From JBDRCC01 sp043822065 [NCBI: archaeon] (GTDB taxonomy: Archaea > Undinarchaeota > CAZHTU01): a stretch of DNA of 64,000 bases. The DNA lies in the NCBI GenBank assembly GCA_043822065.1, contig JBDRCC010000021.1, forward strand, positions 54,691 to 118,690, in the 5' to 3' direction. The translations under genes and the position numbers were made by a program. The stretch's first letter is position 1. Every line of letters starts with the position of its first letter. Below the pieces are notes generated by a model that saw only the letters and a program-made list of their open reading frames with translations, had not been told where the DNA came from and did not search any database. Positions 1 to 64,000 of this stretch are shown here, in pieces.

Positions 1-141
1 GCAAGGTTCGCAATATTCCTCCTTATAGTCACTTTCATCCTAAAGAGCATGAGCTCCAAGCCAAGGCTGCCGAAATTCCTCCAGTCCAACAAGGTCCAGC
101 CGACGGTTATGAAACAGTATCCTGGCAACAAATCCAATTAA
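1..141 (+). CDS. C-terminal fragment of a membrane protein
   Basis: An open frame enters from the left edge and ends at TAA 139-141, giving 46 residues. The first 15 or so are hydrophobic (FAIFLLIVTFIL), consistent with the end of a membrane segment, followed by a basic, probably cytoplasmic tail rich in Lys and Pro. Codon use matches the neighbouring genes. The upstream part lies outside the window, so no function can be assigned. Confidence 0.55.
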   Translation, partial: ARFAIFLLIVTFILKSMSSKPRLPKFLQSNKVQPTVMKQYPGNKSN

Positions 142-167
142 ACCCCCTTTTCCCATCCTGAGCCAGA

Positions 168-180
168 ATATTTATATCCC
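168..180 (+). promoter_or_regulatory. TATA-like promoter of the OB-fold protein gene
   Basis: The AT-rich box around 170-179 (atatttatat) is centred about 24 nt before the ATG at 199. That places the transcription start at or next to the start codon, so the transcript should be leaderless. The same geometry recurs at many genes in the window. Confidence 0.6.
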
Positions 181-198
181 CTCAGCCACCTGCAAACC

Positions 199-810
199 AT
201 GATTGAGCGCAAGGCCGCGTTTTTGGCGCTAATCCTCGCATCGGCAGGCACCGCCATGCTCTATGCAATACCCCAGGGCTACGGCGTCCCGCACACACCC
301 ATCCAAAAAATCACACCATCCTACGAGGGCGTGCCCGTGGTCGTCTCCGGCTCAGTCAGCCAGATAAAATCCACGGAGAAAGTTACACTCCTTACACTAT
401 CCGACGGCGAAGCCTCAATCCTCGTCCCTGTCTTCGACAAGGCGGAAGAATTCTCCATCGGAGAGGCGCTTGATGTCTCCGGCAAGGTCCAGCTCTACAA
501 CGGCGCGCTTGAGGTCATCCCGTCGGCAATATTGCGGGCGCCCCCCGCCCAAGAAAAAAACTTCGTCTCCGTTTCCGAGATAGGCGCTTCCTGGGAGAGC
601 CGGAGCGTCCGCATCCTCGGCAAGGTCGTCTCCTCCAAGGAATACAAAGACAGCCAGCTCATAAGCGTCGAGGACCACACTGGAAAAATAGATGTCTACA
701 CCGCACGGAAATACGAGCTTTGGAACGGCGACTACGTCTCGGTTGACGGAACCGTTTCAATGTACAAGGGCATGCCTGAGGTCAAAGCCACATCAATAGA
801 AAGGCTTTAG
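199..810 (+). CDS. Membrane-anchored protein with two OB-fold-like domains
   Basis: 203 residues. An N-terminal hydrophobic segment (about 6-25) reads as a signal anchor or signal peptide. Two similar beta-rich repeats follow, about 45-110 and 125-200, each with the pattern VxVSGxVxx...GxxxVxGxVxxYxGxxEVxxxxI, typical of OB-fold nucleic-acid-binding (tRNA_anti-like) domains. If the segment is a signal, the domains would lie outside the membrane, which would be unusual for nucleic-acid-binding OB folds; extracytoplasmic oligosaccharide- or protein-binding OB folds are also known. The start is set by a TATA box 24 nt upstream. The substrate is unknown. Confidence 0.6.
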   Translation: MIERKAAFLALILASAGTAMLYAIPQGYGVPHTPIQKITPSYEGVPVVVSGSVSQIKSTEKVTLLTLSDGEASILVPVFDKAEEFSIGEALDVSGKVQLYNGALEVIPSAILRAPPAQEKNFVSVSEIGASWESRSVRILGKVVSSKEYKDSQLISVEDHTGKIDVYTARKYELWNGDYVSVDGTVSMYKGMPEVKATSIERL

Positions 811-813
811 CCG

Positions 814-1290
814 CTACCTTGGCGGCATCATGTCCTTTATGGACCTTGAGCTTACCACTGTCACGTTCCCGAGCGGGTCGACGTTCGGAAGTATCTTAGT
901 CCTCAGGTGCCCGAGCAGGAGCCTTGCAACGTCTGCGTGCTCCTCTTCACCCTCGACTATTATCGTGTCCCGCGGCGCGGCGCCCTTGCCTGCGACGACC
1001 GTGAAGAGCAGGTCAGCTTCGATTTTTGACTTCTTAAGCGGGAACTTCTTTTTTGAGCCGATGACCTTTGCCCCGAACCGCCTCGTCGGCATTGGCTTGC
1101 CGTTCTCGTCAGTCTCCTGCCGCCCCGTTGGGACGTCGTGCTCCTGCACCCTGATGTTTGCAAGGAACGTCCCCTTTTCGGTTATCTGCTCGTTTACTTC
1201 CTTGACGAGCTCTATGTCCGTCAGGATATCTCCTATTATCTCAAATGACTTCGCATGCGAGGGAATGAAGGTTATCTCGAAAAACTTCAT
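814..1290 (-). CDS. Conserved hypothetical protein, 158 aa
   Basis: I do not recognise the family. The start is set at ATG 1290 (MKFFEITF) because a TATA-like box (minus-strand gatttaaata, about 1311-1320) lies 25 nt upstream; the open frame extends further but would begin before the promoter. An in-frame ATG at 1305 is the alternative. The protein is alpha/beta, with a basic middle (RRFGAKVIGSKKKFPLKK) and a C-terminal stretch suggesting a soluble domain. It converges with the OB-fold gene, with only 3 nt between their stops. Codon use is native. Confidence 0.6.
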   Translation of the reverse strand: MKFFEITFIPSHAKSFEIIGDILTDIELVKEVNEQITEKGTFLANIRVQEHDVPTGRQETDENGKPMPTRRFGAKVIGSKKKFPLKKSKIEADLLFTVVAGKGAAPRDTIIVEGEEEHADVARLLLGHLRTKILPNVDPLGNVTVVSSRSIKDMMPPR

Positions 1291-1340
1291 GCATATACTA
1301 AGCATTTTGTTATTTAAATCTGTAGTGATTTGAAAAAACA

Positions 1341-1348
1341 TTAAATAC
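1341..1348 (+). promoter_or_regulatory. TATA box (ttaaatac) of the frameshifted AT-rich gene
   Basis: The box is centred 26 nt before ATG 1370 and implies a leaderless transcript. It lies about 20-30 bp from the divergent box at 1311-1320 serving the minus-strand gene, so the 79-bp intergenic region carries two back-to-back promoters. Confidence 0.55.
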
Positions 1349-1369
1349 TCTACAAACAAAATACATCCT

Positions 1370-1890
1370 ATGTCAAAAACTCCCCCTGCCAATTGGCGAT
1401 CCCGTCTCGTTAAACTTGATGCAGATGAAATAGTAGACTATTTAATAGCAGAACAAGAACAACAACTTAAGGAGAAAAGCCATCTGATGAGACTGAAGTT
1501 GTTTTTAAAGAAATTAAAAAACTCCTTAAAATATGCGAGAGTTTTGGAGTGGAAGGAGATACAGCTGAGCACGCGATACAGGACTTTTTAACTGTCTGTG
1601 GAAAAGACTATCTCTCTCCAGAGAATAGGGCTGAAATGCAAAAAATTGAGGATGAGGTGACTATTATCGGAAGGCTCAGAACGAAGAAAGACACGTATAT
1701 CTATGTACTAAAATTCATCAAGAAATTTGATGAACCTGTTAGTTTTAAGATGCTAAATCTTGCGCCAAAATCTTATCTGAAAGATAAATATAAACCTTTT
1801 ATACTAGACCTTGAAAGATTTAATATAATCCAAATAGATAGAAGCAAAGGCGAACGCAATTACCTCTATTCATTAAATACGCTTGGCTAA
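1370..1890 (+). pseudogene. AT-rich hypothetical gene broken by one frameshift
   Basis: The reading starts at ATG 1370 (MSKTPPANWRSRLVKL) and stays coherent to about 1478. It then continues in the -1 frame without a stop as KPSDETEVVFKEIKKLL through to TAA/TAG near 1890. Adding one A to the A4 run at 1475-1478 joins the halves into a single 173-residue protein. The product is charged and helical, with a C-terminal part that looks like a winged-helix or DNA-binding-like region (FKMLNLAPKSYLKDKYKPFILDLERFNIIQI). The gene is clearly more AT-rich than its neighbours, which suggests recent acquisition. A sequencing or assembly error is the alternative to true decay. Confidence 0.6.
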
Positions 1891-1891
1891 T

Positions 1892-1901
1892 CTATTTAAT
1901 T
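1892..1901 (+). promoter_or_regulatory. TATA box of trm56
   Basis: ctatttaatt is centred 27 nt upstream of ATG 1923, which gives a leaderless start for the tRNA-modification operon. Confidence 0.55.
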
Positions 1902-1922
1902 GGAAAGAATTATCAATCTCTC

Positions 1923-2432
1923 ATGATAACCATTCTTAGGCTTTCCCACCGCATTTCGAGGGACAAGCGGCTCTCGACCCACCTCGGGCTTGTAGCCCGC
2001 GCCTTCGGCGCCGACAAGGTCATCTACACCGGCGAAAAGGACGAGCACCTGTTTGAGTCCCTCCGCAAGGTCGCAGGCGACTGGGGCGGAAAGTTCGAGG
2101 CGGAGCACGCAAAGAGCTACCGCAAGGTCATCAAGGAGTTCAACGGAACTGTCGTCCACCTGACGATGTACGGCATGCCAGTCCAGGACAAGGCCGCCGA
2201 GCTCCGCGGCAAGGACCTTTTGATAATCGTCGGCGCCGGGAAAGTCCCGGGCGACGTCTACGAGCTGGCTGACTATAATATTTCAGTCACACTCCAGCCG
2301 CACTCCGAGGTCGCAGCCCTCGCAATCCTCCTGGACAGGCTCCAGAACGGCGCAGAGCTTTCCAAAACGCACTCCGGCGCGAAGAAAAAGGTTATACCAA
2401 ATGCCAAAGGCAAAACACTCATTCAGGATTGA
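1923..2432 (+). CDS. trm56: tRNA (cytidine(56)-2'-O)-methyltransferase aTrm56
   Basis: 169 residues. The N-terminal LRLSHRISRDKRLSTHLGLVARAFGADK and the later LIIVGAGKVPGDVYELADYNISVTLQPHSEVAALAI match the archaeal Trm56 family, SPOUT-fold enzymes that methylate the ribose of C56 in the T-loop using S-adenosylmethionine. The late GxxKVP and QPHSEVAALAI stretches form the trefoil-knot SAM site. Its 3' end overlaps the next gene by 32 nt, so this is the first gene of a tRNA-modification operon with the ubiquitin-like and TtuA-like genes. The family is archaea-specific. Confidence 0.9.
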   Translation: MITILRLSHRISRDKRLSTHLGLVARAFGADKVIYTGEKDEHLFESLRKVAGDWGGKFEAEHAKSYRKVIKEFNGTVVHLTMYGMPVQDKAAELRGKDLLIIVGAGKVPGDVYELADYNISVTLQPHSEVAALAILLDRLQNGAELSKTHSGAKKKVIPNAKGKTLIQD

Positions 2433-2616
2433 GATAGACGGCGAAAAAAGGCAGCTAAGCCTAAGGCCAGGCGCGAATGTCGATGGCCTCCTAACCGAAC
2501 TCGGCTACACCTCCGAGGACTACCTCGCAACAATCGATGGCAGGCTTTCCCACCCCTCCACAAAAATCTCCCCCTCCATGAAGATAAAACTCCACCGGGT
2601 GGCTTCCAGTGGCTAA
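2401..2616 (+). CDS. Ubiquitin-like small sulfur-carrier/modifier protein (SAMP/TtuB-like)
   Basis: 71 residues with a beta-grasp pattern (FRIEIDGEKRQLSLRPGANVDGLLTELGY...MKIKLHRVASSG). It overlaps trm56 by 32 nt and the TtuA/NcsA-like gene by 8 nt. In known systems a ubiquitin-like carrier (TtuB, SAMP2) is adenylated at its C-terminal Gly, thiocarboxylated, and donates sulfur to the tRNA thiolase. Here the end is Ser-Ser-Gly rather than the usual Gly-Gly. The terminal glycine needed for thiocarboxylation is kept, so it is probably functional. No E1-like enzyme is in the window. Confidence 0.75.
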   Translation: MPKAKHSFRIEIDGEKRQLSLRPGANVDGLLTELGYTSEDYLATIDGRLSHPSTKISPSMKIKLHRVASSG

Positions 2617-3526
2617 GTGCTTCTTATGCAAAAAGCCCGCGGTGATAGACTGCAGGTACGGGGCGAAGTCCTACTGCGCAGGCTGCTTCACCAAGACAAT
2701 CGACCAGCGGATAAGCAAGACAATCCGCATACACGAAATGATAAAAACGCACGACCACGTCGCAGTCGGGTACTCCGGCGGGAAGGACTCCGGCCTCGCC
2801 CTCTACAAGATTGCCCAGCTTTCGAAGAAGCTCCCCATGGAAATCACGGCAATCACGGTCGATGAGGGCACGAAGGGCTACCGCGACAAGTGCATTGAGC
2901 TCACGAAAAAGTACTGCAAGGAGCTCGGTGTGAGGCAGGAAGTAGTCTCCTTCAAGCAGATGTTTGGCATCACCATGGACCAGGTCGCAGGAAAAAAGCT
3001 CCGGAAGGGCACCTGCTCCTACTGCGCGGTATACCGGCGGAAGGCGCTGAACAATGCCGCCCGTGAAATCGGCGCGGACAGGCTTGTCATCGCCCACAAC
3101 CTCGACGACGAGGTCCAGTCCATAGTCATGAACTACTTCCGCGGCGACCTTGAGCGGTCAGCCCGCCTCGGCGCCAAGTCCTACCCAGTCTACCCGGGCT
3201 TCGTCCAGAGGATTAAGCCCATCCGGAATGTCCCTGAGCGCGAGACGCTCGCCTACTGCCTGATAAAGGGAATACCGTTCTACGAAAAGCGCTGCCCCTA
3301 CTCGCACGACGCTAGCAGGAACGACGTGAAGCGCATGCTCAACCAGTACGAGTCAATCCACCCGGGGACGAAGCAGTCCCTCCTGAACTCCTTCGACGAC
3401 CTCCTTCCGCTCCTGAAGGCGAAATACAGGCTCGAGAGGCTAAACCCCTGCGCGGAATGCGGCGAGCCTGCGTCCGGCGCAGTCTGCAGGCCATGCTCCT
3501 ACCTGAAGGAAATTCAAAAACGTTAA
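2609..3526 (+). CDS. TtuA/NcsA-family tRNA 2-thiolation protein
   Basis: 305 residues, start GTG. An N-terminal zinc-binding region has Cys4, Cys7, Cys23 and Cys26. The PP-loop ATP-pyrophosphatase motif SGGKDS is at 56-61. Cys136 and Cys139 (CSYC) with Cys229 are at the positions that hold a [4Fe-4S] cluster in TtuA. A C-terminal zinc finger has Cys281, Cys284, Cys293 and Cys296. The family activates the uridine C2 with ATP and inserts sulfur, either at U54 (TtuA) or wobble U34 (NcsA/Ncs6); sequence alone does not decide which. The overlapping ubiquitin-like gene is the likely sulfur donor. Confidence 0.9.
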   Translation: MAKCFLCKKPAVIDCRYGAKSYCAGCFTKTIDQRISKTIRIHEMIKTHDHVAVGYSGGKDSGLALYKIAQLSKKLPMEITAITVDEGTKGYRDKCIELTKKYCKELGVRQEVVSFKQMFGITMDQVAGKKLRKGTCSYCAVYRRKALNNAAREIGADRLVIAHNLDDEVQSIVMNYFRGDLERSARLGAKSYPVYPGFVQRIKPIRNVPERETLAYCLIKGIPFYEKRCPYSHDASRNDVKRMLNQYESIHPGTKQSLLNSFDDLLPLLKAKYRLERLNPCAECGEPASGAVCRPCSYLKEIQKR

Positions 3527-3530
3527 ATAC
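3521..3530 (+). promoter_or_regulatory. TATA box of the SRP RNA gene
   Basis: cgttaaatac overlaps the stop region of the thiolase gene. It is centred about 25 nt upstream of the predicted RNA 5' end near 3550. Confidence 0.5.
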
Positions 3531-3549
3531 TTCCCAGCCCAAATTACCC

Positions 3550-3820
3550 TTGGTGGCTAGGCGGGGAGATAGTCGTACCCTTTACGCGAAATCGACTTCA
3601 GCGCGGCCGAATGCCCTTTTGAGGCGGATAGGCTTTCTAATCTAGCCGTTTCCAAGCGTCGAAGCCCTGCCCTCAGGGGTGGTGCATCTGGACGAACCGG
3701 GCCAGGCGGGGAACCGTGCAACCCTAATCCTTATGTATTACGCTCTGCGGATCACGGGGTGGAGTTTGGATCGGTATTGGATTAGTTTGCACTAGCGTCG
3801 ATTAAGGGTGCCACCACCTC
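3550..3820 (+). ncRNA. ffs: Signal recognition particle RNA (7S RNA)
   Basis: This GC-rich non-coding stretch of about 270 nt sits between the thiolase and lipoprotein genes. The ends pair (ggtggc 3552-3557 with gccacc 3810-3815), as in archaeal SRP helix 1. Around 3696-3728, gggccaggcgg-ggaa-ccgtgcaaccc fits the helix 8 SRP54-binding signature: a GNAR-type tetraloop closed by CGG/CCG and an asymmetric loop with CCAGG on one side and GCA on the other. A TATA box 25 nt upstream and a T-rich tract just downstream delimit the transcript. It is the scaffold for SRP19/SRP54 in co-translational membrane targeting. A covariance-model search would give exact ends. Confidence 0.8.
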
Positions 3821-3870
3821 AACCTTTTTCTTTTTAAAAAAGAAAAACGTTGGCGAAAAAGAAAACTGGA
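3819..3870 (+). terminator. T-rich terminator with a partial copy of the intergenic repeat
   Basis: cctttttctttttaaaaaag follows the SRP RNA 3' end directly, with T-runs suited to archaeal termination. The segment continues as aaaaacgttggcgaaaaag, which resembles sequence at 53932-53950 next to the best copy of the dispersed repeat. It may therefore be a diverged member. Confidence 0.5.
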
Positions 3871-3873
3871 CAA

Positions 3874-4863
3874 ATGACCAATTCCACTGACAACACACAA
3901 TTAAAGACTTGGGTACCCCTGCTAATATTCTCCATTATGCTTACCTGCGGCTGCACTAGCTATTCAGAGCCAACCAAACCTGGCCAATTCGCAGACCAGG
4001 GCGGCGCTGGCGCATTCAACCTCAGTGGCACTCCTGCAGCATCTTACTGCTATTCTGACGCCGAAGTGGCTGAGCTGAATAACGAGATGCTGGATGTCTT
4101 TAGGGACCTTGTCGAACCGAGACGCTATTATCATGGAATACGGCGGGATGTCGAATACTCACCGGCCCATGGCATAACAATGAACAACGTCCTTGAGATC
4201 CCAGAGGAAGTTTACCTTGAGTACACCTACCTGTACAAGGATTACGCTGTAGTAGATACTCACTACGCACCCGACGGCGTTGAGCGGATGGTCAGCCTAA
4301 AATTCCTGGTGCCAGCGGATGCCGAGACGGAATTCAGCCCGTCCGAAGTGCAGGGCTTTGTCAAGGGGTACATGGAAAAGCGCGCAAGATACTTCAACAC
4401 AGATTTTAGCGAAATAGAATTCGGGAAGCCGGTATACCATGACTGGGACTCCTCCTGGGAAATGGGGATAGCGCGCAAGAAGGACGGCGCCGTCTCAATT
4501 CCAGGCGGCGCCCAATTCACAATATCCAACTATGGCGTAGTCTACCACTTTCTCGCCTCCGAGGATGCCGTAGGGACTATAGTCGCTGTTCCAGACCTTG
4601 AGCTCCCCGCAACCCCCAAAATATCAAAATCCGACGCGGAGCGAATCGCAAAGCTCCAGGACGGCATACCTCAGACACCCATAATCGAACGCGCCGAGAT
4701 GTCATTCAAGACTGTATGGAGCAATGAAACCTGCATAGACTACTGGCTGTTGTGGACCATCGACTTTTCCTGTACAGGCTCTGACGCAAAATACGATAAA
4801 ATAATAATCGACGCGCTTGATGGCTCAGTCGTTGCCAAGACGTTCAAATGCTACGCAACATAG
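3874..4863 (+). CDS. Secreted lipoprotein, hypothetical
   Basis: About 329 residues from ATG 3874; an upstream in-frame TTG at 3850 lies in the terminator tract and is less likely. The N-terminus has a hydrophobic stretch followed by LTCGC, a plausible lipobox, so the mature protein would be lipid-anchored at Cys. The rest is soluble with no recognised domain. The last 90 residues (SDAERIAKL...DKIIIDALDGSVVAKTFKC) resemble a PepSY-like pattern ending in a DxxxGxVV strand, seen in exported regulatory domains; this is tentative. It is preceded by SRP RNA and followed by tRNA-Ser, so it stands alone. Confidence 0.6.
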   Translation: MTNSTDNTQLKTWVPLLIFSIMLTCGCTSYSEPTKPGQFADQGGAGAFNLSGTPAASYCYSDAEVAELNNEMLDVFRDLVEPRRYYHGIRRDVEYSPAHGITMNNVLEIPEEVYLEYTYLYKDYAVVDTHYAPDGVERMVSLKFLVPADAETEFSPSEVQGFVKGYMEKRARYFNTDFSEIEFGKPVYHDWDSSWEMGIARKKDGAVSIPGGAQFTISNYGVVYHFLASEDAVGTIVAVPDLELPATPKISKSDAERIAKLQDGIPQTPIIERAEMSFKTVWSNETCIDYWLLWTIDFSCTGSDAKYDKIIIDALDGSVVAKTFKCYAT

Positions 4864-4884
4864 TCTCCATAGCCCAAAGAAAAA

Positions 4885-4894
4885 ACATATAGAT
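4885..4894 (+). promoter_or_regulatory. TATA box of tRNA-Ser
   Basis: acatatagat is centred 28 nt upstream of the mature tRNA 5' end at 4918. Confidence 0.5.
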
Positions 4895-4917
4895 ACAATC
4901 AGTCTAATCAATGTCAT

Positions 4918-5003
4918 GCGGAGGTGGCAGAACCTGGTTAACGCGCAAGCCTGCTAAGCTTGTGGGCCTTTGGCCCGTTCGAGTTCAAATCTCGACCTCC
5001 GCG
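4918..5003 (+). tRNA. tRNA-Ser(GCU)
   Basis: This is a class II tRNA. The acceptor stem GCGGAGG (4918-4924) pairs with CCTCCGC (4996-5002), with discriminator G5003. The anticodon stem CAAGC/GCTTG encloses the loop CTGCTAA, with anticodon GCT at 4953-4955 reading AGC and AGU. The long variable arm gggcctttggccc is typical of tRNA-Ser, and the T-arm is CGAG-TTCAAAT-CTCG. No CCA is encoded and no intron is present. A T-rich tract at 5009-5020 should terminate transcription. The cognate synthetase SerRS2 is at 60518. Confidence 0.95.
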
Positions 5004-5026
5004 CTCAACCTTTTCTTTTAGAACTA

Positions 5027-5401
5027 CTACTCTAACTTATTTCCAACCAGCGTGTCCACCATCCACCAGAAGATGAACACAAACAGCACCGGGTACAGCT
5101 TCGTGCCCTGGAATTCAAAGACCGGTATCTTGTCAATCTGCGTCAGGAACATGGTCGCAGACATCGACATCATCCATACCGCATGGAAAGCAAAGTGCTC
5201 CATCGTCTTCCTGTAGACGTACATCATCCCAAGCCCCACGAGAGTCACGGACAGGGCGATGTAAATCATGAACGGCACGGATGGCTTGATGTTGTTGTAC
5301 AGGTTGTAGGCCTCAGTAAACAGGAATAGGGACCCTACCAGCAGGAAGACATACCCGAATCCCCGCCCAAAGTCCTTGCCTACGCCGTCTTCAGTCACCA
5401 T
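5027..5401 (-). CDS. Four-helix membrane protein, hypothetical
   Basis: 124 residues with four hydrophobic segments (about 17-33, 44-62, 70-88, 101-118) and short loops. No recognised family. The minus-strand TATA-like sequence ttatatagg (about 5423-5432) lies 25 nt upstream of ATG 5401, supporting a leaderless start. It shares its strand with the DUF116 gene upstream but has its own promoter. Confidence 0.6.
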   Translation of the reverse strand: MVTEDGVGKDFGRGFGYVFLLVGSLFLFTEAYNLYNNIKPSVPFMIYIALSVTLVGLGMMYVYRKTMEHFAFHAVWMMSMSATMFLTQIDKIPVFEFQGTKLYPVLFVFIFWWMVDTLVGNKLE

Positions 5402-5447
5402 ACAATAATATTCTCCCTTCGCCTATATAAACCTACCAAGCGCCGCC

Positions 5448-6095
5448 CTACTTTAGAGAAAGCTCCTCGATAACCCTTTCCGAGTCAACTTCCGTGTTGA
5501 CGCACCCTGCCCGCGTGAGCTGCACGCCGTGGAGGCAAAGCCTCTTCTCGTGCGTCCTTAACCCGGCGAGCTGCATCTCCTTCAGGCAGGCAACGCCGAA
5601 AATCCCCATTGGCTTCAGCCTTTTCACTATCCTGTCCACGAAGCTCCCGCCCGGAACGACAAAAACCCTGTACCCGAGCTTCTCCGCGCTCTTTTTTATC
5701 TTGCCAATGGAGCACGCCCCGCAAGCCCTGCACTGGATTCCGTCCTTGTTCAGCGGCGCAGGGCAGGACTCAGCCCGGAGGCACTGCGGCAGGAAAAGAA
5801 TCCTATCCTTGTACGCGGTCTTCCTGAACCCCGGCAGGTCAGCCCTGTTCCTTATGTCGAGGCAGAGCTTGTCGATGGTGTCCTTTTCGACGCCGAAATA
5901 GTGCCCAATCTTTATTATCGGGAAATAAAGCGTGTAAAACACCCACAGGACGGCTGTCGGCAGGAAGAGCTTCTCTTTCCGGTACATCCAGAACCCCGCA
6001 GCAAATGCAAACATCACCAGGACAAAAAACGCGCCGAGCGCGAGGACTGCCACCCTACCTATATTATAATACGAAACCAGTGCAAGAACGCCCAT
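5448..6095 (-). CDS. DUF116 family cysteine-rich membrane protein
   Basis: The start is set at ATG 6095 (MGVLALVSYYN) because the minus-strand TATA box gttaaatac (6118-6125) is 26 nt upstream; the frame extends to 6167 but past the promoter. 215 residues. One or two N-terminal membrane helices are followed by a cytoplasmic domain with the DUF116 pattern: FLPQCLRAESCPA, then GIQCRACGACSIGKIKKSAEKLGY, VVPGGSFVDRIV, GVACLKEM and AGCVNTEVD. The ordered cysteines suggest a metal or Fe-S site. The family is found in archaea and anaerobic bacteria; its function is unknown. Confidence 0.8.
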   Translation of the reverse strand: MGVLALVSYYNIGRVAVLALGAFFVLVMFAFAAGFWMYRKEKLFLPTAVLWVFYTLYFPIIKIGHYFGVEKDTIDKLCLDIRNRADLPGFRKTAYKDRILFLPQCLRAESCPAPLNKDGIQCRACGACSIGKIKKSAEKLGYRVFVVPGGSFVDRIVKRLKPMGIFGVACLKEMQLAGLRTHEKRLCLHGVQLTRAGCVNTEVDSERVIEELSLK

Positions 6096-6214
6096 GATAG
6101 TAATCTGAAGCGCGGAGTATTTAACCCTTCCGCGGCAGAGAAAAATTCTACCCGATGCACGCTGCACTGGGCAAAATCGACGACAAAAAGCTTGATTAGC
6201 CGGAACTCAAAAAC

Positions 6215-6223
6215 TTTTTAAAT
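6215..6223 (+). promoter_or_regulatory. TATA box of the symporter operon
   Basis: ttttaaat is centred 26 nt upstream of ATG 6245, so the short first ORF is positioned as a leaderless first cistron. Confidence 0.6.
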
Positions 6224-6244
6224 GAGATGCCCATCCTATGCGCA

Positions 6245-6355
6245 ATGGGGCCGTATTCAGTTCCTTGGTCAACGTTTCTTGCCTGGGTGGTAGCCCTGGG
6301 AAGCGTAGCCCTTGCAATAGTCTGGGCTAGATGGTACACCCCAGAGGAGATTTAG
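6245..6355 (+). CDS. 36-residue single-helix partner of the SSS symporter
   Basis: A short ORF, MGPYSVPWSTFLAWVV..., stops at TAG 6353-6355 directly against the symporter ATG at 6356. It has one hydrophobic helix (about residues 10-27) and an acidic end (YTPEEI). A TATA box lies 26 nt before its ATG, so it is the first cistron of the transcript. Several sodium:solute symporters are encoded with a tiny membrane subunit just upstream (YhdT with PanF, YjcH with ActP). By analogy this could be an accessory subunit or a translational coupler, but its sequence matches no family I recognise. Confidence 0.6.
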   Translation: MGPYSVPWSTFLAWVVALGSVALAIVWARWYTPEEI

Positions 6356-7789
6356 ATGGAAGAGACCATGATTTATGGCTCAGTCATCTCCGTCTACCTT
6401 CTTTCCCTCATACTCATCGGCTACGTCGCCTCAAAGAGGCACAAGACCTCGGCCGGCTTCTTCCTTGCCGGGAGGAGCATCGGGCCCTGGGTAACCTCAT
6501 TCTCATTCATCGCCGCGTACTTCAGCTCGGTGATTGTCGTCGGCGGGGGCGGCTTCGGGTACAAGTACGGCATGGCGACCCTGTGGATAAGCGCCATGAA
6601 CGTGCTCGTCGGCTGCACCCTTGCCTGGATACTGCTCGGGCCGAGGCTTAGGAAATTCACAACGCGGCTTGACACGATAACCGTCCCTGACTTCATCTCA
6701 AAGAGGTTCGGCGCCCCGTTCGCAAAGAGCTATTCCGCGGTCATCCTGTCCATGTTCCTTATAATCTACTGCATCAGCGTCCTCAAGGGGATGGGGAACA
6801 TCTTCGAGGGGCTGATGGGCATGGACTACAAGACGGGAGTCATAATCTCCGGCCTGATAATCGCGGTCTACGTCGCAATCGGCGGGTACCTTGCAGTCGT
6901 CTGGACCTCCTTCATCCAGGCGTGGATAAAGATAATCGGCTTAATCCTCCTGACACTCGCAACCCTGAAGGCGGTCGGCGGCTTCGAGGCGGCGCACGTG
7001 CAGCTTGCGGCGGTGAACCCGGGCTACGTCTCAACCCCAGGGGTATGGGGATGGGCAGGCCTGATATCATACGCATTCATATTCAGCTTCGGCGCCTGGG
7101 GCATGCCCCAGCTGCTGGTGAGGTTCTACTCGATAAAGGACCTGAAGACCCTGAAGCTCGGCACAGTCCTGGTGAGCGTTGGCGCCCTGATGGCTTTCCT
7201 CCCGTTCTTCAACGGCGCAGTTTCACGGTTACTGCTTCCAGACCTCGCAAACCCGGACCTGGCAATCCCGATGCTTTCCAAGATGGTCCTTTCCCCGTGG
7301 CTGGCGGCAATATTCCTCGCCGCGGTGGTCGCGGCAGGCATGTCCGCGTTCTCCTCAATCCTCATAGTCATCAGCAGCTCCATAGTCAAGGACATCTACC
7401 AGACGAGCATCAACAAGAACCTTGACGAGAAGATTTACCTCCGGTACAGCCGGGTCGTAAGCCTCATAGTTGGAATCATAGCAATCATGGTCGCGCTCAA
7501 CCCGCCGGCGATGATATTGGTCCTCGCTGCGTTCTCCTGGGCTGTCGTCGCCTCAACCTGCCTGTGGCCGATAGTCCTCGGCGCGTGGTGGAAGGGCGCA
7601 ACCCGCTGGGGCGTCACTTCCTCAATGGTCGTAGGCTCGCTGTTCGCGATGTCATGGATGCTTGCAGGGAACCCGTACGGGGTGCACGGCTTCATACCGG
7701 GCGTTGCAGTCGCCCTAATAGTCCTGATAGTCGTCAGCCTGTTCACTGAGAAGCCTTCTGAAAAGATAATAAAGAAGCTCTGGTCCTAA
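6356..7789 (+). CDS. Sodium:solute symporter (SSS family)
   Basis: 477 residues with about 13 membrane helices. The N-terminal GYVASKRHKTSAGFFLAGRSIGPWVTSFSFIAAYFSSVIVVGGGGFGYKYGMATLWI is the conserved SSS start seen in PutP, PanF and MctP relatives. The later GMSAFSSILIVISSSIVKDIY is the conserved TM8 region that carries sodium-site Ser/Thr residues. The substrate cannot be read from sequence; organic acids, amino acids or pantothenate are typical. It follows the 36-residue ORF with no gap, and the aromatic metabolism genes lie next to it on the other side. Confidence 0.88.
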   Translation: MEETMIYGSVISVYLLSLILIGYVASKRHKTSAGFFLAGRSIGPWVTSFSFIAAYFSSVIVVGGGGFGYKYGMATLWISAMNVLVGCTLAWILLGPRLRKFTTRLDTITVPDFISKRFGAPFAKSYSAVILSMFLIIYCISVLKGMGNIFEGLMGMDYKTGVIISGLIIAVYVAIGGYLAVVWTSFIQAWIKIIGLILLTLATLKAVGGFEAAHVQLAAVNPGYVSTPGVWGWAGLISYAFIFSFGAWGMPQLLVRFYSIKDLKTLKLGTVLVSVGALMAFLPFFNGAVSRLLLPDLANPDLAIPMLSKMVLSPWLAAIFLAAVVAAGMSAFSSILIVISSSIVKDIYQTSINKNLDEKIYLRYSRVVSLIVGIIAIMVALNPPAMILVLAAFSWAVVASTCLWPIVLGAWWKGATRWGVTSSMVVGSLFAMSWMLAGNPYGVHGFIPGVAVALIVLIVVSLFTEKPSEKIIKKLWS

Positions 7790-9075
7790 GCCTTTTCTTT
7801 TCTCAGGTCTATTACCCTCTTTGCCTTGCCCTCGCTCCTCGGCAGGCTGTTGAACCCGCCAAGCTCGACGCTCGCCTTTATCCCGAGTATGGACTGTATG
7901 CCGTCCTGGAGCGCCCTCTGGAGCTCAGGCGTCGGCTTCGTCCTCTCGTCAGTCTCAATCTTGATGGTCAGCTTGTCGAGGAGGTCCCTGTCAATCACTA
8001 TCTGGTAGTTCGGGCTTGCCCCCGGCACCTGGGTTATCACGTGCTCAATCTGGCTCGGGAAGACGTTCACCCCGCCCACAATGAGCATGTCATCGCTCCT
8101 GCCGCCAATCCTCATTATCCTAGGGTGGCTCCTGCCGCAGGCGCACTTGTCCTCGTTGAGTATTGTTATGTCCCTCGTCCTGTACCTTATCAGCGGCATG
8201 GACTCGCGTATCAGCGTCGTCACGACGAGTTCGCCCTTCTCACCAGGCCCAAGGACCTCCTGGGTCTCTGGGTCGATTACCTCGGCATAAAAGTAGTCGC
8301 TCCACAGGTGCAGGCCGTCCTGCTCCTCGCACTCTATCGCGACGCCCGGCCCGTACAGCTCTGACATGCCGTACATGTCGTACGCTTTCATCCCGAAGGC
8401 CTTCTGTATCTCCCGCCTCATGCCGTCCGACCACGGCTCAGCGCCGAATATCCCGCGCTTTATCGCCAGGTCCTTTTTCGGGTCTATGCCGTCCGCCTTT
8501 GCGGCTTCCGCAAGGTAGAGCGCATACGACGGGGTGCAGCACAGGACAGTCGACTGCATGTCTTTCATTATCATGAGCTGCCTCTTGGTATTCCCGGTCG
8601 CGACCGGTATGACCGCGCAGCCGAGCCTCTCTGCCCCGCCGTGGAACCCGAGCCCGCCCGTGAACAGCCCATACCCGTACGAGTTCTGGACTATGTCCTT
8701 TGAGGTGGCGCCAGTGCAGGCATAGCACCTTGCCATAAGCTCGTACCAGTCGTCAAGGTCCTTTCTCGTGTAGGACACGACTGTCGGCTTGCCTGTCGTC
8801 CCGGAGGACGCGTGGAACCTGTTTATCCTGTCAGTCGGGACTGCGAGTATTCCGTAGGGGTAGTGGTCCCGGAGGTCTGTCTTGACGGTGAATGGGAGCT
8901 TTGAAACGTCCTCAAGCTTCTTGATGCCGGAAGGCATAATCCCTGCCTCCTTGAGCCGCCTCTTGTATAGCGGCACATTGTCATAGCAGTGCTTCACGCT
9001 CTTCTTTATCCTCTGGAGCTGAAGCTTCTTTATCTCCGAAAGTTTCATTTTTTCCATCTTTTCGTGGTACATCAT
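7786..9075 (-). CDS. paaK: Phenylacetate-CoA ligase (PaaK-like)
   Basis: 429 residues (start ATG 9075 or 9072, preceded by a GGGGGAGTG Shine-Dalgarno-like stretch). The adenylate-forming P-loop SSGTTGKPTVVSYT is at 90-103, followed by YGMSELYGPG, the RYRTRD region, CACGRSHPRIMRIGGRSDDMLIVGGVNVFPSQIE and the C-terminal lysine segment RSEGKAKRVI. These match aryl-acetate CoA ligases that make phenylacetyl-CoA from acid, CoA and ATP. It is divergent from the aminotransferase-iorAB operon, whose products are arylacetyl-CoAs, so a joint role in aromatic amino acid or arylacetate metabolism is likely. It converges with the symporter, overlapping 4 nt. Confidence 0.88.
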   Translation of the reverse strand: MMYHEKMEKMKLSEIKKLQLQRIKKSVKHCYDNVPLYKRRLKEAGIMPSGIKKLEDVSKLPFTVKTDLRDHYPYGILAVPTDRINRFHASSGTTGKPTVVSYTRKDLDDWYELMARCYACTGATSKDIVQNSYGYGLFTGGLGFHGGAERLGCAVIPVATGNTKRQLMIMKDMQSTVLCCTPSYALYLAEAAKADGIDPKKDLAIKRGIFGAEPWSDGMRREIQKAFGMKAYDMYGMSELYGPGVAIECEEQDGLHLWSDYFYAEVIDPETQEVLGPGEKGELVVTTLIRESMPLIRYRTRDITILNEDKCACGRSHPRIMRIGGRSDDMLIVGGVNVFPSQIEHVITQVPGASPNYQIVIDRDLLDKLTIKIETDERTKPTPELQRALQDGIQSILGIKASVELGGFNSLPRSEGKAKRVIDLRKEKA

Positions 9076-9090
9076 TCACTCCCCCGATTT

Positions 9091-9113
9091 CTTAATAAAC
9101 ATAAAATTTATAT
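9091..9113. promoter_or_regulatory. Divergent promoter region between paaK and the aminotransferase operon
   Basis: The 46-bp intergenic space holds cttaataaac (9091-9100, 27 nt before ATG 9122 on plus) and aatttatat (9105-9113). The latter, read on minus, is about 33 nt before ATG 9075. Two overlapping opposite promoters in so little space would allow co-regulation or mutual exclusion. Confidence 0.5.
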
Positions 9114-9121
9114 CCTTAGCC

Positions 9122-10282
9122 ATGGGAGAATTTCTTCCTTCTGACAGGATGGCACGCATACGCCCATCCCGCATACGCGAGCTGTTCGACCTTGCGCAGG
9201 GAGTCGAGGGCATAATAAGCTTCGGCATAGGCGAGCCCGACTTCAACACCCCTGAGCACATAAAGGAAGCCTGCAAAAAGTCGCTCGACAGCAACCAGAC
9301 GCACTACTCCCCGACCGCCGGGATTTTCGAGCTCAGAAAGGCGCTTGCGGAGAAATACCAGACCCAGTACAACACCACTTACGACCCGAAGTCCGAGATA
9401 CTCATAACCGTCGGCGGTTGCCAGGCGCTGTTTGTCATACCGCTCTGCTTCCTCAACAAAGGCGACGAGCTGATAATCCCCGACCCGGGGTTCCTCACCT
9501 ACGAAGCGCAGGCGCACATCGCCGACGCCAAGCCGGTCTTCCTCTCAATGAAGGAGACGGACGGGTTCAAGGTGGACATTGACGCCCTCGAGAACACAAT
9601 AACGGAAAAGACCCGCATGCTCATCCTCAACTTCCCATCAAACCCTACGGGCGCGATGATGTCCAAAAAGGAGTTTGAGCAGGTAGCCGAAATCGTCGAG
9701 GGCAAGGATATCATCGTCGTTTCGGACGAGTGCTACGAGCCCATAGTCTACGACGGCTACAAGCCGGTCCACTTCGGGGAAATCCTCCGCGAGCAGACAA
9801 TCGCAATCAACAGCTTCTCAAAGACCTACGCAATGGCTGGCTGGAGGGTCGGCTTCGTCACCGCCCCCGCGGGAATGATGAAGCAGCTCTACAAGATACA
9901 GCAGTATTCAGCAGCCGCGGTGAGCACCCCGATGCAGGAGGCATGCGTTGCGGCGCTGAAGGGCCCCCAGGACGCTACAAGAAAGATGGTTGAAGCGTAC
10001 GACAAGCGGAGGAAGTTCCTCGTCCGCGCCCTCAACGATGTCGACGGAATCACCTGCCCGAACCCCGGCGGAGCCTTCTACGTCTTCCCAAACATAAAGG
10101 AAACAGGCAAGACATCCGACGAGGTCGCCAAGCACCTGCTCACCGACGCAAAGGTCGTCACCGTCCCCGGAAACTCGTTCGGCGCGCACGGTGAGGGCTA
10201 CCTGCGGCTGACTTATGCCACCTCAATGGCGCAGATAAAAGAGGGGGCGGAAAGGATAAAAGAATCAATCGCTAAATTGTAA
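9122..10282 (+). CDS. Class I/II aminotransferase, aromatic or aspartate type
   Basis: 386 residues, fold-type I PLP enzyme. Visible features are FGIGEPDFNTP near 34-44, NPTG 174-177, Asp202 in SDECYEP and the PLP Schiff-base lysine Lys234 in SFSKTYAMAGWRVGF. A substrate-binding Arg lies near the C-terminus (GYLRLTYA). The start at 9122 keeps the LPSDRM...SRIRELFDLA segment that aligns with archaeal homologues. It is 1 nt upstream of iorA. That context points to transamination of Phe, Tyr or Trp to arylpyruvates, the substrates of indolepyruvate ferredoxin oxidoreductase; aspartate or alanine activity is possible too. Confidence 0.87.
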   Translation: MGEFLPSDRMARIRPSRIRELFDLAQGVEGIISFGIGEPDFNTPEHIKEACKKSLDSNQTHYSPTAGIFELRKALAEKYQTQYNTTYDPKSEILITVGGCQALFVIPLCFLNKGDELIIPDPGFLTYEAQAHIADAKPVFLSMKETDGFKVDIDALENTITEKTRMLILNFPSNPTGAMMSKKEFEQVAEIVEGKDIIVVSDECYEPIVYDGYKPVHFGEILREQTIAINSFSKTYAMAGWRVGFVTAPAGMMKQLYKIQQYSAAAVSTPMQEACVAALKGPQDATRKMVEAYDKRRKFLVRALNDVDGITCPNPGGAFYVFPNIKETGKTSDEVAKHLLTDAKVVTVPGNSFGAHGEGYLRLTYATSMAQIKEGAERIKESIAKL

Positions 10283-10283
10283 G

Positions 10284-12146
10284 ATGGCAGATATTCTCGT
10301 TTCCGCAAAGCCAGGCACCCAGCTCCTTCTTCTAGGAAATGAAGCCATAGTGCGCGGGGCGCTCGAGGCTGGCGTGTCATTCGTCTCGGCATACCCTGGC
10401 ACGCCATCGTCAGAAATCTGCGACACATTCTCCAGGATTGCCAGGGACGCCGGGATTTACATGGAATACTCTACCAACGAGCTGGTCGCCCTTGAGGCGG
10501 CAGCCGGCGCGGCACTCTGCGGCGTGAAATCCATGACGAGCATGAAGCATGTCGGGCTCAACGTCGCTGCAGACGCGCTGATGTCCCTCGCATACGGGAA
10601 AATCAAGGGCGGCTTAGTCATCGTTTCAGCCGACGACCCCGGCTGCCACAGCTCCCAGAACGAGCAGGACAACAGGCTCTACGGGCAGCTTTCCTACCTT
10701 CCAATCCTCAGCCCCTCCGACCCGCAGGAGGCAGGGCAAATGGCAAAGGAGGCGTTCCTGGTTTCCGAGAGTCACCAGTGCCCGGTCATACTCCACACCA
10801 CCACCCGCGTAAGCCATGCGGCGAGCCAGATAAAAATCCAGCCGAAGCCCCAGCCAAAGCTAAAGGGCGAGTTCACAAAGGACATGCAGCACCACGTCAT
10901 GCTCCCGCTCAACGCAAGGAAGAACCGCAAGGAAATCATCCAGCGCCTTGAAACGCTCCGCTCCGAGCACGAGAAATCCTGGTTCAACAGCCTTTCCGGG
11001 AATTCCGATTTCGGGATACTCACCTCGGGAGTCTCCTACAACTACGTCCTTGAGGCCCTCTCCTCCCTGAAGCTCAAGGCGAAGGTGCTCAAGATAGGCA
11101 CAATACACCCGCTCCCAGAAAAGCTCATTTCCAAGTTCCTCACGGGGCTCAAGACCGCCCTCGTCGTTGAGGAGCTTGAGCCGTACCTCGAGCTGAACCT
11201 CCGCGCAATTGCGAAGGACGCGAACCCCAAGGTGAAACTACTCGGCAAGGCATCCAAGCACATCCCGCTCGACGGCGAGCTCAACACAAGGATAGTTACT
11301 GAAGCGCTCGCTGCAATACGGAAAAAGAAGCCGCCAGTCGACTACTCCAGGCGCGACGCCCTCGTCCGCAAGATAACCCTCCTCCTCCCCACCCGCCCGC
11401 CAGTCATGTGCCCCGGCTGCTCCCACAGGTCGGCATACTACGCAATCCAGAAAGCCACGAAGAAGTCCGCAGTCTACCCGGGCGACATCGGCTGCTACAC
11501 CCTTTCCGCCCTCCCCCCGCAGCGGGCGATGGACACCTGCATCTGCATGGGCGCGAGCACGGGGATATCCTGCGGCGCCTCAAAGGTTTGCGGCAAGCCG
11601 GTAATCGCCTCGGTCGGCGACTCGACGTTCATGCACGGCGCGATACCCGGCCTGATAAACGCGGTCTACAACAATGCAAAGTTCACCTTAGTCCTCCTTG
11701 ACAACACTACAACCGCAATGACCGGCCACCAGCCGCACCCCGGGACAGGCGTAGCCGGCGGCGGGAGAAAGACCACGATGGTAATGCCGGAGGACGTTGC
11801 GCGCGGATGCGGCGTCAAATTCGTAGAGGTCGTTGACGCTTTTGACACTAAAAAAGTCCAGGATGTCATCAGCCGCTCGCTCCACCACGACGGCGTCTCC
11901 GTCGTCATATGCAGGCAGGAGTGCGCATACCTCCTCAACAGGCGCAGGGTCAAGACACGCGAGAAGATAATACCCTACAAGGTCAACGCGGACAAGTGCA
12001 TCGGGTGCAAGCACTGCATAAACGACTTCGGCTGCCCCGCAATCCTCCTGCGCGGGGACAAGGTTTACGTAGACGCCATGCTGTGCAACGGCTGCGGGGT
12101 CTGCGAGCAGGTCTGCCCTGTTAAGGCGATAGGGAGGGAGCAATGA
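10284..12146 (+). CDS. iorA: Indolepyruvate ferredoxin oxidoreductase, alpha subunit
   Basis: 620 residues, the usual IorA length. The N-terminal pyrimidine-binding domain has SAYPGTPSSEICDTF. The thiamine pyrophosphate domain has MCPGCSHRSAYYAI, then GDIGCYTLSALPP, GDSTFMHGAIPGLINA and LDNTTTAMTGHQPHPGTG. The C-terminus holds two ferredoxin-like clusters, CIGCKHCINDFGCP and CNGCGVCEQVCP. With IorB it decarboxylates aryl 2-oxoacids to aryl-CoA, reducing ferredoxin; the enzyme is oxygen-sensitive and cytoplasmic. It is co-transcribed with the aminotransferase (1 nt gap) and iorB (ATGA overlap). Confidence 0.95.
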   Translation: MADILVSAKPGTQLLLLGNEAIVRGALEAGVSFVSAYPGTPSSEICDTFSRIARDAGIYMEYSTNELVALEAAAGAALCGVKSMTSMKHVGLNVAADALMSLAYGKIKGGLVIVSADDPGCHSSQNEQDNRLYGQLSYLPILSPSDPQEAGQMAKEAFLVSESHQCPVILHTTTRVSHAASQIKIQPKPQPKLKGEFTKDMQHHVMLPLNARKNRKEIIQRLETLRSEHEKSWFNSLSGNSDFGILTSGVSYNYVLEALSSLKLKAKVLKIGTIHPLPEKLISKFLTGLKTALVVEELEPYLELNLRAIAKDANPKVKLLGKASKHIPLDGELNTRIVTEALAAIRKKKPPVDYSRRDALVRKITLLLPTRPPVMCPGCSHRSAYYAIQKATKKSAVYPGDIGCYTLSALPPQRAMDTCICMGASTGISCGASKVCGKPVIASVGDSTFMHGAIPGLINAVYNNAKFTLVLLDNTTTAMTGHQPHPGTGVAGGGRKTTMVMPEDVARGCGVKFVEVVDAFDTKKVQDVISRSLHHDGVSVVICRQECAYLLNRRRVKTREKIIPYKVNADKCIGCKHCINDFGCPAILLRGDKVYVDAMLCNGCGVCEQVCPVKAIGREQ

Positions 12147-12736
12147 AAACCCTCAACATAGTTGTCGGCAGCGTCGGCGGCCAGGGCGCAATCCTCCTCT
12201 CAAGGCTCCTTGCCAACACTGCGATGAAGGCCGGCATCAACATCAGGGTTGGCGAGACCCACGGGATGGCCCAGCGGGGCGGGGTCGTCGAGACGCACAT
12301 CCGGTTCGGTCCAGGCGCGAAGGGGCCGCTCGTCCCGGAGGGAGAATGCGACGTCCTTATAGGGATGGAGCCAGCAGAGGCGCTCAGGTTTGCGCACTTC
12401 ATGTCCTCGAAAGGCACAATCCTGTGCAACACACACCGGATAGTCCCGGTCCCAGTTTCGCTCGGCTTTGCAAAATACGCTGAAAATAGTGAACTCATCT
12501 CCTCACTTGGGAAATTCTGCAAGGACGTCCGCGCGTTTGACGCGACAGCGCTTTCTGCCCAGGCCGGGAACAATATCGCAACCAACGTCGTGATGGTCGG
12601 CGCCATTGCCGCCCTTGGCGTCCTGCCTTTCAAGACCGAGGACCTGAGGGAGGAGATTGCCACCCTTCTGCCGAAATACAAGGAAGTGAACCTGAAGGCG
12701 TTTGACCTCGGGTACGGCCAAATCAAAGGGAAATGA
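12143..12736 (+). CDS. iorB: Indolepyruvate ferredoxin oxidoreductase, beta subunit
   Basis: 197 residues. The N-terminus VVGSVGGQGAILLSRLLANTAMKAGINIRVGETHGMAQRGGVVETHIRFG is the canonical gamma-type domain of 2-oxoacid:ferredoxin oxidoreductases, fitting the usual length. It overlaps iorA by 4 nt (ATGA) and the TIM-barrel gene downstream by 4 nt, so translation is coupled along the operon. It forms the catalytic heterodimer with IorA. Confidence 0.95.
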   Translation: MKTLNIVVGSVGGQGAILLSRLLANTAMKAGINIRVGETHGMAQRGGVVETHIRFGPGAKGPLVPEGECDVLIGMEPAEALRFAHFMSSKGTILCNTHRIVPVPVSLGFAKYAENSELISSLGKFCKDVRAFDATALSAQAGNNIATNVVMVGAIAALGVLPFKTEDLREEIATLLPKYKEVNLKAFDLGYGQIKGK

Positions 12737-13586
12737 AAATACCGCTCAAACGGTTTGGGGTGAGCTTTTCTTCCATGGTAGCGCTTGACATGGATTCTCA
12801 CTGGTGTGGCGGCTTTGGCGGGGCTGCAGCCGCAGTCATAAACGGGCTTGCGGCCATATCGCATGAGATTGGGCTCGGATACGTGGAGCTCGGGATGGTT
12901 TCGCCTATACTCCCTCCATCATTCTACGCAGAAAATGCCAGCCTGATCCGCGAAACGCTTTCCGGGCTCTCCCTCACCGTCCACACTGACTGCTGGCAGG
13001 GCACATCCCTCATAAGCCCAAGCGATGCCGTGCGCAGCGCAGCAGTATCCGAGCTCTCAAATCAAATCCAAATTGCGGCGACAGTCGGAGGAACAATAGC
13101 AGTCGTCCACCCAAACATAATTGATTCGCCTGCTAAGGTAGTCCAGACGCATACTGACCGCACTCTTGCAGAGTCGCTTAGGAAGCTTGCCTCAGTCGCG
13201 TCAGACAATGGGTTACTGCTCGGGCTCGAGAATATGTCCCCGAAGTGCGGCTACTGTGTCACGCTCTCAGAAATAGAGCGCATCCTGTCAATGGGCGGTT
13301 GGAGGATGTCGGCGTCGTGCTCGATACAGGCCACAGCATATGGGGCGGGGAGGATGCTACATCCTTTTTCGAAAGGCTCGGCGCCAGGGTGATACATGTC
13401 CACCTCCACGACAGTCCAATCGACAAGGAGGGGGCGCACATAGCCCTCGGCGAGGGGAAACTTGACGTAATGAGATTCCTAAAATCCGCGAAGGATTACA
13501 AGGGTGCATTCATCCTCGAGATGAAATCTGAAGCGGACATCAGAAAGAGCGTAGCCTACCTTAAACAGGCAGGCATCATCAATTAG
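12733..13586 (+). pseudogene. Sugar-phosphate isomerase/epimerase-like TIM barrel with one frameshift
   Basis: The first frame runs from ATG 12733 through IAVVHPNIID and GLENMSPKCGYCVTLSEIERILSMGG. It then changes frame at 13299-13300 and continues as LEDVGVVLDTGHSIWGG...VIHVHLHDSPIDKEG...AFILEMKSEADIRKSVAYLKQAGIIN. Restoring one T at the TT of ggcggttgg rejoins both parts into a 284-residue xylose-isomerase/AP-endonuclease-2-type barrel with Glu (LEN), Asp-x-x-His (DTGH), HxH and a late Glu as metal ligands. Both halves are well conserved, so the break is recent or an assembly error. It is the last gene of the aat-iorAB operon; its substrate is unknown. Confidence 0.75.
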
Positions 13587-14001
13587 TGCCGCGTTTTCTG
13601 AACCGCAGCTCCAAAACATAACTCCGCAGCCTCTTCCAGAGGCGGCCAGTGTACGCAAGCTTTACCGCCATCTCCAAAGTGAAGCCCAGTCTCGCAGGGT
13701 AAATCAAGTTGCCTTTTTGCGGACAGAACCCTTTTGGAAGCGCACCAGCAATCCACCCTGGAAGCGCAAGTTCGTTAGCCGGTCCGCTCTTCTTAATCTT
13801 ATACCCAAGCTCATACAAAGATGCCATATCGCCCGCAGTTATCGACACGGTGAGTTTTCCGCCAAGCCTGCTTTTCACCCATCTCTTGTCAAGCCACATC
13901 TCCTTGGCGCTTTCTTTCCCAACGATTACTATGTCATCCCCACTGAAGTCTATCCTCGACAGCGGCTCGGAGTCCTTTAGGCTGATAGTCTTTTCCGGCA
14001 T
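13579..14001 (-). CDS. Hypothetical protein, 140 aa
   Basis: No family recognised. An alpha/beta N-terminal half (SRIDFSGDDIVIVGKESAKEMWLDKRWVKS) is followed by a region with FCPQKGNLIYPARLGFTLEMAVKLAYTGR and a basic C-terminus (RLWKRLRSYVLELRFRKRG). A minus-strand TATA-like ggttataaact centred near 14028 is 27 nt before ATG 14001 and supports this start. It converges with the TIM-barrel gene (8 nt overlap) and diverges from SemiSWEET. Confidence 0.55.
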   Translation of the reverse strand: MPEKTISLKDSEPLSRIDFSGDDIVIVGKESAKEMWLDKRWVKSRLGGKLTVSITAGDMASLYELGYKIKKSGPANELALPGWIAGALPKGFCPQKGNLIYPARLGFTLEMAVKLAYTGRLWKRLRSYVLELRFRKRGTN

Positions 14002-14045
14002 GACATAAATATTGCTGCTACTAGTTTATAACCCTAGCTCGAAAT

Positions 14046-14054
14046 GTATAAATC
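14046..14054 (+). promoter_or_regulatory. TATA box of the SemiSWEET gene
   Basis: tataaatc is centred 26 nt before ATG 14076, indicating a leaderless start. Confidence 0.55.
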
Positions 14055-14075
14055 CGCCTTGCGTATCCCTATCCC

Positions 14076-14447
14076 ATGTTTTGGGACTTTGTCGGAGTAA
14101 CCGCCGCGGCTCTGGTTTCTGCCAGCTTCCTCGCCCAGATACACAAGGGATGGAAAACGAAAAAGATGGATGACGTTTCCGGCTGGATGTTCCTGATAAT
14201 CCTCGCCGGCATGCTCCTATGGCTCCTGTACGGCATCCACATACAAGATAACATAATCATCGGTGCGAACGCCGTCGGATGCAGTTTGCAGGCGGTAATC
14301 CTCCTTATGAAACGCCAGCTCCAGACCCGAAACCCAGCCTTTTCTTTTGGAAGAAAGGCTCTGGATCACCCAAAAGAAACCAATAGTCTTTGCCTCTACC
14401 GAAATATAAAAACTCAAGGCCTTCGAGCCAGGCTACAAGCAGATTAA
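14076..14447 (+). CDS. SemiSWEET (MtN3/PQ-loop) sugar transporter with an altered C-terminus
   Basis: 123 residues. The first 85 or so form a complete three-helix SemiSWEET unit: GVTAAALVSASFLAQIHKGWKTKKMDDVSGWMFLIILAGMLLWLLYGI...NAVGCSLQAVILLMK. SemiSWEETs dimerise to carry sugars across the membrane. The tail from about residue 88 (NPAFSFGRKALDHPKETNSL...) is not hydrophobic and coincides with a copy of the dispersed intergenic repeat (14336-14386). The native stop was apparently lost or displaced when the repeat arrived. Function is probably kept, since the transporter core is intact. Confidence 0.75.
   Translation: MFWDFVGVTAAALVSASFLAQIHKGWKTKKMDDVSGWMFLIILAGMLLWLLYGIHIQDNIIIGANAVGCSLQAVILLMKRQLQTRNPAFSFGRKALDHPKETNSLCLYRNIKTQGLRARLQAD
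14336..14386. repeat. Dispersed hairpin repeat, copy B
   Basis: agccttttcttttggaagaaaggct forms an imperfect hairpin. Another possible hairpin pairs cttttgg with ccaaaag (14381 side). The trailing part, ccaaaagaaaccaatag, matches copy D (53875-53929) and, less well, copy C (23077-23130). The copy lies inside the 3' end of the SemiSWEET frame. Confidence 0.6.
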
Positions 14448-14464
14448 AGAAATATGATATTTAC

Positions 14465-15181
14465 TTATTTTCTCAAACTTTTTAGAATGACCAGTTCGTC
14501 ATCTGCCAAAACATTCTCCAATGCCTTTTCAATCTCTATATCCAATAACCCTCTCTGCTCAAAGCCGAACTTCTCTTTTAGCACTTCTCTCATCTCATCC
14601 TCTGGCGCATGAACCGACATAACCTTTTTCCTTTGGACATAGGCGGCAGCCAAAGCAAAATCATTCATAGCAACAAAGATGCCCCTTACCCCTTTGGAGC
14701 TTCTGTATCGTGGGGCGATATAAATGCTAAAGCCAATTATCCTATCCTTCAAAAAGGCAGTTTCCATAACTCCTACCGGCCTGCCACCGATAAATGCAAC
14801 TATTACCGTGTACGGCTGCCGCCTATTGAGGGAGCTCTTGTAGTACTCTAGGGCAGCTTCTATCTCGTTCGGGGATGCCTCAGCAACATGTTTAGGGAGC
14901 CGGTATCCCCTACAGTAAAATCCTATTTCTCCTTTCACATCCTCAAAATGAAGGGAATACCAGCCCAAATAAAGCGACTCGGAATCGCTCTCGTTAAACT
15001 TCTTTACCAATGGACCCATGTTAACAATTTTCCTCTCCCCCTTTGTTCCATAGACTTCTTTTAGCACCCGTTCCTTGTTTTGCGCATTCAAGCCCTCAAT
15101 ATAAAATCCATCTGGGAGGTCTTCTAAATTATTGAACATGGACAGAAAGTCAGCCTTCTCAAGCCTTAAATCAAGTCGCAT
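14465..15181 (-). CDS. Probable GNAT-like acetyltransferase
   Basis: 238 residues. The C-terminal half reads as a GNAT fold: TVIVAFIGGRPVGVMETAFLKDRIIGFSIYIAPRYRSSKGVRGIFVAMNDFALAAAYVQRKKVMSVHAPEDEMREVLKEKFGFEQRG. This gives beta-strands 4-5, an RYRSSKGVRG stretch in place of the acetyl-CoA Q/RxxGxG/A loop, and the late GFE motif. The N-terminal half is unassigned. A TATA-like element (minus ttattaaatat, about 15204-15214) is 28 nt upstream of ATG 15181. The gene is AT-rich compared with its neighbours and may be acquired. The acceptor is unknown. Confidence 0.55.
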   Translation of the reverse strand: MRLDLRLEKADFLSMFNNLEDLPDGFYIEGLNAQNKERVLKEVYGTKGERKIVNMGPLVKKFNESDSESLYLGWYSLHFEDVKGEIGFYCRGYRLPKHVAEASPNEIEAALEYYKSSLNRRQPYTVIVAFIGGRPVGVMETAFLKDRIIGFSIYIAPRYRSSKGVRGIFVAMNDFALAAAYVQRKKVMSVHAPEDEMREVLKEKFGFEQRGLLDIEIEKALENVLADDELVILKSLRK

Positions 15182-15277
15182 GACTATGCTTACTACCTTA
15201 CAGATATTTAATAATTAGTCCTTATTATTTCAAGACCAGAAATATAAAAACTAAAACAGCATAATCTTGATAATAAC

Positions 15278-15679
15278 ATGAAAATAGAGTTTGGTCTTTT
15301 CACAATAACTGCCATGCAAGGAACCTGCCCGATGGGCTTCTTTATAGATGTGGAGGGGAAATGGGTTGAGAGAATCTTTAAACGAGAATTTGATGGCATC
15401 AAAACAGAGGACATACTCAAGACCGTTAAAAAAATTACTGATGACCGAGCTGACGTTTATGGAAGCGAGGATCTCCGATGGCAATTCGTAATATCAAAAA
15501 ATAGTAGTATGCTAAAGTTGATCAGCATCCAAGGAGTCGATGCATGCATACTCCCAGATCTAAAGAACCCTCAGCAAATTGATTGGTTGATAAATTTTCA
15601 CAATTATCTCTGCGATCTTCTAAAACAAGACAACCTTAAAGTCGAGGAGAAACAAATCTCCAAACAGCTGGAAAAATGA
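15278..15679 (+). CDS. Hypothetical protein, 133 aa
   Basis: No recognised domain. It is a soluble alpha/beta protein with FGLFTITAMQGTCPMGFFIDVEGKWVERIF at the start and a basic, Gln/Lys-rich C-terminus. It is AT-rich like the preceding gene. The last codons overlap alaX as ATGA, so it is co-transcribed and possibly translationally coupled with it. A TATA-like aatataaaaa (15241-15250) is about 33 nt upstream, leaving only a very short leader. Confidence 0.5.
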   Translation: MKIEFGLFTITAMQGTCPMGFFIDVEGKWVERIFKREFDGIKTEDILKTVKKITDDRADVYGSEDLRWQFVISKNSSMLKLISIQGVDACILPDLKNPQQIDWLINFHNYLCDLLKQDNLKVEEKQISKQLEK

Positions 15680-16386
15680 CTGAAATGCTCTACATGACTG
15701 ACAACTACGTAAAAGAGTTCGACGCCCAAGTCCAGGAAGCAGGAGACGGCTACGTCATCCTCGACAGGACAGCCTTCTACCCCCTCGGCGGCGGGCAGGA
15801 GACCGACCAGGGCTGGTTGGAACTCGAAGGCAAAAAAATATTCGTTAAGGAAGTAACAAAAAAGGACGGCGTCAAGCACTTCCTCGACGGGGAGGTTCCC
15901 CCGAAAGGCGCCAAAGTCCATGGCATCATAGACTGGGACCGGCGGTACGCGCACATGCGGATGCACACCGCCCAGCATTTGATATCTGCTGTTGGCGCGC
16001 GCATGTACAATCTTGATACCCGCGGCAACCAGATACATGCCGACAGGTCGCGAGTTGACTTCTACCCAGCACATTTTGACGATGCCGGGCTGAAAAAGCT
16101 AGAGGACGAGTGCAACCGGGTAATCGCAGAAAACCATCCAATAAAAATATTCGAAGTCCCGAGAGAGGAAGCAAAGCAGAAGATTGCCAGGGTGTGGCGG
16201 GGGTACATCGACCGGGTGCCGCCATCAGTGAAAATCCTCCGCATGGTGGAAATAGACGGCGTAGACTGCTGCATGTGCGCCGGCACGCACATTTCAAACA
16301 CCTCCGAAATCGGCAGGATTAAAATCCTCGGCAAGGACAACAAGGGCTCTGACATCGAGCGCGTAACTTACACCCTTGAGATGTAG
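15676..16386 (+). CDS. alaX: Alanyl-tRNA editing protein AlaX
   Basis: 236 residues, AlaX-M size. An editing-domain start TAFYPLGGGQETDQGWL is followed by the zinc-binding HTAQH motif near 97-101 and CAGTH near 201-205, the HxxxH...CxxxH signature of AlaRS-type trans-editing enzymes. The family hydrolyses Ser- or Gly-mischarged tRNA-Ala in the cytoplasm. The start is 15676 (MTEMLYMTDNYV) or the internal ATG 15685; overlap with the preceding gene favours the first. Downstream is ileS, from its own promoter. Confidence 0.92.
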   Translation: MTEMLYMTDNYVKEFDAQVQEAGDGYVILDRTAFYPLGGGQETDQGWLELEGKKIFVKEVTKKDGVKHFLDGEVPPKGAKVHGIIDWDRRYAHMRMHTAQHLISAVGARMYNLDTRGNQIHADRSRVDFYPAHFDDAGLKKLEDECNRVIAENHPIKIFEVPREEAKQKIARVWRGYIDRVPPSVKILRMVEIDGVDCCMCAGTHISNTSEIGRIKILGKDNKGSDIERVTYTLEM

Positions 16387-16469
16387 CCAATAACCTTTTA
16401 ATTCTGGCGACCAATATCCCTCCAAACTCTCTTAAACCCATTAAAACTTCCTTAATCCCCCGGGTTTAT

Positions 16470-19400
16470 ATGGCAAGCCAAAAATTCGACCCAATAAAAA
16501 TCGAGGAGGAAGTCCTCACGTACTGGAAGGAGAAGGACCTATCCGCCCTCCTAAAGAAGAAATACGAGGGCAAGAAGAAGTACTATTTCCTCGACGGCCC
16601 GCCCTACATGAACATGCCCCCGCACGTCGGGCACGCAAGGACGAGGGCAATCCGCGACCTGATTCTCAAATACAAGCGAATGAACGGCTACGACGTCCGC
16701 CTCCAGGCGGGGCACGACTGCCACGGCCTGCCCATAGAGGTCAAGGTTGAGGAGGAGATAGGCTCAAGGACGAAGGACGACATTGAGGCGTACGGCATTG
16801 ACAAGTTCCTGGCTAAGTGCAGGGAGCGCGCAGAGCGCTTCGTCTCGGTTTGGTCTGACTTCTACGAGAGGTTTGGCCTCCACCTGTGGTTCGACAACCC
16901 GTACATGACCATGGACAACAAGTTCATCGAGTCCTCCTGGCACTTCTTCAAGCAGGCGGAGAAGAAGAAGCTCCTCTACAAGGGCTCAAGGATAGTCGAG
17001 TGGTGCCCGCGGTGCGAGACCCCGCTCTCGAACTACGAGGCTGCTGACAACTACAAGGACGTCAGCGACATTTCGGTATACGTCCGCTTCCCAGTCTCCG
17101 GAAAAAAGAACGAGCACCTTTTGATTTGGACAACCACCCCCTGGACCCTTCCCGCAAACATGTGCGTTGCGGTCAACCCGAAATTCACCTACGCCCGCGT
17201 CAAGCACGGTGGCGAGATACTCATAATGGCGAAGGAGCTCGCCCCGGCGGTCATGAAAGCCTGTGGCATTGAGCAGTACGCCATCCTCGACGAGTTCAAG
17301 GGCGAGAAGCTCCTTGGAACGAAATACGTCCACCCCCTCCGTGATGAGGTCCCAATCCAGAAGGACTTCAGGGACAAGAACATCCACTCGGTCGTCTTCG
17401 CAGACTACGTCACCCTCGAGGACGGAACCGGCTGCGTCCACACCGCACCAGGGCACGGGACTGACGACTACAACACTGGCGTTAAGTACAAGATATCCCT
17501 CTTCAGCCCGGTCGACGAGAAGGGCAGGATGACTAAAGAGGGCGGGAAATATGCAGGTGAGTACGTCAAGGACGCAAACCGGCTGGTAATACACGACCTC
17601 AACCAGAAAAAGCTCCTGCTGAAGGAAAGCGCTATCGAGCACCGCTACGCCCACTGCTGGAGGTGCGGGACGCCGATAGTCACAAGGGCTTCTGCCCAGT
17701 GGTTCATCGCAGTCGAGAAAATCAGGGACAAGCTCATCAGGGAGAACAAGAAGGTCCAGTGGGTCCCTGCATGGGCTGGGGAAAAGAGGTTCCACAACTG
17801 GCTTGAGGGCGCGCGCGACTGGTGCATCTCAAGGCAGAGGTACTGGGGCATACCCCTTCCGATATGGCAGTGCGGGTGCGGGAAATACGAGGTGCTCGGC
17901 TCCCTGGAAGAGATACGGAAGAAGGCAAAATTCGAAGGCAGCCCTGACCTGCACAAGCCCTTCATGGACTCGCTCAAATGGAAATGCTCATGCGGCAAGG
18001 AGATGAGGCGCGTCCCGGACATCGCCGACGTCTGGTTTGACTCCGGCTCCACCACCTGGACAACCCTGAACTACCCGCAAAACCCGAAGGAGTTCGAGCG
18101 CTGGTTCCCAGTGGACTTCATCACCGAGGGGCTCGACCAGACGCGCGGCTGGTTCTACACACTCATGGTCGAAAGCGTCGTCTGCTTCGACAAGGCGCCC
18201 TACAAGACGGTCCTGATGAACGACTTCGTCCAGGACAAGGACGGGAACAAGATGTCCAAGTCGGTCGGCAACGTCGTCGACCCCTACGACGTCATGAAGA
18301 AGCACGGTGCCGACATCCTTCGCTTCTACCTGATAAGCGAGACCCAGCCCTGGGACCAGCTCAAGTTCAACTGGGACAACGTCCTGATAACATACAAGAT
18401 GGCTAACATCCTCTGGAACTCCTACCGCTTCTCCAAGACCTACATGGACCTCGCCTCCTTCGACCCGATGCAGAAGCCGGGAGCGTCAGCCGAGGACAAA
18501 TGGCTCGTCTCAAGGACGAACAGCCTCGTGCAGGAAGTCACGGAGTGCTTCGAGAACTTCGACCTATTTACGGCGTCACGCAAGCTTTCCACTTTCATAT
18601 CTGACGACCTCAGCCGGTGGTACATTAAGCTCATACGCAACAGGACAGACGACCCGGCGGCGCTGGCTACCCTGTACTACGCAATAACGCGCCTTACCCG
18701 CATGCTCGCCCCGTTCATGCCATTCATCTCCGAGGCAATCTACCGCGACCTTGAGGGCGGCGCCTCAGTCCACGCCGAGCCCTGGCCCGCCACGGACAAG
18801 AAGGCGATAAACAGGAAGCTCGAGGACTCGATGGAAAGCGCAAAGCAGGTCTTTGAGGCGGTCTCAAGGGCGCGCCAGCGCGCCGGGATAAAGCTGAAGT
18901 ACCCGCTCAGGACGCTCTACGCCCCGAAGGCGCTCGAGCCTGTTGCCTCAGTCCTCAAGAGCCAGTGCAACGTCAAGGAAGTCGCATTCAAGACCCCCGA
19001 TGTTTCAATCCGGTGCAAGCCGCTGTTTGCGAAACTGGGCCCCAAGTTCGGGCTTAATGCAAAGGACGCAGTTGACAGGATATCCAAAGCTGACCCGGTT
19101 GCCCTCCGGAAGCAGCTGAAGAAGGGCGCCGTCAAGCTCGGCAAGTACGAGATACTCCCTGAATACGTCGAGTTCGAGGATGCCATGCCCAAGGGCATTG
19201 TCGCTGAGGAGACTGCCGCCGGCAGGGTCTACCTTGACATAGCCCAGGACAAGGAGCTCCTCGAGGAGAGCCTGGTCAGAGAGGTTATCAGAAACATTCA
19301 AGAACTAAGGAAGCTTAACAATTACATGGTTGGGGAGCGCATACTTCTCGAGGTCGAGACCGACAAGGATGCCGAGGAAATTCTGAAAAAATACGACACC

Positions 19401-19514
19401 CAGCTCACGGACGGCGTTTCTGCAAGCCAGGTGAAGTTCGTGAAGCTGGCAAGGACGCTTGGCGAAATAGGGTATGGCGAAACGAAGGTGCGCATAAACT
19501 TCAGGAGGCAATAA
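16470..19514 (+). CDS. ileS: Isoleucyl-tRNA synthetase
   Basis: 1,014 residues, class Ia synthetase. The HIGH motif is PHVGHAR near 51-57, followed by WCPRCETPLSNYEA. The CP1 editing domain includes TTTPWTLPANM and GTGCVHTAPGHG, with WCISRQRYWGIPLPIW, DVWFDSGSTTW and KMSKSVGN near 594. The C-terminal anticodon-binding region is of the archaeal/eukaryotic type. A TATA-like ccattaaaac (about 16438-16447) lies about 27 nt before the ATG, so the transcript is leaderless. The stop overlaps guaB by one nt (TAATG), so the two genes form an operon. Confidence 0.97.
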   Translation: MASQKFDPIKIEEEVLTYWKEKDLSALLKKKYEGKKKYYFLDGPPYMNMPPHVGHARTRAIRDLILKYKRMNGYDVRLQAGHDCHGLPIEVKVEEEIGSRTKDDIEAYGIDKFLAKCRERAERFVSVWSDFYERFGLHLWFDNPYMTMDNKFIESSWHFFKQAEKKKLLYKGSRIVEWCPRCETPLSNYEAADNYKDVSDISVYVRFPVSGKKNEHLLIWTTTPWTLPANMCVAVNPKFTYARVKHGGEILIMAKELAPAVMKACGIEQYAILDEFKGEKLLGTKYVHPLRDEVPIQKDFRDKNIHSVVFADYVTLEDGTGCVHTAPGHGTDDYNTGVKYKISLFSPVDEKGRMTKEGGKYAGEYVKDANRLVIHDLNQKKLLLKESAIEHRYAHCWRCGTPIVTRASAQWFIAVEKIRDKLIRENKKVQWVPAWAGEKRFHNWLEGARDWCISRQRYWGIPLPIWQCGCGKYEVLGSLEEIRKKAKFEGSPDLHKPFMDSLKWKCSCGKEMRRVPDIADVWFDSGSTTWTTLNYPQNPKEFERWFPVDFITEGLDQTRGWFYTLMVESVVCFDKAPYKTVLMNDFVQDKDGNKMSKSVGNVVDPYDVMKKHGADILRFYLISETQPWDQLKFNWDNVLITYKMANILWNSYRFSKTYMDLASFDPMQKPGASAEDKWLVSRTNSLVQEVTECFENFDLFTASRKLSTFISDDLSRWYIKLIRNRTDDPAALATLYYAITRLTRMLAPFMPFISEAIYRDLEGGASVHAEPWPATDKKAINRKLEDSMESAKQVFEAVSRARQRAGIKLKYPLRTLYAPKALEPVASVLKSQCNVKEVAFKTPDVSIRCKPLFAKLGPKFGLNAKDAVDRISKADPVALRKQLKKGAVKLGKYEILPEYVEFEDAMPKGIVAEETAAGRVYLDIAQDKELLEESLVREVIRNIQELRKLNNYMVGERILLEVETDKDAEEILKKYDTQLTDGVSASQVKFVKLARTLGEIGYGETKVRINFRRQ

Positions 19515-20965
19515 TGTACTCAAAAAAGCTGGACAATGCTGAACACGGCTTCTCTTTCTCTGACGCACTCCTTCTGCCGGAGGAATCCTCCATAGAGCCT
19601 ACGCAGGTCAACGTCTCGTCAGTTTTCTCCAAGGGCATACCGCTGAACCTCCCGGTCATCGCGGCTGCGATGGACACGGTCTCAGAGAAGCAGATGGCGG
19701 TGACAATGTCCCGCCTCGGCGGCTTAGCCGTAATACACCGCAACATGGGCCGCGAGGAGCAGGCAAGGCAGGTGCAGGAGGTCAAGGACGCCAGCTTCAT
19801 CAAGTTCTCAGTGCTCTCATGCTCACCAGACTCAACAGTCCAGCAGACCAGAAAGACCATGGAGGATAACAATGTCTCCGGCCTCCCAGTGCTTGAGGGC
19901 GACAAGGTCGCAGGGATAATCACCTACACCGACATACGATTCGCCGACAGCGAGAAGGGCAAGGTGCGGGACTACATGACAAAGGACCTCATCACCGTCC
20001 CGCTCGACATCCAGATGGACGAGGCGCTCAAGATAATGATGAAGAACAAGATTTCGCGCCTCCCGGTGCTCAAGGACAACAAGCTCATTGGAATAATCAC
20101 GGAGGGGGACATCCGCAGGGAGCAGGGGCATAAAAACGCCCTGCGCGACAAGACCGGAAGCCTGCGAGCGGTTGCCGCGGTCGGGCCGTTTGACATAGAG
20201 CGCGCCAGGATGCTCGACAAGGCAGGCGCGGACGCGATAGTCATCGACACGGCGCACGGGCACAACATGAACGTCGTCAACGGCGCAAAGAAGATAATCA
20301 AGGAAGTCAGCTGCGACGTCGTGGTCGGGAACATAGCCACTTCCAAGGCGGCGGAGGCGCTAATCTCAGCAGGCGCTGACGCAGTCAAAGTCGGCATAGG
20401 CCCTGGAAGCATCTGCACCACGAGGATAATCGCAGGCGTCGGGGTCCCGCAGCTGTCTGCCATCGCAGCAGTCGCAGACGTCGCCCACGAGCACAAAGTC
20501 CCGGTAATCGCGGACGGCGGGATAGTCTACTCCGGCGACATAGCCAAGGCGATAGCCGCAGGCGCGGACTGCGTCATGATAGGAAACCTCCTCGCCGGCA
20601 CGGACGAGGCGCCGGGAAGGCTCACAATCGTAGAGGGGCGGAAATACAAGCAGTACCGCGGGATGGGCTCGCTCGGCGCGATGGCAACCTCCGCAGACAG
20701 GTACTTCCAGGACGGGGTCGCGAAGGCAAAGACGGTCCCGGAAGGAATAGAGGGGCTTGTCCCGTACAAGGGCCCGGTAGCGGATGTACTCCACCAGCTT
20801 GTCGGCGGGCTCAGGGCGGCGATGGGATATGTCGGCGCAAAGAGCGTGCCGGAGCTTAAGAAAAAGGCAAGGTTCATCCGCATGACTCCGGCCGGGGTGC
20901 AGGAGTCCCACCCCCACGATGTCCTTATAACCGACGAGGCGCCCAACTACTACAAAATAAGATAA
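19514..20965 (+). CDS. guaB: Inosine-5'-monophosphate dehydrogenase
   Basis: 483 residues. The catalytic loop GPGSICTTR has the nucleophile Cys at about 301. DTAHGH binds NAD and phosphate-site residues lie in IADGGIVYSGDIAKA. Two CBS domains are inserted at about 95-205 (VSGLPVLEGDKVAGIITYTDIRF and ISRLPVLKDNKLIGIITEGDIRR). The flap YRGMGSLGAM is intact. It oxidises IMP to XMP, the committed step to GMP. It shares a base with the ileS stop codon, so its expression is linked to ileS. Confidence 0.97.
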   Translation: MYSKKLDNAEHGFSFSDALLLPEESSIEPTQVNVSSVFSKGIPLNLPVIAAAMDTVSEKQMAVTMSRLGGLAVIHRNMGREEQARQVQEVKDASFIKFSVLSCSPDSTVQQTRKTMEDNNVSGLPVLEGDKVAGIITYTDIRFADSEKGKVRDYMTKDLITVPLDIQMDEALKIMMKNKISRLPVLKDNKLIGIITEGDIRREQGHKNALRDKTGSLRAVAAVGPFDIERARMLDKAGADAIVIDTAHGHNMNVVNGAKKIIKEVSCDVVVGNIATSKAAEALISAGADAVKVGIGPGSICTTRIIAGVGVPQLSAIAAVADVAHEHKVPVIADGGIVYSGDIAKAIAAGADCVMIGNLLAGTDEAPGRLTIVEGRKYKQYRGMGSLGAMATSADRYFQDGVAKAKTVPEGIEGLVPYKGPVADVLHQLVGGLRAAMGYVGAKSVPELKKKARFIRMTPAGVQESHPHDVLITDEAPNYYKIR

Positions 20966-20975
20966 TTTTTTATAG
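20966..20975 (+). promoter_or_regulatory. TATA box of trkA
   Basis: ttttttatag directly follows the guaB stop and is centred 27 nt before ATG 20997. The T-run can also act as the guaB terminator. Confidence 0.5.
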
Positions 20976-20996
20976 CCCCGGCGATTATGGTAAACC

Positions 20997-21647
20997 ATGT
21001 ACATTATACTTGCCGGAGGGGGCAAGCTCGGCGAGTCCCTGGCAGCAATCCTTGTAAAGAAGAAGCACGACGTAGTTGTCATTGAGATGCTGAAGCCCAG
21101 AGCCGAAGGCCTTGCCGAGCGGCTTGACGCACTTGTGCTCGAAGGCGACGCGACCAACCTTGAACTCCTTATGCACGCCGGGATAGAAAAGGCGGATGCC
21201 GTAATCGCCATGATGGGCGCCGACACGAAAAACCTCATGGTCTGCGAGCTTGCAAAAAAGAAGAAGGTAAAGAAGATACTCACCCGGCTGAACGAGTCGT
21301 CCAACATGCAGGTCTTCGTCGGGGTTGCCGACACCATAATCGACCTGTCAAGCGTCACGGTCTCAGCATTCCTGAACGCAATCACAGTCACGAGCGAATA
21401 CGTCATGGACACCCTCTGCGAGGGGAAGGTCCAGCTCGTCCAGGTGCCGATAGCCGCCGGCTCAAAGATGATTGGCAAGACGCCCTCAAAAATCGAAATC
21501 CCTGAAATACACATGAGCATCCTCATTGAGCGCGGGGGCGAGACGATATTCAACCCGTCCGAGACGGAGCTCCGGGAGGGCGACATGCTGTACGTGCTTG
21601 CGAAGTCGGAGGCTGTCGAGAACTTTGTCAAGAAGATAAAGAAGTAA
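20997..21647 (+). CDS. trkA: TrkA-type potassium uptake regulatory subunit (RCK domains)
   Basis: 216 residues. The N-terminal Rossmann fold has AGGGKLGESLAAIL (dinucleotide-binding glycines), an acidic strand end VVIEMLKPRAEGLAE and LVLEGDATNLELL. The C-terminal TrkA-C domain (about 135-216) has GKTPSKIEIPE and REGDMLYVLA. It sits on the cytoplasmic face and gates the TrkH channel in response to NAD(H) or ATP/ADP. The trkH start is 1 nt after this stop, so they form one operon. Confidence 0.93.
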   Translation: MYIILAGGGKLGESLAAILVKKKHDVVVIEMLKPRAEGLAERLDALVLEGDATNLELLMHAGIEKADAVIAMMGADTKNLMVCELAKKKKVKKILTRLNESSNMQVFVGVADTIIDLSSVTVSAFLNAITVTSEYVMDTLCEGKVQLVQVPIAAGSKMIGKTPSKIEIPEIHMSILIERGGETIFNPSETELREGDMLYVLAKSEAVENFVKKIKK

Positions 21648-21648
21648 C

Positions 21649-23073
21649 ATGCGCAGCGTACTATACTATACCGGGCTGTCCCTTTCCATTCTCGGTCTTC
21701 TCCTTTTCGTCCCGGCTGCGGCGGCTTATTTACTATCCGAGCCGGTGGCGCCATTCCTCATAGCCTCTGCCGCAAGCATCATCCCCGGGCTGATCCTCCT
21801 TAAACTCGGCCGCAGGTCTGACCTCTCCCTAGGGCGGGCGTTCATCTTTGCGACTGCCATCTTCCTGCTTATGGCCCTTGTCGGCTCAATCCCCTTCCTC
21901 CTTTCAGAGGGATTCACAGGCGGGCTGCTCGACGCATACTTTGAGTCAATGTCCGGTTTCACCACAACCGGGCTGAGCCTGATAACAAACGTTGAAGCCC
22001 TGCCGGGAAGCCTTCTCATCTGGCGGAGCTTCACCCAGTGGATTGGCGGGATAGGCATCGTCGTCCTCTTCCTTTCCCTCCTTGTCCAGCCTGGAATCTC
22101 CTCCTACTACCTTTCCAAGGTCGAGGGAAAAGACCAGCGCATCTGGCCTTCAATCGTCAAGACAAGCAGGGAGCAGTTCGGGATATACCTCCTCTATACC
22201 GCCCTTGGCGCAGGCGCCTTCATGCTCATAGGCCTCTCCGCTAAGGACTCCATAATCCATGTCTTTTCCTCCGTCAGCACGGGCGGCTTCTCCTCATACA
22301 ACTTCAGCGTCGAGGCGCTTGAGGCGCTCGGCAACCCATACCTCGTCGACATGGTAGTCATAATACTCATGGTCGCGGGCTCGACCTCTTTCCTCCTCCA
22401 TTCCAAGCTCCTCCGCGGCGATTACAAGAGGTTCATCAAGAACAGCGAGGTCAGGCTGTTCTACATCATAATCCTCCTGGCATCCGCCATCCTCGCATAC
22501 GACCAGTACCTTGCGGGGCAGAGCCACTTCATCAAGAACGCGGTCTTCCAGTCGTTCTCAGCCCTTACCACAACCGGCTTCGTGAACATAGACATTGCAT
22601 CCATGTCAACCCTCGGGCAGTACATACTGGTGGTTCTCATGGTCCTCGGAGGCTCTTCCGGCTCGACATCAGGCGGAATAAAGATGATTCGGCTCCTGAT
22701 ATTCATCAAGTCGCTCTCCTACGCCCTGAAAAAGGCGATACTCCCGCCCGAGTCGGTCATCCCGTTCAAGATAGGCGACAACTCATTCGAGCAGCCGGCG
22801 GTCCTCGTCCTCGTCGGCTATTCTCTCCTCTACCTAATCCTCCTGGGGCTTGGCACGCTTGTGATAGTCGCGGACGGGTTCACATTCATGGAGTCCCTGT
22901 TCGAGTCGACATCCGCCCTCGGCACGGTCGGCCTGACGCTTGGAATCACAGCAAAGCTCGGCACTGCGAGCAAGATAGTGGTCATCCTTGAGATGCTCCT
23001 TGGCAGGCTTGAAATCCTCCCAGTGTTCGGCACCCTGCTCATGCTCACAAAATACGGAAGATTCTCCGAATAG
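21649..23073 (+). CDS. trkH: TrkH family potassium transporter
   Basis: 474 residues, polytopic, with four pseudo-repeats of the M1-P-M2 potassium channel fold. Selectivity-filter-like segments are SGFTTTGLSLI, SVSTGGFSSYN, SALTTTGFVNI and SALGTVGLTLG. The intramembrane loop GGSSGSTSGGIKMIR is the gating loop region. With TrkA it imports potassium across the cytoplasmic membrane. The gene is followed directly by repeat copy C and a converging lipoprotein gene. Confidence 0.93.
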   Translation: MRSVLYYTGLSLSILGLLLFVPAAAAYLLSEPVAPFLIASAASIIPGLILLKLGRRSDLSLGRAFIFATAIFLLMALVGSIPFLLSEGFTGGLLDAYFESMSGFTTTGLSLITNVEALPGSLLIWRSFTQWIGGIGIVVLFLSLLVQPGISSYYLSKVEGKDQRIWPSIVKTSREQFGIYLLYTALGAGAFMLIGLSAKDSIIHVFSSVSTGGFSSYNFSVEALEALGNPYLVDMVVIILMVAGSTSFLLHSKLLRGDYKRFIKNSEVRLFYIIILLASAILAYDQYLAGQSHFIKNAVFQSFSALTTTGFVNIDIASMSTLGQYILVVLMVLGGSSGSTSGGIKMIRLLIFIKSLSYALKKAILPPESVIPFKIGDNSFEQPAVLVLVGYSLLYLILLGLGTLVIVADGFTFMESLFESTSALGTVGLTLGITAKLGTASKIVVILEMLLGRLEILPVFGTLLMLTKYGRFSE

Positions 23074-23076
23074 TCC

Positions 23077-23130
23077 GACCCTTTCTTTTTAGAAAAAAGA
23101 AATGGTACGCTATCCAAAGAAAAACTATCT
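23077..23130. repeat. Dispersed hairpin repeat, copy C
   Basis: gaccctttctttttagaaa... then ggtacgctatccaaag matches the order of copy D (53875-53929) with about four differences and a shortened hairpin. It lies 3 nt after the trkH stop. Both strands carry T-runs, so it could terminate transcription from either side. Confidence 0.55.
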
Positions 23131-23149
23131 TAGTCCTCGCTCCGCTCGG

Positions 23150-23200
23150 AGTTATAAAAAAAGAAAAAAGGAGGCAGGAAGAGATATCCTGCCTTTTGCC
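23150..23200 (-). terminator. Hairpin terminator of the lipoprotein gene
   Basis: ggcagga (23173-23179) pairs with tcctgcc (23187-23193). On the minus strand the hairpin is followed by a T-rich run (ccttttttctttttt), about 10 nt beyond the stop of the 23206 gene. An outer ggaggca/tgcctcc pairing adds stability. Confidence 0.6.
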
Positions 23201-23205
23201 TCCGC

Positions 23206-24675
23206 CTATGTGCTTGCGCTCGACAGGTAGAGGTTTGTTATGGTCCCGCTTGCCGACTTGCCCTGGTAGGTGAACCCTATCGTCAGGGTCGCTGGGTCAG
23301 TCGTCGAATAAATCGATGACGTGCTCGCCGGCCAGCCCTCTCCCTGCGGGAAGTCGAGGTATATCAGGAACGGGCCGAGATTATCGGCGTTTATATCTGG
23401 CGATGCTGTACTCAATACATCATCAGCCTCAAGAACTTTGTGCACCGTAAGCGGGTAGCTCTTGGTGTTCTCGTTCCTTATGCTTGCAGACCAGATGCCC
23501 GTGTTGCTGAATGTCTCATTGCTCGTTATGCCGTTGAAGCTGGCGTGCGCAACGACTACGAGGTATTCGTCCGTGTCCTGTATCTGCCAGGCGGTCGTGC
23601 TTGTGCCGTCAACGTTTATGGGCGCAGCGCCGTCCATCCTCTTCGCCATGAAGTTAAAATTGTACGGCGTTCCGGCAACCTTTATGCTCTTGACATACCC
23701 GGTGCCGCCTGCGTACAGGTCCACAGCGTCGTCCTTCCCGAGGTTGAGCTCGGTGTAGGTGGAGATTGCCTCAACCATCACGGTTGCTTCGCTCTCCTGG
23801 AAGTACCTGTACCTGACGTTTGCGACCATCGGGAACCTTGTCTCCCTTATCGGCGCGTCAACCAGGCTGAACTTGCAGCTGAGCGTCTTCTGCCCGTTGA
23901 TGAGCTTCAGGTCCTCTGCGAGGAGAACCCTGCTCGCGTCATCATAGTCGAAGTCGCAGTCCGCGGTCGGCTCGAAGTCGCTTGACAAGTCGCTGATGTC
24001 TACCCTTATGGAGTCTATGACATCAAGGTCGCCGTCAATGCTCTTTATTATCCCGTCGCCGTCGTTCCTTATGGTGAACCTGACGCTTGTCGCGCCGTCG
24101 CCCTCAGGGTCTGCCCTGAGCGGGTTCTGCGCTATCACCGACACGGAAATCGGGGCGTTCGAGCACTGGACGCCGGCGTCTATTGCCGTATCGCCGCTCT
24201 TCTGCCTCTGCCTCCATTCGTCATTCGGTATGAAGACTACGTCGGCCTGGCCGGATGAAACATAATCATAGCTGAGCCTTGCCTTGACATTTATAGTCTG
24301 GGACTCAAGCGTGCCAAGGTCTGCTGGGGCCTTAAGCTCCCACTCAGTCACCGCTGGCGCCTCTATTCCCTCGACATGCTCCTCAAGGTCTCCAAGGCTC
24401 TGGACTAGGCTTTCGCCCGCCTTTTTAGTGAGACCTCCAAGGCTTGTTATCTCAGCCTCTGTGCCTGTTGCTTGGGCGTCGCCCATGTTCTCAACTTTCA
24501 TCAAAAATACAATGTCTTCCCCAACGAGGATGCTTGGTACATCCGGCTGGAAAAGCTGTATCACTACCCCGCTGACATCGTCGGGCGTGCAGGTGCCCAT
24601 GGCGTCTCCGCCACCGCCTCCGCTTATGCACCCGAGTGCGAGAAGGGGCAATAACAGTACTAGATATCTCTTCAT
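23206..24675 (-). CDS. Secreted lipoprotein with Ig-like (CARDB-type) repeats
   Basis: 489 residues. Signal peptide MKRYLVLLLPLLALGC ends in a clear lipobox, followed by a Gly-rich linker, so it is membrane-anchored outside the cell. It has several beta-sandwich-like segments: VLLVKVENMGDAQATG-type, SVRFTIRNDGDGIIKSIDG and PMVANVRYRYFQESEATV. These resemble CARDB/NPCBM-type adhesion modules, with a Cys pair (CDFDYDD...LSCKFS). An AAAGGAGGC Shine-Dalgarno 8 nt upstream marks this as a leadered gene. Binding partner unknown. Confidence 0.7.
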   Translation of the reverse strand: MKRYLVLLLPLLALGCISGGGGGDAMGTCTPDDVSGVVIQLFQPDVPSILVGEDIVFLMKVENMGDAQATGTEAEITSLGGLTKKAGESLVQSLGDLEEHVEGIEAPAVTEWELKAPADLGTLESQTINVKARLSYDYVSSGQADVVFIPNDEWRQRQKSGDTAIDAGVQCSNAPISVSVIAQNPLRADPEGDGATSVRFTIRNDGDGIIKSIDGDLDVIDSIRVDISDLSSDFEPTADCDFDYDDASRVLLAEDLKLINGQKTLSCKFSLVDAPIRETRFPMVANVRYRYFQESEATVMVEAISTYTELNLGKDDAVDLYAGGTGYVKSIKVAGTPYNFNFMAKRMDGAAPINVDGTSTTAWQIQDTDEYLVVVAHASFNGITSNETFSNTGIWSASIRNENTKSYPLTVHKVLEADDVLSTASPDINADNLGPFLIYLDFPQGEGWPASTSSIYSTTDPATLTIGFTYQGKSASGTITNLYLSSAST

Positions 24676-24718
24676 TTATATGCCTCCTTTAAAGGATAGT
24701 AGCAGTTTTCGCGCTTCC

Positions 24719-24740
24719 TCTATTTAAAGGTTTTTATATT
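24719..24740. promoter_or_regulatory. Divergent promoters for the lipoprotein and the 24762 gene
   Basis: tatttaaagg (24721-24730), read on minus, precedes the lipoprotein by about 48 nt, leaving a roughly 20-nt leader with an AAGGAGG ribosome-binding site at 24683-24689. tttttatatt (24731-24740) is centred 26 nt before ATG 24762 on plus. Confidence 0.5.
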
Positions 24741-24761
24741 AGGAAACCCTTTCTCTTGGGC

Positions 24762-25139
24762 ATGGAACCTGAGGAAATGCCAGAGGGGATACCTGGCGGG
24801 GACGAAGAGCCAATAGTCCCCTCATTAGATACCGCGAAAAAGTCACTTATTAAGTCAGGCCTCGGCTGGAAGCTCGGGGTGGTCGTGGTCGCAGTAATCC
24901 TAGCAGTTATTATGATTCGGTTCTTCCCGAAAGCGGAGGATACCACCAGCTTTGTCGACAGCCAGACCGAGGGCGTGGTTGACACTGAAACCCGGTTTGT
25001 CTCCTCATGCCAGGGCTCAGCCTGGTTCACAAGCGGCTGCAAGGGCCCTCCGTCGGATGACGTAATCGCATCTGCAGAGGGGAACATAGGAACGACAGAC
25101 GAAGCGACAATCAGGCGCCTTTGCCAGTGCTGGAGTTAA
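24762..25139 (+). CDS. Single-pass membrane protein, hypothetical
   Basis: 125 residues from ATG 24762, chosen over TTG 24756 because the TATA box is 26 nt upstream. A Pro/Glu-rich cytoplasmic start (MEPEEMPEGIPGGDEEP) precedes one membrane helix (about 36-54, LGVVVVAVILAVIMIRFF). A short extracellular part has four cysteines (SSCQ, SGCK, LCQC) that could form two disulfides. No family recognised. Confidence 0.6.
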   Translation: MEPEEMPEGIPGGDEEPIVPSLDTAKKSLIKSGLGWKLGVVVVAVILAVIMIRFFPKAEDTTSFVDSQTEGVVDTETRFVSSCQGSAWFTSGCKGPPSDDVIASAEGNIGTTDEATIRRLCQCWS

Positions 25140-25372
25140 ACCTTCTTCAGAAACCTAACGATTTCTTCCCTTTTCTTAATGGTCCAGTATACCGGCTTGC
25201 CGACTCCGAGCTTGTTCATTACAACAAAGCCCTCGTCGAGCAGCTTCCTAAGGTACTTGTTGGCCGTAGTCGTAGCCATGTGCGCATGCCTTGCAATCTG
25301 GGCAGTGTGCGCAATTCCCTCCTTCATGAGGTATTCTAGTATTTTTACCATCCAAGGGTCGTGCTCTATCAT
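25136..25372 (-). CDS. Winged-helix DNA-binding protein
   Basis: 78 residues. ILEYLMKEGIAHTAQIARHAHMATTTANKYLRKLLDEGFVVMNKLGVGKPVYWTIKKREEIVRFL is a compact wHTH with helix-turn-helix (TAQIARHAHMATTTANKYLRKL) and a wing (NKLGVGKPVYW), like ArsR/MarR-type or Rio-type archaeal regulators. No sensor domain is present. A GAGGTGA ribosome-binding site lies 5 nt before ATG 25372, and a TATA-like gatttataaatgg near 25453-25465 suggests a leader of about 55 nt. It overlaps the end of the 24762 gene by 4 nt. Confidence 0.75.
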   Translation of the reverse strand: MIEHDPWMVKILEYLMKEGIAHTAQIARHAHMATTTANKYLRKLLDEGFVVMNKLGVGKPVYWTIKKREEIVRFLKKV

Positions 25373-25498
25373 CTTTCACCTCAACAAACCAATGCTCCCT
25401 CTGCGTGGAAACCCAATCCATCAGAAGGGAGGTATTTTTATGTGCCGAGCCATTTATAAATCTTTCTATTTCCGCCCAACCTTTATTTCCAGTCGAGA

Positions 25499-25804
25499 CT
25501 ATTCAGCTAAATATGCCTGGGCGTGCGGCACTCCGCATATCCTGAAAACACCCTCCGGCTTGACCAAGCCGAGCTCAATCCCTATCGCGACAGCCTTCTC
25601 GCCGACGAGGTTAATCGAATCCGCGTCCCGGAGCCTCACCCTGACCTGCTCGGGGGTAGCCCTCTCGCCGCGGTAGAACGAAGCATGCGCCTTGAGGTCA
25701 AGAATCCGTCCTGTCTCATCGTCCTCGAACACCTTGTCTATGCAGTCGCAGTCGCATACCGCGACGATGACCTTCCTGTCCGCGCGCATGACCTTCATGT
25801 ACAT
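25499..25804 (-). CDS. DUF424 family archaeal protein
   Basis: 101 residues. VCDCDCIDKVFEDDETGRILDLKAHASFYRGERATPEQVRVRLRDADSINLVGEKAVAIGIELGLVKPEGVFRICGVPHAQAY matches DUF424 (COG2412), a small archaeal family of unknown role. The conserved core is D/E-x-LLGKxF-like, FYxG, NLVGExAV and IxGVPHAQ. In other archaea it often lies near translation genes. A TATA-like ttaatataat centred near 25831 is 27 nt before ATG 25804. Confidence 0.85.
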   Translation of the reverse strand: MYMKVMRADRKVIVAVCDCDCIDKVFEDDETGRILDLKAHASFYRGERATPEQVRVRLRDADSINLVGEKAVAIGIELGLVKPEGVFRICGVPHAQAYLAE

Positions 25805-25834
25805 AACCAGAATTTCTCCGCGCGCTTAATATAA

Positions 25835-26719
25835 TTATCCGATTAGGTATACCCCGCCCAGTATCAGCAGGGTTGCCACGAGCTTTATCCAGAATGACCC
25901 TCCGCTCGAATCCTCTTTGACGATCTGCGGCATCACCTTACCCAACACAGTCGTATAAAACAGGACAAACAGCGGCTGCACTGAGACCAGCCCCACGACA
26001 AGTGACACAAGGCCGCCTGTCAGCGCACGGATATACATCAGCCAACCCACAAATGCTATTGAAAACGAGGAAAAGACAAGAAGGACCGGCTTTGGGCCAG
26101 ACACATCCCCCCTAAAATCATCCCTATAACTCTTCTTAGCCCAGAGCGACAGCCCTGCCAAGCCAGCCCCCAAGTAAACTGCACTTATTATCAGGACGTA
26201 GTCCGCCAGCCCGGTCGCCCACTTTGTCCAGACATCTATAATCGCCCATATGAACCCTGCGAGCACCATCATCAACGCAGCGTCGCTTCTCTTCAAAATC
26301 CCTGAAACCTTTCTGAAGCTTATCAGGACGGCGCCTGCAATCACCATAATGACGCCAGCATAGCCCTGCGCCCCCGCCCGCTCCCCGAGCAAAAGCGCGG
26401 CAAGTATGAGCACAAAAATCGGAGCGACGTATATCATGGGCACAACCCGCGACGCCTCCTCGACTTTCAGCCCCTTGAAGTACAGCATTACTGCAAAGAA
26501 GTTCAGCGCCCCGATAATTAAGCCCCCGTAAAGGATATTCCTCGGCAGGCTGCCTCCCTGAAACGCCCACACTGCGGCGCCGAATATCAGGTTTAGGGGC
26601 GCACCAAGCATGATGACCGACAGCGGGTTCCTTATGTGCCTGTCTATGATATTCTTGTCAATAACATTCCCTACCGCCCATACGGCGCCCGCAGCTATCG
26701 CAAGCCAGTACCATAACAT
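25835..26719 (-). CDS. EamA/DMT family transporter
   Basis: 294 residues, ten predicted membrane helices in two EamA repeats (about 1-140 and 150-294). The first has PLNLIFGAAVWAF and VEEASRVVPMIYVAPIFVLILAALLLGERAG; the second has GGLVSLVVGLVSVQPLFVLFYTTVLGK. Members export or import metabolites across the membrane; the substrate cannot be told. A TATA box on the minus strand (gatataaacc, 26741-26750) is 26 nt before ATG 26719, so the transcript is leaderless. Confidence 0.85.
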   Translation of the reverse strand: MLWYWLAIAAGAVWAVGNVIDKNIIDRHIRNPLSVIMLGAPLNLIFGAAVWAFQGGSLPRNILYGGLIIGALNFFAVMLYFKGLKVEEASRVVPMIYVAPIFVLILAALLLGERAGAQGYAGVIMVIAGAVLISFRKVSGILKRSDAALMMVLAGFIWAIIDVWTKWATGLADYVLIISAVYLGAGLAGLSLWAKKSYRDDFRGDVSGPKPVLLVFSSFSIAFVGWLMYIRALTGGLVSLVVGLVSVQPLFVLFYTTVLGKVMPQIVKEDSSGGSFWIKLVATLLILGGVYLIG

Positions 26720-26721
26720 AA

Positions 26722-26750
26722 CCCTTTTAATTCTCAGCCCGGTTTATATC
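26722..26750. promoter_or_regulatory. Interleaved divergent leaderless promoters (EamA gene and mtnA)
   Basis: Only 34 bp separate the two ATGs. The plus TATA ttttaatt (26725-26732) is 26 nt before mtnA ATG 26754. The minus TATA gatataaacc (26741-26750) is 26 nt before the transporter ATG 26719. Each box sits inside the other gene's promoter footprint, so simultaneous initiation looks impossible. Confidence 0.6.
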
Positions 26751-26753
26751 AGT

Positions 26754-27701
26754 ATGCGAACCCTCTGGCTCGAAGACAGCAAACTGAAGATGGTCGACCA
26801 GACGCTTCTCCCGCACGAGAAGAAAATCATCGAATTGTCAACCGTCGAGCAGGTCGCAGCATCCATCAAGACCATGCAGGTCCGCGGCGCCCCGGCAATC
26901 GGCGTCGCAGGCGCGTACGGCATGGCAATTGCAAAGCTCACAGGCTGCGACCTGAAAAAAGCCGCAGCCCTCCTCACGTCCACCCGCCCCACCGCATACA
27001 ATCTCTTTTACGCTGTCGACCGCTGCCTCAAGTCCAAGGATCCTGTCAAGGAAGCGGCCCAGATAAACACGGAAGAGCTCGGCCGGTGCAAGAAAATCGG
27101 CGAAGTCGGCTCAAAGCTAATCAACGACGGCTGTAAAATCCTCACCCACTGCAACGCAGGCGCGCTTGCCTGCCCGGACTACGGCACCGCACTCGCTCCG
27201 GTCTACCACGCCCACGCTTCCGGCAAGAAAGTCCATGTCTACGCGGACGAGACCCGCCCCCGCCTTCAAGGGGCGAAGCTCACCTGCTTTGAACTAAAGG
27301 AGCATGGAGTCCCGTTCACCCTGATAACTGACAATATGGCCGCTTATCTCATGAAGACACAAAAAATTGACCTCGCCATCGTCGGTGCCGACAGGATAAC
27401 TGCCAACGGCGACTTTGCAAACAAAATAGGCACGTACTCGCTAGCGATAAACGCCAGCTACCACAAGGTGCCGTTCTACGTCGCGGCGCCGTTCTCCACA
27501 ATCGACTTCTCCCTGACGTCCGGCGACCAGATAAAAATAGAGGAGCGCCCGCCAGATGAAGTGAGAATCATCAACGGAAAGCCAATTTCGGTCGAGTGCA
27601 ATGCCTGGAACCCGTCATTCGACGTCACACCAGCCAAGCTCGCCGCCGGGATAATAACTGAAAAAGGGATTTTCAAGCCGTCCGGGCTACCGCAGGAATA
27701 G
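26754..27701 (+). CDS. mtnA: S-methyl-5-thioribose-1-phosphate isomerase
   Basis: 315 residues from ATG 26754; the open frame extends upstream to 26610 but through the divergent promoter. Family motifs are MQVRGAPAIG 41-50, RPTAYNLFYAVDR, THCNAGALA with catalytic Cys133, YADETRPRLQGA, and GADRITANGDFANKIGTY with Asp220 as likely acid/base. MtnA converts methylthioribose-1-phosphate to methylthioribulose-1-phosphate in methionine salvage. Archaeal homologues may act on ribose-1,5-bisphosphate or relate to aIF2B, so substrate is the main uncertainty. The 3' end overlaps the converging Yip1 gene by 15 nt. Confidence 0.9.
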   Translation: MRTLWLEDSKLKMVDQTLLPHEKKIIELSTVEQVAASIKTMQVRGAPAIGVAGAYGMAIAKLTGCDLKKAAALLTSTRPTAYNLFYAVDRCLKSKDPVKEAAQINTEELGRCKKIGEVGSKLINDGCKILTHCNAGALACPDYGTALAPVYHAHASGKKVHVYADETRPRLQGAKLTCFELKEHGVPFTLITDNMAAYLMKTQKIDLAIVGADRITANGDFANKIGTYSLAINASYHKVPFYVAAPFSTIDFSLTSGDQIKIEERPPDEVRIINGKPISVECNAWNPSFDVTPAKLAAGIITEKGIFKPSGLPQE

Positions 27702-28229
27702 CAGGACCAGAGTCAGGGCAAAATAAATCACGAACAGGGTCTCGTCCCCGTACATCTTCTTCATTGAATGGGCAAGCACGTACAGGTAGCCGATAAAGCC
27801 GAGTATTATGCTCCCAAAGAATATCACGAAGTTGGCAAGGTTGTAGCCCATAAGGTACACAAAAGATGCAACCACCGTCGTTGCAACACTCACAAAGAGC
27901 ATCGGCCCGAAAGAATACCCAACTATCTTGAATATCTGCCGCGGCTCCTCCTTGTATCCGGCGACCTTCGCTGCAACCACCAACACAGCCCAGGAGTACA
28001 CCCAGAACCCGCCGAGGGAAATAAAGCCCATGAATATGACGCTAGGGAGGATGAGCGTCCAGTTGGGCATGTAGATTACCGGGATGATAAAAGCGCTCGG
28101 GAGAAGCAGGAATATGCTGGCGAGTATCCATATCAGCAAAGGGACGTGCACACTTTCCTTGGAGTACTTGACCGCCTTCTCTGGCTCCCGTATCAGCTCC
28201 ATAATCAGCCCATATGTCTTTCTTAGCAT
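27687..28229 (-). CDS. Yip1-domain membrane protein
   Basis: 180 residues with five or six hydrophobic segments and the Yip1-like start LIREPEKAVKYSKE (compare the RxPxxAF-type opening of archaeal Yip1 proteins), then FKIVGYSFGPMLFVSV. The family is widespread in archaea and has no established role there. The minus TATA tttatatag (about 28251-28260) lies 26 nt upstream of ATG 28229. It converges with mtnA. Confidence 0.75.
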   Translation of the reverse strand: MLRKTYGLIMELIREPEKAVKYSKESVHVPLLIWILASIFLLLPSAFIIPVIYMPNWTLILPSVIFMGFISLGGFWVYSWAVLVVAAKVAGYKEEPRQIFKIVGYSFGPMLFVSVATTVVASFVYLMGYNLANFVIFFGSIILGFIGYLYVLAHSMKKMYGDETLFVIYFALTLVLLFLR

Positions 28230-28277
28230 AATACAGGTAAATCTGCCGTCCTATATAAAACTTGACAATACAGTAAA

Positions 28278-28288
28278 GCTTATACATT
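28278..28288 (+). promoter_or_regulatory. TATA box of the MgtC/DUF4010-like gene
   Basis: gcttatacatt is centred 26-27 nt before ATG 28309. It is divergent from the Yip1 promoter at 28251-28260, about 25 bp away. Confidence 0.5.
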
Positions 28289-28308
28289 AGGCAGACTAGA
28301 TTAATCTG

Positions 28309-29520
28309 ATGCTTGAGCTCTTCGAATACATAACGAGGACAACTGCCGCGGCAGGCTTCTCCATCCTGTTCGGCGCGGTCGTCTGGCGGCTGAAGATGAC
28401 CTACCACGACCCGGACGAAGATCTCCACGAAAACGCGCTCAAGCTGTTCAAGGGAGTCTCCTACGGTGGGTTCAAGCTTTTCCTCCTCTACTTTCTCATC
28501 ATGCCGCTGGTCCCAGAGCTGCCCCTCTCGGCAAAGATGCAGGACTTCCTCCACATCCTCTTCATAGGGCTCGTCTTCATACTCGGCGTCGAGCTTTTCG
28601 CCTATGCGTTCACCCACTTTGCGAAATACGAGAAGGAGATTTACGCTCTCGGCATAATCGGCGGGATAACCCGCTCTGAGGCCGTCACGGCGCAGTTCAT
28701 GGACGAGGTCAAGGCAAACCCGTCCGTAATCCCGGAGGCGGTTGACGTTGTCCTAATCGCCTCGACTGTCATGTTCTACAGGAACGCCCTCCTAATCCTC
28801 GCAGCAAGCATCCCACTTTTCTATAAGACTGCAATTCCCCTCTTCGCTATGGCGATCGTCTCAACAATCCTCGTCAAGCGGAGCGTCAGCAGCTCGGAAA
28901 AGCAGGACATCAAGCTGAAAGCCGTCTCGCTTAGGACAGCCTTCAAGATTGTCGTCTTCTTCGCAATAGTCACAGCCGCAATAGACTTCGCTGCAAAATA
29001 CGGCAGCCTCGGCCTCTACGCGATAGCCGCAGTCGGCGCCCTCGGGGGTGCCCTCCCTGTGGTCTTCTCGACCCTGACCATGCTCCGCGTCGAAACTATT
29101 TCCCTCGACACCGCCGCCCTGATGATTTTAATAGCCACAATAGTCGCATACGTGAATGACATTCCGATGCTTTACATCTTCAAGCAGAAGGAGTTCGCGA
29201 AAAGCCTCCTGAAGGAGCAGTGGCTCCCGCCCCTCGTGGGCATCTTCACGATATACCTGATGATGCAGGGGCTGTCCATTGATTTGGGGTTTTTGGACAT
29301 ACTTTTCCTCATCCCGCCGCTTTACACCGGGGTTGCCGCAGCCGCCCTGGCGGCAGCCTTCGTGACCGTCCTCTACTACCGCAGGCGAAGAACTATCCTA
29401 CGGCAGCCCCTCCCACCGCCGAAGCCGTATCGTATTCCCCCAAAGCCGGCGAAGAAGCCGCCGGAGCCAGACGAGAAGCCGAAGGGGCCGGACTTCAAGC
29501 CGAAGATAGATTCTGACTAA
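28309..29520 (+). CDS. Polytopic membrane protein, MgtC/DUF4010-like
   Basis: 403 residues with about ten membrane helices. The stretch ALGIIGGITRSEAVTAQFMDEVKANPSVIPEAVDVVLIASTVMFYRNALLILA (about 120-170) resembles the MgtC-associated DUF4010 signature (GLxGGLxSSxAxTxxxAxxxR...xAxxxAxxVMxxRxxxL). The family has no proven transport substrate. The C-terminal 40 residues form a cytoplasmic Pro/Lys-rich tail with repeated PPKP-type motifs (PPPKPYRIPPKPAKKPPEPDEKP), unusual for the family and possibly a protein-interaction tail. Confidence 0.6.
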   Translation: MLELFEYITRTTAAAGFSILFGAVVWRLKMTYHDPDEDLHENALKLFKGVSYGGFKLFLLYFLIMPLVPELPLSAKMQDFLHILFIGLVFILGVELFAYAFTHFAKYEKEIYALGIIGGITRSEAVTAQFMDEVKANPSVIPEAVDVVLIASTVMFYRNALLILAASIPLFYKTAIPLFAMAIVSTILVKRSVSSSEKQDIKLKAVSLRTAFKIVVFFAIVTAAIDFAAKYGSLGLYAIAAVGALGGALPVVFSTLTMLRVETISLDTAALMILIATIVAYVNDIPMLYIFKQKEFAKSLLKEQWLPPLVGIFTIYLMMQGLSIDLGFLDILFLIPPLYTGVAAAALAAAFVTVLYYRRRRTILRQPLPPPKPYRIPPKPAKKPPEPDEKPKGPDFKPKIDSD

Positions 29521-29545
29521 TACCGGCATGCCACTGTCAAGCAAA

Positions 29546-29556
29546 CTTTATAAATC
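29546..29556 (+). promoter_or_regulatory. TATA box of the rpa-radA transcript
   Basis: ctttataaatc is centred 27 nt before ATG 29578, giving a leaderless start for rpa. Confidence 0.6.
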
Positions 29557-29577
29557 TGCAAGATAACCCTTTATCTA

Positions 29578-30921
29578 ATGGACGACCTAAGCGCAATCCT
29601 AGAACAGCTATCGAAGGAGGCAGGCAAGAGCGAAGCCGAAATCAAGAAGCTCATTTCCAAAAAGCAGAAGGAGCTGTCCGGCCTGGTCTCAGACGTCGGC
29701 GCCGCGCACATAGTCGCGAGCGAGCTCGGAATCCTGCTTGAGTCCAAGCCCTCCGAGCAGTCCCGCTTCAAAATCCACGACCTCATCCAGGGCATGTCCT
29801 GCGTCGACATTTTCGCCCGCGTCAGCGCCGTCTTCGAGCCAAGGGAGTTCAAGAAAAAGAGCGGCGAACAGAGCAAGGTCGCAAGCGTCGAGCTAACCGA
29901 TGAAACCGGCAAAACCCGGCTCGTCCTATGGGGCGAGAACGCAGACCTCGTCAAAAAGCTCCACAAGAACGACGCAGTCCACGTCCACTCAGCATACGTC
30001 CGCACAAACCGCGGCGCCGTTGAAATCCACCTGGGCAGCCGGGGTTACCTCGACATCAACCCCGAGGACGCGCCAGAACTGCCCGAGGCCAAGGAGGCAC
30101 TCCTCAAAATCTCTCACTTAACTCCGGGCGCCAGCTCGGTTGACATGCTCGCAAGGGTAATCCAGGTCTTCGGGACCAGGGGCTTTACCCGCCAGGACGG
30201 CGCCGAGGGCAAAGTGGCCACCATCATGCTCGGCGACGAGACAGGGACCATTCGCTGCTCTTGCTGGGACGACGCAGCAGACCGGGCGCAGAAGCTGACC
30301 CCGGGCGACCTCATCAAGCTAGAGAATGCCTACACCCGCGCCGGGCTCCAGGGCGTCGAGCTCCAGGTCGGGTGGAGGGGCAGGTTTTCGAAGGCGCCGA
30401 AGGCTTCAGCTCTCCCCCCTCTCAACAAGTTCCGCGAGACCTCAGAGCGCGCACGCATCAGCGCCCTCTCCCAGGGAGACCAGTACAAGGAGGTAAAGGC
30501 GGCAATCGTCGAAATATTCCCCGGCGAGGTAGTCTTTTCCTTCTGCCCTAACTGCAACAAGAAAGCCGACTCCAAATGCCCGGACTGCGGGGCGCAGCCG
30601 GAGCCGATACTCATACTAAACGCGCTTCTTGACGACGGGACAGCCCAAATCCGCGGCGTCTTCTACCGCACCCAGGCTGAAAAGCTTCTCGGCTTCACTG
30701 CCAAGGAAGCGCTCAAGCTCAAGGCCAGCGGAAAGGATTTAGTATCAGAAGCTAGAAGGATACTCGGCACGGAGCTCCTCGTCTCCGGCAACGTAAAGCA
30801 CAACGAGTACTTCAGCTGCCTCGAGCTGGTCGCAAGGGAGGTAAGCCAGCCGAACCCGATAAAGGAGGCAGACATCATAATCACAAGGATTGAAAACCCA
30901 ATCCCAGTGATAATCAAATAG
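29578..30921 (+). CDS. rpa: Replication protein A (single-stranded DNA-binding protein)
   Basis: 447 residues. An N-terminal helical region is followed by two clear OB folds (about 72-158 and 182-270; each FARVxxVFxxRxF...VAxxxLxDETGxxRxxxW...GDxxxxxxAYxRxxxxxVEL). A third DNA-binding domain carries a zinc finger, CPNC...CPDC, near 322-338. This is the archaeal RPA layout. It coats ssDNA during replication and repair. radA follows 95 nt downstream without a visible promoter, so both are probably in one transcript, with the structured spacer controlling radA. Confidence 0.92.
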   Translation: MDDLSAILEQLSKEAGKSEAEIKKLISKKQKELSGLVSDVGAAHIVASELGILLESKPSEQSRFKIHDLIQGMSCVDIFARVSAVFEPREFKKKSGEQSKVASVELTDETGKTRLVLWGENADLVKKLHKNDAVHVHSAYVRTNRGAVEIHLGSRGYLDINPEDAPELPEAKEALLKISHLTPGASSVDMLARVIQVFGTRGFTRQDGAEGKVATIMLGDETGTIRCSCWDDAADRAQKLTPGDLIKLENAYTRAGLQGVELQVGWRGRFSKAPKASALPPLNKFRETSERARISALSQGDQYKEVKAAIVEIFPGEVVFSFCPNCNKKADSKCPDCGAQPEPILILNALLDDGTAQIRGVFYRTQAEKLLGFTAKEALKLKASGKDLVSEARRILGTELLVSGNVKHNEYFSCLELVAREVSQPNPIKEADIIITRIENPIPVIIK

Positions 30922-30924
30922 CCG

Positions 30925-31010
30925 CCGCCCGGGGTACAGCCCCGGATACGGTCGGACGCGGCCCAGCCGCGCCCGCTGCGCGTGAACAGTAACTCACGCA
31001 AAAAGGAGGA
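30925..31010 (+). promoter_or_regulatory. Three tandem hairpins and a strong ribosome-binding site before radA
   Basis: Within the 94-nt rpa-radA spacer are three short perfect hairpins: ccgggg-tacag-ccccgg (30929-30945), cgcggc-cca-gccgcg (30957-30971) and gcgtga-(8 nt)-tcacgc (30980-30999). An AAAAGGAGG Shine-Dalgarno follows at 31000-31009, 7 nt before ATG 31016. No TATA-like box is visible. The strength and order of the hairpins suggest a processing site or translational control of radA. I found no leader ORF here. Confidence 0.6.
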
Positions 31011-31015
31011 AAAAA

Positions 31016-31951
31016 ATGTTAGACGACATAACCAGCCTCCCCGGCGTAGGGGAGCAGACAGCTGAAAAGCTTCGCGAACTCGGCTATGCAACAATTGACG
31101 TCATAGCCACAGCCAACCCGGACGACTTTGTCGAAAACATCGGCATATCAGCCGAGAAGGCCAACAAGATGATAGCTGCCGCAAGGCAGATGTACGACGT
31201 CACCTTCGAGACCGCAGACCTGCTTCTTGAGAAACGGAAGAGCGTCACCAAGCTCACCACCGGCTCAAAGAAGCTCGACGAGCTGCTCGCCGGCGGGGTT
31301 GAGACCAAGTCAATAACCGAGTCCTACGGCGCCTACGGCTCAGGCAAGTCCCAGATTTCAATGCAGCTTGCAGTCAACGTCCAGCTCCCGGTCGAGCAGG
31401 GCGGGCTTGACGGCAAGGCAGTGATAATAGACTCAGAGGGCTCTTTCAGGCCTGAACGGGTGAAGCAGATGGCAGAATCCCTCGGCTTAGACTCGGACAC
31501 AGTTCTGAAAAACATTTCCATAGCACGTGCATACACCTCGGACGAGCAGATGATGATTGCCGAGAAAGTCTATAACATGGCAAAGGACGGGGGCATAAAG
31601 CTCCTGGTCGTCGACTCGCTGACGGCTTTGTTCCGCTCGGAGTATACTGGCAGGGGAATGCTCGCCGAAAGGCAGCAGAAGCTGAACAGGCACCTCTCAA
31701 TACTCCACAAGATTGCCGACGACTTCAACGTGGTCGTCTACGTCACGAACCAGGTCCATTCAAAGCCTGACATGTTCTTCGGAGACCCGACCGCCCCAGT
31801 CGGAGGGCACATCTTGGGCCATGCAGCGACCTTCAGGCTCTACCTCCGCAAGTCTAAGGGAAGCAAGAGGATTGCAAGGCTTGTCGACGCCCCGCACCTG
31901 CCTGACGGCGAGACAGTCTTCAGCGTCTCAGAAAAAGGCGTGCACGATTAG
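31016..31951 (+). CDS. radA: DNA repair and recombination recombinase RadA
   Basis: 311 residues. An N-terminal helix-hairpin-helix DNA-binding domain (LPGVGEQTAEKLRELGYATIDVIATANPDDF) precedes the RecA fold. Walker A is GAYGSGKSQ 105-113, where most RadA proteins have GEFGSGKTQ. Walker B is LLVVDSLTALFRSEY, with the L2 DNA-binding loop NQVHSKPDMFFGDPTAPVGGHILGHA. It forms filaments on ssDNA for strand exchange. No intein is present. The Walker A change (Glu-Phe to Ala-Tyr, Thr to Ser) keeps the GxGKS core. Confidence 0.95.
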   Translation: MLDDITSLPGVGEQTAEKLRELGYATIDVIATANPDDFVENIGISAEKANKMIAAARQMYDVTFETADLLLEKRKSVTKLTTGSKKLDELLAGGVETKSITESYGAYGSGKSQISMQLAVNVQLPVEQGGLDGKAVIIDSEGSFRPERVKQMAESLGLDSDTVLKNISIARAYTSDEQMMIAEKVYNMAKDGGIKLLVVDSLTALFRSEYTGRGMLAERQQKLNRHLSILHKIADDFNVVVYVTNQVHSKPDMFFGDPTAPVGGHILGHAATFRLYLRKSKGSKRIARLVDAPHLPDGETVFSVSEKGVHD

Positions 31952-31956
31952 GGATT

Positions 31957-31996
31957 AAGCCCCTCCTGCAGGGGCTTACTTCTTATTTTTTCTTTT
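31957..31996 (+). terminator. Terminator of the rpa-radA transcript
   Basis: aagcccct (31957-31964) pairs perfectly with aggggctt (31970-31977) around a 5-nt loop, followed by acttcttattttttcttttt. It is 5 nt after the radA stop. Confidence 0.75.
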
Positions 31997-32288
31997 TCCT
32001 CAGCCTCAGGTCTTCCCTTATCGCCTTGGGCATCTTCAGGTCCTTTTCCTCTTCAAGGAGGGTCTCCTCTTCCCTTTCCAGCCTCTCCTCCTCTCTCTCG
32101 AGCTTTTCCTCCTCTTTCTCAAGAACCTTTACGTCGTGCTCGAACTCCTTTACCTCTCTGAGCTCTGTCATGAGGTACAGCCTCAGGCGCCGGAGGTGGA
32201 TGGTAAAAGCTATCAGGAAGACTACAATCAGCGACATGTACAGCGCCGCCAGCTCTACAAGTGGTATGTTTACTCCGAATACGTGCAT
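31983..32288 (-). CDS. Small membrane protein with a long charged coiled coil
   Basis: 101 residues. One N-terminal membrane helix (about 8-31) is followed by an almost pure Glu/Lys/Leu coiled coil (VKEFEHDVKVLEKEEEKLEREEERLEREEETLLEEEKDL) and a basic tail (RLRKKKK). It starts 4 nt after the stop of the 695-residue surface protein, so it is the second gene of that operon. It is paralogous to the 34452 gene on the other side: both open with MxVFG plus a hydrophobic helix and then an EEE(K/R)xxxEE coiled coil. Possibly a membrane-linked scaffold for the surface layer; function inferred only. Confidence 0.7.
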   Translation of the reverse strand: MHVFGVNIPLVELAALYMSLIVVFLIAFTIHLRRLRLYLMTELREVKEFEHDVKVLEKEEEKLEREEERLEREEETLLEEEKDLKMPKAIREDLRLRKKKK

Positions 32289-32292
32289 GCTC

Positions 32293-34380
32293 TCACTTCT
32301 TTCTGCTTTTGGCAGCCGCCTTCCTGTACCTGAACATTACAAGCCCGAGTATTACCAGGGCCGCTGTCGGCAGTACTACCATGAACACCAGGAGCGCAGT
32401 CCCGACCGAGGTCGAAACGCTCACCGGCTCACGCTCGGTTATGTCCACTATCTCCACCGAGTTATCTAACTCAATGCCGTTCCTGCTTAGGGTCGCGAAT
32501 ACTGTGTACTTGGCCTGCTTCATGGTTGAGGGCAGGTTATAGTCCTTGTACGTGACGTAAACCCCAGAATCAACTGTCGGCTCGAAGACATCAGCTATTA
32601 CAGTCCCCTGTTCGTCATTAAGGTTGACCTCTACTGTAACTGTCTGCCCAAGGAGCTCCGCCCTGTTTATTATCGTGTAAATCCTAAGGGAGTCCTTCCT
32701 CTCGTTCAGCAGTGTCGGCTCCGGTGCAACGAGGAAATCCGGCACCTCTATGTTTATCCTGACGTCCTCGACTGCGAGCACATCCCCCTCAGACCTGACC
32801 AAAATGCTTATGTCCTCTTGCGCAGGAATCTCGTACATCGGCGTAGCAACCTGGAAGTTGACAGTCAGCGTGTCCATAGGCTTCAGGCTCCCCCACCTCT
32901 GCGGCTCAGTGACCACCCAGTAGTCGGGAGTCCCCACAAGGACTTCAACATCGCCGTATGCCTTGGTGTCCGTGTTGGTTATCTTCACCGTTACCGGGAA
33001 GATGTCAAGCGTCCTGACCTGCTGCGGCACTGAAACATAGTCTATAGAAACGACCGGTTTGAAATCTTCGGCAATCTCGATTACTTCCCTCTCAAGCTCG
33101 ACTGCGTTCGCCCCTATGGCGAAAACCGAAAGCCCTGGCACCTCAGTCTCAAAGTAAAGGAAGTCGTCGTCCTGGTCTCCAGTTTCCGTGTCGGCAAGGC
33201 TCCAATCCTTTTCAAGCCTGTAGAAGTCCACCTGGGACTCATCGATGTTGTTTTTCACTATCCAGTCCTTCGTGACCTTGTACTTTACCCTTACTGCGTC
33301 TATGTCCTCTTCTTCTATGTTCTTCTTGTCGACGGTTATGTACTGTGTCTTGTCCTTCGGGACGGTTGGCGCCTCAGGAGTCCCGATAAGCGCCTTGAAC
33401 TTCAGTTCCACATTCGCCAGGTCCTTATTCGGCTTTATGTAGACCTCCTCTATTCCAATCCTGCTCTTGCCAACTTCCACTTTCGTGAACTCTCCGGCTG
33501 GCAGGCTGCCGACATCTATAGTCTTCCTCCTGCCTATCCCGACAAACTCAAACTGCTGGGCAGCGCCCCTGCCGGAGGGCTCCATGCCGGTGTCAACCTC
33601 TACATTGCGGTCGTCCACAGCGTCGCACGTGTCCCCTATCCCATCAGAGTCCTTGTCAGCCTGCGCCGGGTTCGGGTCGTTCAGGCAGTTGTCGCAGGCG
33701 TCCCCAACGCCGTCAGCGTCGCCGCCGTCCTCCTGTCCAGGGTTCGCCGTAAACGGGCAGTTATCCGGTGGGCTTGTAATCCCATCCCCATCCCCGTCAA
33801 GCACTCCAAACTCCGGGTCGCACGGGTTTCCATCCCCATCATCATCATGGTCCTCCTGCCCAGGGTTGTACAGCGTCGGGCAGTTGTCGCAGGCGTCCCC
33901 AACTTCGTCTACCATATCCTCGTCAGTGTCAGCCTGGTCACTGTTGGCGTCCATCAGGCAGTTGTCGCAGGCGTCCCCAACGCCGTCAGCGTCGCCGCCG
34001 TCCTCCTGTCCAGGGTTCGCCGTAAACGGGCAGTTATCCGCCGTATTTATTATCCCATCTGAGTCCGAGTCCAGCGGCGGCAAGATTATGTTGCAATCTC
34101 TGCATATCAGGTAGTATTGGTTATAAAGTGCAATGTAGTCGTCATAGAGCTGGCTCGCTTCATACTCGATTAAGGTATCCATAACGACAAGGCACGTTGC
34201 TTCGGTACCTGGCAGGCAAAGGATGAGCGTGGTATTAATCGGCGGCCTGATTATCGGCTTAGGCTTTATAATATTAATAACCGGAACTCCACCCTTCGCA
34301 GCCTCTGCAAAGTGCGGCATAACTAAAATCACTAAAAGCAAAACTAAGCACAGTTTGGGGATGAAATTCTTTGACGTCAT
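32293..34380 (-). CDS. Surface protein with thrombospondin type 3 repeats and a PGF-pre-PGF domain
   Basis: 695 residues. Signal peptide 1-28. Calcium-binding TSP3 repeats at about 100-260 show DxDxDGxxxxxDNC patterns with paired Cys, including an exact 29-codon duplication. A PGF-pre-PGF-like domain at about 275-440 has FEFVGIGRRKTIDVGSLPAGEFTKVEV ... VTKDWIVKNNID..FYRLEKDWSLADTE and PGLSVFAIGA. Ig-like modules follow at 440-650 (KPVVSIDYVSVPQQVRTLDIFPVTVKITNTDTKAYGDVEV). A C-terminal membrane helix plus basic KKxRKK tail ends the protein, facing the cytoplasm. The start is supported by minus TATA tttttataca at 34401-34410, 25 nt upstream. Confidence 0.8.
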   Translation of the reverse strand: MTSKNFIPKLCLVLLLVILVMPHFAEAAKGGVPVINIIKPKPIIRPPINTTLILCLPGTEATCLVVMDTLIEYEASQLYDDYIALYNQYYLICRDCNIILPPLDSDSDGIINTADNCPFTANPGQEDGGDADGVGDACDNCLMDANSDQADTDEDMVDEVGDACDNCPTLYNPGQEDHDDDGDGNPCDPEFGVLDGDGDGITSPPDNCPFTANPGQEDGGDADGVGDACDNCLNDPNPAQADKDSDGIGDTCDAVDDRNVEVDTGMEPSGRGAAQQFEFVGIGRRKTIDVGSLPAGEFTKVEVGKSRIGIEEVYIKPNKDLANVELKFKALIGTPEAPTVPKDKTQYITVDKKNIEEEDIDAVRVKYKVTKDWIVKNNIDESQVDFYRLEKDWSLADTETGDQDDDFLYFETEVPGLSVFAIGANAVELEREVIEIAEDFKPVVSIDYVSVPQQVRTLDIFPVTVKITNTDTKAYGDVEVLVGTPDYWVVTEPQRWGSLKPMDTLTVNFQVATPMYEIPAQEDISILVRSEGDVLAVEDVRINIEVPDFLVAPEPTLLNERKDSLRIYTIINRAELLGQTVTVEVNLNDEQGTVIADVFEPTVDSGVYVTYKDYNLPSTMKQAKYTVFATLSRNGIELDNSVEIVDITEREPVSVSTSVGTALLVFMVVLPTAALVILGLVMFRYRKAAAKSRKK
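33681..33767. repeat. Exact 87-bp direct repeat, copy 1 (inside the TSP3 gene)
   Basis: Positions 33681-33767 are identical to 33954-34040 without a mismatch that I can see. The copies start 273 bp (91 codons) apart and encode 29 residues of a TSP3 unit. Synonymous sites are unchanged, pointing to recent duplication or gene conversion. Confidence 0.75.
33954..34040. repeat. Exact 87-bp direct repeat, copy 2 (inside the TSP3 gene)
   Basis: Identical to 33681-33767. Flanking codons differ on both sides, so the unit boundary is sharp. A third, diverged relative covers about 33870-33900. Confidence 0.75.
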
Positions 34381-34421
34381 GCCCTTTTTATATACTACCT
34401 TGTATAAAAACGTCCGCCATT

Positions 34422-34439
34422 ATTAAATATATATAAACC
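34422..34439 (+). promoter_or_regulatory. TATA box of the second membrane coiled-coil gene
   Basis: ttaaatatatataaacc is centred about 22-26 nt before ATG 34452 on plus. It is divergent from the surface-protein promoter (34401-34410, minus). The two paralogous systems thus start back to back within 71 bp. Confidence 0.5.
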
Positions 34440-34451
34440 ATCTAAACTCCC

Positions 34452-34751
34452 ATGATAGTCTTCGGATTTGAGGTCTCAATACTGCAGCTGATACTTGGCT
34501 ACGCCGTACTCAGCGGCGCCTGCCTGATATTCCTGGCTGTCGAGCTCTACAAGCTGAGCTCGCTCCTTCTCCTTGAAAAGGGCGCCCTAAGCTCCTTCTC
34601 CAGCGGTCTCAAAGAATTCGAGGCGGAAGAAAAAAAGATAGCGCTCGAGGAAAAACGGATATCGAAAGACGAGCGCGAGATAGCCGAAGAGGAAGGCAAG
34701 CTCAAGGGCATAATCTCCCGCGCCGGCAAGCGCATCAGGCGCAAAAAATAG
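34452..34751 (+). CDS. Small membrane protein with a coiled coil, paralogue of the 31983 gene
   Basis: 99 residues. MIVFGFEVSILQLILGYAVLSGACLIFLAVEL is an N-terminal membrane helix. LKEFEAEEKKIALEEKRISKDEREIAEEEGKL is a charged coiled coil, with a basic tail GKRIRRKK. It shares the MxVFG start, helix position, coiled coil and Lys/Arg tail with the 31983 product. It precedes the giant 1,695-residue surface protein by 51 nt. Each giant protein therefore comes with one small coiled-coil partner. Confidence 0.7.
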   Translation: MIVFGFEVSILQLILGYAVLSGACLIFLAVELYKLSSLLLLEKGALSSFSSGLKEFEAEEKKIALEEKRISKDEREIAEEEGKLKGIISRAGKRIRRKK

Positions 34752-34802
34752 CCCTATGAAAGGGTATTTAAACAGCACTTTAGAAAATATATTCGAGGAA
34801 AT

Positions 34803-37800
34803 GTGGTTGGAAAATTAGAGCTGTCATCCATCTTAGGCATTGTGATATTTATCCTAGGGGCACTTATCTGGACCACCACCCCCGCTGGGTTCCTAATGCG
34901 CGACCACCTGACCGGCTTCGCAACCTTGAACGCCGGCGATGCGTGCACCATCGACAGCGACTGCATATCCGGCTACTGCAGGAACGACTACGACGGCGGG
35001 AGCTTCTGCGCGGAAAACTCGACAGCCTGCGTGCATGATACCAGCCAGTACCCCTCAGAAGATAATCCGTTCTCGACAAACATTTCGGACTACAATGGTA
35101 GTGATTATCATTGCAAGGATGGTCACTGGTCTGAGGACCCGTTCCAGAACTCAAGGACGTATTCCAGTCTGGACTTCTCGGCCGCAGGCATGAACGCATC
35201 AACCGCGGTTACCGTCTTGGAAGGCGCAATCCTGCAGTCTGCGACGCTCTCAGCAAAGTTCAACGGCACCCAGGCATACTGGATGACTTACAGCGCCTCA
35301 CCCGATGACACCCGCCTCACTTACGACTCAGCAGCGTCGTCCGAGCCTTCTGTCCTCCTCCATCCCAATGGGGACGCCTCAATAGTCTGGACTGACGCAA
35401 GGGAAGGGGGAGAGGAGGTTTACTACAAGAAAATAAATGCAACAGGCAGTATGCTGGTCAACGACACACGCCTCAGCGCGGGCGGGCTGACGTCTAGGTA
35501 CGTCTCCGCAGCCATTGACACCGCAGAAAATATCTATCTCGTTTGGGAGGACGCGCAGGATGTATACTTCAAGAAAGCCAATTCTACGGGCGGGGAGCTC
35601 GTTTCACCGACACAGCTCACCAATAGCACTGATGCCTACCGCCCTTACGTAGCCCTTGACAGCTCAGGCAGCATCCATATAGTCTGGTACGACCGCAGGG
35701 ACTGGGTGAAGGGCGCTGACATCTACTACACTAAAATAGACGGCAGTGGGGCTACAGTCGTCGATGACATGCGGCTGACTACAAGCGGCACCGGAAGCTC
35801 CCCAATTGCGGTCGTAGACGCATCAAACAGCGTCCACGTCCTCTGGGTGTCGTCCTCTGAGGTCTATTACACAAAACTCGACAACAGTGGGAACACTATA
35901 ATAGACGACACCCAAGTCACCTCAACAGGGGCGAAATCAAATTTTCCGCATGCCACGGTCGATTCCTCAGGTAACATCTCCTTTGTTTGGACGTATGAAC
36001 TCGTTTTACATTCGGTTTCTGAAATATACTACAAGCAGTTAAACCTGACCGGCTCAGAGCTGATAGGAGACACTCAGCTGACATATACTTCTGCTTTCGC
36101 ACAGAAGCCGAAGATTGTAAACCAGTCTTGCGCGCTTTTTGTTGCCTGGTACGATTCCCGCACAGGTAACAATGAGGTATACTACAAGAAGCTTAACGCA
36201 ACTGGCGGCACGCTGATTAACGATACGCAGGTGACCAACGATGGCGGCGCCTCCACATACCCCACTGTTGCGGTCGATCCAGACCTAAGCGTCTATATAG
36301 CATGGCAGGACGACAGAGCCGGGAACAGCGAGATATACTTCGAGAGGCAGAGCTACGGCTCAAACCAGATTACCGCAACCCTGGAAGTCCCGGCAGCACC
36401 GCCGGCGGTTACCCTCAGTAACTCAGGCACCTACTACTCCCTGAATATGACCTCCCAGCTCCAGCAGTACATGAACTCCTACTGCACATCGGGCAACTGT
36501 ACAATGCCGATAACTGTCTCGGTCAACTCCCAAGCATTGGTAGTCCTAGACAACCTCGCAGTAGTCTACGCGACGATGCCAGTCCTTGACGCGCTGTCAA
36601 ACCAGACCATTGTGACAAACCAGCCGTTTGTGTATGACATAAACGCCTCTGATTTGGACGGCGGGCCACTTACCTTCTCTGACAATACTGCCCTCTTCGA
36701 CATTGACCCGGCAAGCGGCGTAATATCTTTCACCCCAACAGAATTTGGCAGCCACTTGGTGAACATCTCAGTATCAGACGGGACCTACTCTGACTCCCAG
36801 GTAGTTCTCTTTACCATAAACTCGCTGTCGGAATGCACCTACGATGCCGAATGCCCGTCGGGCTACTGCAGGAACGACTACGACGGCGGCAAATTCTGTG
36901 CTGTCAACACGACAGCCTGCGTCCACAATGGAGATCAATACCCGTCAGAAGCTGCCTACTCCTCAAACAAGATAACACTCGCACCAAGCACTTACAGGTG
37001 CAGAGGCGGGCACTGGTCTGAGGACCCGTTTGGCAACAACAACACATTCTCTGACGTGTCGTTCATCGAGGCAAAAACGGATAGCTCATCCTTCATCGCC
37101 CCCCCTATACGGATGATATTCGATTCCGCGTATATGGACGTCAGCGGCAAACCAATTACGCTTGCCCCCGGCGCTTACATGGGGCCATACACTGACTCTC
37201 TCAACGATGTCGCCTTCATAGACAAAGAGACGGTCAACGGAGATACGAAATTCTTTGTTTCAGGCGGCTACTACCAACCAAGTTTGTTCAAATCCGCGGT
37301 TGCAGTCTACAATTACTCAAACGGCGCATTCAATCTTGAGAACATGACACTCCTTTATATCAATGAGAAAGCATGTGGCCTCGACGCAACCACTGTAAAC
37401 GGCGAAACGAAAGTCTTTGTGTCAGCAACGGGCTCTAGCGGAGTTGTGCTGGCGGTCTTAAACTACACAAACGGGAAGCTTTACGTAGAAAACTATACCG
37501 CCACTCCAATTGGAACTATTACTGAACAAGAGGTGGCAGTCGCCTTCGATGCCGGAGGGCAGAAAAAGATATTGACCACGCTTAAGCCGAGCCTCAACAC
37601 AAATGCGCTCATGGTGTTTAACTACACTAACGGCAAGCTATACGCGGAAAACTACACGCTTGTGAACAGCTCAATAGAGCTCATATTTGACGCTGCTGCT
37701 GGCGCAATAGACGGCCAGCCAAAGATTTTCATCAGCGGATATTTTATTAAAATGCCGGAGTTTGTGTTTGAGGCGGTATTGGCGGTATACAACTACACCG

Positions 37801-39890
37801 ACGGAAAGCTCTACGAGGAGGACATACTCCGCGACCCAGCCAATACTTATGCATACGGCGTTGCAGTCGCAAACATAAGCTCTCAGCCAAAGATACTGGT
37901 TACTGGATACAGTTCTAACTCCAACATCTACACCAGCATCTACAACTACACTGGCGGGAAGCTTTACCAGGAGAACTTCACCACTCTCCGATTGGCGCCG
38001 TCTTCCGGTCAGGCGGTAGCACTTGCCGAGTTTGGCGGGCAGGAAAAAATACTCTCTGCCGGATCTGTGACGGACGGGGTTTCCCCTTCCAGCAATACCG
38101 ATTTCCTGTTCGTTGTATACAACTATACTGAAGGCAAGCTGCTCGTCGAGAACTACACGATCCAGGATAACAACGCAAACTACGATTCCGTTGCCTCCGT
38201 TACTGTCGCCAACATAAGCGGAAGGCAAACCGCAGTATTCGTGGGGGACAGCGGCGCGGGAGGCAGCAATATAGGAAGAATTATGGCATACGATTACTTC
38301 CTGGAAAACGTTACAGAAACCCCGTACGACGTTTCCGTTGACGTTGGCACCGATAACTCTGTTGAATGGCAGTACACCAGCTATCTAAACCAATCAGTTG
38401 CGCCGCACACAATCGACCTAAAGAGCACGCTCGAATCCCTTACACAGACTTGTGAGGATGCCGACCATGACCTTTTCTGCGACTCTATACTGATAGACGT
38501 CTCCGTTAGCGGGAGGGGAGTAATAACCCTAGATAACCTCCGCATAGCGTACAGTTACTACCCAGACACCGGCCAGGCTTGCCAGGAGAATCTTAACTGC
38601 TCGCTGCGCTACTGCAGGAATGATTACACGGCTCAGAAATACTGCGCGTACAATGCCTCCACCTGCGTCCACGACGGCGATTGGTACCTCTCACAAGGCT
38701 TGTTCTCAAGCTTGATGGACGCGTATGGCACGAATAGACGGTGCAACCTCGGCCACTGGTCGCAGGACCCATTCGCCGATGGCAACACTTACGCCTATGC
38801 GATCTTCAACAGCAGCTTCGGCGAAATGAGCTCAAACGCCTCCATAATCATAAGGCCTTACAAAGGCGGGAACGTCACCGAAGCCCACTTCTTCGTAACC
38901 TCCGAAACCAATGTCACAAACAACACCCTCAACAACGTCACAATAGACGTAGGCAATGACGGCACATACGAGTGGAATTACACGGGTAACTTCACACAAA
39001 CCCAGTCACCGGTTAACCTTTCGTTCGCATCAACCCTCACAGAGCTTGCAGCAGGCTGCACCAACACAAACGATGCCTATTGCGACGGCATATACATCAA
39101 CATCTCCGCCAACGGAGCTGGAACAGTAACCCTTGACAACCTCCTTATAGACTACAGGCTGCACGACGGCACCGGCTGTGATGCAGACTACAAATGCAAT
39201 TCGCTCCACTGCGTCCATGGGACTTGCAGACCGACATACCCCTACCCTAATGACGGGTACTGCGACCCAGGGGAGTACTGCGAAAATGAAAATGCCTGCT
39301 GCAATGAAATCACTGTCCTGCCTGCATATCCGCGGCTTCCCCGGCCCGGTCAGATGCCTTCAAGACCGCCTTCAAGCGCGCCGCAGGTAGAGATTGACGG
39401 AACCACAGGGGGAGGCGGCGAAAAAGGGTCGATAGAAGGGACTGGAACCAAAGCAGCAATAGCTGAAGACACGGAAGTAATGGCGGAGCGTGAGAGCTGG
39501 TGCACCCCGATAGTAATAATAAAGAACGTGGTGCCCGTAGTGAGCATCGTGCACACCGAGGACGGGCCGATACTAATTGAGCTTACCGACTCGCAGGGCG
39601 TATCGCTCAAGTGTGTCCACATAACGGTTGTATTCACATCAGGTCAAGTCTTTACCCTGAGGACGAACGAGCTCGGCTTTGCAGAAATAAAGACCTACGA
39701 AGGCGATCCGCTCGAAGTAAGGATTGAGGAGGGTGGAATAGCGCTTGCAACACTCAACAAGGATGAGCTGGCAGCCGCGACCACAATGATCTCGCCGGAG
39801 GCAGCCCGTCAATTCAGCACGTGGATGGTAATTGCCCTTGTAGTGATGATACTACCCCTTATCTTCTTCTACCTTATGATGCGGCGCTGA
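34803..39890 (+). CDS. Giant modular surface protein (1,695 aa), Cys-rich modules and two propellers
   Basis: Start GTG 34803 (GAGGAAAT upstream; TATA tatttaaac at 34765-34773). An N-terminal hydrophobic helix (about 5-25) serves as signal or anchor. Four Cys-rich modules of the form DCxxGYCRNDYDGGxFCAxNxTACVH...C..GHWSEDPF lie near 47-120, 678-745, 1255-1325 and a shorter 1455-1520. Between them are a propeller (about 170-520, repeated VxxDxSGxxxxVWxDxRxGxxxIYYxKxNATG), a cadherin-like domain (LSNQTIVTNQPFVYDINASDLDGGPLTF) and a second propeller (about 790-1160, YNYTxGKLYxENYT blades). NxS/T sequons are dense. A C-terminal membrane helix (about 1671-1692) anchors it. Confidence 0.8.
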   Translation: MVGKLELSSILGIVIFILGALIWTTTPAGFLMRDHLTGFATLNAGDACTIDSDCISGYCRNDYDGGSFCAENSTACVHDTSQYPSEDNPFSTNISDYNGSDYHCKDGHWSEDPFQNSRTYSSLDFSAAGMNASTAVTVLEGAILQSATLSAKFNGTQAYWMTYSASPDDTRLTYDSAASSEPSVLLHPNGDASIVWTDAREGGEEVYYKKINATGSMLVNDTRLSAGGLTSRYVSAAIDTAENIYLVWEDAQDVYFKKANSTGGELVSPTQLTNSTDAYRPYVALDSSGSIHIVWYDRRDWVKGADIYYTKIDGSGATVVDDMRLTTSGTGSSPIAVVDASNSVHVLWVSSSEVYYTKLDNSGNTIIDDTQVTSTGAKSNFPHATVDSSGNISFVWTYELVLHSVSEIYYKQLNLTGSELIGDTQLTYTSAFAQKPKIVNQSCALFVAWYDSRTGNNEVYYKKLNATGGTLINDTQVTNDGGASTYPTVAVDPDLSVYIAWQDDRAGNSEIYFERQSYGSNQITATLEVPAAPPAVTLSNSGTYYSLNMTSQLQQYMNSYCTSGNCTMPITVSVNSQALVVLDNLAVVYATMPVLDALSNQTIVTNQPFVYDINASDLDGGPLTFSDNTALFDIDPASGVISFTPTEFGSHLVNISVSDGTYSDSQVVLFTINSLSECTYDAECPSGYCRNDYDGGKFCAVNTTACVHNGDQYPSEAAYSSNKITLAPSTYRCRGGHWSEDPFGNNNTFSDVSFIEAKTDSSSFIAPPIRMIFDSAYMDVSGKPITLAPGAYMGPYTDSLNDVAFIDKETVNGDTKFFVSGGYYQPSLFKSAVAVYNYSNGAFNLENMTLLYINEKACGLDATTVNGETKVFVSATGSSGVVLAVLNYTNGKLYVENYTATPIGTITEQEVAVAFDAGGQKKILTTLKPSLNTNALMVFNYTNGKLYAENYTLVNSSIELIFDAAAGAIDGQPKIFISGYFIKMPEFVFEAVLAVYNYTDGKLYEEDILRDPANTYAYGVAVANISSQPKILVTGYSSNSNIYTSIYNYTGGKLYQENFTTLRLAPSSGQAVALAEFGGQEKILSAGSVTDGVSPSSNTDFLFVVYNYTEGKLLVENYTIQDNNANYDSVASVTVANISGRQTAVFVGDSGAGGSNIGRIMAYDYFLENVTETPYDVSVDVGTDNSVEWQYTSYLNQSVAPHTIDLKSTLESLTQTCEDADHDLFCDSILIDVSVSGRGVITLDNLRIAYSYYPDTGQACQENLNCSLRYCRNDYTAQKYCAYNASTCVHDGDWYLSQGLFSSLMDAYGTNRRCNLGHWSQDPFADGNTYAYAIFNSSFGEMSSNASIIIRPYKGGNVTEAHFFVTSETNVTNNTLNNVTIDVGNDGTYEWNYTGNFTQTQSPVNLSFASTLTELAAGCTNTNDAYCDGIYINISANGAGTVTLDNLLIDYRLHDGTGCDADYKCNSLHCVHGTCRPTYPYPNDGYCDPGEYCENENACCNEITVLPAYPRLPRPGQMPSRPPSSAPQVEIDGTTGGGGEKGSIEGTGTKAAIAEDTEVMAERESWCTPIVIIKNVVPVVSIVHTEDGPILIELTDSQGVSLKCVHITVVFTSGQVFTLRTNELGFAEIKTYEGDPLEVRIEEGGIALATLNKDELAAATTMISPEAARQFSTWMVIALVVMILPLIFFYLMMRR

Positions 39891-41544
39891 CCTTCCCGTT
39901 TCGCAGAATGAGCTTCCGGTCTATTCCCCTCAGCCCGCTGGTGTGGTGGGTTATTATTATGGTCGTCTTGCCCTTCGTCACCTTCTCGAGCGCACTATAG
40001 ACTGCTTTCTCAGACGCCTTGTCAAGGCTTGAGGTCGCTTCATCCAACACTATTATGTCGGGATTCTTCAGCACAGTCCTTGCTATGGATATCCTCTGCT
40101 TCTGCCCGCCAGAAAGGTTTGAGCCGCGCTGGCCAACACAGGTGTCATAGCCGTGGGGCAGGGACTTTATGAAGTCGTGTATGTTTGCGACCTTTGCTGC
40201 CTCCTCTACCTCTTGGTGGGTCGCGTTCAGCTTTCCGAAAAGTATGTTTTGCCTTATCGTTGTGTTGAACAGTACCGACTCCTGGCTTATCACTCCAATC
40301 TCCTTTCTGAGGGATGCAAGCTTAAGGTCCCTCAGGTCCTTCCCGTCCAGCTTAATGCTGCCCTTGACTGGGTCGTAAAACCGCATGAGCAGGTCAACAA
40401 TGGTCGACTTGCCCTCTCCGCTCGGGCCGCTGATAAGCACCTTCTCCCCTGGGTTTATCTCAAAATCAACCCCCCTCAGAACCGGCTTCTTTTGGTCGTA
40501 GGCAAAATGCACCCCGCTGAACTCAATCCAGCCCCGCACTCTTCCCAACCTCTTTGCCATCTTCCGTTCCTTCACCTCTGGCGCCGTGTCCAGGAAGCTG
40601 AAAACCCGGTCCACCGAGACCATCGTGCTCTGTATGGCTATGTTCACAGTCCCTAACGTAGACACCGGCCCGAAAAGCATTTCTATGTACGCCATCAGTG
40701 CGACAAGCGTCCCGAGGGTCATGATACCGACTATCACATAATACCCGCCAAGGGAGAATATGACAAACATCGGCATGAAGGTGACAAAACCTATCATGAC
40801 GCCAGCCATAGCTGATATCACCGAGATCTTCACGCTCATGTTTATCAGCGACTTAGACTTCTTCTTGTAAAGCTCGAGCTCGTACTTCTCCCTGATGAAT
40901 GTCTGCACGAGCTTAATCAGGGCGAGCTTCTCCTGCAGGAAGCCGAGGATGTCCGCGCTTCTCACGCGCAGTTTCCTCTTCTCAACCTTAATTTTTTTCC
41001 CGTAATGCAGCTGGAGCTTTACGTACAGCGGGAATACCAGCAGGGACGCAAGCGTCACCTTCCAGTTAAGGTAAAGGCAGACGACCAGTATTGCAGTGCC
41101 TGTGAATATGTTCAAAAGGACGTTCGTCAGCAGGATTTCTATAAGGTCGTTTATCCCCGCTACGTCAACAACAAGCCGGGTAAGTATGTCCCCAAGCTTC
41201 TTCTTGTTGAAAAAGCTCATGCCGAGGCGCTCAATGTGGGAAAACAGCTCCACCCTTACGTCATACGTTATCCGCTCTGTTAGGAGAGTTGACGCGTACG
41301 CCATCACAACAGATATCCCACTCCCTATAAGGAATATTCCGACATACAGGCATATCAAGATAACGAACAGGCGCATATTTCCCCCAATCAGGACATCGTC
41401 TATCAGTATTTTCATAAGATAGGGGTTTACAACAGAAATAAGCGAGGATACGACGAGAATAGAAAATGCGAGTGTGAACAGCCTCAAGTGCGGCCGTCCG
41501 TACTGCAGGACGCGGAATACCTTCCTTATGAATGTAGCTGGCAT
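39874..41544 (-). CDS. ABC exporter, transmembrane and ATPase domains fused
   Basis: 556 residues. About six membrane helices (20-320) precede a nucleotide-binding domain: Walker A GPSGEGKSTI near 371, signature LSGGQKQR near 475, Walker B DIIVLDEATSSLD and H-loop THH. This is the MsbA/LmrA-like exporter layout; homodimers export lipids, drugs or peptides. There is no peptidase-C39 domain. TATA on minus (ttttatatatt, 41565-41575) is 26 nt before ATG 41544. A small unknown gene lies just upstream on the same strand. The 3' end overlaps the giant surface gene by 17 nt (convergent). Confidence 0.9.
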   Translation of the reverse strand: MPATFIRKVFRVLQYGRPHLRLFTLAFSILVVSSLISVVNPYLMKILIDDVLIGGNMRLFVILICLYVGIFLIGSGISVVMAYASTLLTERITYDVRVELFSHIERLGMSFFNKKKLGDILTRLVVDVAGINDLIEILLTNVLLNIFTGTAILVVCLYLNWKVTLASLLVFPLYVKLQLHYGKKIKVEKRKLRVRSADILGFLQEKLALIKLVQTFIREKYELELYKKKSKSLINMSVKISVISAMAGVMIGFVTFMPMFVIFSLGGYYVIVGIMTLGTLVALMAYIEMLFGPVSTLGTVNIAIQSTMVSVDRVFSFLDTAPEVKERKMAKRLGRVRGWIEFSGVHFAYDQKKPVLRGVDFEINPGEKVLISGPSGEGKSTIVDLLMRFYDPVKGSIKLDGKDLRDLKLASLRKEIGVISQESVLFNTTIRQNILFGKLNATHQEVEEAAKVANIHDFIKSLPHGYDTCVGQRGSNLSGGQKQRISIARTVLKNPDIIVLDEATSSLDKASEKAVYSALEKVTKGKTTIIITHHTSGLRGIDRKLILRNGKVSAAS

Positions 41545-41582
41545 CTAACCACTAATAAGTTCTCAATATATAAAACAGCACA

Positions 41583-41620
41583 AAAAATGACGATGTAGCG
41601 GACGTCCGCCCGCTACATTT
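41583..41620 (-). terminator. Perfect hairpin terminator after the 90-residue gene
   Basis: atgtagcgg (41593-41601) pairs with ccgctacat (41610-41618) around acgtccgc. On the minus strand it follows the stop of the 41639 gene by about 20 nt and leads into a T-run (cgtcatttttt). It separates this gene from the ABC exporter promoter. Confidence 0.65.
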
Positions 41621-41638
41621 AAACAGTTTTTCTATTAA

Positions 41639-41902
41639 CTAGCTCCTAACTAGCTCCTCCGGTGGCAATAGCTCCCGTGGCTTCTTTGCCTGGCCTGGTG
41701 CCATGCCGCAGCCGAACTGCACCGGAATCCTTACTAGCTCTTCCCTTACTGGCAGTGCAGCAATAAGCTCTATCTGCCCTGAGAGAACTTCCCTCTGGAG
41801 TACCTCTTCAACTAGTTCGTCTTCCCTTCCGAAGCCTTTTCCTGGTGGCATTGCTGGAACACACACCATCATTTTTAGTTTTTCAAGTTTTTCTTTCATC
41901 AT
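41639..41902 (-). CDS. Small hypothetical protein with repeated EELVR motifs
   Basis: 87 residues from ATG 41902, chosen because an AGGTGA ribosome-binding site is 5 nt upstream; GTG 41911 is the longer alternative. No recognised family. It contains EDELVEE, REELVRIP and PEELVRS as a loose repeat, two single cysteines (MMVCVPAMPPG and QFGCGMAPGQ) in matching Pro/Gly contexts, and no membrane segment. The end of the gene has an 11-bp tandem duplication (aggagctagtt twice). A hairpin terminator follows and the ABC exporter is next downstream. An exported peptide precursor is possible, but nothing proves it. Confidence 0.45.
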   Translation of the reverse strand: MMKEKLEKLKMMVCVPAMPPGKGFGREDELVEEVLQREVLSGQIELIAALPVREELVRIPVQFGCGMAPGQAKKPRELLPPEELVRS

Positions 41903-41949
41903 AAAATTCACCTATCCTATCTATGCCACCACCTCTATAAAAATATTTC

Positions 41950-42723
41950 TCAAAACTCCAGGATAAGGTCAAGCCCCGTTCCGGCCCACAAAATCTTGGA
42001 ATACTCCGCATAATGGCGCTCCAAGGCACCCCCTTCCTGCAAAAGTTCCAGGTAGGACGGGTACTTCTTCCGCAGCTTGCGGTAGAACATTCTCAACTCC
42101 GGCACGCGCTCTTCCACAACAGGCTCGACTGCATCAAAAAAGCCATCCTGGGCGCAGAGGCTTGAAAACTTCTCACTGAGGCGCGCCTCGACGCCCGGGT
42201 CAATACTTGCCGTGAGCTCTCCGAACATCGCAAACCAGTCGACGCACGTCAGGTAGTTCATAAGCCTGAACCCGCTCCATTCAGAAGTCCGCTTAAACCA
42301 AGCCACAATGCCCTTGTCATCCACCTCTAGAACGCCCGAAATGAACTCCTCCAGGTAGCCCTTCCCAAATTCTGACCCGACAAGCCCCCAGGCAAAAAAG
42401 TCAAAGAAAGAGTCTAGCGAACGTATCACCCAAGCCCCAACCCGCGCATCCCGTTCGCCCCTCTCCATTTTTTTAAGAGCCGAAAGCTTCCCACCTATTT
42501 GCGGAGTTACTGCAGGCAGCACCCACCCCTCTTCTAGTATCTTTGCATGGCAGAGGTAGTGCAGAAAAATCGGCTCGTGCGCCTTCTCGTACGGCAGGTG
42601 CTCCATGACAAAAGTGTCGCCCTGCAAGTCGGCGACCCAATGAACCCCTTCAATAAGCCTAACTTTAGACATGAGCCTGAGCTTTTTTGCCCCCATCTCA
42701 AAAATCTCGTCGTACCCGGGCAT
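41950..42723 (-). CDS. Hypothetical protein with an HYLCH motif
   Basis: 257 residues from ATG 42723 (the frame opens at TTG 42732). It follows the VTT gene with 1 nt between stop and start, so they are coupled. EPIFLHYLCHAKILEEGW (about 50-67) resembles the HExxH helix of minimal zinc peptidases such as IrrE-like HELGHAKL, but the catalytic Glu is Tyr here. If related, it is a non-catalytic version. A conserved-looking KKMERGERDARVGAWVIRSLDSFFDFFAWGLVG follows. No membrane helices are evident. Function unknown. Confidence 0.55.
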   Translation of the reverse strand: MPGYDEIFEMGAKKLRLMSKVRLIEGVHWVADLQGDTFVMEHLPYEKAHEPIFLHYLCHAKILEEGWVLPAVTPQIGGKLSALKKMERGERDARVGAWVIRSLDSFFDFFAWGLVGSEFGKGYLEEFISGVLEVDDKGIVAWFKRTSEWSGFRLMNYLTCVDWFAMFGELTASIDPGVEARLSEKFSSLCAQDGFFDAVEPVVEERVPELRMFYRKLRKKYPSYLELLQEGGALERHYAEYSKILWAGTGLDLILEF

Positions 42724-42724
42724 T

Positions 42725-43333
42725 TTATACAAACACGAAGCCGAACCAGGCCGTTGCTATCCTGAACGAAAGCCAGACAATCGCGGTGTAGCTTATCAGC
42801 TTGGCAACAGTCACAAGTATTATGAAATCCCGCATCTTCATCTCGCTCAGCCCGGCGATGAACGCGACGATGTCGCCAGGGAATATAGGGAACAGGACGA
42901 AGATGAACAGTATTATGTTCCCATAGTAATCCCAGAATTTCTGGAAGGCGTCTATCGCCTCCTTGTCAACCCTCTTGTACACCCAGGCCTCCCTCAGCAT
43001 CCTTGCCGTGTAGAAGCTCACTATGAAGCCAAGGGTGTTGCCGAGCAGGGCCATGATGACTATAGTGTACAGCTTCTGCTGCCCGAGGACCGCCGCCCCG
43101 CCAATGACCGGCTCGGTTGGGAATGGGATAAGGGTGCCTGCAAGGAACGCCACAAAGAATATTCCCCACGGCCCGTAGTTCTCCGCGAGCGCAATACCCT
43201 TCTCGACGATGACCGGATTATTCAGCCCCCACTCGCGCAGGAAGTAAAGCGTCAGAAATATGATGATCAGCGAAACCACTGACACCATTGAGAAAATCTT
43301 GAAGTATTTTGTCTTTGTCAGTTTTTGCCGCAT
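42725..43333 (-). CDS. VTT/DedA-like membrane protein
   Basis: 202 residues with five or six hydrophobic segments. GTLIPFPTEPVIGGAAVLGQQKLYTIVIMALLGNTLGFIVSFYTARMLRE and FILFVLFPIFPGDIVAFIAGLSEMKMRDFIILVTVAKLI carry the VTT (SNARE-associated/DedA) signature: a re-entrant loop with E/F-x-P and the GD-x-xAFxAGxSxMxxxxF segment. Family members act as lipid scramblases or transporters. A minus TATA (agttttatagc, about 43357-43367) is 26-28 nt before ATG 43333. The next gene begins 1 nt after this stop. Confidence 0.85.
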   Translation of the reverse strand: MRQKLTKTKYFKIFSMVSVVSLIIIFLTLYFLREWGLNNPVIVEKGIALAENYGPWGIFFVAFLAGTLIPFPTEPVIGGAAVLGQQKLYTIVIMALLGNTLGFIVSFYTARMLREAWVYKRVDKEAIDAFQKFWDYYGNIILFIFVLFPIFPGDIVAFIAGLSEMKMRDFIILVTVAKLISYTAIVWLSFRIATAWFGFVFV

Positions 43334-43365
43334 CGCATTATATAATATAGAACAAAGCTATAAAA

Positions 43366-44001
43366 CTATTTCCTCAATTTCTTGTACTCTAAGTACGAGT
43401 ATGCCATCACATAAATCAGGAAGAAAATTATATACCCGACTATAATCAGCGCGGCGTGAGCCTTAAGCCACAAGGCGAATAAAAGCACAACCCCCGTCAG
43501 CTGGAGAAGCCTTCCGCCAACTTTATTCGTCCTCTTCCACACGCCTTCGTCGGCCAGCGCCCACGGCGTCCGCATCCCAATAAAATAGTTCCGCCTGCTG
43601 TTTATGCAAAGCTCCCCTGCGAAGTACAAAAGCGCCAAAAGCGCCGGCGCCATTGCGAAGTTCATGGAAAAGCTCCTGCCAAGGTTTGCGAAAAGGGCAA
43701 GGGCATAGATGTACGCCATGAACAGTATCATGACAAGCCTGAACCGCATGTACTCCCCCTCAAACTTCTTGAAGTTCTCCTTGTAGACCATTATCTTCGG
43801 GATAAGCATGAACAGCCCAAGCACGCCCAGGTTCACAAGCGGCAGAAGGAACGTGCCCCAAAACCTTGGCATATAGCCGTCAACTTCGCCTGCGGCGTTC
43901 CAGTGGCTCGCCATCCTCTCCGGCAGGGACGGATACAAAAAAGCCCCGGCTAAGAAAGTTACAGCTATGACTGCCAGTGCAATCCAGTCTTTTTTGCCCA
44001 T
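43366..44001 (-). CDS. SdpI-family membrane protein (DUF1648)
   Basis: 211 residues. The N-terminus YPSLPERMASHWNAAGEVDGYMPRFWGTFLLPLVNLGVL is the DUF1648 motif (P-x-H-W-N-x-x-G-x-x-D-x-x-x-x-K/R). It is followed by SdpI-like helices with NYFIGMRTPWALADEGVWKRTNKVGGRLL, matching the IGxRTPWTLxSExVWxxTHRxxG signature. SdpI gives immunity to the SdpC toxin in Bacillus; archaeal members have no known toxin. No toxin gene is seen here. Confidence 0.88.
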   Translation of the reverse strand: MGKKDWIALAVIAVTFLAGAFLYPSLPERMASHWNAAGEVDGYMPRFWGTFLLPLVNLGVLGLFMLIPKIMVYKENFKKFEGEYMRFRLVMILFMAYIYALALFANLGRSFSMNFAMAPALLALLYFAGELCINSRRNYFIGMRTPWALADEGVWKRTNKVGGRLLQLTGVVLLFALWLKAHAALIIVGYIIFFLIYVMAYSYLEYKKLRK

Positions 44002-44026
44002 ATTATGCCATAATGCGGGCCTGCTA

Positions 44027-45928
44027 CTAAACCTTTCCGTAATTCTTTTCGTAGAAGTCCCTGACTTCCTTCGGCGAGGGGATTTTGCACTTTTCCCAGG
44101 CGCCGATAATCTCCTTGAGCTTCTCCGCGCCTGTCTGCCCCTTGAACAGGTCCTTCATGAAGCCAGTCCGCTCCATTATGTCCCGCTTCCAGAACTCGAT
44201 TATCTGCTCCGGGGTGTAGAACCTTAGCAGGTTGAACCTCTTGCTGAAATCCTTCATGCCGTGCACCTGCTCGAGCTCCTTCGGGTCAGGCAGGAGATAC
44301 CCGTAGCACTGGTGCTTTATCCACTTCTTTATCTTCCTGTGCTCAATAAGGTCGACCAGCGCCTTTGAGTCGCGCACCGTTATCTTCTCGCCCTGCCCGA
44401 GGTACATCGGTTCGTCCCTGTCGTTCAGTTTTGATTTTCCGCTGTCGTCAAGGACTGGTATCTTGTTCCCGTGCTCATCTTCTTTCAGTACCTGATTCCC
44501 GTTAATGTCGAACTCGCCGACGCTTCCGGCGTTTACTATGAAGAACACGAGCTTCCCGCCCTCGCCAAGCCCCATATCAGAGTACATCTTGAGCTTCAGC
44601 AGCGCCTGCTGGCTCTGTTCGCGAACCATGAAGTCGGTAGCGGCATAAGAGCGCACCCGCGTTCCTGTCTTCTGCCCGAGAATCGCAGATGTGATAATCG
44701 TCTCACAGCCCGAGTCCAGCGCCACAGCCATCACAGGGTCTGTCACTCTGAACGCCGGATCCAGAACCTCGAACCTCTTGAAGCTGAGCGACTCGCTCTT
44801 GAGGTACTTCTTCCTCCCGCTTCCCCAGCCCGGGTTCAGCTCGCTGAACAGGAATATGAACCTGCCGTTTGTTGTTCCGGACGAGTCATACTTCGTGCAC
44901 TGAAGGCCCCCTACCTTTTGCCCTGGAATGACCTCCGGCACCTTGACATCGTGCCCGGCAATCTTCTTCATCACGTACCGCACGCCCTCGCAGTCGATGT
45001 TCATTGCAAGGACAACCGGCCTCTTGCCGTTCGGACCGGTTTCAGCCGACTTCATAAGACCCGGCCATTCCGGGCTGTCAGGGACAAGCCCCTGCGACTT
45101 TGCAAAGCTCGCAGCTTCGAGCCCAATCAGTTCGGCAGACTTTATCTTTCCGTTCTTGCCATACTCAGGCTTCCCAAGGAGCGCATCGTCCTGCTCCAAG
45201 TCAGGCCCGACTGACAGCGTCGTCTTTCCCGTCCCGCTCAGGCCCTTCATCACCCGGTCGCTCGTGCAGCCGGCGTGGTACGAGACCATCCCGTCGCCCT
45301 CGCCCCTGTTCCAGACAAGGGTCAGGTGCGGCTTCTTGTAGGCGCCGCCAAAATAGTCAACTCTAAGGCTCATCACCCTGCGGACGTCCTTGTCCATGTC
45401 GGAAAGGTCATAGAGCGTCAGCGGTGAGTCAGGGTCGTACTGCGGCCAAACTGCTTTGAGCCGTTTTTGGTACTCCTCAGGCAGCCGCTCCTGGACAACA
45501 TAGTTGAAGCACTTTGGCTTGACCCCTTTTTTCGGGGGAAAAATCATGAGCTTTATCATCCATGCCATGTACGCGGCGTGCGGGTTCTCAATGCTCGTCA
45601 CAACCCTGACGCCGGTCTCATACTCTGACTCTCCCTGGATTCCGTCCTGGACTATGACCTTGCAAGTCTTCAAATAATCCATCACAATCTCGTAAAGCTT
45701 CTTGCCGACCTTCGGATCGAACCTGTTCTGGTTCTTGCCGAGCTTGTAGCTTGCAGGGACCATGTAATTCGCCTTGTCCGGCCTCCTGCCCATCTGCGTC
45801 GAGGCGAACAGGTACTGCCCGTCCTTGGTGAAGACATAATACGGCTTCAGGAACTGTTTGAAGAATTCATCATTTGGGTTTAAAGTAATCCTCTTGTCGT
45901 CCAGCGCATATCCGGGTTGAAATTCCAT
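44027..45928 (-). CDS. pckA: Phosphoenolpyruvate carboxykinase (ATP type)
   Basis: 633 residues, longer than the usual 530-540 of bacterial PckA. Features are RVDYFGGAYKKPHLTLVWNRGEGDGMVSYHAGCTSDRVMKGLSGTGKTTLS with the kinase P-loop GLSGTGKTT near 229-237, MNIDCEGVRYV as the metal-binding loop, TNGRFIFLFSELNPGWGSG, and FVMREQSQQALLKL. It interconverts oxaloacetate and PEP with ATP, feeding gluconeogenesis. The extra length lies in a charged insert (DINGNQVLKEDEHGNKIPVLDDSGKSK) and the C-terminus. A GAGGTG ribosome-binding site and TATA (ccttaaatag, 45968-45976) precede it. Confidence 0.9.
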   Translation of the reverse strand: MEFQPGYALDDKRITLNPNDEFFKQFLKPYYVFTKDGQYLFASTQMGRRPDKANYMVPASYKLGKNQNRFDPKVGKKLYEIVMDYLKTCKVIVQDGIQGESEYETGVRVVTSIENPHAAYMAWMIKLMIFPPKKGVKPKCFNYVVQERLPEEYQKRLKAVWPQYDPDSPLTLYDLSDMDKDVRRVMSLRVDYFGGAYKKPHLTLVWNRGEGDGMVSYHAGCTSDRVMKGLSGTGKTTLSVGPDLEQDDALLGKPEYGKNGKIKSAELIGLEAASFAKSQGLVPDSPEWPGLMKSAETGPNGKRPVVLAMNIDCEGVRYVMKKIAGHDVKVPEVIPGQKVGGLQCTKYDSSGTTNGRFIFLFSELNPGWGSGRKKYLKSESLSFKRFEVLDPAFRVTDPVMAVALDSGCETIITSAILGQKTGTRVRSYAATDFMVREQSQQALLKLKMYSDMGLGEGGKLVFFIVNAGSVGEFDINGNQVLKEDEHGNKIPVLDDSGKSKLNDRDEPMYLGQGEKITVRDSKALVDLIEHRKIKKWIKHQCYGYLLPDPKELEQVHGMKDFSKRFNLLRFYTPEQIIEFWKRDIMERTGFMKDLFKGQTGAEKLKEIIGAWEKCKIPSPKEVRDFYEKNYGKV

Positions 45929-46080
45929 TGGCTTACACCTCGAAAGTCTTCTACTTAGCTGGGCGCACTATTTAAGGTTTTTCTTCCGCTGGAGTGCTGC
46001 TGCCTCCCGAGGTTATTTTAGCATACCTATACCTACCAACGGAACTAAAAGTGCAGAGGGGCATGCCGCCTTATAAAAAA

Positions 46081-47703
46081 TTATACTATGCCAAGCCGCC
46101 TTGCAGTTTTGGTTAGTATATCAGCGCACTGCAGGACCTGCTCAATAGGGCAGAACTCCTGGCTAGTGTGGGCGTAGTCCAGGTCCCCAGGCCCCTGGAC
46201 GACAACCTCTATCGGCACCTTATGCTTTTCCGATGCCAGCTTCAGCCAAAATGCTTCGCACGGGCCCATCGAGATTGTTTTTGCGCTTCCAAGCTCATTT
46301 TTTGTTGCTTCAAGCGCCTTAGAAATGAAGTCTGACTTCGTGTCCTGCAGATATCCCCGTGTCTTGAAGGAGAACCTTACCTTGCACTCAATTCCACCAT
46401 CCTTTGATGTGAGGGTCAGTACCTTTTGCTTGAGCCCGTAAACCGGATCCGGCTCTGTAGAGGTCGTGGCATCAGCGCTTCCAAACTGGCTCTTAAACCT
46501 TTTTGTAACTTCCCTGGAAATATGCTTCTCCATGTCCTTGAGCGGGTAGTCCGGGACTGTCCCCCACGAGCATAATGCAATGCCCTTGTTTGCCGGGGTG
46601 AGACTCTCACCCTTTTCTGCCTCAACAGCTGTCTTAAGCTTCAGGAGGAAGCATTTCATGGTCGGGTAGGGCCAGTCCCTTGGGAGCGTCTCCACGCCAA
46701 GCACGAAAGGCACGCCCCCATGTGAAAACAGCCCGCGCCCGTTGGTCTGCCTTACAAGCTCCCGGATTGCGCTCTTGCCCACCCCTGAATACGAGTGTGC
46801 TGATTCCCCCTCCACCTCAACCTCCTTTACCTTGCCGTATACCGCCATCTGCGGCGCCATAGGGTCGTGCGCCGCCGTCAGGCTTTCAGAGTAGAGCGGG
46901 ATGCCAGGGCGGATTTTTTCAAGCGAATAAACTGCCGGCAGGACCTTGAGCAGGTCGCCCACGGCATTCTTCGACTTAACCTCGACATTGAATATCATAT
47001 AGCCTATCCCAGAAACGCCGACGCAAAGCCTCGTGGGCTCAGTGATGTGGACATAGTCCGGCAGGAAGTCCGGACGGTGTGTAACCGAGTGGTCCGGAGA
47101 CAGGCCGACTAGCGCCCTCACGCCAGCAACATTCGTCTCCTCATTCTTCGTGTAAACCGCGCCAATAGTCCCGTTCAGGCTGGCCTCCCCGCTTAGCACG
47201 GCAGTGATTGCCCTCCTGTGCGCCAAAAAGATGCTCGCGACTCCGCCCTTCATGTCGCATGCCCCCCGCCCGTAAACATTCCCGTGAGAAATCTTTCCGC
47301 TGAACGGGTCTGCCTTTTTCAGCCTGTAGTCCTCGACCGTGACCGTGTCAACGTGCCCAAGCCAGAGGTAATACGGCCTGCGCCTTTTCTCATTCTCAAG
47401 AAGCACCAGGAGGTACTCCGGCTTTCTGATAAATCTCACGTAAATGCCTTTCCGGCTTCCAAGCCCAGAAAGGAAGCGCTTATACTCCTTCTCTAAGAAG
47501 TCAAGGACCTTGTCGCTTCCGCCCAAATCGCATACGAGCTCCCCACCCCGTCTGAACCACTCAACGCTTGGGATCTTCACAAGCTTGCTTAAAAGCTCAG
47601 CCGCCTCCGCGTAATCCTTGCTGTTGCGCACCATCAAGCTGATACTTGTTGCGTTGGGTATAATAATCTTTTCCCGAACGCCGCCTCCAGTCAAACTCTC
47701 CAT
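46081..47703 (-). CDS. M20 family metallopeptidase (ArgE/DapE-like)
   Basis: 540 residues from ATG 47703, because the minus TATA catataaacgg (47726-47736) is 28 nt upstream; the frame opens earlier at 47775 but before the promoter. Zinc ligands of the M20 fold are visible: LWLGHVDTV, YGRGACDMKGGVAS, a TKNEE pair, and a C-terminal His in YAHTSQEF. The dimerisation/lid domain carries ESAHSYSGVGKSAIREL. Family members cleave N-acyl amino acids or small peptides in the cytoplasm. The substrate is not clear; LysK/DapE/ArgE-like and carboxypeptidase roles are all possible. The family is usually about 400 residues, so this one is long. Confidence 0.85.
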   Translation of the reverse strand: MESLTGGGVREKIIIPNATSISLMVRNSKDYAEAAELLSKLVKIPSVEWFRRGGELVCDLGGSDKVLDFLEKEYKRFLSGLGSRKGIYVRFIRKPEYLLVLLENEKRRRPYYLWLGHVDTVTVEDYRLKKADPFSGKISHGNVYGRGACDMKGGVASIFLAHRRAITAVLSGEASLNGTIGAVYTKNEETNVAGVRALVGLSPDHSVTHRPDFLPDYVHITEPTRLCVGVSGIGYMIFNVEVKSKNAVGDLLKVLPAVYSLEKIRPGIPLYSESLTAAHDPMAPQMAVYGKVKEVEVEGESAHSYSGVGKSAIRELVRQTNGRGLFSHGGVPFVLGVETLPRDWPYPTMKCFLLKLKTAVEAEKGESLTPANKGIALCSWGTVPDYPLKDMEKHISREVTKRFKSQFGSADATTSTEPDPVYGLKQKVLTLTSKDGGIECKVRFSFKTRGYLQDTKSDFISKALEATKNELGSAKTISMGPCEAFWLKLASEKHKVPIEVVVQGPGDLDYAHTSQEFCPIEQVLQCADILTKTARRLGIV

Positions 47704-47797
47704 CGGAAAAGCACCCTTAGAAACCCATATAAACGGGCAAACTTTTATCATAATACGTGCGCCTAGCAGCCACATTTATTATATAGGGGGTTAAGAA

Positions 47798-50700
47798 ATG
47801 AGATCGAATCTTTCAGACCATCGAGTAGACATCTTTGGAGCAAAACACATCCTGTTTGTTACCCTCTTAGGATTGGCGCTGATGGCTGCTAGCGTGAGCG
47901 CTGCCTGCTCCCCCGGGCCGGGAGAGTTCTGCTTCCAGATACCTGACCAGCCGACATGTACTGGTGCCGGATGCACATGGACGCCTCCAAACTACATCTA
48001 CCGCGGCACAACAGTTAACTCCTCAACAGGCCAAGCCATCATCCTCGTCAACGTAACTGCGAGCACGCCCTCCTTCTTCAAGTTCGCAGCCCAAATGGGC
48101 ATGGACCTTTCTGCAATGAACTGCAAAATCGACGAGGTTTCAAACCTTACCGACATAAACGGCAACTTCTCGCTCAACGTTTCAACCTTAGGCGCGCTTA
48201 ACCCAGCATCAAGCTGCCAGTTCCAGGGAGGGATGTACCCTATAACAATAACGGCACGCATGTATGATGACGTAGGCAACGTCACCTTCCTCACCAAGGA
48301 AGTCATGCAGCCGAGGGACAGGTCAATGATGCCTGCGCAGGCGCCAGACCTGAAGCTCTTCATGTCCCCAGCGGCAAACCTCTTTATCAGGCCTATGTGG
48401 AAGACTGAATACTTCGGTGCGGCTGACTCCGCAGCAGGAAACTGCACCTTTGAGATACAGGTCTACGACAACAAGACCAAGACACAGCTCTCCTTTGAGC
48501 AGGCTATCAATCTCTCCATAGAGGACGGCGGCTGGAAGCACATAGTCCTCCCCGCAAACCGCACCTACATGGTAACAATGATGACGTTCTCCAGCGCCCC
48601 AGGGTGCGCCCCGGTAGAGGGTCCGCCGGGTGCAGAGTTTGTCGCGTCGCCCCCACAGTCATTCATTTATGACACAAGCATAGCGGCGAGCTACGGCGCA
48701 ACAAAGACAATCTACACAGAGCCCATGCTCAACTGGACCGCAGTCCAGATAAACGGAACGATTTCAATGCCAGCCGGCGAGCATGCCGACGTCGTCGGGC
48801 TTGTCGCCCACGTAGTCCAATCCGCGGCTCCGTACGGCCACGGCCTCGGTCAGGGCATGATATCACCGCAGACGGATGCCCTTGCAAGAGACACTGGCGC
48901 CTACAACTTCAGCCTCCCGGGCTCTGCAACGCTCCAGTACATACTCGAGGCGTCAGCATACAACGCAACGACAAACACCTGGTACGTCGGCTACAAGCAG
49001 ATTGTCACCTCAACCGGTCCGCAGATTGCAGACTTTACGCTCTATCCTGCACTCGGCAGGGCGTCAGTCGCTTCAAACGCGTTCAATGACCTGAACAAAT
49101 CAATCATGAACTTCACTTTCCACGACTCAGGCAACGCCAACAGGTCGACTGACAGGGCTGGGGACATGAAGCTCACAGTATCCTACCCGGACGGCACATC
49201 AATCGACTGGATGCTCTTCAGCGACAGCGGAAGCGTCCTTCAGATGCCCATCCCGCTCTATGCGAACATAACCTACAACGCCTTCAGCCCGAGCTACGCC
49301 CCGAGGAAAGGGACGCTCAACTACACCGACCTGCTCGGCTACAACTCCACAGGGAACATACCAATCTACTTCAAGTCCTTCGACATGAAGCCCCCCGACG
49401 GCGGCAGCTTTGTGAACACGCCGTTCATGTACTTCTTCAAGTACGAAGCCGCCTGCAACGCGCCGGTGGTAAGCAGCCTGCAGGACCTCACTGCGCACCC
49501 GTGCTACCTAAACGGCCCGTTCCCGGCAATCGGGTTCTTCCCTGACATGGCAGCGACGGTCGAGAAGGTAAACCTGATAATGATAACCCCGACCAGCCCG
49601 CCGATAATGAACATGTACGTCGGAGTTGAGCTCGTCGAAACCGGCCCGCCGGACATTGAGTATTTCGAGTCCGCGATTGACACAATCACAACAGGCGCCA
49701 ACATCGAGAACATCTGGAAGTTCGGAAGCAAGGCGCCGGCAATATACGACTACTCGCTCGTCGGGGTGCCGGTCAACATGAGCCAGCTCAACGCAAGGGC
49801 AGGGTTCACGTCAAAGATTCCCATGCTCTACGACGACAACTGGAACATGGTCTGGAACGGCAGCCTGCCGGCGAACGAGAACGCCACCAACATCCCGTCC
49901 GACTTTTCTGACTACCCGAAGGACTTCTTCAACGCAAGCAGCCCGATGGCATGCACGGCATCCTACACACCTGGCACGACATACTGCTACTACAACGAGT
50001 CGGTCCAGATGGTCTGGTGGAGGTTTGAGCACTTCACAGGAGTTGCTCCGGGCTACACCGGCAGCGCAGGCGACTCGCCGAACGTGACCCTCAACACTCC
50101 GCTGAACTTGACTTACACCAGCAACCCGGCGGTCCTTTTCAACTTCACAGCATGGGATCCTGATATAGCCCCGGCAGACCAGGAGAACCTGACCTGCTAC
50201 CTCTGGATGTCGACGAACATATGCGACGACGTATACTCAATTGCGGCGCCGCCAAACGTCACCCAGAACAATACCGCAACGTCAATGTACCGGACCATCA
50301 CGTCGATGTATGACGGATGCTATGAATGGTACGTTAACTGCACCGACGGGTTCGGCAATGCTGGCTGGCCTGCAAGCCGCCGCCTCTACGTAGACACGTG
50401 GAACGCAACCACAAGCGTCGGCCACTCAGCGACCACCTGGTACACGTCTGCCACTATGAACATAACGTTCACGTGCACAGACCCGACTGCGGCGGGCACG
50501 CCGTCCGGGTGCAATGCAACCTACTACAGGTACATAGGCACCACCGGCTGGACTGCATGGACTGCATTGGACACTAGCAGCCTCACTGTCGGCGCCGACC
50601 TGCCGTACGAGGGCAACCTGACCTACCAGTACTACTCGCTGGACAAGACTCAAAACAACGAGTCCATCTACCTTGACGCCGCCCAGACGACCAACGTCCT

Positions 50701-52726
50701 CTGGGACAAGACAACCCCAGTCGTGACAGCATACAGCTACCCGAGCCAGACGAATGGCACAGACCCGTATGCAAACTACTCGCACTTCAACGTCACCGCG
50801 GTTGACGCATCGGACGAGGCGCTAAGCTGCATACTGTACGTCGATGACATTGCGCGGGCAAGCAATCTGACCGTCAGGAACAACACTGCCACGAACATGA
50901 CCAGTGCTGGAATCCAGCTCGCGGCAGGGACCCACACCTGGAACGTCACCTGCTCAGACCGGGCGGGGCACTCGAACTCAACCGCGATGAGGACCATCGC
51001 CATTGACGGCGTTGCACCGGCGACCTCGGTTGTCTGCAACGGCGCAGCCTGCTCGCAGACCAGCTGGTACTCCAGCGACGTAACTCTGAACTTCACCTGC
51101 ACTGACACCGGCGTTGCCGGATGCAGCGTCGTAGGCTACGCAGTCACAGGAGTCGCAAGCTGGACTGGAGTCTCAGCTAGCGGAGCCGGCTACCTGCTCA
51201 GCTCAGAGGGCAACAACACAGTCTACTACAACTCCACCGACGCCTTCGGGAATGTTGAGGCGACAAACACTCTCAACATCCTCATCGACAAGGGCGCCCC
51301 GGGAGTGACTGCAAATGCGCCAGCGCACTACTCGAACACAAGCAGCACGTCGTTCAGCGCGAATTTTACTGCAGTTGACGCCGTATCCTCGGCTATGATC
51401 TGCAGCCTGATGCTCGACGGCACGACAGCCCAGACGGGCATAACTGCACCTAACAATACTGCAGTCCAAGCCACAACGCAGACCGTTGCAGAGGGCGGCC
51501 ACTACTGGAACGTCACCTGCGCAGACTTGACAGGGCTTACGAACTCGACGTCGATCCGGAACTTCACAATGGACGCAACCGCGCCGTCTGTTTCAGCGGT
51601 AATCTCGCCGAGCCTGACTGTCAACAACACCTACGTCCTGCTGAATGTGACTGTCACAGATACGACAGTAACTCACGGCCAGTTTACCCTGACAAAGCCT
51701 GACACGACAGCCGTGACTGCAGACCTTAGCGTTGGTTCGACTAACCGGCTTTACAACCGGACCTACGTCGACCAGAACGGCACCTACTCCGTGACCTTCA
51801 ACATAACTGATGCTGTTGGCCTGCAGACTATTACCTCAAGCTACTCGTTTGCGGTAAAGCAGCCTGTCCAGGTTGTCATAAACGTCACCAACAGCACTGG
51901 CAGCTCTGGCGGGGTAATAGTTGAGTTCGTCGACCCGGCAACAAACCAGACAATAAATTCAACTAGCAGCACAACGTCGAACACTACCCAGCCGGCAACG
52001 GCTCAGCTGAACATAAAAATAACTGACACGGCGACGAACGTCTCATTCCTGCTGCCAGTGAACACAAACTCAGACGTAAGCTTCGCGCCTACTGCGCAGA
52101 AGGAGAACGCAAGCCTGGCGGCAGCGCCGACGGGAGTCAATGCCTCGATAGTACAGATGTTCTCGCCGAATGTCTCAGTCGCGGCGACAGCCTACCTGTC
52201 GTTTAACTATTCGCAGTACGGCTACTCCGACACAGCCGCGGCGAGCCTGAAGGCGTACAAGTGCTCGAGCTACAACTCGACGGCAGGCGTCTGCAGCGGT
52301 TCGTGGACTGAGCTAACAAGGACGTCCCTGAACACCGGAACCAAGATAGTCACCTTTGAGATTGGAACGACCTTCTCGACTTTCCTTGTTGGGCTGTACA
52401 CTGCCCCAGCAACCTCAGACACCGGCGGCGAGGATATCACGAGGACGAGCCCGTGGGGTCCATCAATCCAAGACACCGGCGAAAAGGAAGAGACCCCTCT
52501 TGAGGAAGCCCCGGAGGCGCCGGAATTGGTATCTGAGGAGGAAGCACCGCCAGCTCCGCCTACCGTGCCAGTTAAAGAGCCTGAAAAGGCTCCGCCAGCA
52601 GTCGCAACGGTTGAGGCGCCGCCCTACATGATAGTAGGCGTTGTAATCTGCGTCCTCGTCCTCGTCGGCGTCTTTTACTACGCCGTCGGGTCAGGCGCGA
52701 AGCCAAAGGCGAAATCCAGAAACTGA
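47798..52726 (+). CDS. Giant surface protein (1,642 aa) with Ig-like repeats and a C-terminal membrane anchor
   Basis: Signal peptide about 15-38 (HILFVTLLGLALMAASVSA). The extracellular part is Asn/Ser/Thr-rich with many NxS/T sequons. The C-terminal half holds at least four similar Ig-like repeats (about 860-1260): WYTSATMNITFTCTD..., with paired Cys, tracts such as EGNLTYQYYSLDKTQNN, GTHTWNVTCSDRAGHSNST, DKTTPVVTAYSYPSQTN. A PGF-pre-PGF-like region at 1350-1530 ends in SFSTFLVGLYTAP. A Pro/Glu-rich stalk (EEETPLEEAPEAPE..) leads to a membrane helix (1608-1630) and a basic tail. No PGF-CTERM motif is visible. A terminator follows immediately. Probable S-layer or adhesin protein. Confidence 0.8.
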   Translation: MRSNLSDHRVDIFGAKHILFVTLLGLALMAASVSAACSPGPGEFCFQIPDQPTCTGAGCTWTPPNYIYRGTTVNSSTGQAIILVNVTASTPSFFKFAAQMGMDLSAMNCKIDEVSNLTDINGNFSLNVSTLGALNPASSCQFQGGMYPITITARMYDDVGNVTFLTKEVMQPRDRSMMPAQAPDLKLFMSPAANLFIRPMWKTEYFGAADSAAGNCTFEIQVYDNKTKTQLSFEQAINLSIEDGGWKHIVLPANRTYMVTMMTFSSAPGCAPVEGPPGAEFVASPPQSFIYDTSIAASYGATKTIYTEPMLNWTAVQINGTISMPAGEHADVVGLVAHVVQSAAPYGHGLGQGMISPQTDALARDTGAYNFSLPGSATLQYILEASAYNATTNTWYVGYKQIVTSTGPQIADFTLYPALGRASVASNAFNDLNKSIMNFTFHDSGNANRSTDRAGDMKLTVSYPDGTSIDWMLFSDSGSVLQMPIPLYANITYNAFSPSYAPRKGTLNYTDLLGYNSTGNIPIYFKSFDMKPPDGGSFVNTPFMYFFKYEAACNAPVVSSLQDLTAHPCYLNGPFPAIGFFPDMAATVEKVNLIMITPTSPPIMNMYVGVELVETGPPDIEYFESAIDTITTGANIENIWKFGSKAPAIYDYSLVGVPVNMSQLNARAGFTSKIPMLYDDNWNMVWNGSLPANENATNIPSDFSDYPKDFFNASSPMACTASYTPGTTYCYYNESVQMVWWRFEHFTGVAPGYTGSAGDSPNVTLNTPLNLTYTSNPAVLFNFTAWDPDIAPADQENLTCYLWMSTNICDDVYSIAAPPNVTQNNTATSMYRTITSMYDGCYEWYVNCTDGFGNAGWPASRRLYVDTWNATTSVGHSATTWYTSATMNITFTCTDPTAAGTPSGCNATYYRYIGTTGWTAWTALDTSSLTVGADLPYEGNLTYQYYSLDKTQNNESIYLDAAQTTNVLWDKTTPVVTAYSYPSQTNGTDPYANYSHFNVTAVDASDEALSCILYVDDIARASNLTVRNNTATNMTSAGIQLAAGTHTWNVTCSDRAGHSNSTAMRTIAIDGVAPATSVVCNGAACSQTSWYSSDVTLNFTCTDTGVAGCSVVGYAVTGVASWTGVSASGAGYLLSSEGNNTVYYNSTDAFGNVEATNTLNILIDKGAPGVTANAPAHYSNTSSTSFSANFTAVDAVSSAMICSLMLDGTTAQTGITAPNNTAVQATTQTVAEGGHYWNVTCADLTGLTNSTSIRNFTMDATAPSVSAVISPSLTVNNTYVLLNVTVTDTTVTHGQFTLTKPDTTAVTADLSVGSTNRLYNRTYVDQNGTYSVTFNITDAVGLQTITSSYSFAVKQPVQVVINVTNSTGSSGGVIVEFVDPATNQTINSTSSTTSNTTQPATAQLNIKITDTATNVSFLLPVNTNSDVSFAPTAQKENASLAAAPTGVNASIVQMFSPNVSVAATAYLSFNYSQYGYSDTAAASLKAYKCSSYNSTAGVCSGSWTELTRTSLNTGTKIVTFEIGTTFSTFLVGLYTAPATSDTGGEDITRTSPWGPSIQDTGEKEETPLEEAPEAPELVSEEEAPPAPPTVPVKEPEKAPPAVATVEAPPYMIVGVVICVLVLVGVFYYAVGSGAKPKAKSRN

Positions 52727-52757
52727 TTGCAGGCGCCAGCCTGCAACCTTTATTTTA
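52727..52757 (+). terminator. Hairpin terminator of the 1,642-residue surface protein gene
   Basis: ttgcaggc (52727-52734) pairs perfectly with gcctgcaa (52739-52746) around gcca, directly after the stop codon, then cctttatttta. Confidence 0.75.
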
Positions 52758-52782
52758 TGTCCCCCTAGTGCGCGCTCTGAAA

Positions 52783-52792
52783 GCTTATAATC
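52783..52792 (+). promoter_or_regulatory. TATA box of the PGI/PMI gene
   Basis: cttataatc is centred 27 nt before ATG 52815 (leaderless). Confidence 0.5.
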
Positions 52793-52814
52793 TTCCGATA
52801 CATTAACTAAAGCG

Positions 52815-53834
52815 ATGAAAGACCTAAACTACAAGCTCGACAAGGCAGGCGCAATAAAGATTCACGAGGTATTCCCTGAGGCCTGCAGGAACGCGCTGGC
52901 AAGCGCAAGGAAGGTTGAGCTGAACTACCAGGTCCCGCGCGACATAATAATCGCAGGAATGGGCGGATCCGCCATAGGCGGCGACCTTCTGAAGGAGTGG
53001 CTCCCCGACCTAAGCATCACAATCGCCCGCGGCTATGACCTGCCGCTCTGGGCAGACAAAAACACCCTCGTAATCGCAAGCTCGTACTCCGGCAACACGG
53101 TCGAGACGCTGTCAGCACTTCAGCAGGCAATAGAAAAGGGCTGCATGGTCGTTGGAATCTCCGCAGGCGGAAAGCTTGAGCAGGTTTCCCTGAAAAGCGG
53201 GTTCCCCCTGATACGCCTGCCAAAGGGCTACCAGCCGCGGTATGCCGTTTCCCATTCATTCTTCAGCCTCGTCGCAGTAATGGAAAAAATAGGCCTTCTC
53301 TCCAAGTCCCTCAGCATCGAGACCTCTTTCGAGGCGCTTGAGAAGATGCGCGACGAGCTGAAGCACAGCACCCCGGCATCAAAGAACCCTGCCAAGGAGC
53401 TTGCAAAGAAAATTGGCAAGCACATACCGCTTGTCTACTCATCCGACCCGCTGAACTCAGTTGCGATGAGGATGAAGGCGGAAATAAACGAGAACGCCAA
53501 AATCCCGGCGTTCTGCAACTTCTTCCCTGAGCTGAACCACAACGAAATCGTCGGCTGGTCCTCCCCGCTAAGCAGGCAGTTCTTCCCGGTCTTCCTCAGG
53601 CACGGCTTCGAGTCCGAGGAGATGAAAAAGCGGATAGAGTTCACCAAGCGGCTTGCCAAGAAGAAGACTTCGATTTACGAATTCCACGCACGCGGCTCGA
53701 CAAAACTGAGCCAGATGCTCACCGCCCTATACTTCGGCGACTTCACCTCCCTCTACCTCGCGCTCATCAACAAGGTTGACCCTACGCCGATAAAGGAAAT
53801 AGAGGCGCTGAAGAAGTACCTCTCAAAAAAGTAA
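52815..53834 (+). CDS. Bifunctional phosphoglucose/phosphomannose isomerase
   Basis: 339 residues, matching the archaeal PGI/PMI family (TIGR02128), smaller than classical Pgi. An N-terminal SIS-type sugar-phosphate domain has AGMGGSAIGGDLLKEWL and SSYSGNTVETL with the phosphate-binding Ser/Thr cluster. Active-site residues lie in FFPELNHNEIVGW and LRHGFES. It interconverts glucose-6-P, mannose-6-P and fructose-6-P, linking glycolysis or gluconeogenesis (with PEPCK in this window) to glycan precursors used on the glycosylated surface proteins. Confidence 0.92.
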   Translation: MKDLNYKLDKAGAIKIHEVFPEACRNALASARKVELNYQVPRDIIIAGMGGSAIGGDLLKEWLPDLSITIARGYDLPLWADKNTLVIASSYSGNTVETLSALQQAIEKGCMVVGISAGGKLEQVSLKSGFPLIRLPKGYQPRYAVSHSFFSLVAVMEKIGLLSKSLSIETSFEALEKMRDELKHSTPASKNPAKELAKKIGKHIPLVYSSDPLNSVAMRMKAEINENAKIPAFCNFFPELNHNEIVGWSSPLSRQFFPVFLRHGFESEEMKKRIEFTKRLAKKKTSIYEFHARGSTKLSQMLTALYFGDFTSLYLALINKVDPTPIKEIEALKKYLSKK

Positions 53835-53836
53835 TT

Positions 53837-53873
53837 AAACGATATCTTTTTCGTTGATCAGCACAAAGCCGCC
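53837..53873 (-). pseudogene. Remnant 3' end of a PRC-barrel gene
   Basis: On minus this reads GGFVLINEKDIV followed by its own TAA. It matches the last 12 codons of the intact gene at 53989 (GDFVLINEKDIV, TGA) with three base differences over 37 bp. It lies 154 bp away and is separated from the intact gene by repeat copy D. It is either a leftover of a second PRC-barrel gene or a duplication created with the repeat. Confidence 0.6.
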
Positions 53874-53874
53874 C

Positions 53875-53929
53875 GACCCTTTTCTTTTTGGAAAGAAAAG
53901 GGTACGGTATCCAAAAGAAAACCAATAGG
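53875..53929. repeat. Dispersed hairpin repeat, copy D (best copy)
   Basis: cccttttcttt (53877-53887), loop ttgg, aaagaaaaggg (53892-53902) is a perfect 11-bp hairpin. It is followed by tacggtatccaaaagaaaac caatagg. Copies B (14336) and C (23077) share the same order of parts. T-runs on both strands make it a candidate two-way terminator between pgi/pmi and the PRC-barrel gene. Confidence 0.65.
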
Positions 53930-53988
53930 AAAAACGTCGACGAAAAAGAAACTGCCGTAGTGCAGGTAATCTCTCTTAGCCGAAAGAA

Positions 53989-54246
53989 TCAAACGATATC
54001 TTTCTCGTTGATTAGCACAAAGTCGCCTATTGCGCCGACTGCAGAGAACGGGAGCAGTATCCTTCCGCGCTCGTCGGAGATTATGTTCTCCATCTGCTGG
54101 GTAAGGTATTTTGTCGGCTCGACTATTATGTTGATAAGCTCTCCAGTAGACAGATCCGCAGTCACGTCAGAGACCTTTCCAAACATCTTTCCGCCTTCGC
54201 TGACGACGGTCTTCCCTTGCAAGTCTCTTATCAATATCCTGGCCAT
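53989..54246 (-). CDS. PRC-barrel domain protein
   Basis: 85 residues. ARILIRDLQGKTVVSEGGKMFGKVSDVTADLSTGELINIIVEPTKYL and LLPFSAVGAIGDFVLINEKDIV form the small PRC beta-barrel, with G-K-x-xGxVxDVxxDxxTGEL and the P(F/Y)xxVxAxGDxVLI ending typical of archaeal members. The family is linked to RNA processing (RimM) and, in archaea, to cell division proteins such as CdpB. A duplicated tail lies 154 bp downstream. Confidence 0.88.
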   Translation of the reverse strand: MARILIRDLQGKTVVSEGGKMFGKVSDVTADLSTGELINIIVEPTKYLTQQMENIISDERGRILLPFSAVGAIGDFVLINEKDIV

Positions 54247-54286
54247 GATATCACCGAATCCTATATGGAGCTACTATTTAAATCTT

Positions 54287-54820
54287 TTATTCTTCCAGCC
54301 CCTTCAAAACATCCAGCACCTTCCGCCTAAAATCCCCAATTGTGCCGTCGTTTAGAACCTTATAATCCGCATTCTCTATACCCTGCCGCACTCCCCACGC
54401 CGCTTCACGCGCGTCCTTCTTCAGGAACTCCTCATAGCTCTTGATGTCATCCGTCCTCCCCCGTGCCTTTGCCCTTTTGAACCTCAGCTCAGGCGGGCTG
54501 TCAATGGAGACAACGACAATGTCCGGAAAGAATTTTCTGAACTCCTCTATCTCGTACAGGCTCCTTACGCCTTCGATGCAGCTCCTTTCAGCCTTAATCT
54601 CCGGCGCAAGCCGCTTTGCAACAGCGCCCATGCCCTCAAGCTGCCTGAGCTCGTTTGCGGCCATACCTACGTTTTCGACATTATACTCCAGCCCGCGCCT
54701 CTTCAGCTCCTTCTTGAAAACAGAGTTCATGTAATACGCTGTGTATCCGTTCTTCCTGAAAACCTCGGACGCCTCCCCCTTGCCCGAGCCAGGCATCCCG
54801 ATAAGCGCAACGACTATCAT
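54287..54820 (-). CDS. UPF0200 nucleotide kinase-like protein
   Basis: 177 residues from ATG 54820, set by a minus TATA (cttttagatt, 54841-54850) 26 nt upstream; the frame opens at 54838. The P-loop MPGSGKGEAS and ELRFKRAKARGRTDDIKSYEEFLKKDAREAAWGVRQGIENADYKVLNDGTI match the archaeal UPF0200 family, related to dephospho-CoA kinase and adenylate kinase. A role in CoA or nucleotide metabolism is plausible, noting CoaD 1.4 kb away. The two divergent leaderless genes here share an 82-bp promoter region. Confidence 0.85.
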   Translation of the reverse strand: MIVVALIGMPGSGKGEASEVFRKNGYTAYYMNSVFKKELKRRGLEYNVENVGMAANELRQLEGMGAVAKRLAPEIKAERSCIEGVRSLYEIEEFRKFFPDIVVVSIDSPPELRFKRAKARGRTDDIKSYEEFLKKDAREAAWGVRQGIENADYKVLNDGTIGDFRRKVLDVLKGLEE

Positions 54821-54870
54821 AATCCCAGTGAAGCGCAACTAATCTAAAAGCTTGTCCGTCCATGCCAGAA

Positions 54871-54881
54871 GGTTTATTAAC
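54871..54881 (+). promoter_or_regulatory. TATA box of the 54903 gene
   Basis: ggtttattaac is centred 26 nt before ATG 54903. The frame itself opens earlier (54852), but that start would precede the promoter. Confidence 0.55.
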
Positions 54882-54902
54882 CCAAAGAGTCAACATACAT
54901 TT

Positions 54903-55622
54903 ATGGCAAAGATAGACAAAGCAAAGATAATTCAAGAGTGGAAGTCCAAAGAAAAGCTTGGCCTGGACATAGCAAGGAAAGCCGAGGAGTGCCTCAAGCA
55001 GAGGGACTACGAGTTTTTCGACTTTGCCTCGATACTGTACATCCACGCGTCAACCGCATTCCTCCGCGCCCAAACGAAAAAAGCGGCTTTTTCAGGGAAT
55101 GAAAACCCCATGATATTCTGCTTAAACATGCACTTGAAATCCAAGAAAAAGATGCTTGAGGCGCTGGAGCAAACCGCCGAGACAAGCAAAATTGCGAATG
55201 AGGAATGGATGCAGATGGGCGAGGATTACAAAAAGGGCGTCGAGAACGACACTAAATACGTCCCGATTATAGCCGAGAAGATAGACCTCCTTTGGAACAT
55301 CCTGACGAGCGAGGGCATCCTGTCAATGCTGGAGGCTGGCGGGCTTGACAACAAGGCATTCCCTACCGGCTCGGATGAGTTCTTCGAAGAGATTAAGCTG
55401 CGGTCTGATGACTTCGTCAAAGAGGTCACGAGCCAATGCGAGAAATACTCGCTTAGCAAGCTGGAGACTGCAGCATTTGTCGACTACCTCGGCGCGCTGT
55501 TCGTGTACTCAATACGGACCCCAGAGCAGCTCGAGGCGTCCTACCGCGACCTTGCAGGCAGGGCCAAGCTACGCAGGGACATGGATGTCGTAAGAAAGCG
55601 CAGTGCAAGCTACAGGATATAG
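54903..55622 (+). CDS. Helical hypothetical protein, 239 aa
   Basis: Start ATG 54903 (MAKIDKAKIIQEWKSKEKLGLD), with TATA 26 nt upstream. Predicted almost all-helical, with repeated amphipathic segments. The first 95 residues (RDYEFFDFASILYIHASTAFLRAQTKKAAFSGN) suggest an HEPN-like or TPR-like bundle, not confirmed. The end YRDLAGRAKLRRDMDVVRKRSASYRI is basic. No recognised family. Confidence 0.55.
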   Translation: MAKIDKAKIIQEWKSKEKLGLDIARKAEECLKQRDYEFFDFASILYIHASTAFLRAQTKKAAFSGNENPMIFCLNMHLKSKKKMLEALEQTAETSKIANEEWMQMGEDYKKGVENDTKYVPIIAEKIDLLWNILTSEGILSMLEAGGLDNKAFPTGSDEFFEEIKLRSDDFVKEVTSQCEKYSLSKLETAAFVDYLGALFVYSIRTPEQLEASYRDLAGRAKLRRDMDVVRKRSASYRI

Positions 55623-55666
55623 CGCTATTCCGCCATCTTAATAAATCCTGAAATATTATCTTCCTC

Positions 55667-56212
55667 ATGCGCGCATTTATCGCGGTCCCGATAAGCGACG
55701 AGTCCAAGGAGCGCATTGCCGCCCTTATCCCGAAGCTCGCAGGCGGGAACTTCAACATAGTATACAAGGAGAACTTCCACCTCACCCTGAAATTCCTCGG
55801 CGAAATAGACGACCGCCAGCTGGAATCAGTCAAGTCCGTGCTATCCGGCTTCTCAAAGAATGAAAAGCGGTTCGAGGCGGAGCTGCAGTCGGTCGGCGTC
55901 TTCCCAAACCCTAGCTATATCAAGGTCATCTGGGTTGGCCTCAGCCCCGACAAGGAATATGCCGCCTTTGCCAAGCGGCTTGACGAGCGGCTTTCTTCCA
56001 TCAGCTTCAAAAAAGAAAAGTCCTACATCCCGCATATGACCTTCGCACGGGTCAAGTCCGTGAGCGAAAAGGACAAACTGAGGGAGTTCATAGACGCCCA
56101 TGCAAACGACACATTCGGCAGAGCCTCGGTTGACAGGGTAATCCTAATGAAGAGCGAGCTCCAGCCAGGCGGACCGGTTTACACCGAGCTTGCCTCTTAT
56201 CCATTGGCTTAG
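55667..56212 (+). CDS. thpR: RNA 2',3'-cyclic phosphodiesterase (2H family)
   Basis: 181 residues. Two HxTx motifs, HLTL at 38-41 (FHLTLKFLGEI) and HMTF at 123-126 (YIPHMTFARVK), form the 2H phosphodiesterase site. The RAFIAVPISDESKERIAALI start and the EARFP-like central strands fit ThpR/LigT. It opens 2',3'-cyclic phosphates on RNA ends; ligase activity was described for bacterial relatives. TATA cttaataaat (55638-55647) is 25 nt before the ATG. It ends 32 nt before the coaD start. Confidence 0.92.
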   Translation: MRAFIAVPISDESKERIAALIPKLAGGNFNIVYKENFHLTLKFLGEIDDRQLESVKSVLSGFSKNEKRFEAELQSVGVFPNPSYIKVIWVGLSPDKEYAAFAKRLDERLSSISFKKEKSYIPHMTFARVKSVSEKDKLREFIDAHANDTFGRASVDRVILMKSELQPGGPVYTELASYPLA

Positions 56213-56243
56213 TTATTTATACCTCGCTCCATTTACATCCCTC

Positions 56244-56714
56244 ATGCGGGGAATCTTGGGCGGAACATTCGACCATTTCCACATCGGGCACAAGCACTTC
56301 CTCAAGGAGTCCTTCCTGCACGCGGACGAGCTTATTATTGGAATCTCCTCTGACAAGTTTGCCAAGGCGCTCTCGAAACACCCACAGCCGCTCCAGGACT
56401 TCCGTACGAGGGAAGCAAAATTAGTGGAATACCTCAGAGTCACAGGAATGACTGACGACGTGCGCGTGATCGAGCTGAACGACACATACGGACCGGCGGC
56501 ATTCGAGGATGGCTTAGACGCCATCTTCTGCACCAGCGACACGCGCGCTGGCGCTGAAAAGATAAACCAGCTTCGGTTCGAGAAAGGCCTCCAGCCGCTC
56601 AGGGTTATGGAGATCCGCCTTGTGCGCACCGGTGACGGGAGCCCAGTCTCGTCTACACGAATCAGAAAGGGCGAAATAGACGAAAACGGGCATCGGAGGG
56701 AAGATGGAGATTGA
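56244..56714 (+). CDS. coaD: Phosphopantetheine adenylyltransferase, archaeal type
   Basis: 156 residues from ATG 56244; TATA ttatttatac (56213-56222) is 27 nt upstream, which excludes the earlier in-frame start at 56190. GGTFDHFHIGHKHFL carries the nucleotidyltransferase HxGH motif and IISSDKF-like and SSTRIR motifs complete it. This is the archaeal PPAT (COG1019), which adenylates phosphopantetheine to dephospho-CoA. It overlaps the AMMECR1 gene by 11 nt. Confidence 0.92.
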   Translation: MRGILGGTFDHFHIGHKHFLKESFLHADELIIGISSDKFAKALSKHPQPLQDFRTREAKLVEYLRVTGMTDDVRVIELNDTYGPAAFEDGLDAIFCTSDTRAGAEKINQLRFEKGLQPLRVMEIRLVRTGDGSPVSSTRIRKGEIDENGHRREDGD

Positions 56715-57309
56715 AAAAGGAAAGCTGCTCGTGAAAACAGCGCGCGAGAAAATACTCGCCCACCTGTCCGGCAAAAAATACACCCTAAAAAGCGTGCCTG
56801 CAGAATTCAAGCGCAAGATGGGCGTATTCGTCACCCTTGAGACGCATCCGGCGCGTGAGCTCCGCGGATGCATAGGCTATCCCGAGCCAATTTTTCCTCT
56901 AATAGATGCTATTCTGGACGCGGCCGTCTCCGCCGCAACCAGGGACCCGAGGTTTCCCCCCGTCAGCGCTTCTGAAATGGAGAAGATAACAGTCGAGATC
57001 ACAGTCCTGACGCCGCCGAAGCAAATAAAAGTCTCAAGCCCGGCCGAATACCCCAAAAAAATAAAACTCGGGCGGGACGGCCTGATTGCTGAGGCGTCCG
57101 GCTTCAAGGGCCTTCTCCTCCCGCGGGTGCCTGTCGAGTGGAAATGGACTGTCGAGGAGTTCCTCAGCCACACCTGCCTGAAGGCAGGGCTTCCCCCTGA
57201 CCTCTGGAAATCCGGAAAAGTAGCCCTCTACTCATTTCAGGGCGAATTATTCGCAGAAGAGTCTCCTGGCGGAAATATAATAAAGAAAAACATCAAGAAT
57301 AATCTATAA
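56704..57309 (+). CDS. AMMECR1 domain protein
   Basis: 201 residues. RKMGVFVTLETHPARELRGCIGYPEPIFPLIDAILDAAVSAATRDPRFPPVSASEMEKITVEITVLTPP and the later GRDGLIAEASGFKGLLLPRVPVEWKWTVEEFLSHTCLKAGLPPDLW match the AMMECR1 family in full, including the conserved LRGCIG hexapeptide and the Cys near the end. It is widespread in archaea and its enzymatic role is unproven. It is translationally linked to coaD. The AT-rich broken GNAT gene follows 1 nt later. Confidence 0.93.
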   Translation: MEIEKGKLLVKTAREKILAHLSGKKYTLKSVPAEFKRKMGVFVTLETHPARELRGCIGYPEPIFPLIDAILDAAVSAATRDPRFPPVSASEMEKITVEITVLTPPKQIKVSSPAEYPKKIKLGRDGLIAEASGFKGLLLPRVPVEWKWTVEEFLSHTCLKAGLPPDLWKSGKVALYSFQGELFAEESPGGNIIKKNIKNNL

Positions 57310-57310
57310 C

Positions 57311-57823
57311 ATGGTTGAGCTGAAGAAACTGAAAAATGATGAAATAACTATTGATACATACAAAGACAAATATCATACGGAAATAATAAACTTAATACTC
57401 GGGATTCAGCAAAATGAGTTCCACGTACCTATATCTCTACAAGATCAACCAGACCTAATAAACATTCCAAAGTTTTATCAAACTAGGAACGGACAGTTCT
57501 GGGTAGCTTTATACAATAATCGAGTCGTTGGAACATTAGGGTTACTTGATATCGGCAATAGACAAGGAGTTTTACGAAAAATGTTTGTTGAAACGTCATT
57601 CCGTGGAAGTCAAATAGGAACAGCAAAAATATTATTGAATGAATTGATTAAATGAGCAAAAAAACATGATTTAAAAGGGATATACCTAGGAACAGTTGGA
57701 TCATACAAAGTTGCCCATCGTTTTTATGAAAAAAATAAGTATATTGAGATTAATAAAAAGGATTTGCCAAGGGGCTTTCCCATAATGAATGTGGATACAA
57801 AATTTTACTATTACAAAGTATAA
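57311..57823 (+). pseudogene. GNAT acetyltransferase interrupted by an in-frame TGA
   Basis: The frame reads MVELKKLKNDEITID...QFWVALYNNRVVGTLGLLDIGNRQGVLRKMFVETSFRGSQIGTAKILLNELIK, then TGA (57653-57655). It continues in the same frame AKKHDLKGIYLGTVGSYKVAHRFYEKNKYIEIN...VDTKFYYYKV to TAA 57821-57823 (170 codons). Both parts belong to one GNAT domain: acetyl-CoA loop RGSQIG in part one, IYLGT and AHRFYEKNKY in part two. The stop falls where homologues usually have Trp (ELIxWAKxxxLKxIYLGT), and TGG is used for Trp elsewhere in the gene. The gene is very AT-rich, so it is probably transferred and decaying. Confidence 0.75.
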
Positions 57824-57884
57824 TTTTCTTTATTGAAGGGACACTTCCTTCAAGCTACCTCCCTACCCTCATCTCTCTTATCAT

Positions 57885-58547
57885 CTACCTGATTTCTGTG
57901 CCGTCGTGCTTCCCGTCGACTGCCCTTATGACATTCTCAGGGTCCTTTCCGTCAATAACAAGCGTCCTTATCTTTGACCGCTCAATCACCTTTGCCGCGA
58001 GCAGGTCTATCACGACGTTAGGCCCGGCAGCCATCAGGTAGCCGGCGCAAAGTTTGACCAGGTCTGGCGCTGACAGCCTCTTGAACTTCTTCGCGTCTGA
58101 AAATTTCCTCGGGTCCTTGTCGTACACGCCGTCCACGTTTGTCACGTTTATGAAAAGGTCAGCCCGCCAGGACTCCGCCAGCAGGGCAGAGACCGCGTCC
58201 GTGGTGTGGCCAGGCACAGTCCCGCCCATCACGACGACCTTGCCCTCAATCTTGAGCGCGTCAGCCACGGTCTTCACGACCTCAGGGTAGCAGTTCTCCA
58301 CCGCAGGTATGAGCAGGCTTGCGTTCAGCCGGGTGCAGTCTATGCCGAGCTGGTCGCAGAAGCCCTCGTTCGCGCCGAGCGCGCGGGCGACGGAGATGTA
58401 CTTCCTTGCAATTTTCCCCCCGCCTACCACGACCTTGACGTCGTGCTCCTTGGATAACCTTGAAATGGCCTTTCCGTAGCCCCTTACCCGCTCCTCTTCA
58501 AGCTCTGGCACAAGCACGGAGCCGCCAAGTGAGATGACCACCTTCAT
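57885..58547 (-). CDS. pyrH: UMP kinase, archaeal type
   Basis: 220 residues. VVISLGGSVLVPELEEERV, VVVGGGKIARKYISVARALGA, VVMGGTVPGHTTDAVSALLAE and NVTNVDGVYDKDPRKFSDAKKFKRLS follow the amino-acid-kinase fold of archaeal UMP kinase, with GTDxxAL-like replaced by TTDAVSALLAE as usual. It phosphorylates UMP to UDP. It overlaps the AroD-like gene by 4 nt (ATGA) and is transcribed after it. Confidence 0.93.
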   Translation of the reverse strand: MKVVISLGGSVLVPELEEERVRGYGKAISRLSKEHDVKVVVGGGKIARKYISVARALGANEGFCDQLGIDCTRLNASLLIPAVENCYPEVVKTVADALKIEGKVVVMGGTVPGHTTDAVSALLAESWRADLFINVTNVDGVYDKDPRKFSDAKKFKRLSAPDLVKLCAGYLMAAGPNVVIDLLAAKVIERSKIRTLVIDGKDPENVIRAVDGKHDGTEIR

Positions 58548-59212
58548 TTGCTTATCTTCCGGGCAGCGTCACTAATAAGCTTTTTTGAGAGCTTTCCTGC
58601 CTTGAGCGACTTTATCCCCTTAATCTCATCCGGGCTGGCCCGCGTCCAGTAAGACCCAAAGTGGTATGATAGGTAGCGCAGGAGCTTCTCGTCCTTGCCA
58701 TATCCGTCCACAACTATCGTTGACGCCTCGTCGCCGACCTTTGATTTTTCGACCGCCTTCAGGACGCGCAGCACGTCGTCGTGGCTTTCTACCGGTGCGC
58801 AGACCCGAACTATTATCCCCATCTTCTTGGCATCCTCTATCGCGTCGACAATATCATTCTCCAGCGGAAGCATCCTGTAATGGATTGAAACCACGCTGAC
58901 CGTGCTTCCCTTCTCAAGGTGCAGTATTACGTCGCTCTTGTACTGCGGGGCAATCTCCCGTTCGACCTCAACAAAGTCCGCGACTTCAGAGAACTCCTTG
59001 AGCCGCTTTATCCTGTCGCCCTCATAACCCTTGAACTCTCCGCCTGCCCAGTCAGGCCTCATGACGGCGACGGTCTGCAGGCTGGACTCCTCAAAAACCT
59101 TTTTGTCGTTCACCTTGTCTAAGTGTATCTCGACAAGGCCAGCCCCGGCTTTCTTCGCAGCTTCAATCTGCTTTAGCGCGTCCGGCCCCTTAATCTGAAC
59201 TATGAATCTCAT
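58544..59212 (-). CDS. Type I 3-dehydroquinate dehydratase-like protein lacking the Schiff-base Lys
   Basis: 222 residues, TIM-barrel AroD pattern: GAGLVEIHLDKV (family: ELRxD), VAVMRPDWAGGEFKG (xxTxRxxxEGG), VVSIHYRML with conserved His111, then IVRVCAPVESHDDVLRVL, where AroD has (P/V)KIAVMPxSxxDVLxLL. Arg136 stands at the catalytic Lys position, and His30 replaces the substrate-binding Arg. The C-terminal FGSYWTRASPDEIKG corresponds to FGSxxTxAxxxxxxAPGQ. With these changes classic dehydratase chemistry is unlikely, so it may be a paralogue with another role. It lies 4 nt before pyrH in the operon. Confidence 0.7.
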   Translation of the reverse strand: MRFIVQIKGPDALKQIEAAKKAGAGLVEIHLDKVNDKKVFEESSLQTVAVMRPDWAGGEFKGYEGDRIKRLKEFSEVADFVEVEREIAPQYKSDVILHLEKGSTVSVVSIHYRMLPLENDIVDAIEDAKKMGIIVRVCAPVESHDDVLRVLKAVEKSKVGDEASTIVVDGYGKDEKLLRYLSYHFGSYWTRASPDEIKGIKSLKAGKLSKKLISDAARKISK

Positions 59213-59259
59213 GACAAATCTTATTAATCAATAATGCTTTGTGATTTTTATAGAGAACG

Positions 59260-60336
59260 ATGGACATCGAAAAAAGGATAGAACTGGTAAAGAAGCTCCC
59301 AACCGAGGAGCTTATAACCGAGGAGGACCTCCGCAGGCTCTTTGAGGAAAAGAAGCACCCTGCGGCATACGACGGGTTCGAGCCGTCCGGCCTTCTCCAC
59401 CTCGGCTCAGGCGTCATGCGGGCGATAAAGCTCAAGGACATGATGGATGCCGGAGTGAATTTCAAGCTCTTCATCGCCGACTGGCATGCATGGGTCAACC
59501 AGAAGTTCGGCGGCGACCTTGAAAAAATTCAGACCGCAGGAAAGTACTTCATGGAGGGCTGGAAGGCGTGCGGCGTTGACATGTCCAAGACCGAAGTCGT
59601 CTGGGCTTCAGACCTTGTCAAGGACCCGGAATACTGGAAGACAGTGCTTGACGTGGCAAGGAAGACCACCCTTAAGCGGATGATTCGCGCCGGGACAATC
59701 ATGGGAAGAAAAGAGGAGGACATGCTCTACACCGGGCAGCTTTTCTACGGGGCAATGCAGGCGACAGACCCATTCTACCTAAAGGTCGACATATGCCAGC
59801 TCGGGATGGACCAGCGCAAGGTCACAATACTATCGCGGGAAATTGCGGAATCCCTCGGCTTCAGGCCGGTTGTCTGCGTGCACCACCACCTCCTCCTTGG
59901 GCTTTCAGGCCCGGTCCGCATGGGCAAGTGCGAGCCAGAGGACGCTGTTGAGAACAAGATGTCAAAATCAGTGGCAGGGAGCTGCATCTACATCCATGAC
60001 TCTGAAGCGGAGATAAAATCAAAAATAAACTCAGCATACTGCCCAGAGAAGGTCATTGACTCCAACCCGGTTGTTGAGCTCTGGAAGTACATAATATTCA
60101 ACAAGTTTGATTCCAGGACGATAAGGCGCCCTGCAAAATTCGGCGGCGACATCGAAGTCCAATCCTATGCAGAGCTTGAGACGAAGTACTCCTCCGGCGG
60201 CCTGCACCCAATGGACCTGAAGTCCGCGACTGCCGAAGCTCTGAACGAGATACTCGAGCCTGTCCGCAAGCACTTCTCCAAGGGCAAGCCGAGCGAGCTG
60301 TACGAGAAGGTCAAAAGCTTCCAGCTCACGCGCTAA
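59260..60336 (+). CDS. tyrS: Tyrosyl-tRNA synthetase
   Basis: 358 residues, archaeal/eukaryotic class Ic. The HIGH-equivalent is PSGLLHLGSG near 43-52, with Tyr-specific YDGFEPSG, QATDPFYLKVDICQLGMDQRKV and ENKMSKSVAGS near 230-240. Length and ordering fit archaeal TyrRS rather than TrpRS. Its stop TAA overlaps the TATA box of the serine leader/serS unit, so that promoter lies inside the tyrS 3' end. Confidence 0.95.
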   Translation: MDIEKRIELVKKLPTEELITEEDLRRLFEEKKHPAAYDGFEPSGLLHLGSGVMRAIKLKDMMDAGVNFKLFIADWHAWVNQKFGGDLEKIQTAGKYFMEGWKACGVDMSKTEVVWASDLVKDPEYWKTVLDVARKTTLKRMIRAGTIMGRKEEDMLYTGQLFYGAMQATDPFYLKVDICQLGMDQRKVTILSREIAESLGFRPVVCVHHHLLLGLSGPVRMGKCEPEDAVENKMSKSVAGSCIYIHDSEAEIKSKINSAYCPEKVIDSNPVVELWKYIIFNKFDSRTIRRPAKFGGDIEVQSYAELETKYSSGGLHPMDLKSATAEALNEILEPVRKHFSKGKPSELYEKVKSFQLTR

Positions 60337-60346
60337 ATATAAATAA
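60335..60346 (+). promoter_or_regulatory. TATA box of the serine-leader/serS transcript
   Basis: aaatataaataa overlaps the tyrS stop and is centred about 28 nt before the leader ATG at 60368. This is the same spacing as at leaderless genes elsewhere in the window. Confidence 0.6.
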
Positions 60347-60367
60347 CATTATCACCATCTCCCTACC

Positions 60368-60400
60368 ATGGCATTCGGGGAATCATCCTCTAGTTCTTGA
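60368..60400 (+). CDS. Candidate serine leader peptide, MAFGESSSSS
   Basis: A 10-codon ORF followed by TGA. Codons 6-10 are all serine (TCA, TCC, TCT, AGT, TCT), using both serine codon boxes, so stalling would sense several tRNA-Ser species, including AGY readers such as the tRNA-Ser(GCU) in this window. A TATA box 28 nt upstream predicts leaderless translation from this ATG. It lies 117 nt upstream of the seryl-tRNA synthetase ATG. This is the classical arrangement of amino-acid leader peptides in attenuation, which I do not know from archaeal aminoacyl-tRNA synthetase genes. Too short for homology evidence. Confidence 0.6.
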   Translation: MAFGESSSSS

Positions 60401-60512
60401 AGACTCATACAGCCCCCGCTATGCCCAACAAAAAACAAGCCGGGCAGCCAGGGGTTTATGAATTCAAGGGCGCCATAAAGATAAATATGCAAAAAACATT
60501 GGGAAGTGTGAT
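60371..60512 (+). promoter_or_regulatory. serS leader RNA with two mutually exclusive hairpins
   Basis: Segment 1, gcattcgggg (60371-60380, inside the leader ORF), can pair with segment 2, ccccgctatgc (60414-60424). Segment 2, cccccgctatgccc (60413-60426), can instead pair with segment 3, gggcagccagggg (60442-60454): tgccc/gggca and cccc/gggg around a GCTA/GCCA internal loop. A third stem, tttatg/cataaa (60455-60460/60474-60479), follows. The serS ribosome-binding site gtgat is at 60508-60512. A ribosome stalled on the Ser codons would cover segment 1 and leave 2 free to pair with 3. I cannot say which form turns expression on. Confidence 0.5.
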
Positions 60513-60517
60513 GAAAC

Positions 60518-62026
60518 ATGAAATTTGAGCTGAAAGGCAGCATGGCCCTGACGAAAAAAATAGAGAAGAAAGTGCTTGAGCCCCTAATCTCTGAGGCGAA
60601 CAAGACCATAATGAAGAAGGGCGCCTCCTCCGGCGGCGGCTCCACTATCGACTCTTTTTCAGTCTCAGGCACCGACCTGAAGCTCGAGATATCCAGCGAC
60701 CGCTACGTCCGCGCCCATGACGGCATGCTCCGCCTGAGGAAGTTCCTTGCGGAAAAAGCCGGAAGGGAGCACAAAATCGGCTTTCGCGGGATTACTATTG
60801 ACGAGTACAAGATAACTTTCGACGTGCCAGCCCCGCCTGAAAAGGAAATCAAGCTCCCGCTGGTAACCAAGATTTCATTCTCCGGTAAGAAGTGCACCGT
60901 CCTCCTGAAAAACATAGACGAGGACTTCCTTGCGAAGAACTACATCGACCGGATAATCAACCTCATCAATGAGAAGGCCCAGCCGGGCTACGGCGGCAAG
61001 ACCGAGCACTGGGAGCTCCTCTGGCAGTCCGGAAAGAAAAACCATATTTGGGACAAGGACCCGACAGCCGAAATGGAAAAGCTCGGCTGGCTGCAGCGGA
61101 CAAAGTCCCGCGGGCAGTGGATATTCGGCCCAGTCCCGACACAGATAATGCGGACGATGGAGCAGATAGTGGTCGACGAGATAATCAAGCCGCTCGGCTT
61201 CAGGGAGATGATTTTCCCGAAGCTCGTCACCTGGGACGTCTGGGCGAAGTCCGGCCATGCGAAGGGCATATACCCGGAAGCCTACTACGTCTGCCCGCCC
61301 AAGACCAGGGACAAGGAGTACTGGGAAGACGTCATAGACTACTTCAAGATAACCGGCGAGGTCGACACCAAGACCATCAAGGAGAAAATCAAGGAGCCGA
61401 TTGGCGGAATGTGCTACGCGCAGTGCCCGCCCTTCTGGCCATACCTCGACGGCAAGACGCTTTCGAAGGACGACCTCCCGCTTAGGGTGTTCGACAGGTC
61501 AGGCCCCTCCTTCCGCTACGAGGGCGGCGGCATCCACGGGATAGAGCGCGTGGACGAGTTCCACAGGGTTGAGCTTGTCTGGATGGGCACCCCGGAGCAG
61601 ACGTCCAAGGTCCACCAGGACATCCACGACAGGTTCCAGGAGATATTCAAGAACATCTTTGACTTCGAGGTCAGGACTGCATGGGTCACGCCATGGTTCC
61701 TTGCGCAGGAGGGCTCGACAAAGCTCGCTGACGAGAAGAAGACTATAGGCACAATCGATTTTGAGGCATACCTGCCCTACCGCGGGACGCGCGAGGACAG
61801 CGAGTGGCTCGAGTTCCAGAACGCATCGAACAACGGCCCGAAATACCCCGTCGCATTCAACGTCAAGGCGCAGGGCAACCCGGAGCTTTGGTCAGGCTGC
61901 GTCGGCGTCGGATTGGAGCGCTGGCTTGCAGTCTTTGCAGCGCAGAAAGGGCTCGACCCGAAGAACTGGCCTGAGCCGTTCAAGAGACGGTTCGGCGGGA
62001 ATGCCAGCGGGTTCAGGTTCCTTTAG
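60518..62026 (+). CDS. serS: Seryl-tRNA synthetase, class 2 (methanogen type)
   Basis: 502 residues, the length of SerRS2 rather than the bacterial-type SerRS. The N-terminal YVRAHDGMLRLRKFLAEKAGREHKIGFRGI segment matches the atypical tRNA-binding domain of methanogen-type SerRS. The catalytic core has the class II motif 2 region FRYEGGGIHGIERVDEFHRVELVW and motif 3 GVGLERWLAVF, plus Cys residues (MCYAQCPPF and WSGCVGVG) that hold the active-site zinc in this type. It charges tRNA-Ser. It has a gtgat ribosome-binding site and a 150-nt leader, unlike most leaderless genes here, and is controlled by the candidate serine leader. Confidence 0.9.
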   Translation: MKFELKGSMALTKKIEKKVLEPLISEANKTIMKKGASSGGGSTIDSFSVSGTDLKLEISSDRYVRAHDGMLRLRKFLAEKAGREHKIGFRGITIDEYKITFDVPAPPEKEIKLPLVTKISFSGKKCTVLLKNIDEDFLAKNYIDRIINLINEKAQPGYGGKTEHWELLWQSGKKNHIWDKDPTAEMEKLGWLQRTKSRGQWIFGPVPTQIMRTMEQIVVDEIIKPLGFREMIFPKLVTWDVWAKSGHAKGIYPEAYYVCPPKTRDKEYWEDVIDYFKITGEVDTKTIKEKIKEPIGGMCYAQCPPFWPYLDGKTLSKDDLPLRVFDRSGPSFRYEGGGIHGIERVDEFHRVELVWMGTPEQTSKVHQDIHDRFQEIFKNIFDFEVRTAWVTPWFLAQEGSTKLADEKKTIGTIDFEAYLPYRGTREDSEWLEFQNASNNGPKYPVAFNVKAQGNPELWSGCVGVGLERWLAVFAAQKGLDPKNWPEPFKRRFGGNASGFRFL

Positions 62027-63137
62027 CCGCCAATAGCAGCTTTGGATTCTCGAGTATGCCTGGCGTGTGCCTGCACAGGAGGACGAGCATCATTATCATC
62101 TCCTTGCAGGCCTTAGTGTTCTTAAGCTTCAGCCCAGCCGAGTCGAGGCTCTCAATTATTAAGTCCATGCACCAGTGGTCTATCTCAGATACTCCCCCCT
62201 TATCATTAGAATTTTTTATAAGCTGGGCAATTGTAACCTTTAGGGTGCTATTCCGGAGAATATGCGCAATCGCCTTCAGCCCGTCGTTGTTTAGGTAGGC
62301 TGAAGCAAACTTGAACCTTATGCTGATGCCGAACATGTTCGGCGAGAAAAGCTCGTTTTCTGCTGCCCCCCTTGCATGCCCCCAGTCCTTGCGGAATACT
62401 GCAGACGAAATGTCCCATACTCCAAGAGCCCACGTCAGGACCATGCACGCCCTTGCTATTTTGTTGGTCATCCTCTCGGTCCCCTCTGACAGGAGGATAG
62501 TGTTTGTTATCGGGAACTCCGTCGTCATCCCCGTCTGGACAGCCTTCCGCATGTAGTTTGTATTCTCCGCAAACTTCTCGAAGTCTCCCTCCTCCGCGTA
62601 TTTTACAAGGCTCTGGAGGCTGTACTTCTGGTCCGAATAATACTTGATAAGGTTGTCAAGGGCATAGCTGCTCTTTTCCTCGAGAAGGGCAAACGCAATC
62701 TTTTTAGAGATTATCTCCCGGATAATCTCATTCTTGATGACCTTTTCAAAGATAATCGCATTAGGTTTCTTCTCAGACGACCAGGCAAACTCAAAGCTTT
62801 CTGGCGTCCGGTCAATCCCCTTCTTCTTGCTGGCAATAGACAGTATATCCCTTGTCTCGCGCTCAATCTCCTTTGAAACAGCCTCAATCTTCTCATTTGT
62901 CGCAAGGTCGCCTATATGCGAATAAACAAACCTGAAGAAAATACCTGCGTCCATGCCGCTGGTAAATTTTTCGATGTCGCACTCCTTCTGCATCTGAAGC
63001 TTCCGCCCGACGGCGGCGACAAGCCCCTCTTCCTTAACCTTCTTCGAGAGCTTCTCCTCCGAGTCCCTAAGCCCGTTCTTAAGCGTATTCAGGGCAAGTT
63101 CATATCCAGACGGCGTAAGTTTCTCTTCAAGTTTCAT
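62013..63137 (-). CDS. Helical hypothetical protein, 374 aa
   Basis: No recognised family. Predicted largely helical and soluble, with a Lys/Glu-rich N-terminal part (LKNGLRDSEEKLSKKVKEEG) and a more hydrophobic C-terminal part (ARACMVLTWALGVWDISSAVF, KEMIMMLVLLCRHTPGILENPKLLLAAKG). A minus TATA (agcttattaaag, about 63159-63169) is 26 nt before ATG 63137, supporting the start. It overlaps the serS 3' end by 14 nt (convergent). Confidence 0.6.
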   Translation of the reverse strand: MKLEEKLTPSGYELALNTLKNGLRDSEEKLSKKVKEEGLVAAVGRKLQMQKECDIEKFTSGMDAGIFFRFVYSHIGDLATNEKIEAVSKEIERETRDILSIASKKKGIDRTPESFEFAWSSEKKPNAIIFEKVIKNEIIREIISKKIAFALLEEKSSYALDNLIKYYSDQKYSLQSLVKYAEEGDFEKFAENTNYMRKAVQTGMTTEFPITNTILLSEGTERMTNKIARACMVLTWALGVWDISSAVFRKDWGHARGAAENELFSPNMFGISIRFKFASAYLNNDGLKAIAHILRNSTLKVTIAQLIKNSNDKGGVSEIDHWCMDLIIESLDSAGLKLKNTKACKEMIMMLVLLCRHTPGILENPKLLLAAKGT

Positions 63138-63227
63138 ACTCCACTTATCTGTGTTTTACTTTAATAAGCTTTATCCATCGAGAAAAAGCTTATTAATCGG
63201 ATTTCCATCTACCTGCCGTGATAGAGC

Positions 63228-64000
63228 ATGAAATTTGAAAAGCCGCTTTTAATGATACCTGGACCGGTCGAGGTCTACAAGGAAGTATATGATGTATTGG
63301 GCGAGCCGATAATCGGGCACAGGACCTCTGACTTTGGCGCCCTTTACCGCGAAGTCTCAAAGAAGGCTGGCAAGGTCTTCGAGACGAAGAATGATGTTTA
63401 TCTCCTTACCTCTTCAGGCTCTGGTGCAATCGAAACCGCAGTGGTCAACACAATCAGCCCGGGGGACAAGGTCCTTTCAGTGGTCATCGGCGTCTTCGGC
63501 GACAGGTTTGCCAAAATGGCAAGGACCTACGGCGGCGACGTCACCGAGCTCAAGATTGACTGGGGCAAGGGTGCGACCCCGCAGCAGGTGAGGAAGGCGC
63601 TTGATGTGTCAGGCGCAGACATAATCACAATCACGCACAACGAGACATCGACCGGCTGCACAAACCCAATCGGCGAGATTGCGGAAGAGGTTGCGGACGA
63701 CGCGCTGATGCTCGTCGACGGCGTGTCGTCAGTCGGCGGGATAAAGTACCAGCACGACAAGTGGAACATCGGCGTTTCCCTTACCGGCTCGCAGAAGGCT
63801 CTCTGCGTCCCGCCAGGGCTCGCCCTCATAACATTCTCAAAGCGCGCATGGGAAAAGGTCGAGCAGACCACGACCCCGCGGTACTACTTTGACATACGAA
63901 AATACAAGAAGTACTACGACGAGAAGGGGGAGACCCCGTACACCCCGGCAATCGGCCTAGTGATGGCGATTGACAAGTCCCTTGACATAATTCTGGAGAC
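63228..64000 (+). CDS. Class V aminotransferase (alanine-glyoxylate/serine-pyruvate type), 3' end missing
   Basis: The frame opens at ATG 63228 (MKFEKPLLMIPGPVEVYKEVYDVLGEPIIGHRTSDF) and runs off the right edge after about 257 codons. The start is the conserved (L/M)xPGPxxVxxxVxxAxxxPxxxHRxxxF motif. LTSSGSGAIETAVVN, then ITHNETSTGCTNPI, VDGVSSVGGI and the PLP lysine in TGSQKALCVPPGLALI follow. Substrates in the family include Ser/pyruvate, Ala/glyoxylate and sometimes phosphoserine or purine-catabolism donors. It could supply serine, and it lies 1.2 kb from serS, but no direct link is shown. Confidence 0.88.
   Translation, partial: MKFEKPLLMIPGPVEVYKEVYDVLGEPIIGHRTSDFGALYREVSKKAGKVFETKNDVYLLTSSGSGAIETAVVNTISPGDKVLSVVIGVFGDRFAKMARTYGGDVTELKIDWGKGATPQQVRKALDVSGADIITITHNETSTGCTNPIGEIAEEVADDALMLVDGVSSVGGIKYQHDKWNIGVSLTGSQKALCVPPGLALITFSKRAWEKVEQTTTPRYYFDIRKYKKYYDEKGETPYTPAIGLVMAIDKSLDIILE

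What the first reader, a model, noticed from the sequence alone, without database searches (positions are those of the whole stretch)
60335..60520. Serine leader peptide and switch-like RNA before the archaeal seryl-tRNA synthetase gene
Seen in sequence: a TATA box at 60335-60346; 28 nt later a 10-codon ORF MAFGE followed by five serine codons drawn from both codon boxes; a stop; then segments allowing 1:2 pairing (60371-60380 with 60414-60424) or 2:3 pairing (60413-60426 with 60442-60454); then an SD-led serS at 60518. Known: bacterial amino-acid operons use such leaders for ribosome-mediated attenuation. Inference: scarcity of charged tRNA-Ser stalls the leaderless ribosome on the Ser run, masks segment 1 and favours 2:3. 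I know of no described archaeal aminoacyl-tRNA synthetase gene with a leader peptide. Caveats: no U-run follows 2:3, so control may act on translation rather than termination. A second TATA-like box (60481-60489) could give a shorter serS transcript.
Basis: partly seen in the sequence, partly recalled or inferred. Interest (0 to 1): 0.9.

Follow-up and report, generated by a model that had tools for sequence, protein, structure and literature searches.

The report
Serine-run leader ORF before archaeal serS
An uncultured archaeon has a ten-codon reading frame ending in five serine codons just in front of its seryl-tRNA synthetase gene; it resembles a serine sensor of a bacterial kind, but no relative examined shows it and the proposed RNA switch does not hold up.

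Summary
A TATA box (60334-60344) lies 23 nt before ATG 60368 of MAFGESSSSS* (stop 60398-60400), 117 nt before serS, a type-2 seryl-tRNA synthetase gene. That spacing is usual for this organism's leaderless genes. Five Ser in a row occurs in 5-6 of 100,000 shuffled regions and is the only run of five or more among 708 short ATG ORFs of the window. serS has a strong Shine-Dalgarno that a start at the nearer TATA box would cut off, which favours a long leader. Against it: 0 of 96 other type-2 serS upstream regions have an ATG uORF with three Ser in a row, though all are distant; the nearer TATA box scores higher; the 1:2 / 2:3 switch is not supported, since 2:3 wins in every state folded and the serS start is unaffected; no U-tract follows. 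Best reading: a leaderless Ser-codon sensor acting through ribosome occupancy rather than a switch, 0.45; coincidence, 0.35. If real, a new archaeal variant of bacterial leader-peptide control.

The parts
59260..60336 (+). tyrS, tyrosyl-tRNA synthetase, upstream neighbour
   Evidence: NF006330 1.9e-123
60334..60344 (+). P1, distal TATA box TAAATATAAAT; predicted transcription start at about the ATG at 60368
   Evidence: score 8.6 with a matrix trained on 34 other starts; box end to ATG 23 nt
60368..60400 (+). leaderless mini-ORF MAFGESSSSS* (stop TGA 60398-60400)
   Evidence: sequence; ranks 22nd of 1,879 ATGs for leaderless TATA geometry; no SD (+3.0 kcal/mol)
60383..60397 (+). five serine codons TCA TCC TCT AGT TCT, the presumed sensor; AGT and TCT are the rarest Ser codons in 25 genes of the window (19 and 90 of 13,728 codons)
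   Evidence: -24.4 kcal/mol, z -2.97; region-level 4.5% of shuffles
60478..60488 (+). P2, proximal TATA box AAGATAAATAT; would start transcription near 60511, inside the serS SD
   Evidence: score 9.7; start point inferred from the 21-24 nt spacing
60508..60512 (+). serS Shine-Dalgarno core GTGAT, 5 nt before the ATG
   Evidence: the 18 nt upstream pair with a consensus anti-SD at -9.5 kcal/mol; 2.2% of random window positions as good; GGTGAT-type SDs before several other archaeal serS
60518..62026 (+). serS, type-2 (methanogen-type) seryl-tRNA synthetase
   Evidence: PF18490 5.4e-41; NF002120 623.4 bits over cut-off 611, while TIGR00415 (serS_MJ) at 314.2 bits stays under its cut-off of 489.55

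Best explanation
A serine-responsive leader ORF. Transcription starts at P1 so that the serS mRNA begins at or next to AUG 60368 (inferred from geometry). A ribosome starts leaderless on MAFGE and meets five Ser codons, including the Ser codon that is rarest in the window's genes, directly before the stop (shown in sequence). With charged tRNA-Ser plentiful it finishes and leaves, exposing 117 nt of untranslated leader. With charged tRNA-Ser scarce it stalls at the 5' end. Because I find no U-tract terminator and no coupling to the serS ribosome-binding site, the stalled ribosome would most likely raise serS expression by keeping the nascent mRNA occupied against termination by FttA/aCPSF1 (polarity) or against 5' decay, with serS translated from its own SD. 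The sensor step is inferred from the cognate codon run; the output step is pure inference.
For: Cognate run of five at 5-6e-5 per simulated region. Only run of five or more among 708 short ATG ORFs of the window, and it lies before the cognate synthetase on the right strand. 0 of 1,433 intergenic short ORFs with five Ser in 800 kb of another archaeon. P1-to-ATG gap of 23 nt; in the training set 12 of 34 starts have gaps of 21-24 nt, and 14 of the 21 ATGs that outrank the mini-ORF open ORFs of at least 99 codons (most of these were in the training set). serS has an SD of -9.5 kcal/mol: 6 of 13 leadered or operon genes reach -9.1 or better, 1 of 12 leaderless ones does, so its mRNA probably starts upstream of P2's start point. 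Rare codons are used in some bacterial leaders, not all (passage in PMC1183508).
Against: 0 of 96 other type-2 serS upstream regions have an ATG uORF with three or more Ser in a row. No RNA switch, U-tract or RBS coupling. P2 scores higher than P1. Leaderless-type TATA+ATG occurs by chance in about 6% of such regions. Ser is the commonest long run in short ORFs of the control genome, 7 of 13, though those lie over coding DNA. Leader codon usage scores lower than 98.5% of 10-codon gene segments, as expected of non-coding DNA too. The case was picked from a scan of unknown size.
Confidence: 0.45

Rival explanations
1. Coincidence. serS is transcribed from P2 or by read-through from tyrS; the mini-ORF is non-coding intergenic DNA that happens to read as five Ser codons.
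For: P2 scores 9.7, above P1. TATA boxes at about the P1 score occur in 55% of simulated 181-nt regions and leaderless TATA+ATG pairs in about 6%. Non-coding-like codon use. No parallel in 96 homologous upstream regions.
Against: Ser run 5-6e-5 per region and unique in the window. A transcript starting at about 60511 would lose most of the serS SD (inference); read-through from tyrS would keep it.
Confidence: 0.35
2. P1 is a real promoter and the leader is real, but the mini-ORF is not a Ser sensor: it is a leaderless ribosome-loading uORF, or the hairpin 60397-60467 binds a protein or shields the mRNA.
For: P1 geometry; hairpin z -2.97 starting at the leader stop codon; sORFs in 5' UTRs are common in M. 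mazei (10% of unannotated sORFs, passage in PMC11456600).
Against: Does not explain why the run is serine before serS; region-level hairpin signal is weak (4.5%); no Rfam family matches at gathering score. The stop-to-start distance of 117 nt exceeds the 30-40 nt over which coupling falls off (passage in PMC12548453).
Confidence: 0.15
3. One reading: stalling on the Ser run masks segment 1 and lets 2:3 form, which switches serS on.
For: Segment 1 is inside the leader ORF, so a ribosome does cover it; 1:2 can form in a transcript ending before segment 3.
Against: 1:2 has no equilibrium weight once segment 3 exists; 2:3 forms in all occupancy states folded; SD and AUG accessibility hardly change; no U-tract.
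Confidence: 0.04
4. A frameshifted or small coding gene: the 35-codon ORF 60421-60528, which overlaps the serS start, or its fusion with the mini-ORF.
For: ORF is open and overlaps the serS start.
Against: Coding score at the 1.3rd percentile of gene segments; no Pfam match at E up to 1; 0 of 394 genomes match at E <= 0.01 (which states that an empty answer without a positive control shows nothing); no SD at 60421 (+1.2).
Confidence: 0.01

Closest known systems
Bacterial ribosome-mediated attenuation leaders (trpL, hisL, leuL and others; recalled, trp leader described in passages of PMC1183508)
   Same: Short leader ORF with a run of cognate codons before a gene concerned with that amino acid; hairpin after it
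   Different: Archaeal, leaderless start, before an aminoacyl-tRNA synthetase; no terminator, no working alternative pairing, no conservation seen
T-box riboswitches on aminoacyl-tRNA synthetase genes (recalled; search listings seen)
   Same: Would control an aminoacyl-tRNA synthetase by tRNA charging
   Different: T-boxes bind uncharged tRNA directly; no T-box match here
erm-type leader peptides with stall-dependent mRNA stabilisation (recalled)
   Same: A stalled ribosome near the 5' end could protect the downstream message
   Different: The stall there is drug-induced; here it would be tRNA-Ser scarcity; untested
Archaeal uORFs and leaderless sORFs seen by Ribo-seq (M. mazei, PMC11456600, passages seen)
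   Same: Short ORFs in archaeal 5' UTRs, and leaderless sORFs
   Different: The passages seen describe no cognate-codon sensor

Membership tests
[quoted passage not shown]
   MAFGESSSSS before serS; 5-6e-5 by chance
Ribosome-mediated transcription attenuator | Mutually exclusive RNA structures chosen by ribosome position | tested here: not met
   1:2 has no weight; 2:3 forms in all states folded, at equilibrium
Ribosome-mediated transcription attenuator | Terminator before the structural gene | tested here: not met
   No U-run after the 2:3 hairpin. The one plus-strand terminator-like consensus hit, 60377-60390, lies inside the leader ORF; 2 hits in the 501-base region against 0.9 in shuffles (bacterial consensus)
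Ribosome-mediated transcription attenuator | Conserved in related genomes | tested here: inconclusive
   0 of 96 distant type-2 serS regions; no close relative found
Translational attenuator (RBS sequestration) | Leader structure that hides the downstream SD or AUG and is opened by a stalled ribosome | tested here: not met
   SD 0.43-0.45 and AUG 0.63-0.67 unpaired in every state folded
Leaderless archaeal transcription unit | TATA box about 21-24 nt before the ATG, no SD | tested here: met
   23 nt, score 8.6, SD energy +3.0
T-box riboswitch | Match to the T-box covariance model | tested here: not met
   No T-box hit at gathering threshold over the window or at E up to 5 in 60300-60560
Any leader-peptide regulator | Leader translated and expression responds to the amino acid | not testable with these tools
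   Needs RNA-seq, Ribo-seq and starvation experiments

The most novel reading that the evidence does not exclude
An archaeal aminoacyl-tRNA synthetase gene controlled by a leaderless cognate-codon leader peptide, working without terminator or RBS switch, through occupancy of the 5' end of the message by a stalled ribosome.
Probability: 0.4. Interest if true: 0.85.

Novelty: new variant of a known kind. Interest (0 to 1): 0.55.

Why it matters
My literature searches (open-access library, capped listings seen, passages of five papers) showed no archaeal gene under cognate-codon leader-peptide control. If real, it would show that archaea, many of whose mRNAs are leaderless, can sense tRNA charging by translating a mini-ORF at the very 5' end, and it would give a direct test of transcription-translation coupling and FttA polarity as a regulatory output.

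Tried and rejected
Close relatives: one genome-contig scan with SerRS gave two loci; viral contigs gave none. Whole-genome searches gave 102 SerRS matches down to E 1.1e-73 among 394 archaeal genomes (counted by hand from its list), then 6 of 34 and 5 of 156 genomes in two other phyla at E <= 1e-60. None exceeded about 60% identity over full length. The six-genome phylum nearest by RadA (62-64%) gave no SerRS match at E <= 1e-20 (without a positive control). IleRS did not place the window nearer (47-48% at best). In a second 394-genome sample all 35 genomes with a SerRS match at E <= 1e-110 were already seen.

Leader search set: of the 102 matches I used 91. G015 had no start; G329, G218, G183, G235, G131, G269, G071, G287, G303 and G336 were not fetched. 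One search tried six loci and added five; L117 had no start; L112-L115 were repeats or fragments and were not added. With GTG and TTG starts, 4 of 96 regions have a uORF with three Ser in a row (L048, L050, L058, L062), none with more.

Rejected: Rfam element (one search gave only sub-threshold lncRNA and snoRNA models), small gene at 60421-60528, pairing of the Ser run with the serS SD, plasmid copy of the region (no match), initiator composition as a discriminator (leave-one-out scores uninformative).

Errors of mine: the coding scores were computed one base off; one search is the corrected run and the only one used. In some searches the cut-off 8.59 lies just above the mini-ORF's unrounded score, so 0.058 is slightly low. 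The pair sums printed are not normalised.

Full report
What is there. tyrS ends at 60336 and serS starts at 60518. serS encodes a type-2 seryl-tRNA synthetase with the tRNA_bind_4 domain. The 181-nt gap, with the last bases of tyrS, holds a TATA box at 60334-60344, a ten-codon ORF at 60368-60400 reading MAFGESSSSS*, a 71-nt imperfect hairpin at 60397-60467, a second TATA box at 60478-60488, and an SD 5 nt before serS.

Promoter evidence. I trained an 11-nt TATA matrix on the 60 nt before 34 other starts of the window. In 12 of the 34 the box ends 21-24 nt before the start, so leaderless mRNAs look common in this organism. Of all 1,879 ATGs on both strands, the mini-ORF ranks 22nd for this geometry; 14 of the 21 above it open ORFs of at least 99 codons, most of them training starts. 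Among the 21 is also ATG 60511, 22 nt after the second box, an out-of-frame five-codon ORF overlapping the serS start. Geometry alone is not proof: simulated intergenic DNA gives such a pair in about 6% of 181-nt stretches, and a TATA box of this score somewhere in 55%.

Which promoter serves serS? The 18 nt before serS pair with a consensus anti-SD at -9.5 kcal/mol; 2.2% of random window positions do as well. Of 13 leadered or operon genes 6 reach -9.1 or better and the rest are -5.9 or weaker; of 12 leaderless genes one reaches -11.0, one -8.4, and ten are -5.1 or weaker. So the SD points towards, but does not prove, a leadered serS mRNA. A transcript from the second box would begin near 60511, inside the SD. 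This favours the first box or tyrS read-through. The 16S 3' end of this organism is not known; the anti-SD is the recalled consensus.

The Ser run. In 200,000 simulated regions each, five or more Ser in any short ATG ORF occurred at 6e-5 (local composition) and 5e-5 (pooled intergenic composition). It is the only run of five or more of any residue in 708 ATG ORFs of 5-30 codons in the window, and in 60 intergenic ATG ORFs of 3-40 codons, where three others have runs of three. In 800 kb of a genome of the Altiarchaeota group, 3 of 1,433 intergenic short ATG ORFs (two nested) have a run of five or more, none of Ser; over coding DNA Ser runs do occur, 7 of the 13 runs found in 10,025 short ATG ORFs. 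These figures do not correct for the size of the scan that picked the case. The run uses TCT twice and AGT once, 90 and 19 of 13,728 codons in 25 genes of the window; rare codons fit both a sensor and non-coding DNA.

RNA structure. Hairpin 60397-60467 is stable for its composition (z -2.97, 3 of 200 shuffles), but the best window of the whole gap is only at 4.5% of shuffles and the full leader is unremarkable (z -1.72, 11 of 200). 1:2 pairing alone is ordinary (26 of 200). Folding 60366-60600 free, with 60360-60400 blocked (Ser run), or with 60370-60412 blocked (stop), gave 2:3 every time, 1:2 with no weight, and nearly the same SD and AUG accessibility. So at equilibrium the switch has neither a competing state nor an output; co-transcriptional folding was not modelled. 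No U-run follows. A bacterial-terminator-like consensus hit lies inside the leader ORF at 60377-60390, at a rate near that of shuffles.

Comparative evidence. No close relative was reachable. In that phylum 20 of 29 genomes match SerRS at E <= 0.001, 13 of them over most of the length at 55-60% identity and four at 45-46%; larger genomes that I take for methanogens match at 54-58%. In 96 type-2 serS upstream regions (91, five more), 323 short ATG uORFs include none with three or more Ser in a row. A Ser leader is therefore not a general feature of type-2 serS; the window's own lineage remains untested. The two other synthetase genes of the window, ileS and tyrS, have no ATG ORF with a run of three or more of any residue in their upstream gaps.

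Interpretation. A cognate run at about 1 in 20,000, on the right strand, in the frame of a leaderless-type start, before an SD-led synthetase gene, is hard to dismiss; the lack of parallels and of any output structure is hard to ignore. I put 0.45 on a Ser-charging sensor whose output is ribosome occupancy. FttA-linked polarity in archaea is mentioned in PMC12548453 (passages) and aCPSF1/FttA termination in PMC8116511 (passages); applying either here is inference. Coincidence gets 0.35.

Novelty. The listings of searches (several capped at 10-15 rows) showed no archaeal aminoacyl-tRNA synthetase or biosynthetic gene with a cognate leader peptide. I saw passages of five papers: PMC11456600, PMC1183508, PMC12548453, PMC8116511 and PMC12482152. 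The library is open-access only, and the Haloferax ribosome-profiling paper was not held, so absence in print is not established.

Noticed in passing
60318-60328 and 60526-60536: Inverted repeat of 11 nt (91%) between the end of tyrS and the start of serS; in a read-through transcript it could fold over the serS start. It may be chance.
   Followed up: no
60329-60345 and 60471-60487: The two TATA regions before serS resemble each other over 17 nt (82%), as if a promoter element were duplicated or both bound a common factor.
   Followed up: no
60511-60528: Out-of-frame ATG ORF MKHEI* overlapping the serS start, 22 nt after the second TATA box; this and the mini-ORF are both leaderless-type ATGs in front of serS.
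   Followed up: partly
whole window: The archaeon looks deep-branching: best RadA match 64%, in a six-genome phylum with no SerRS match at E <= 1e-20, while its SerRS is nearest to another phylum, which would fit lateral transfer of serS.
   Followed up: partly
6245-6355: A 36-codon ORF (MGPYSVPWSTFLAWVVALGSVALAI...) with a strong leaderless-type TATA box just before the symporter-like gene at 6356, probably an overlooked small membrane protein (both labels by eye).
   Followed up: no
3550-5004: Archaeal SRP RNA (3550-3817) and tRNA-Ser with anticodon GCT (4918-5004), which should read the AGY codons, lie in the same window.
   Followed up: no
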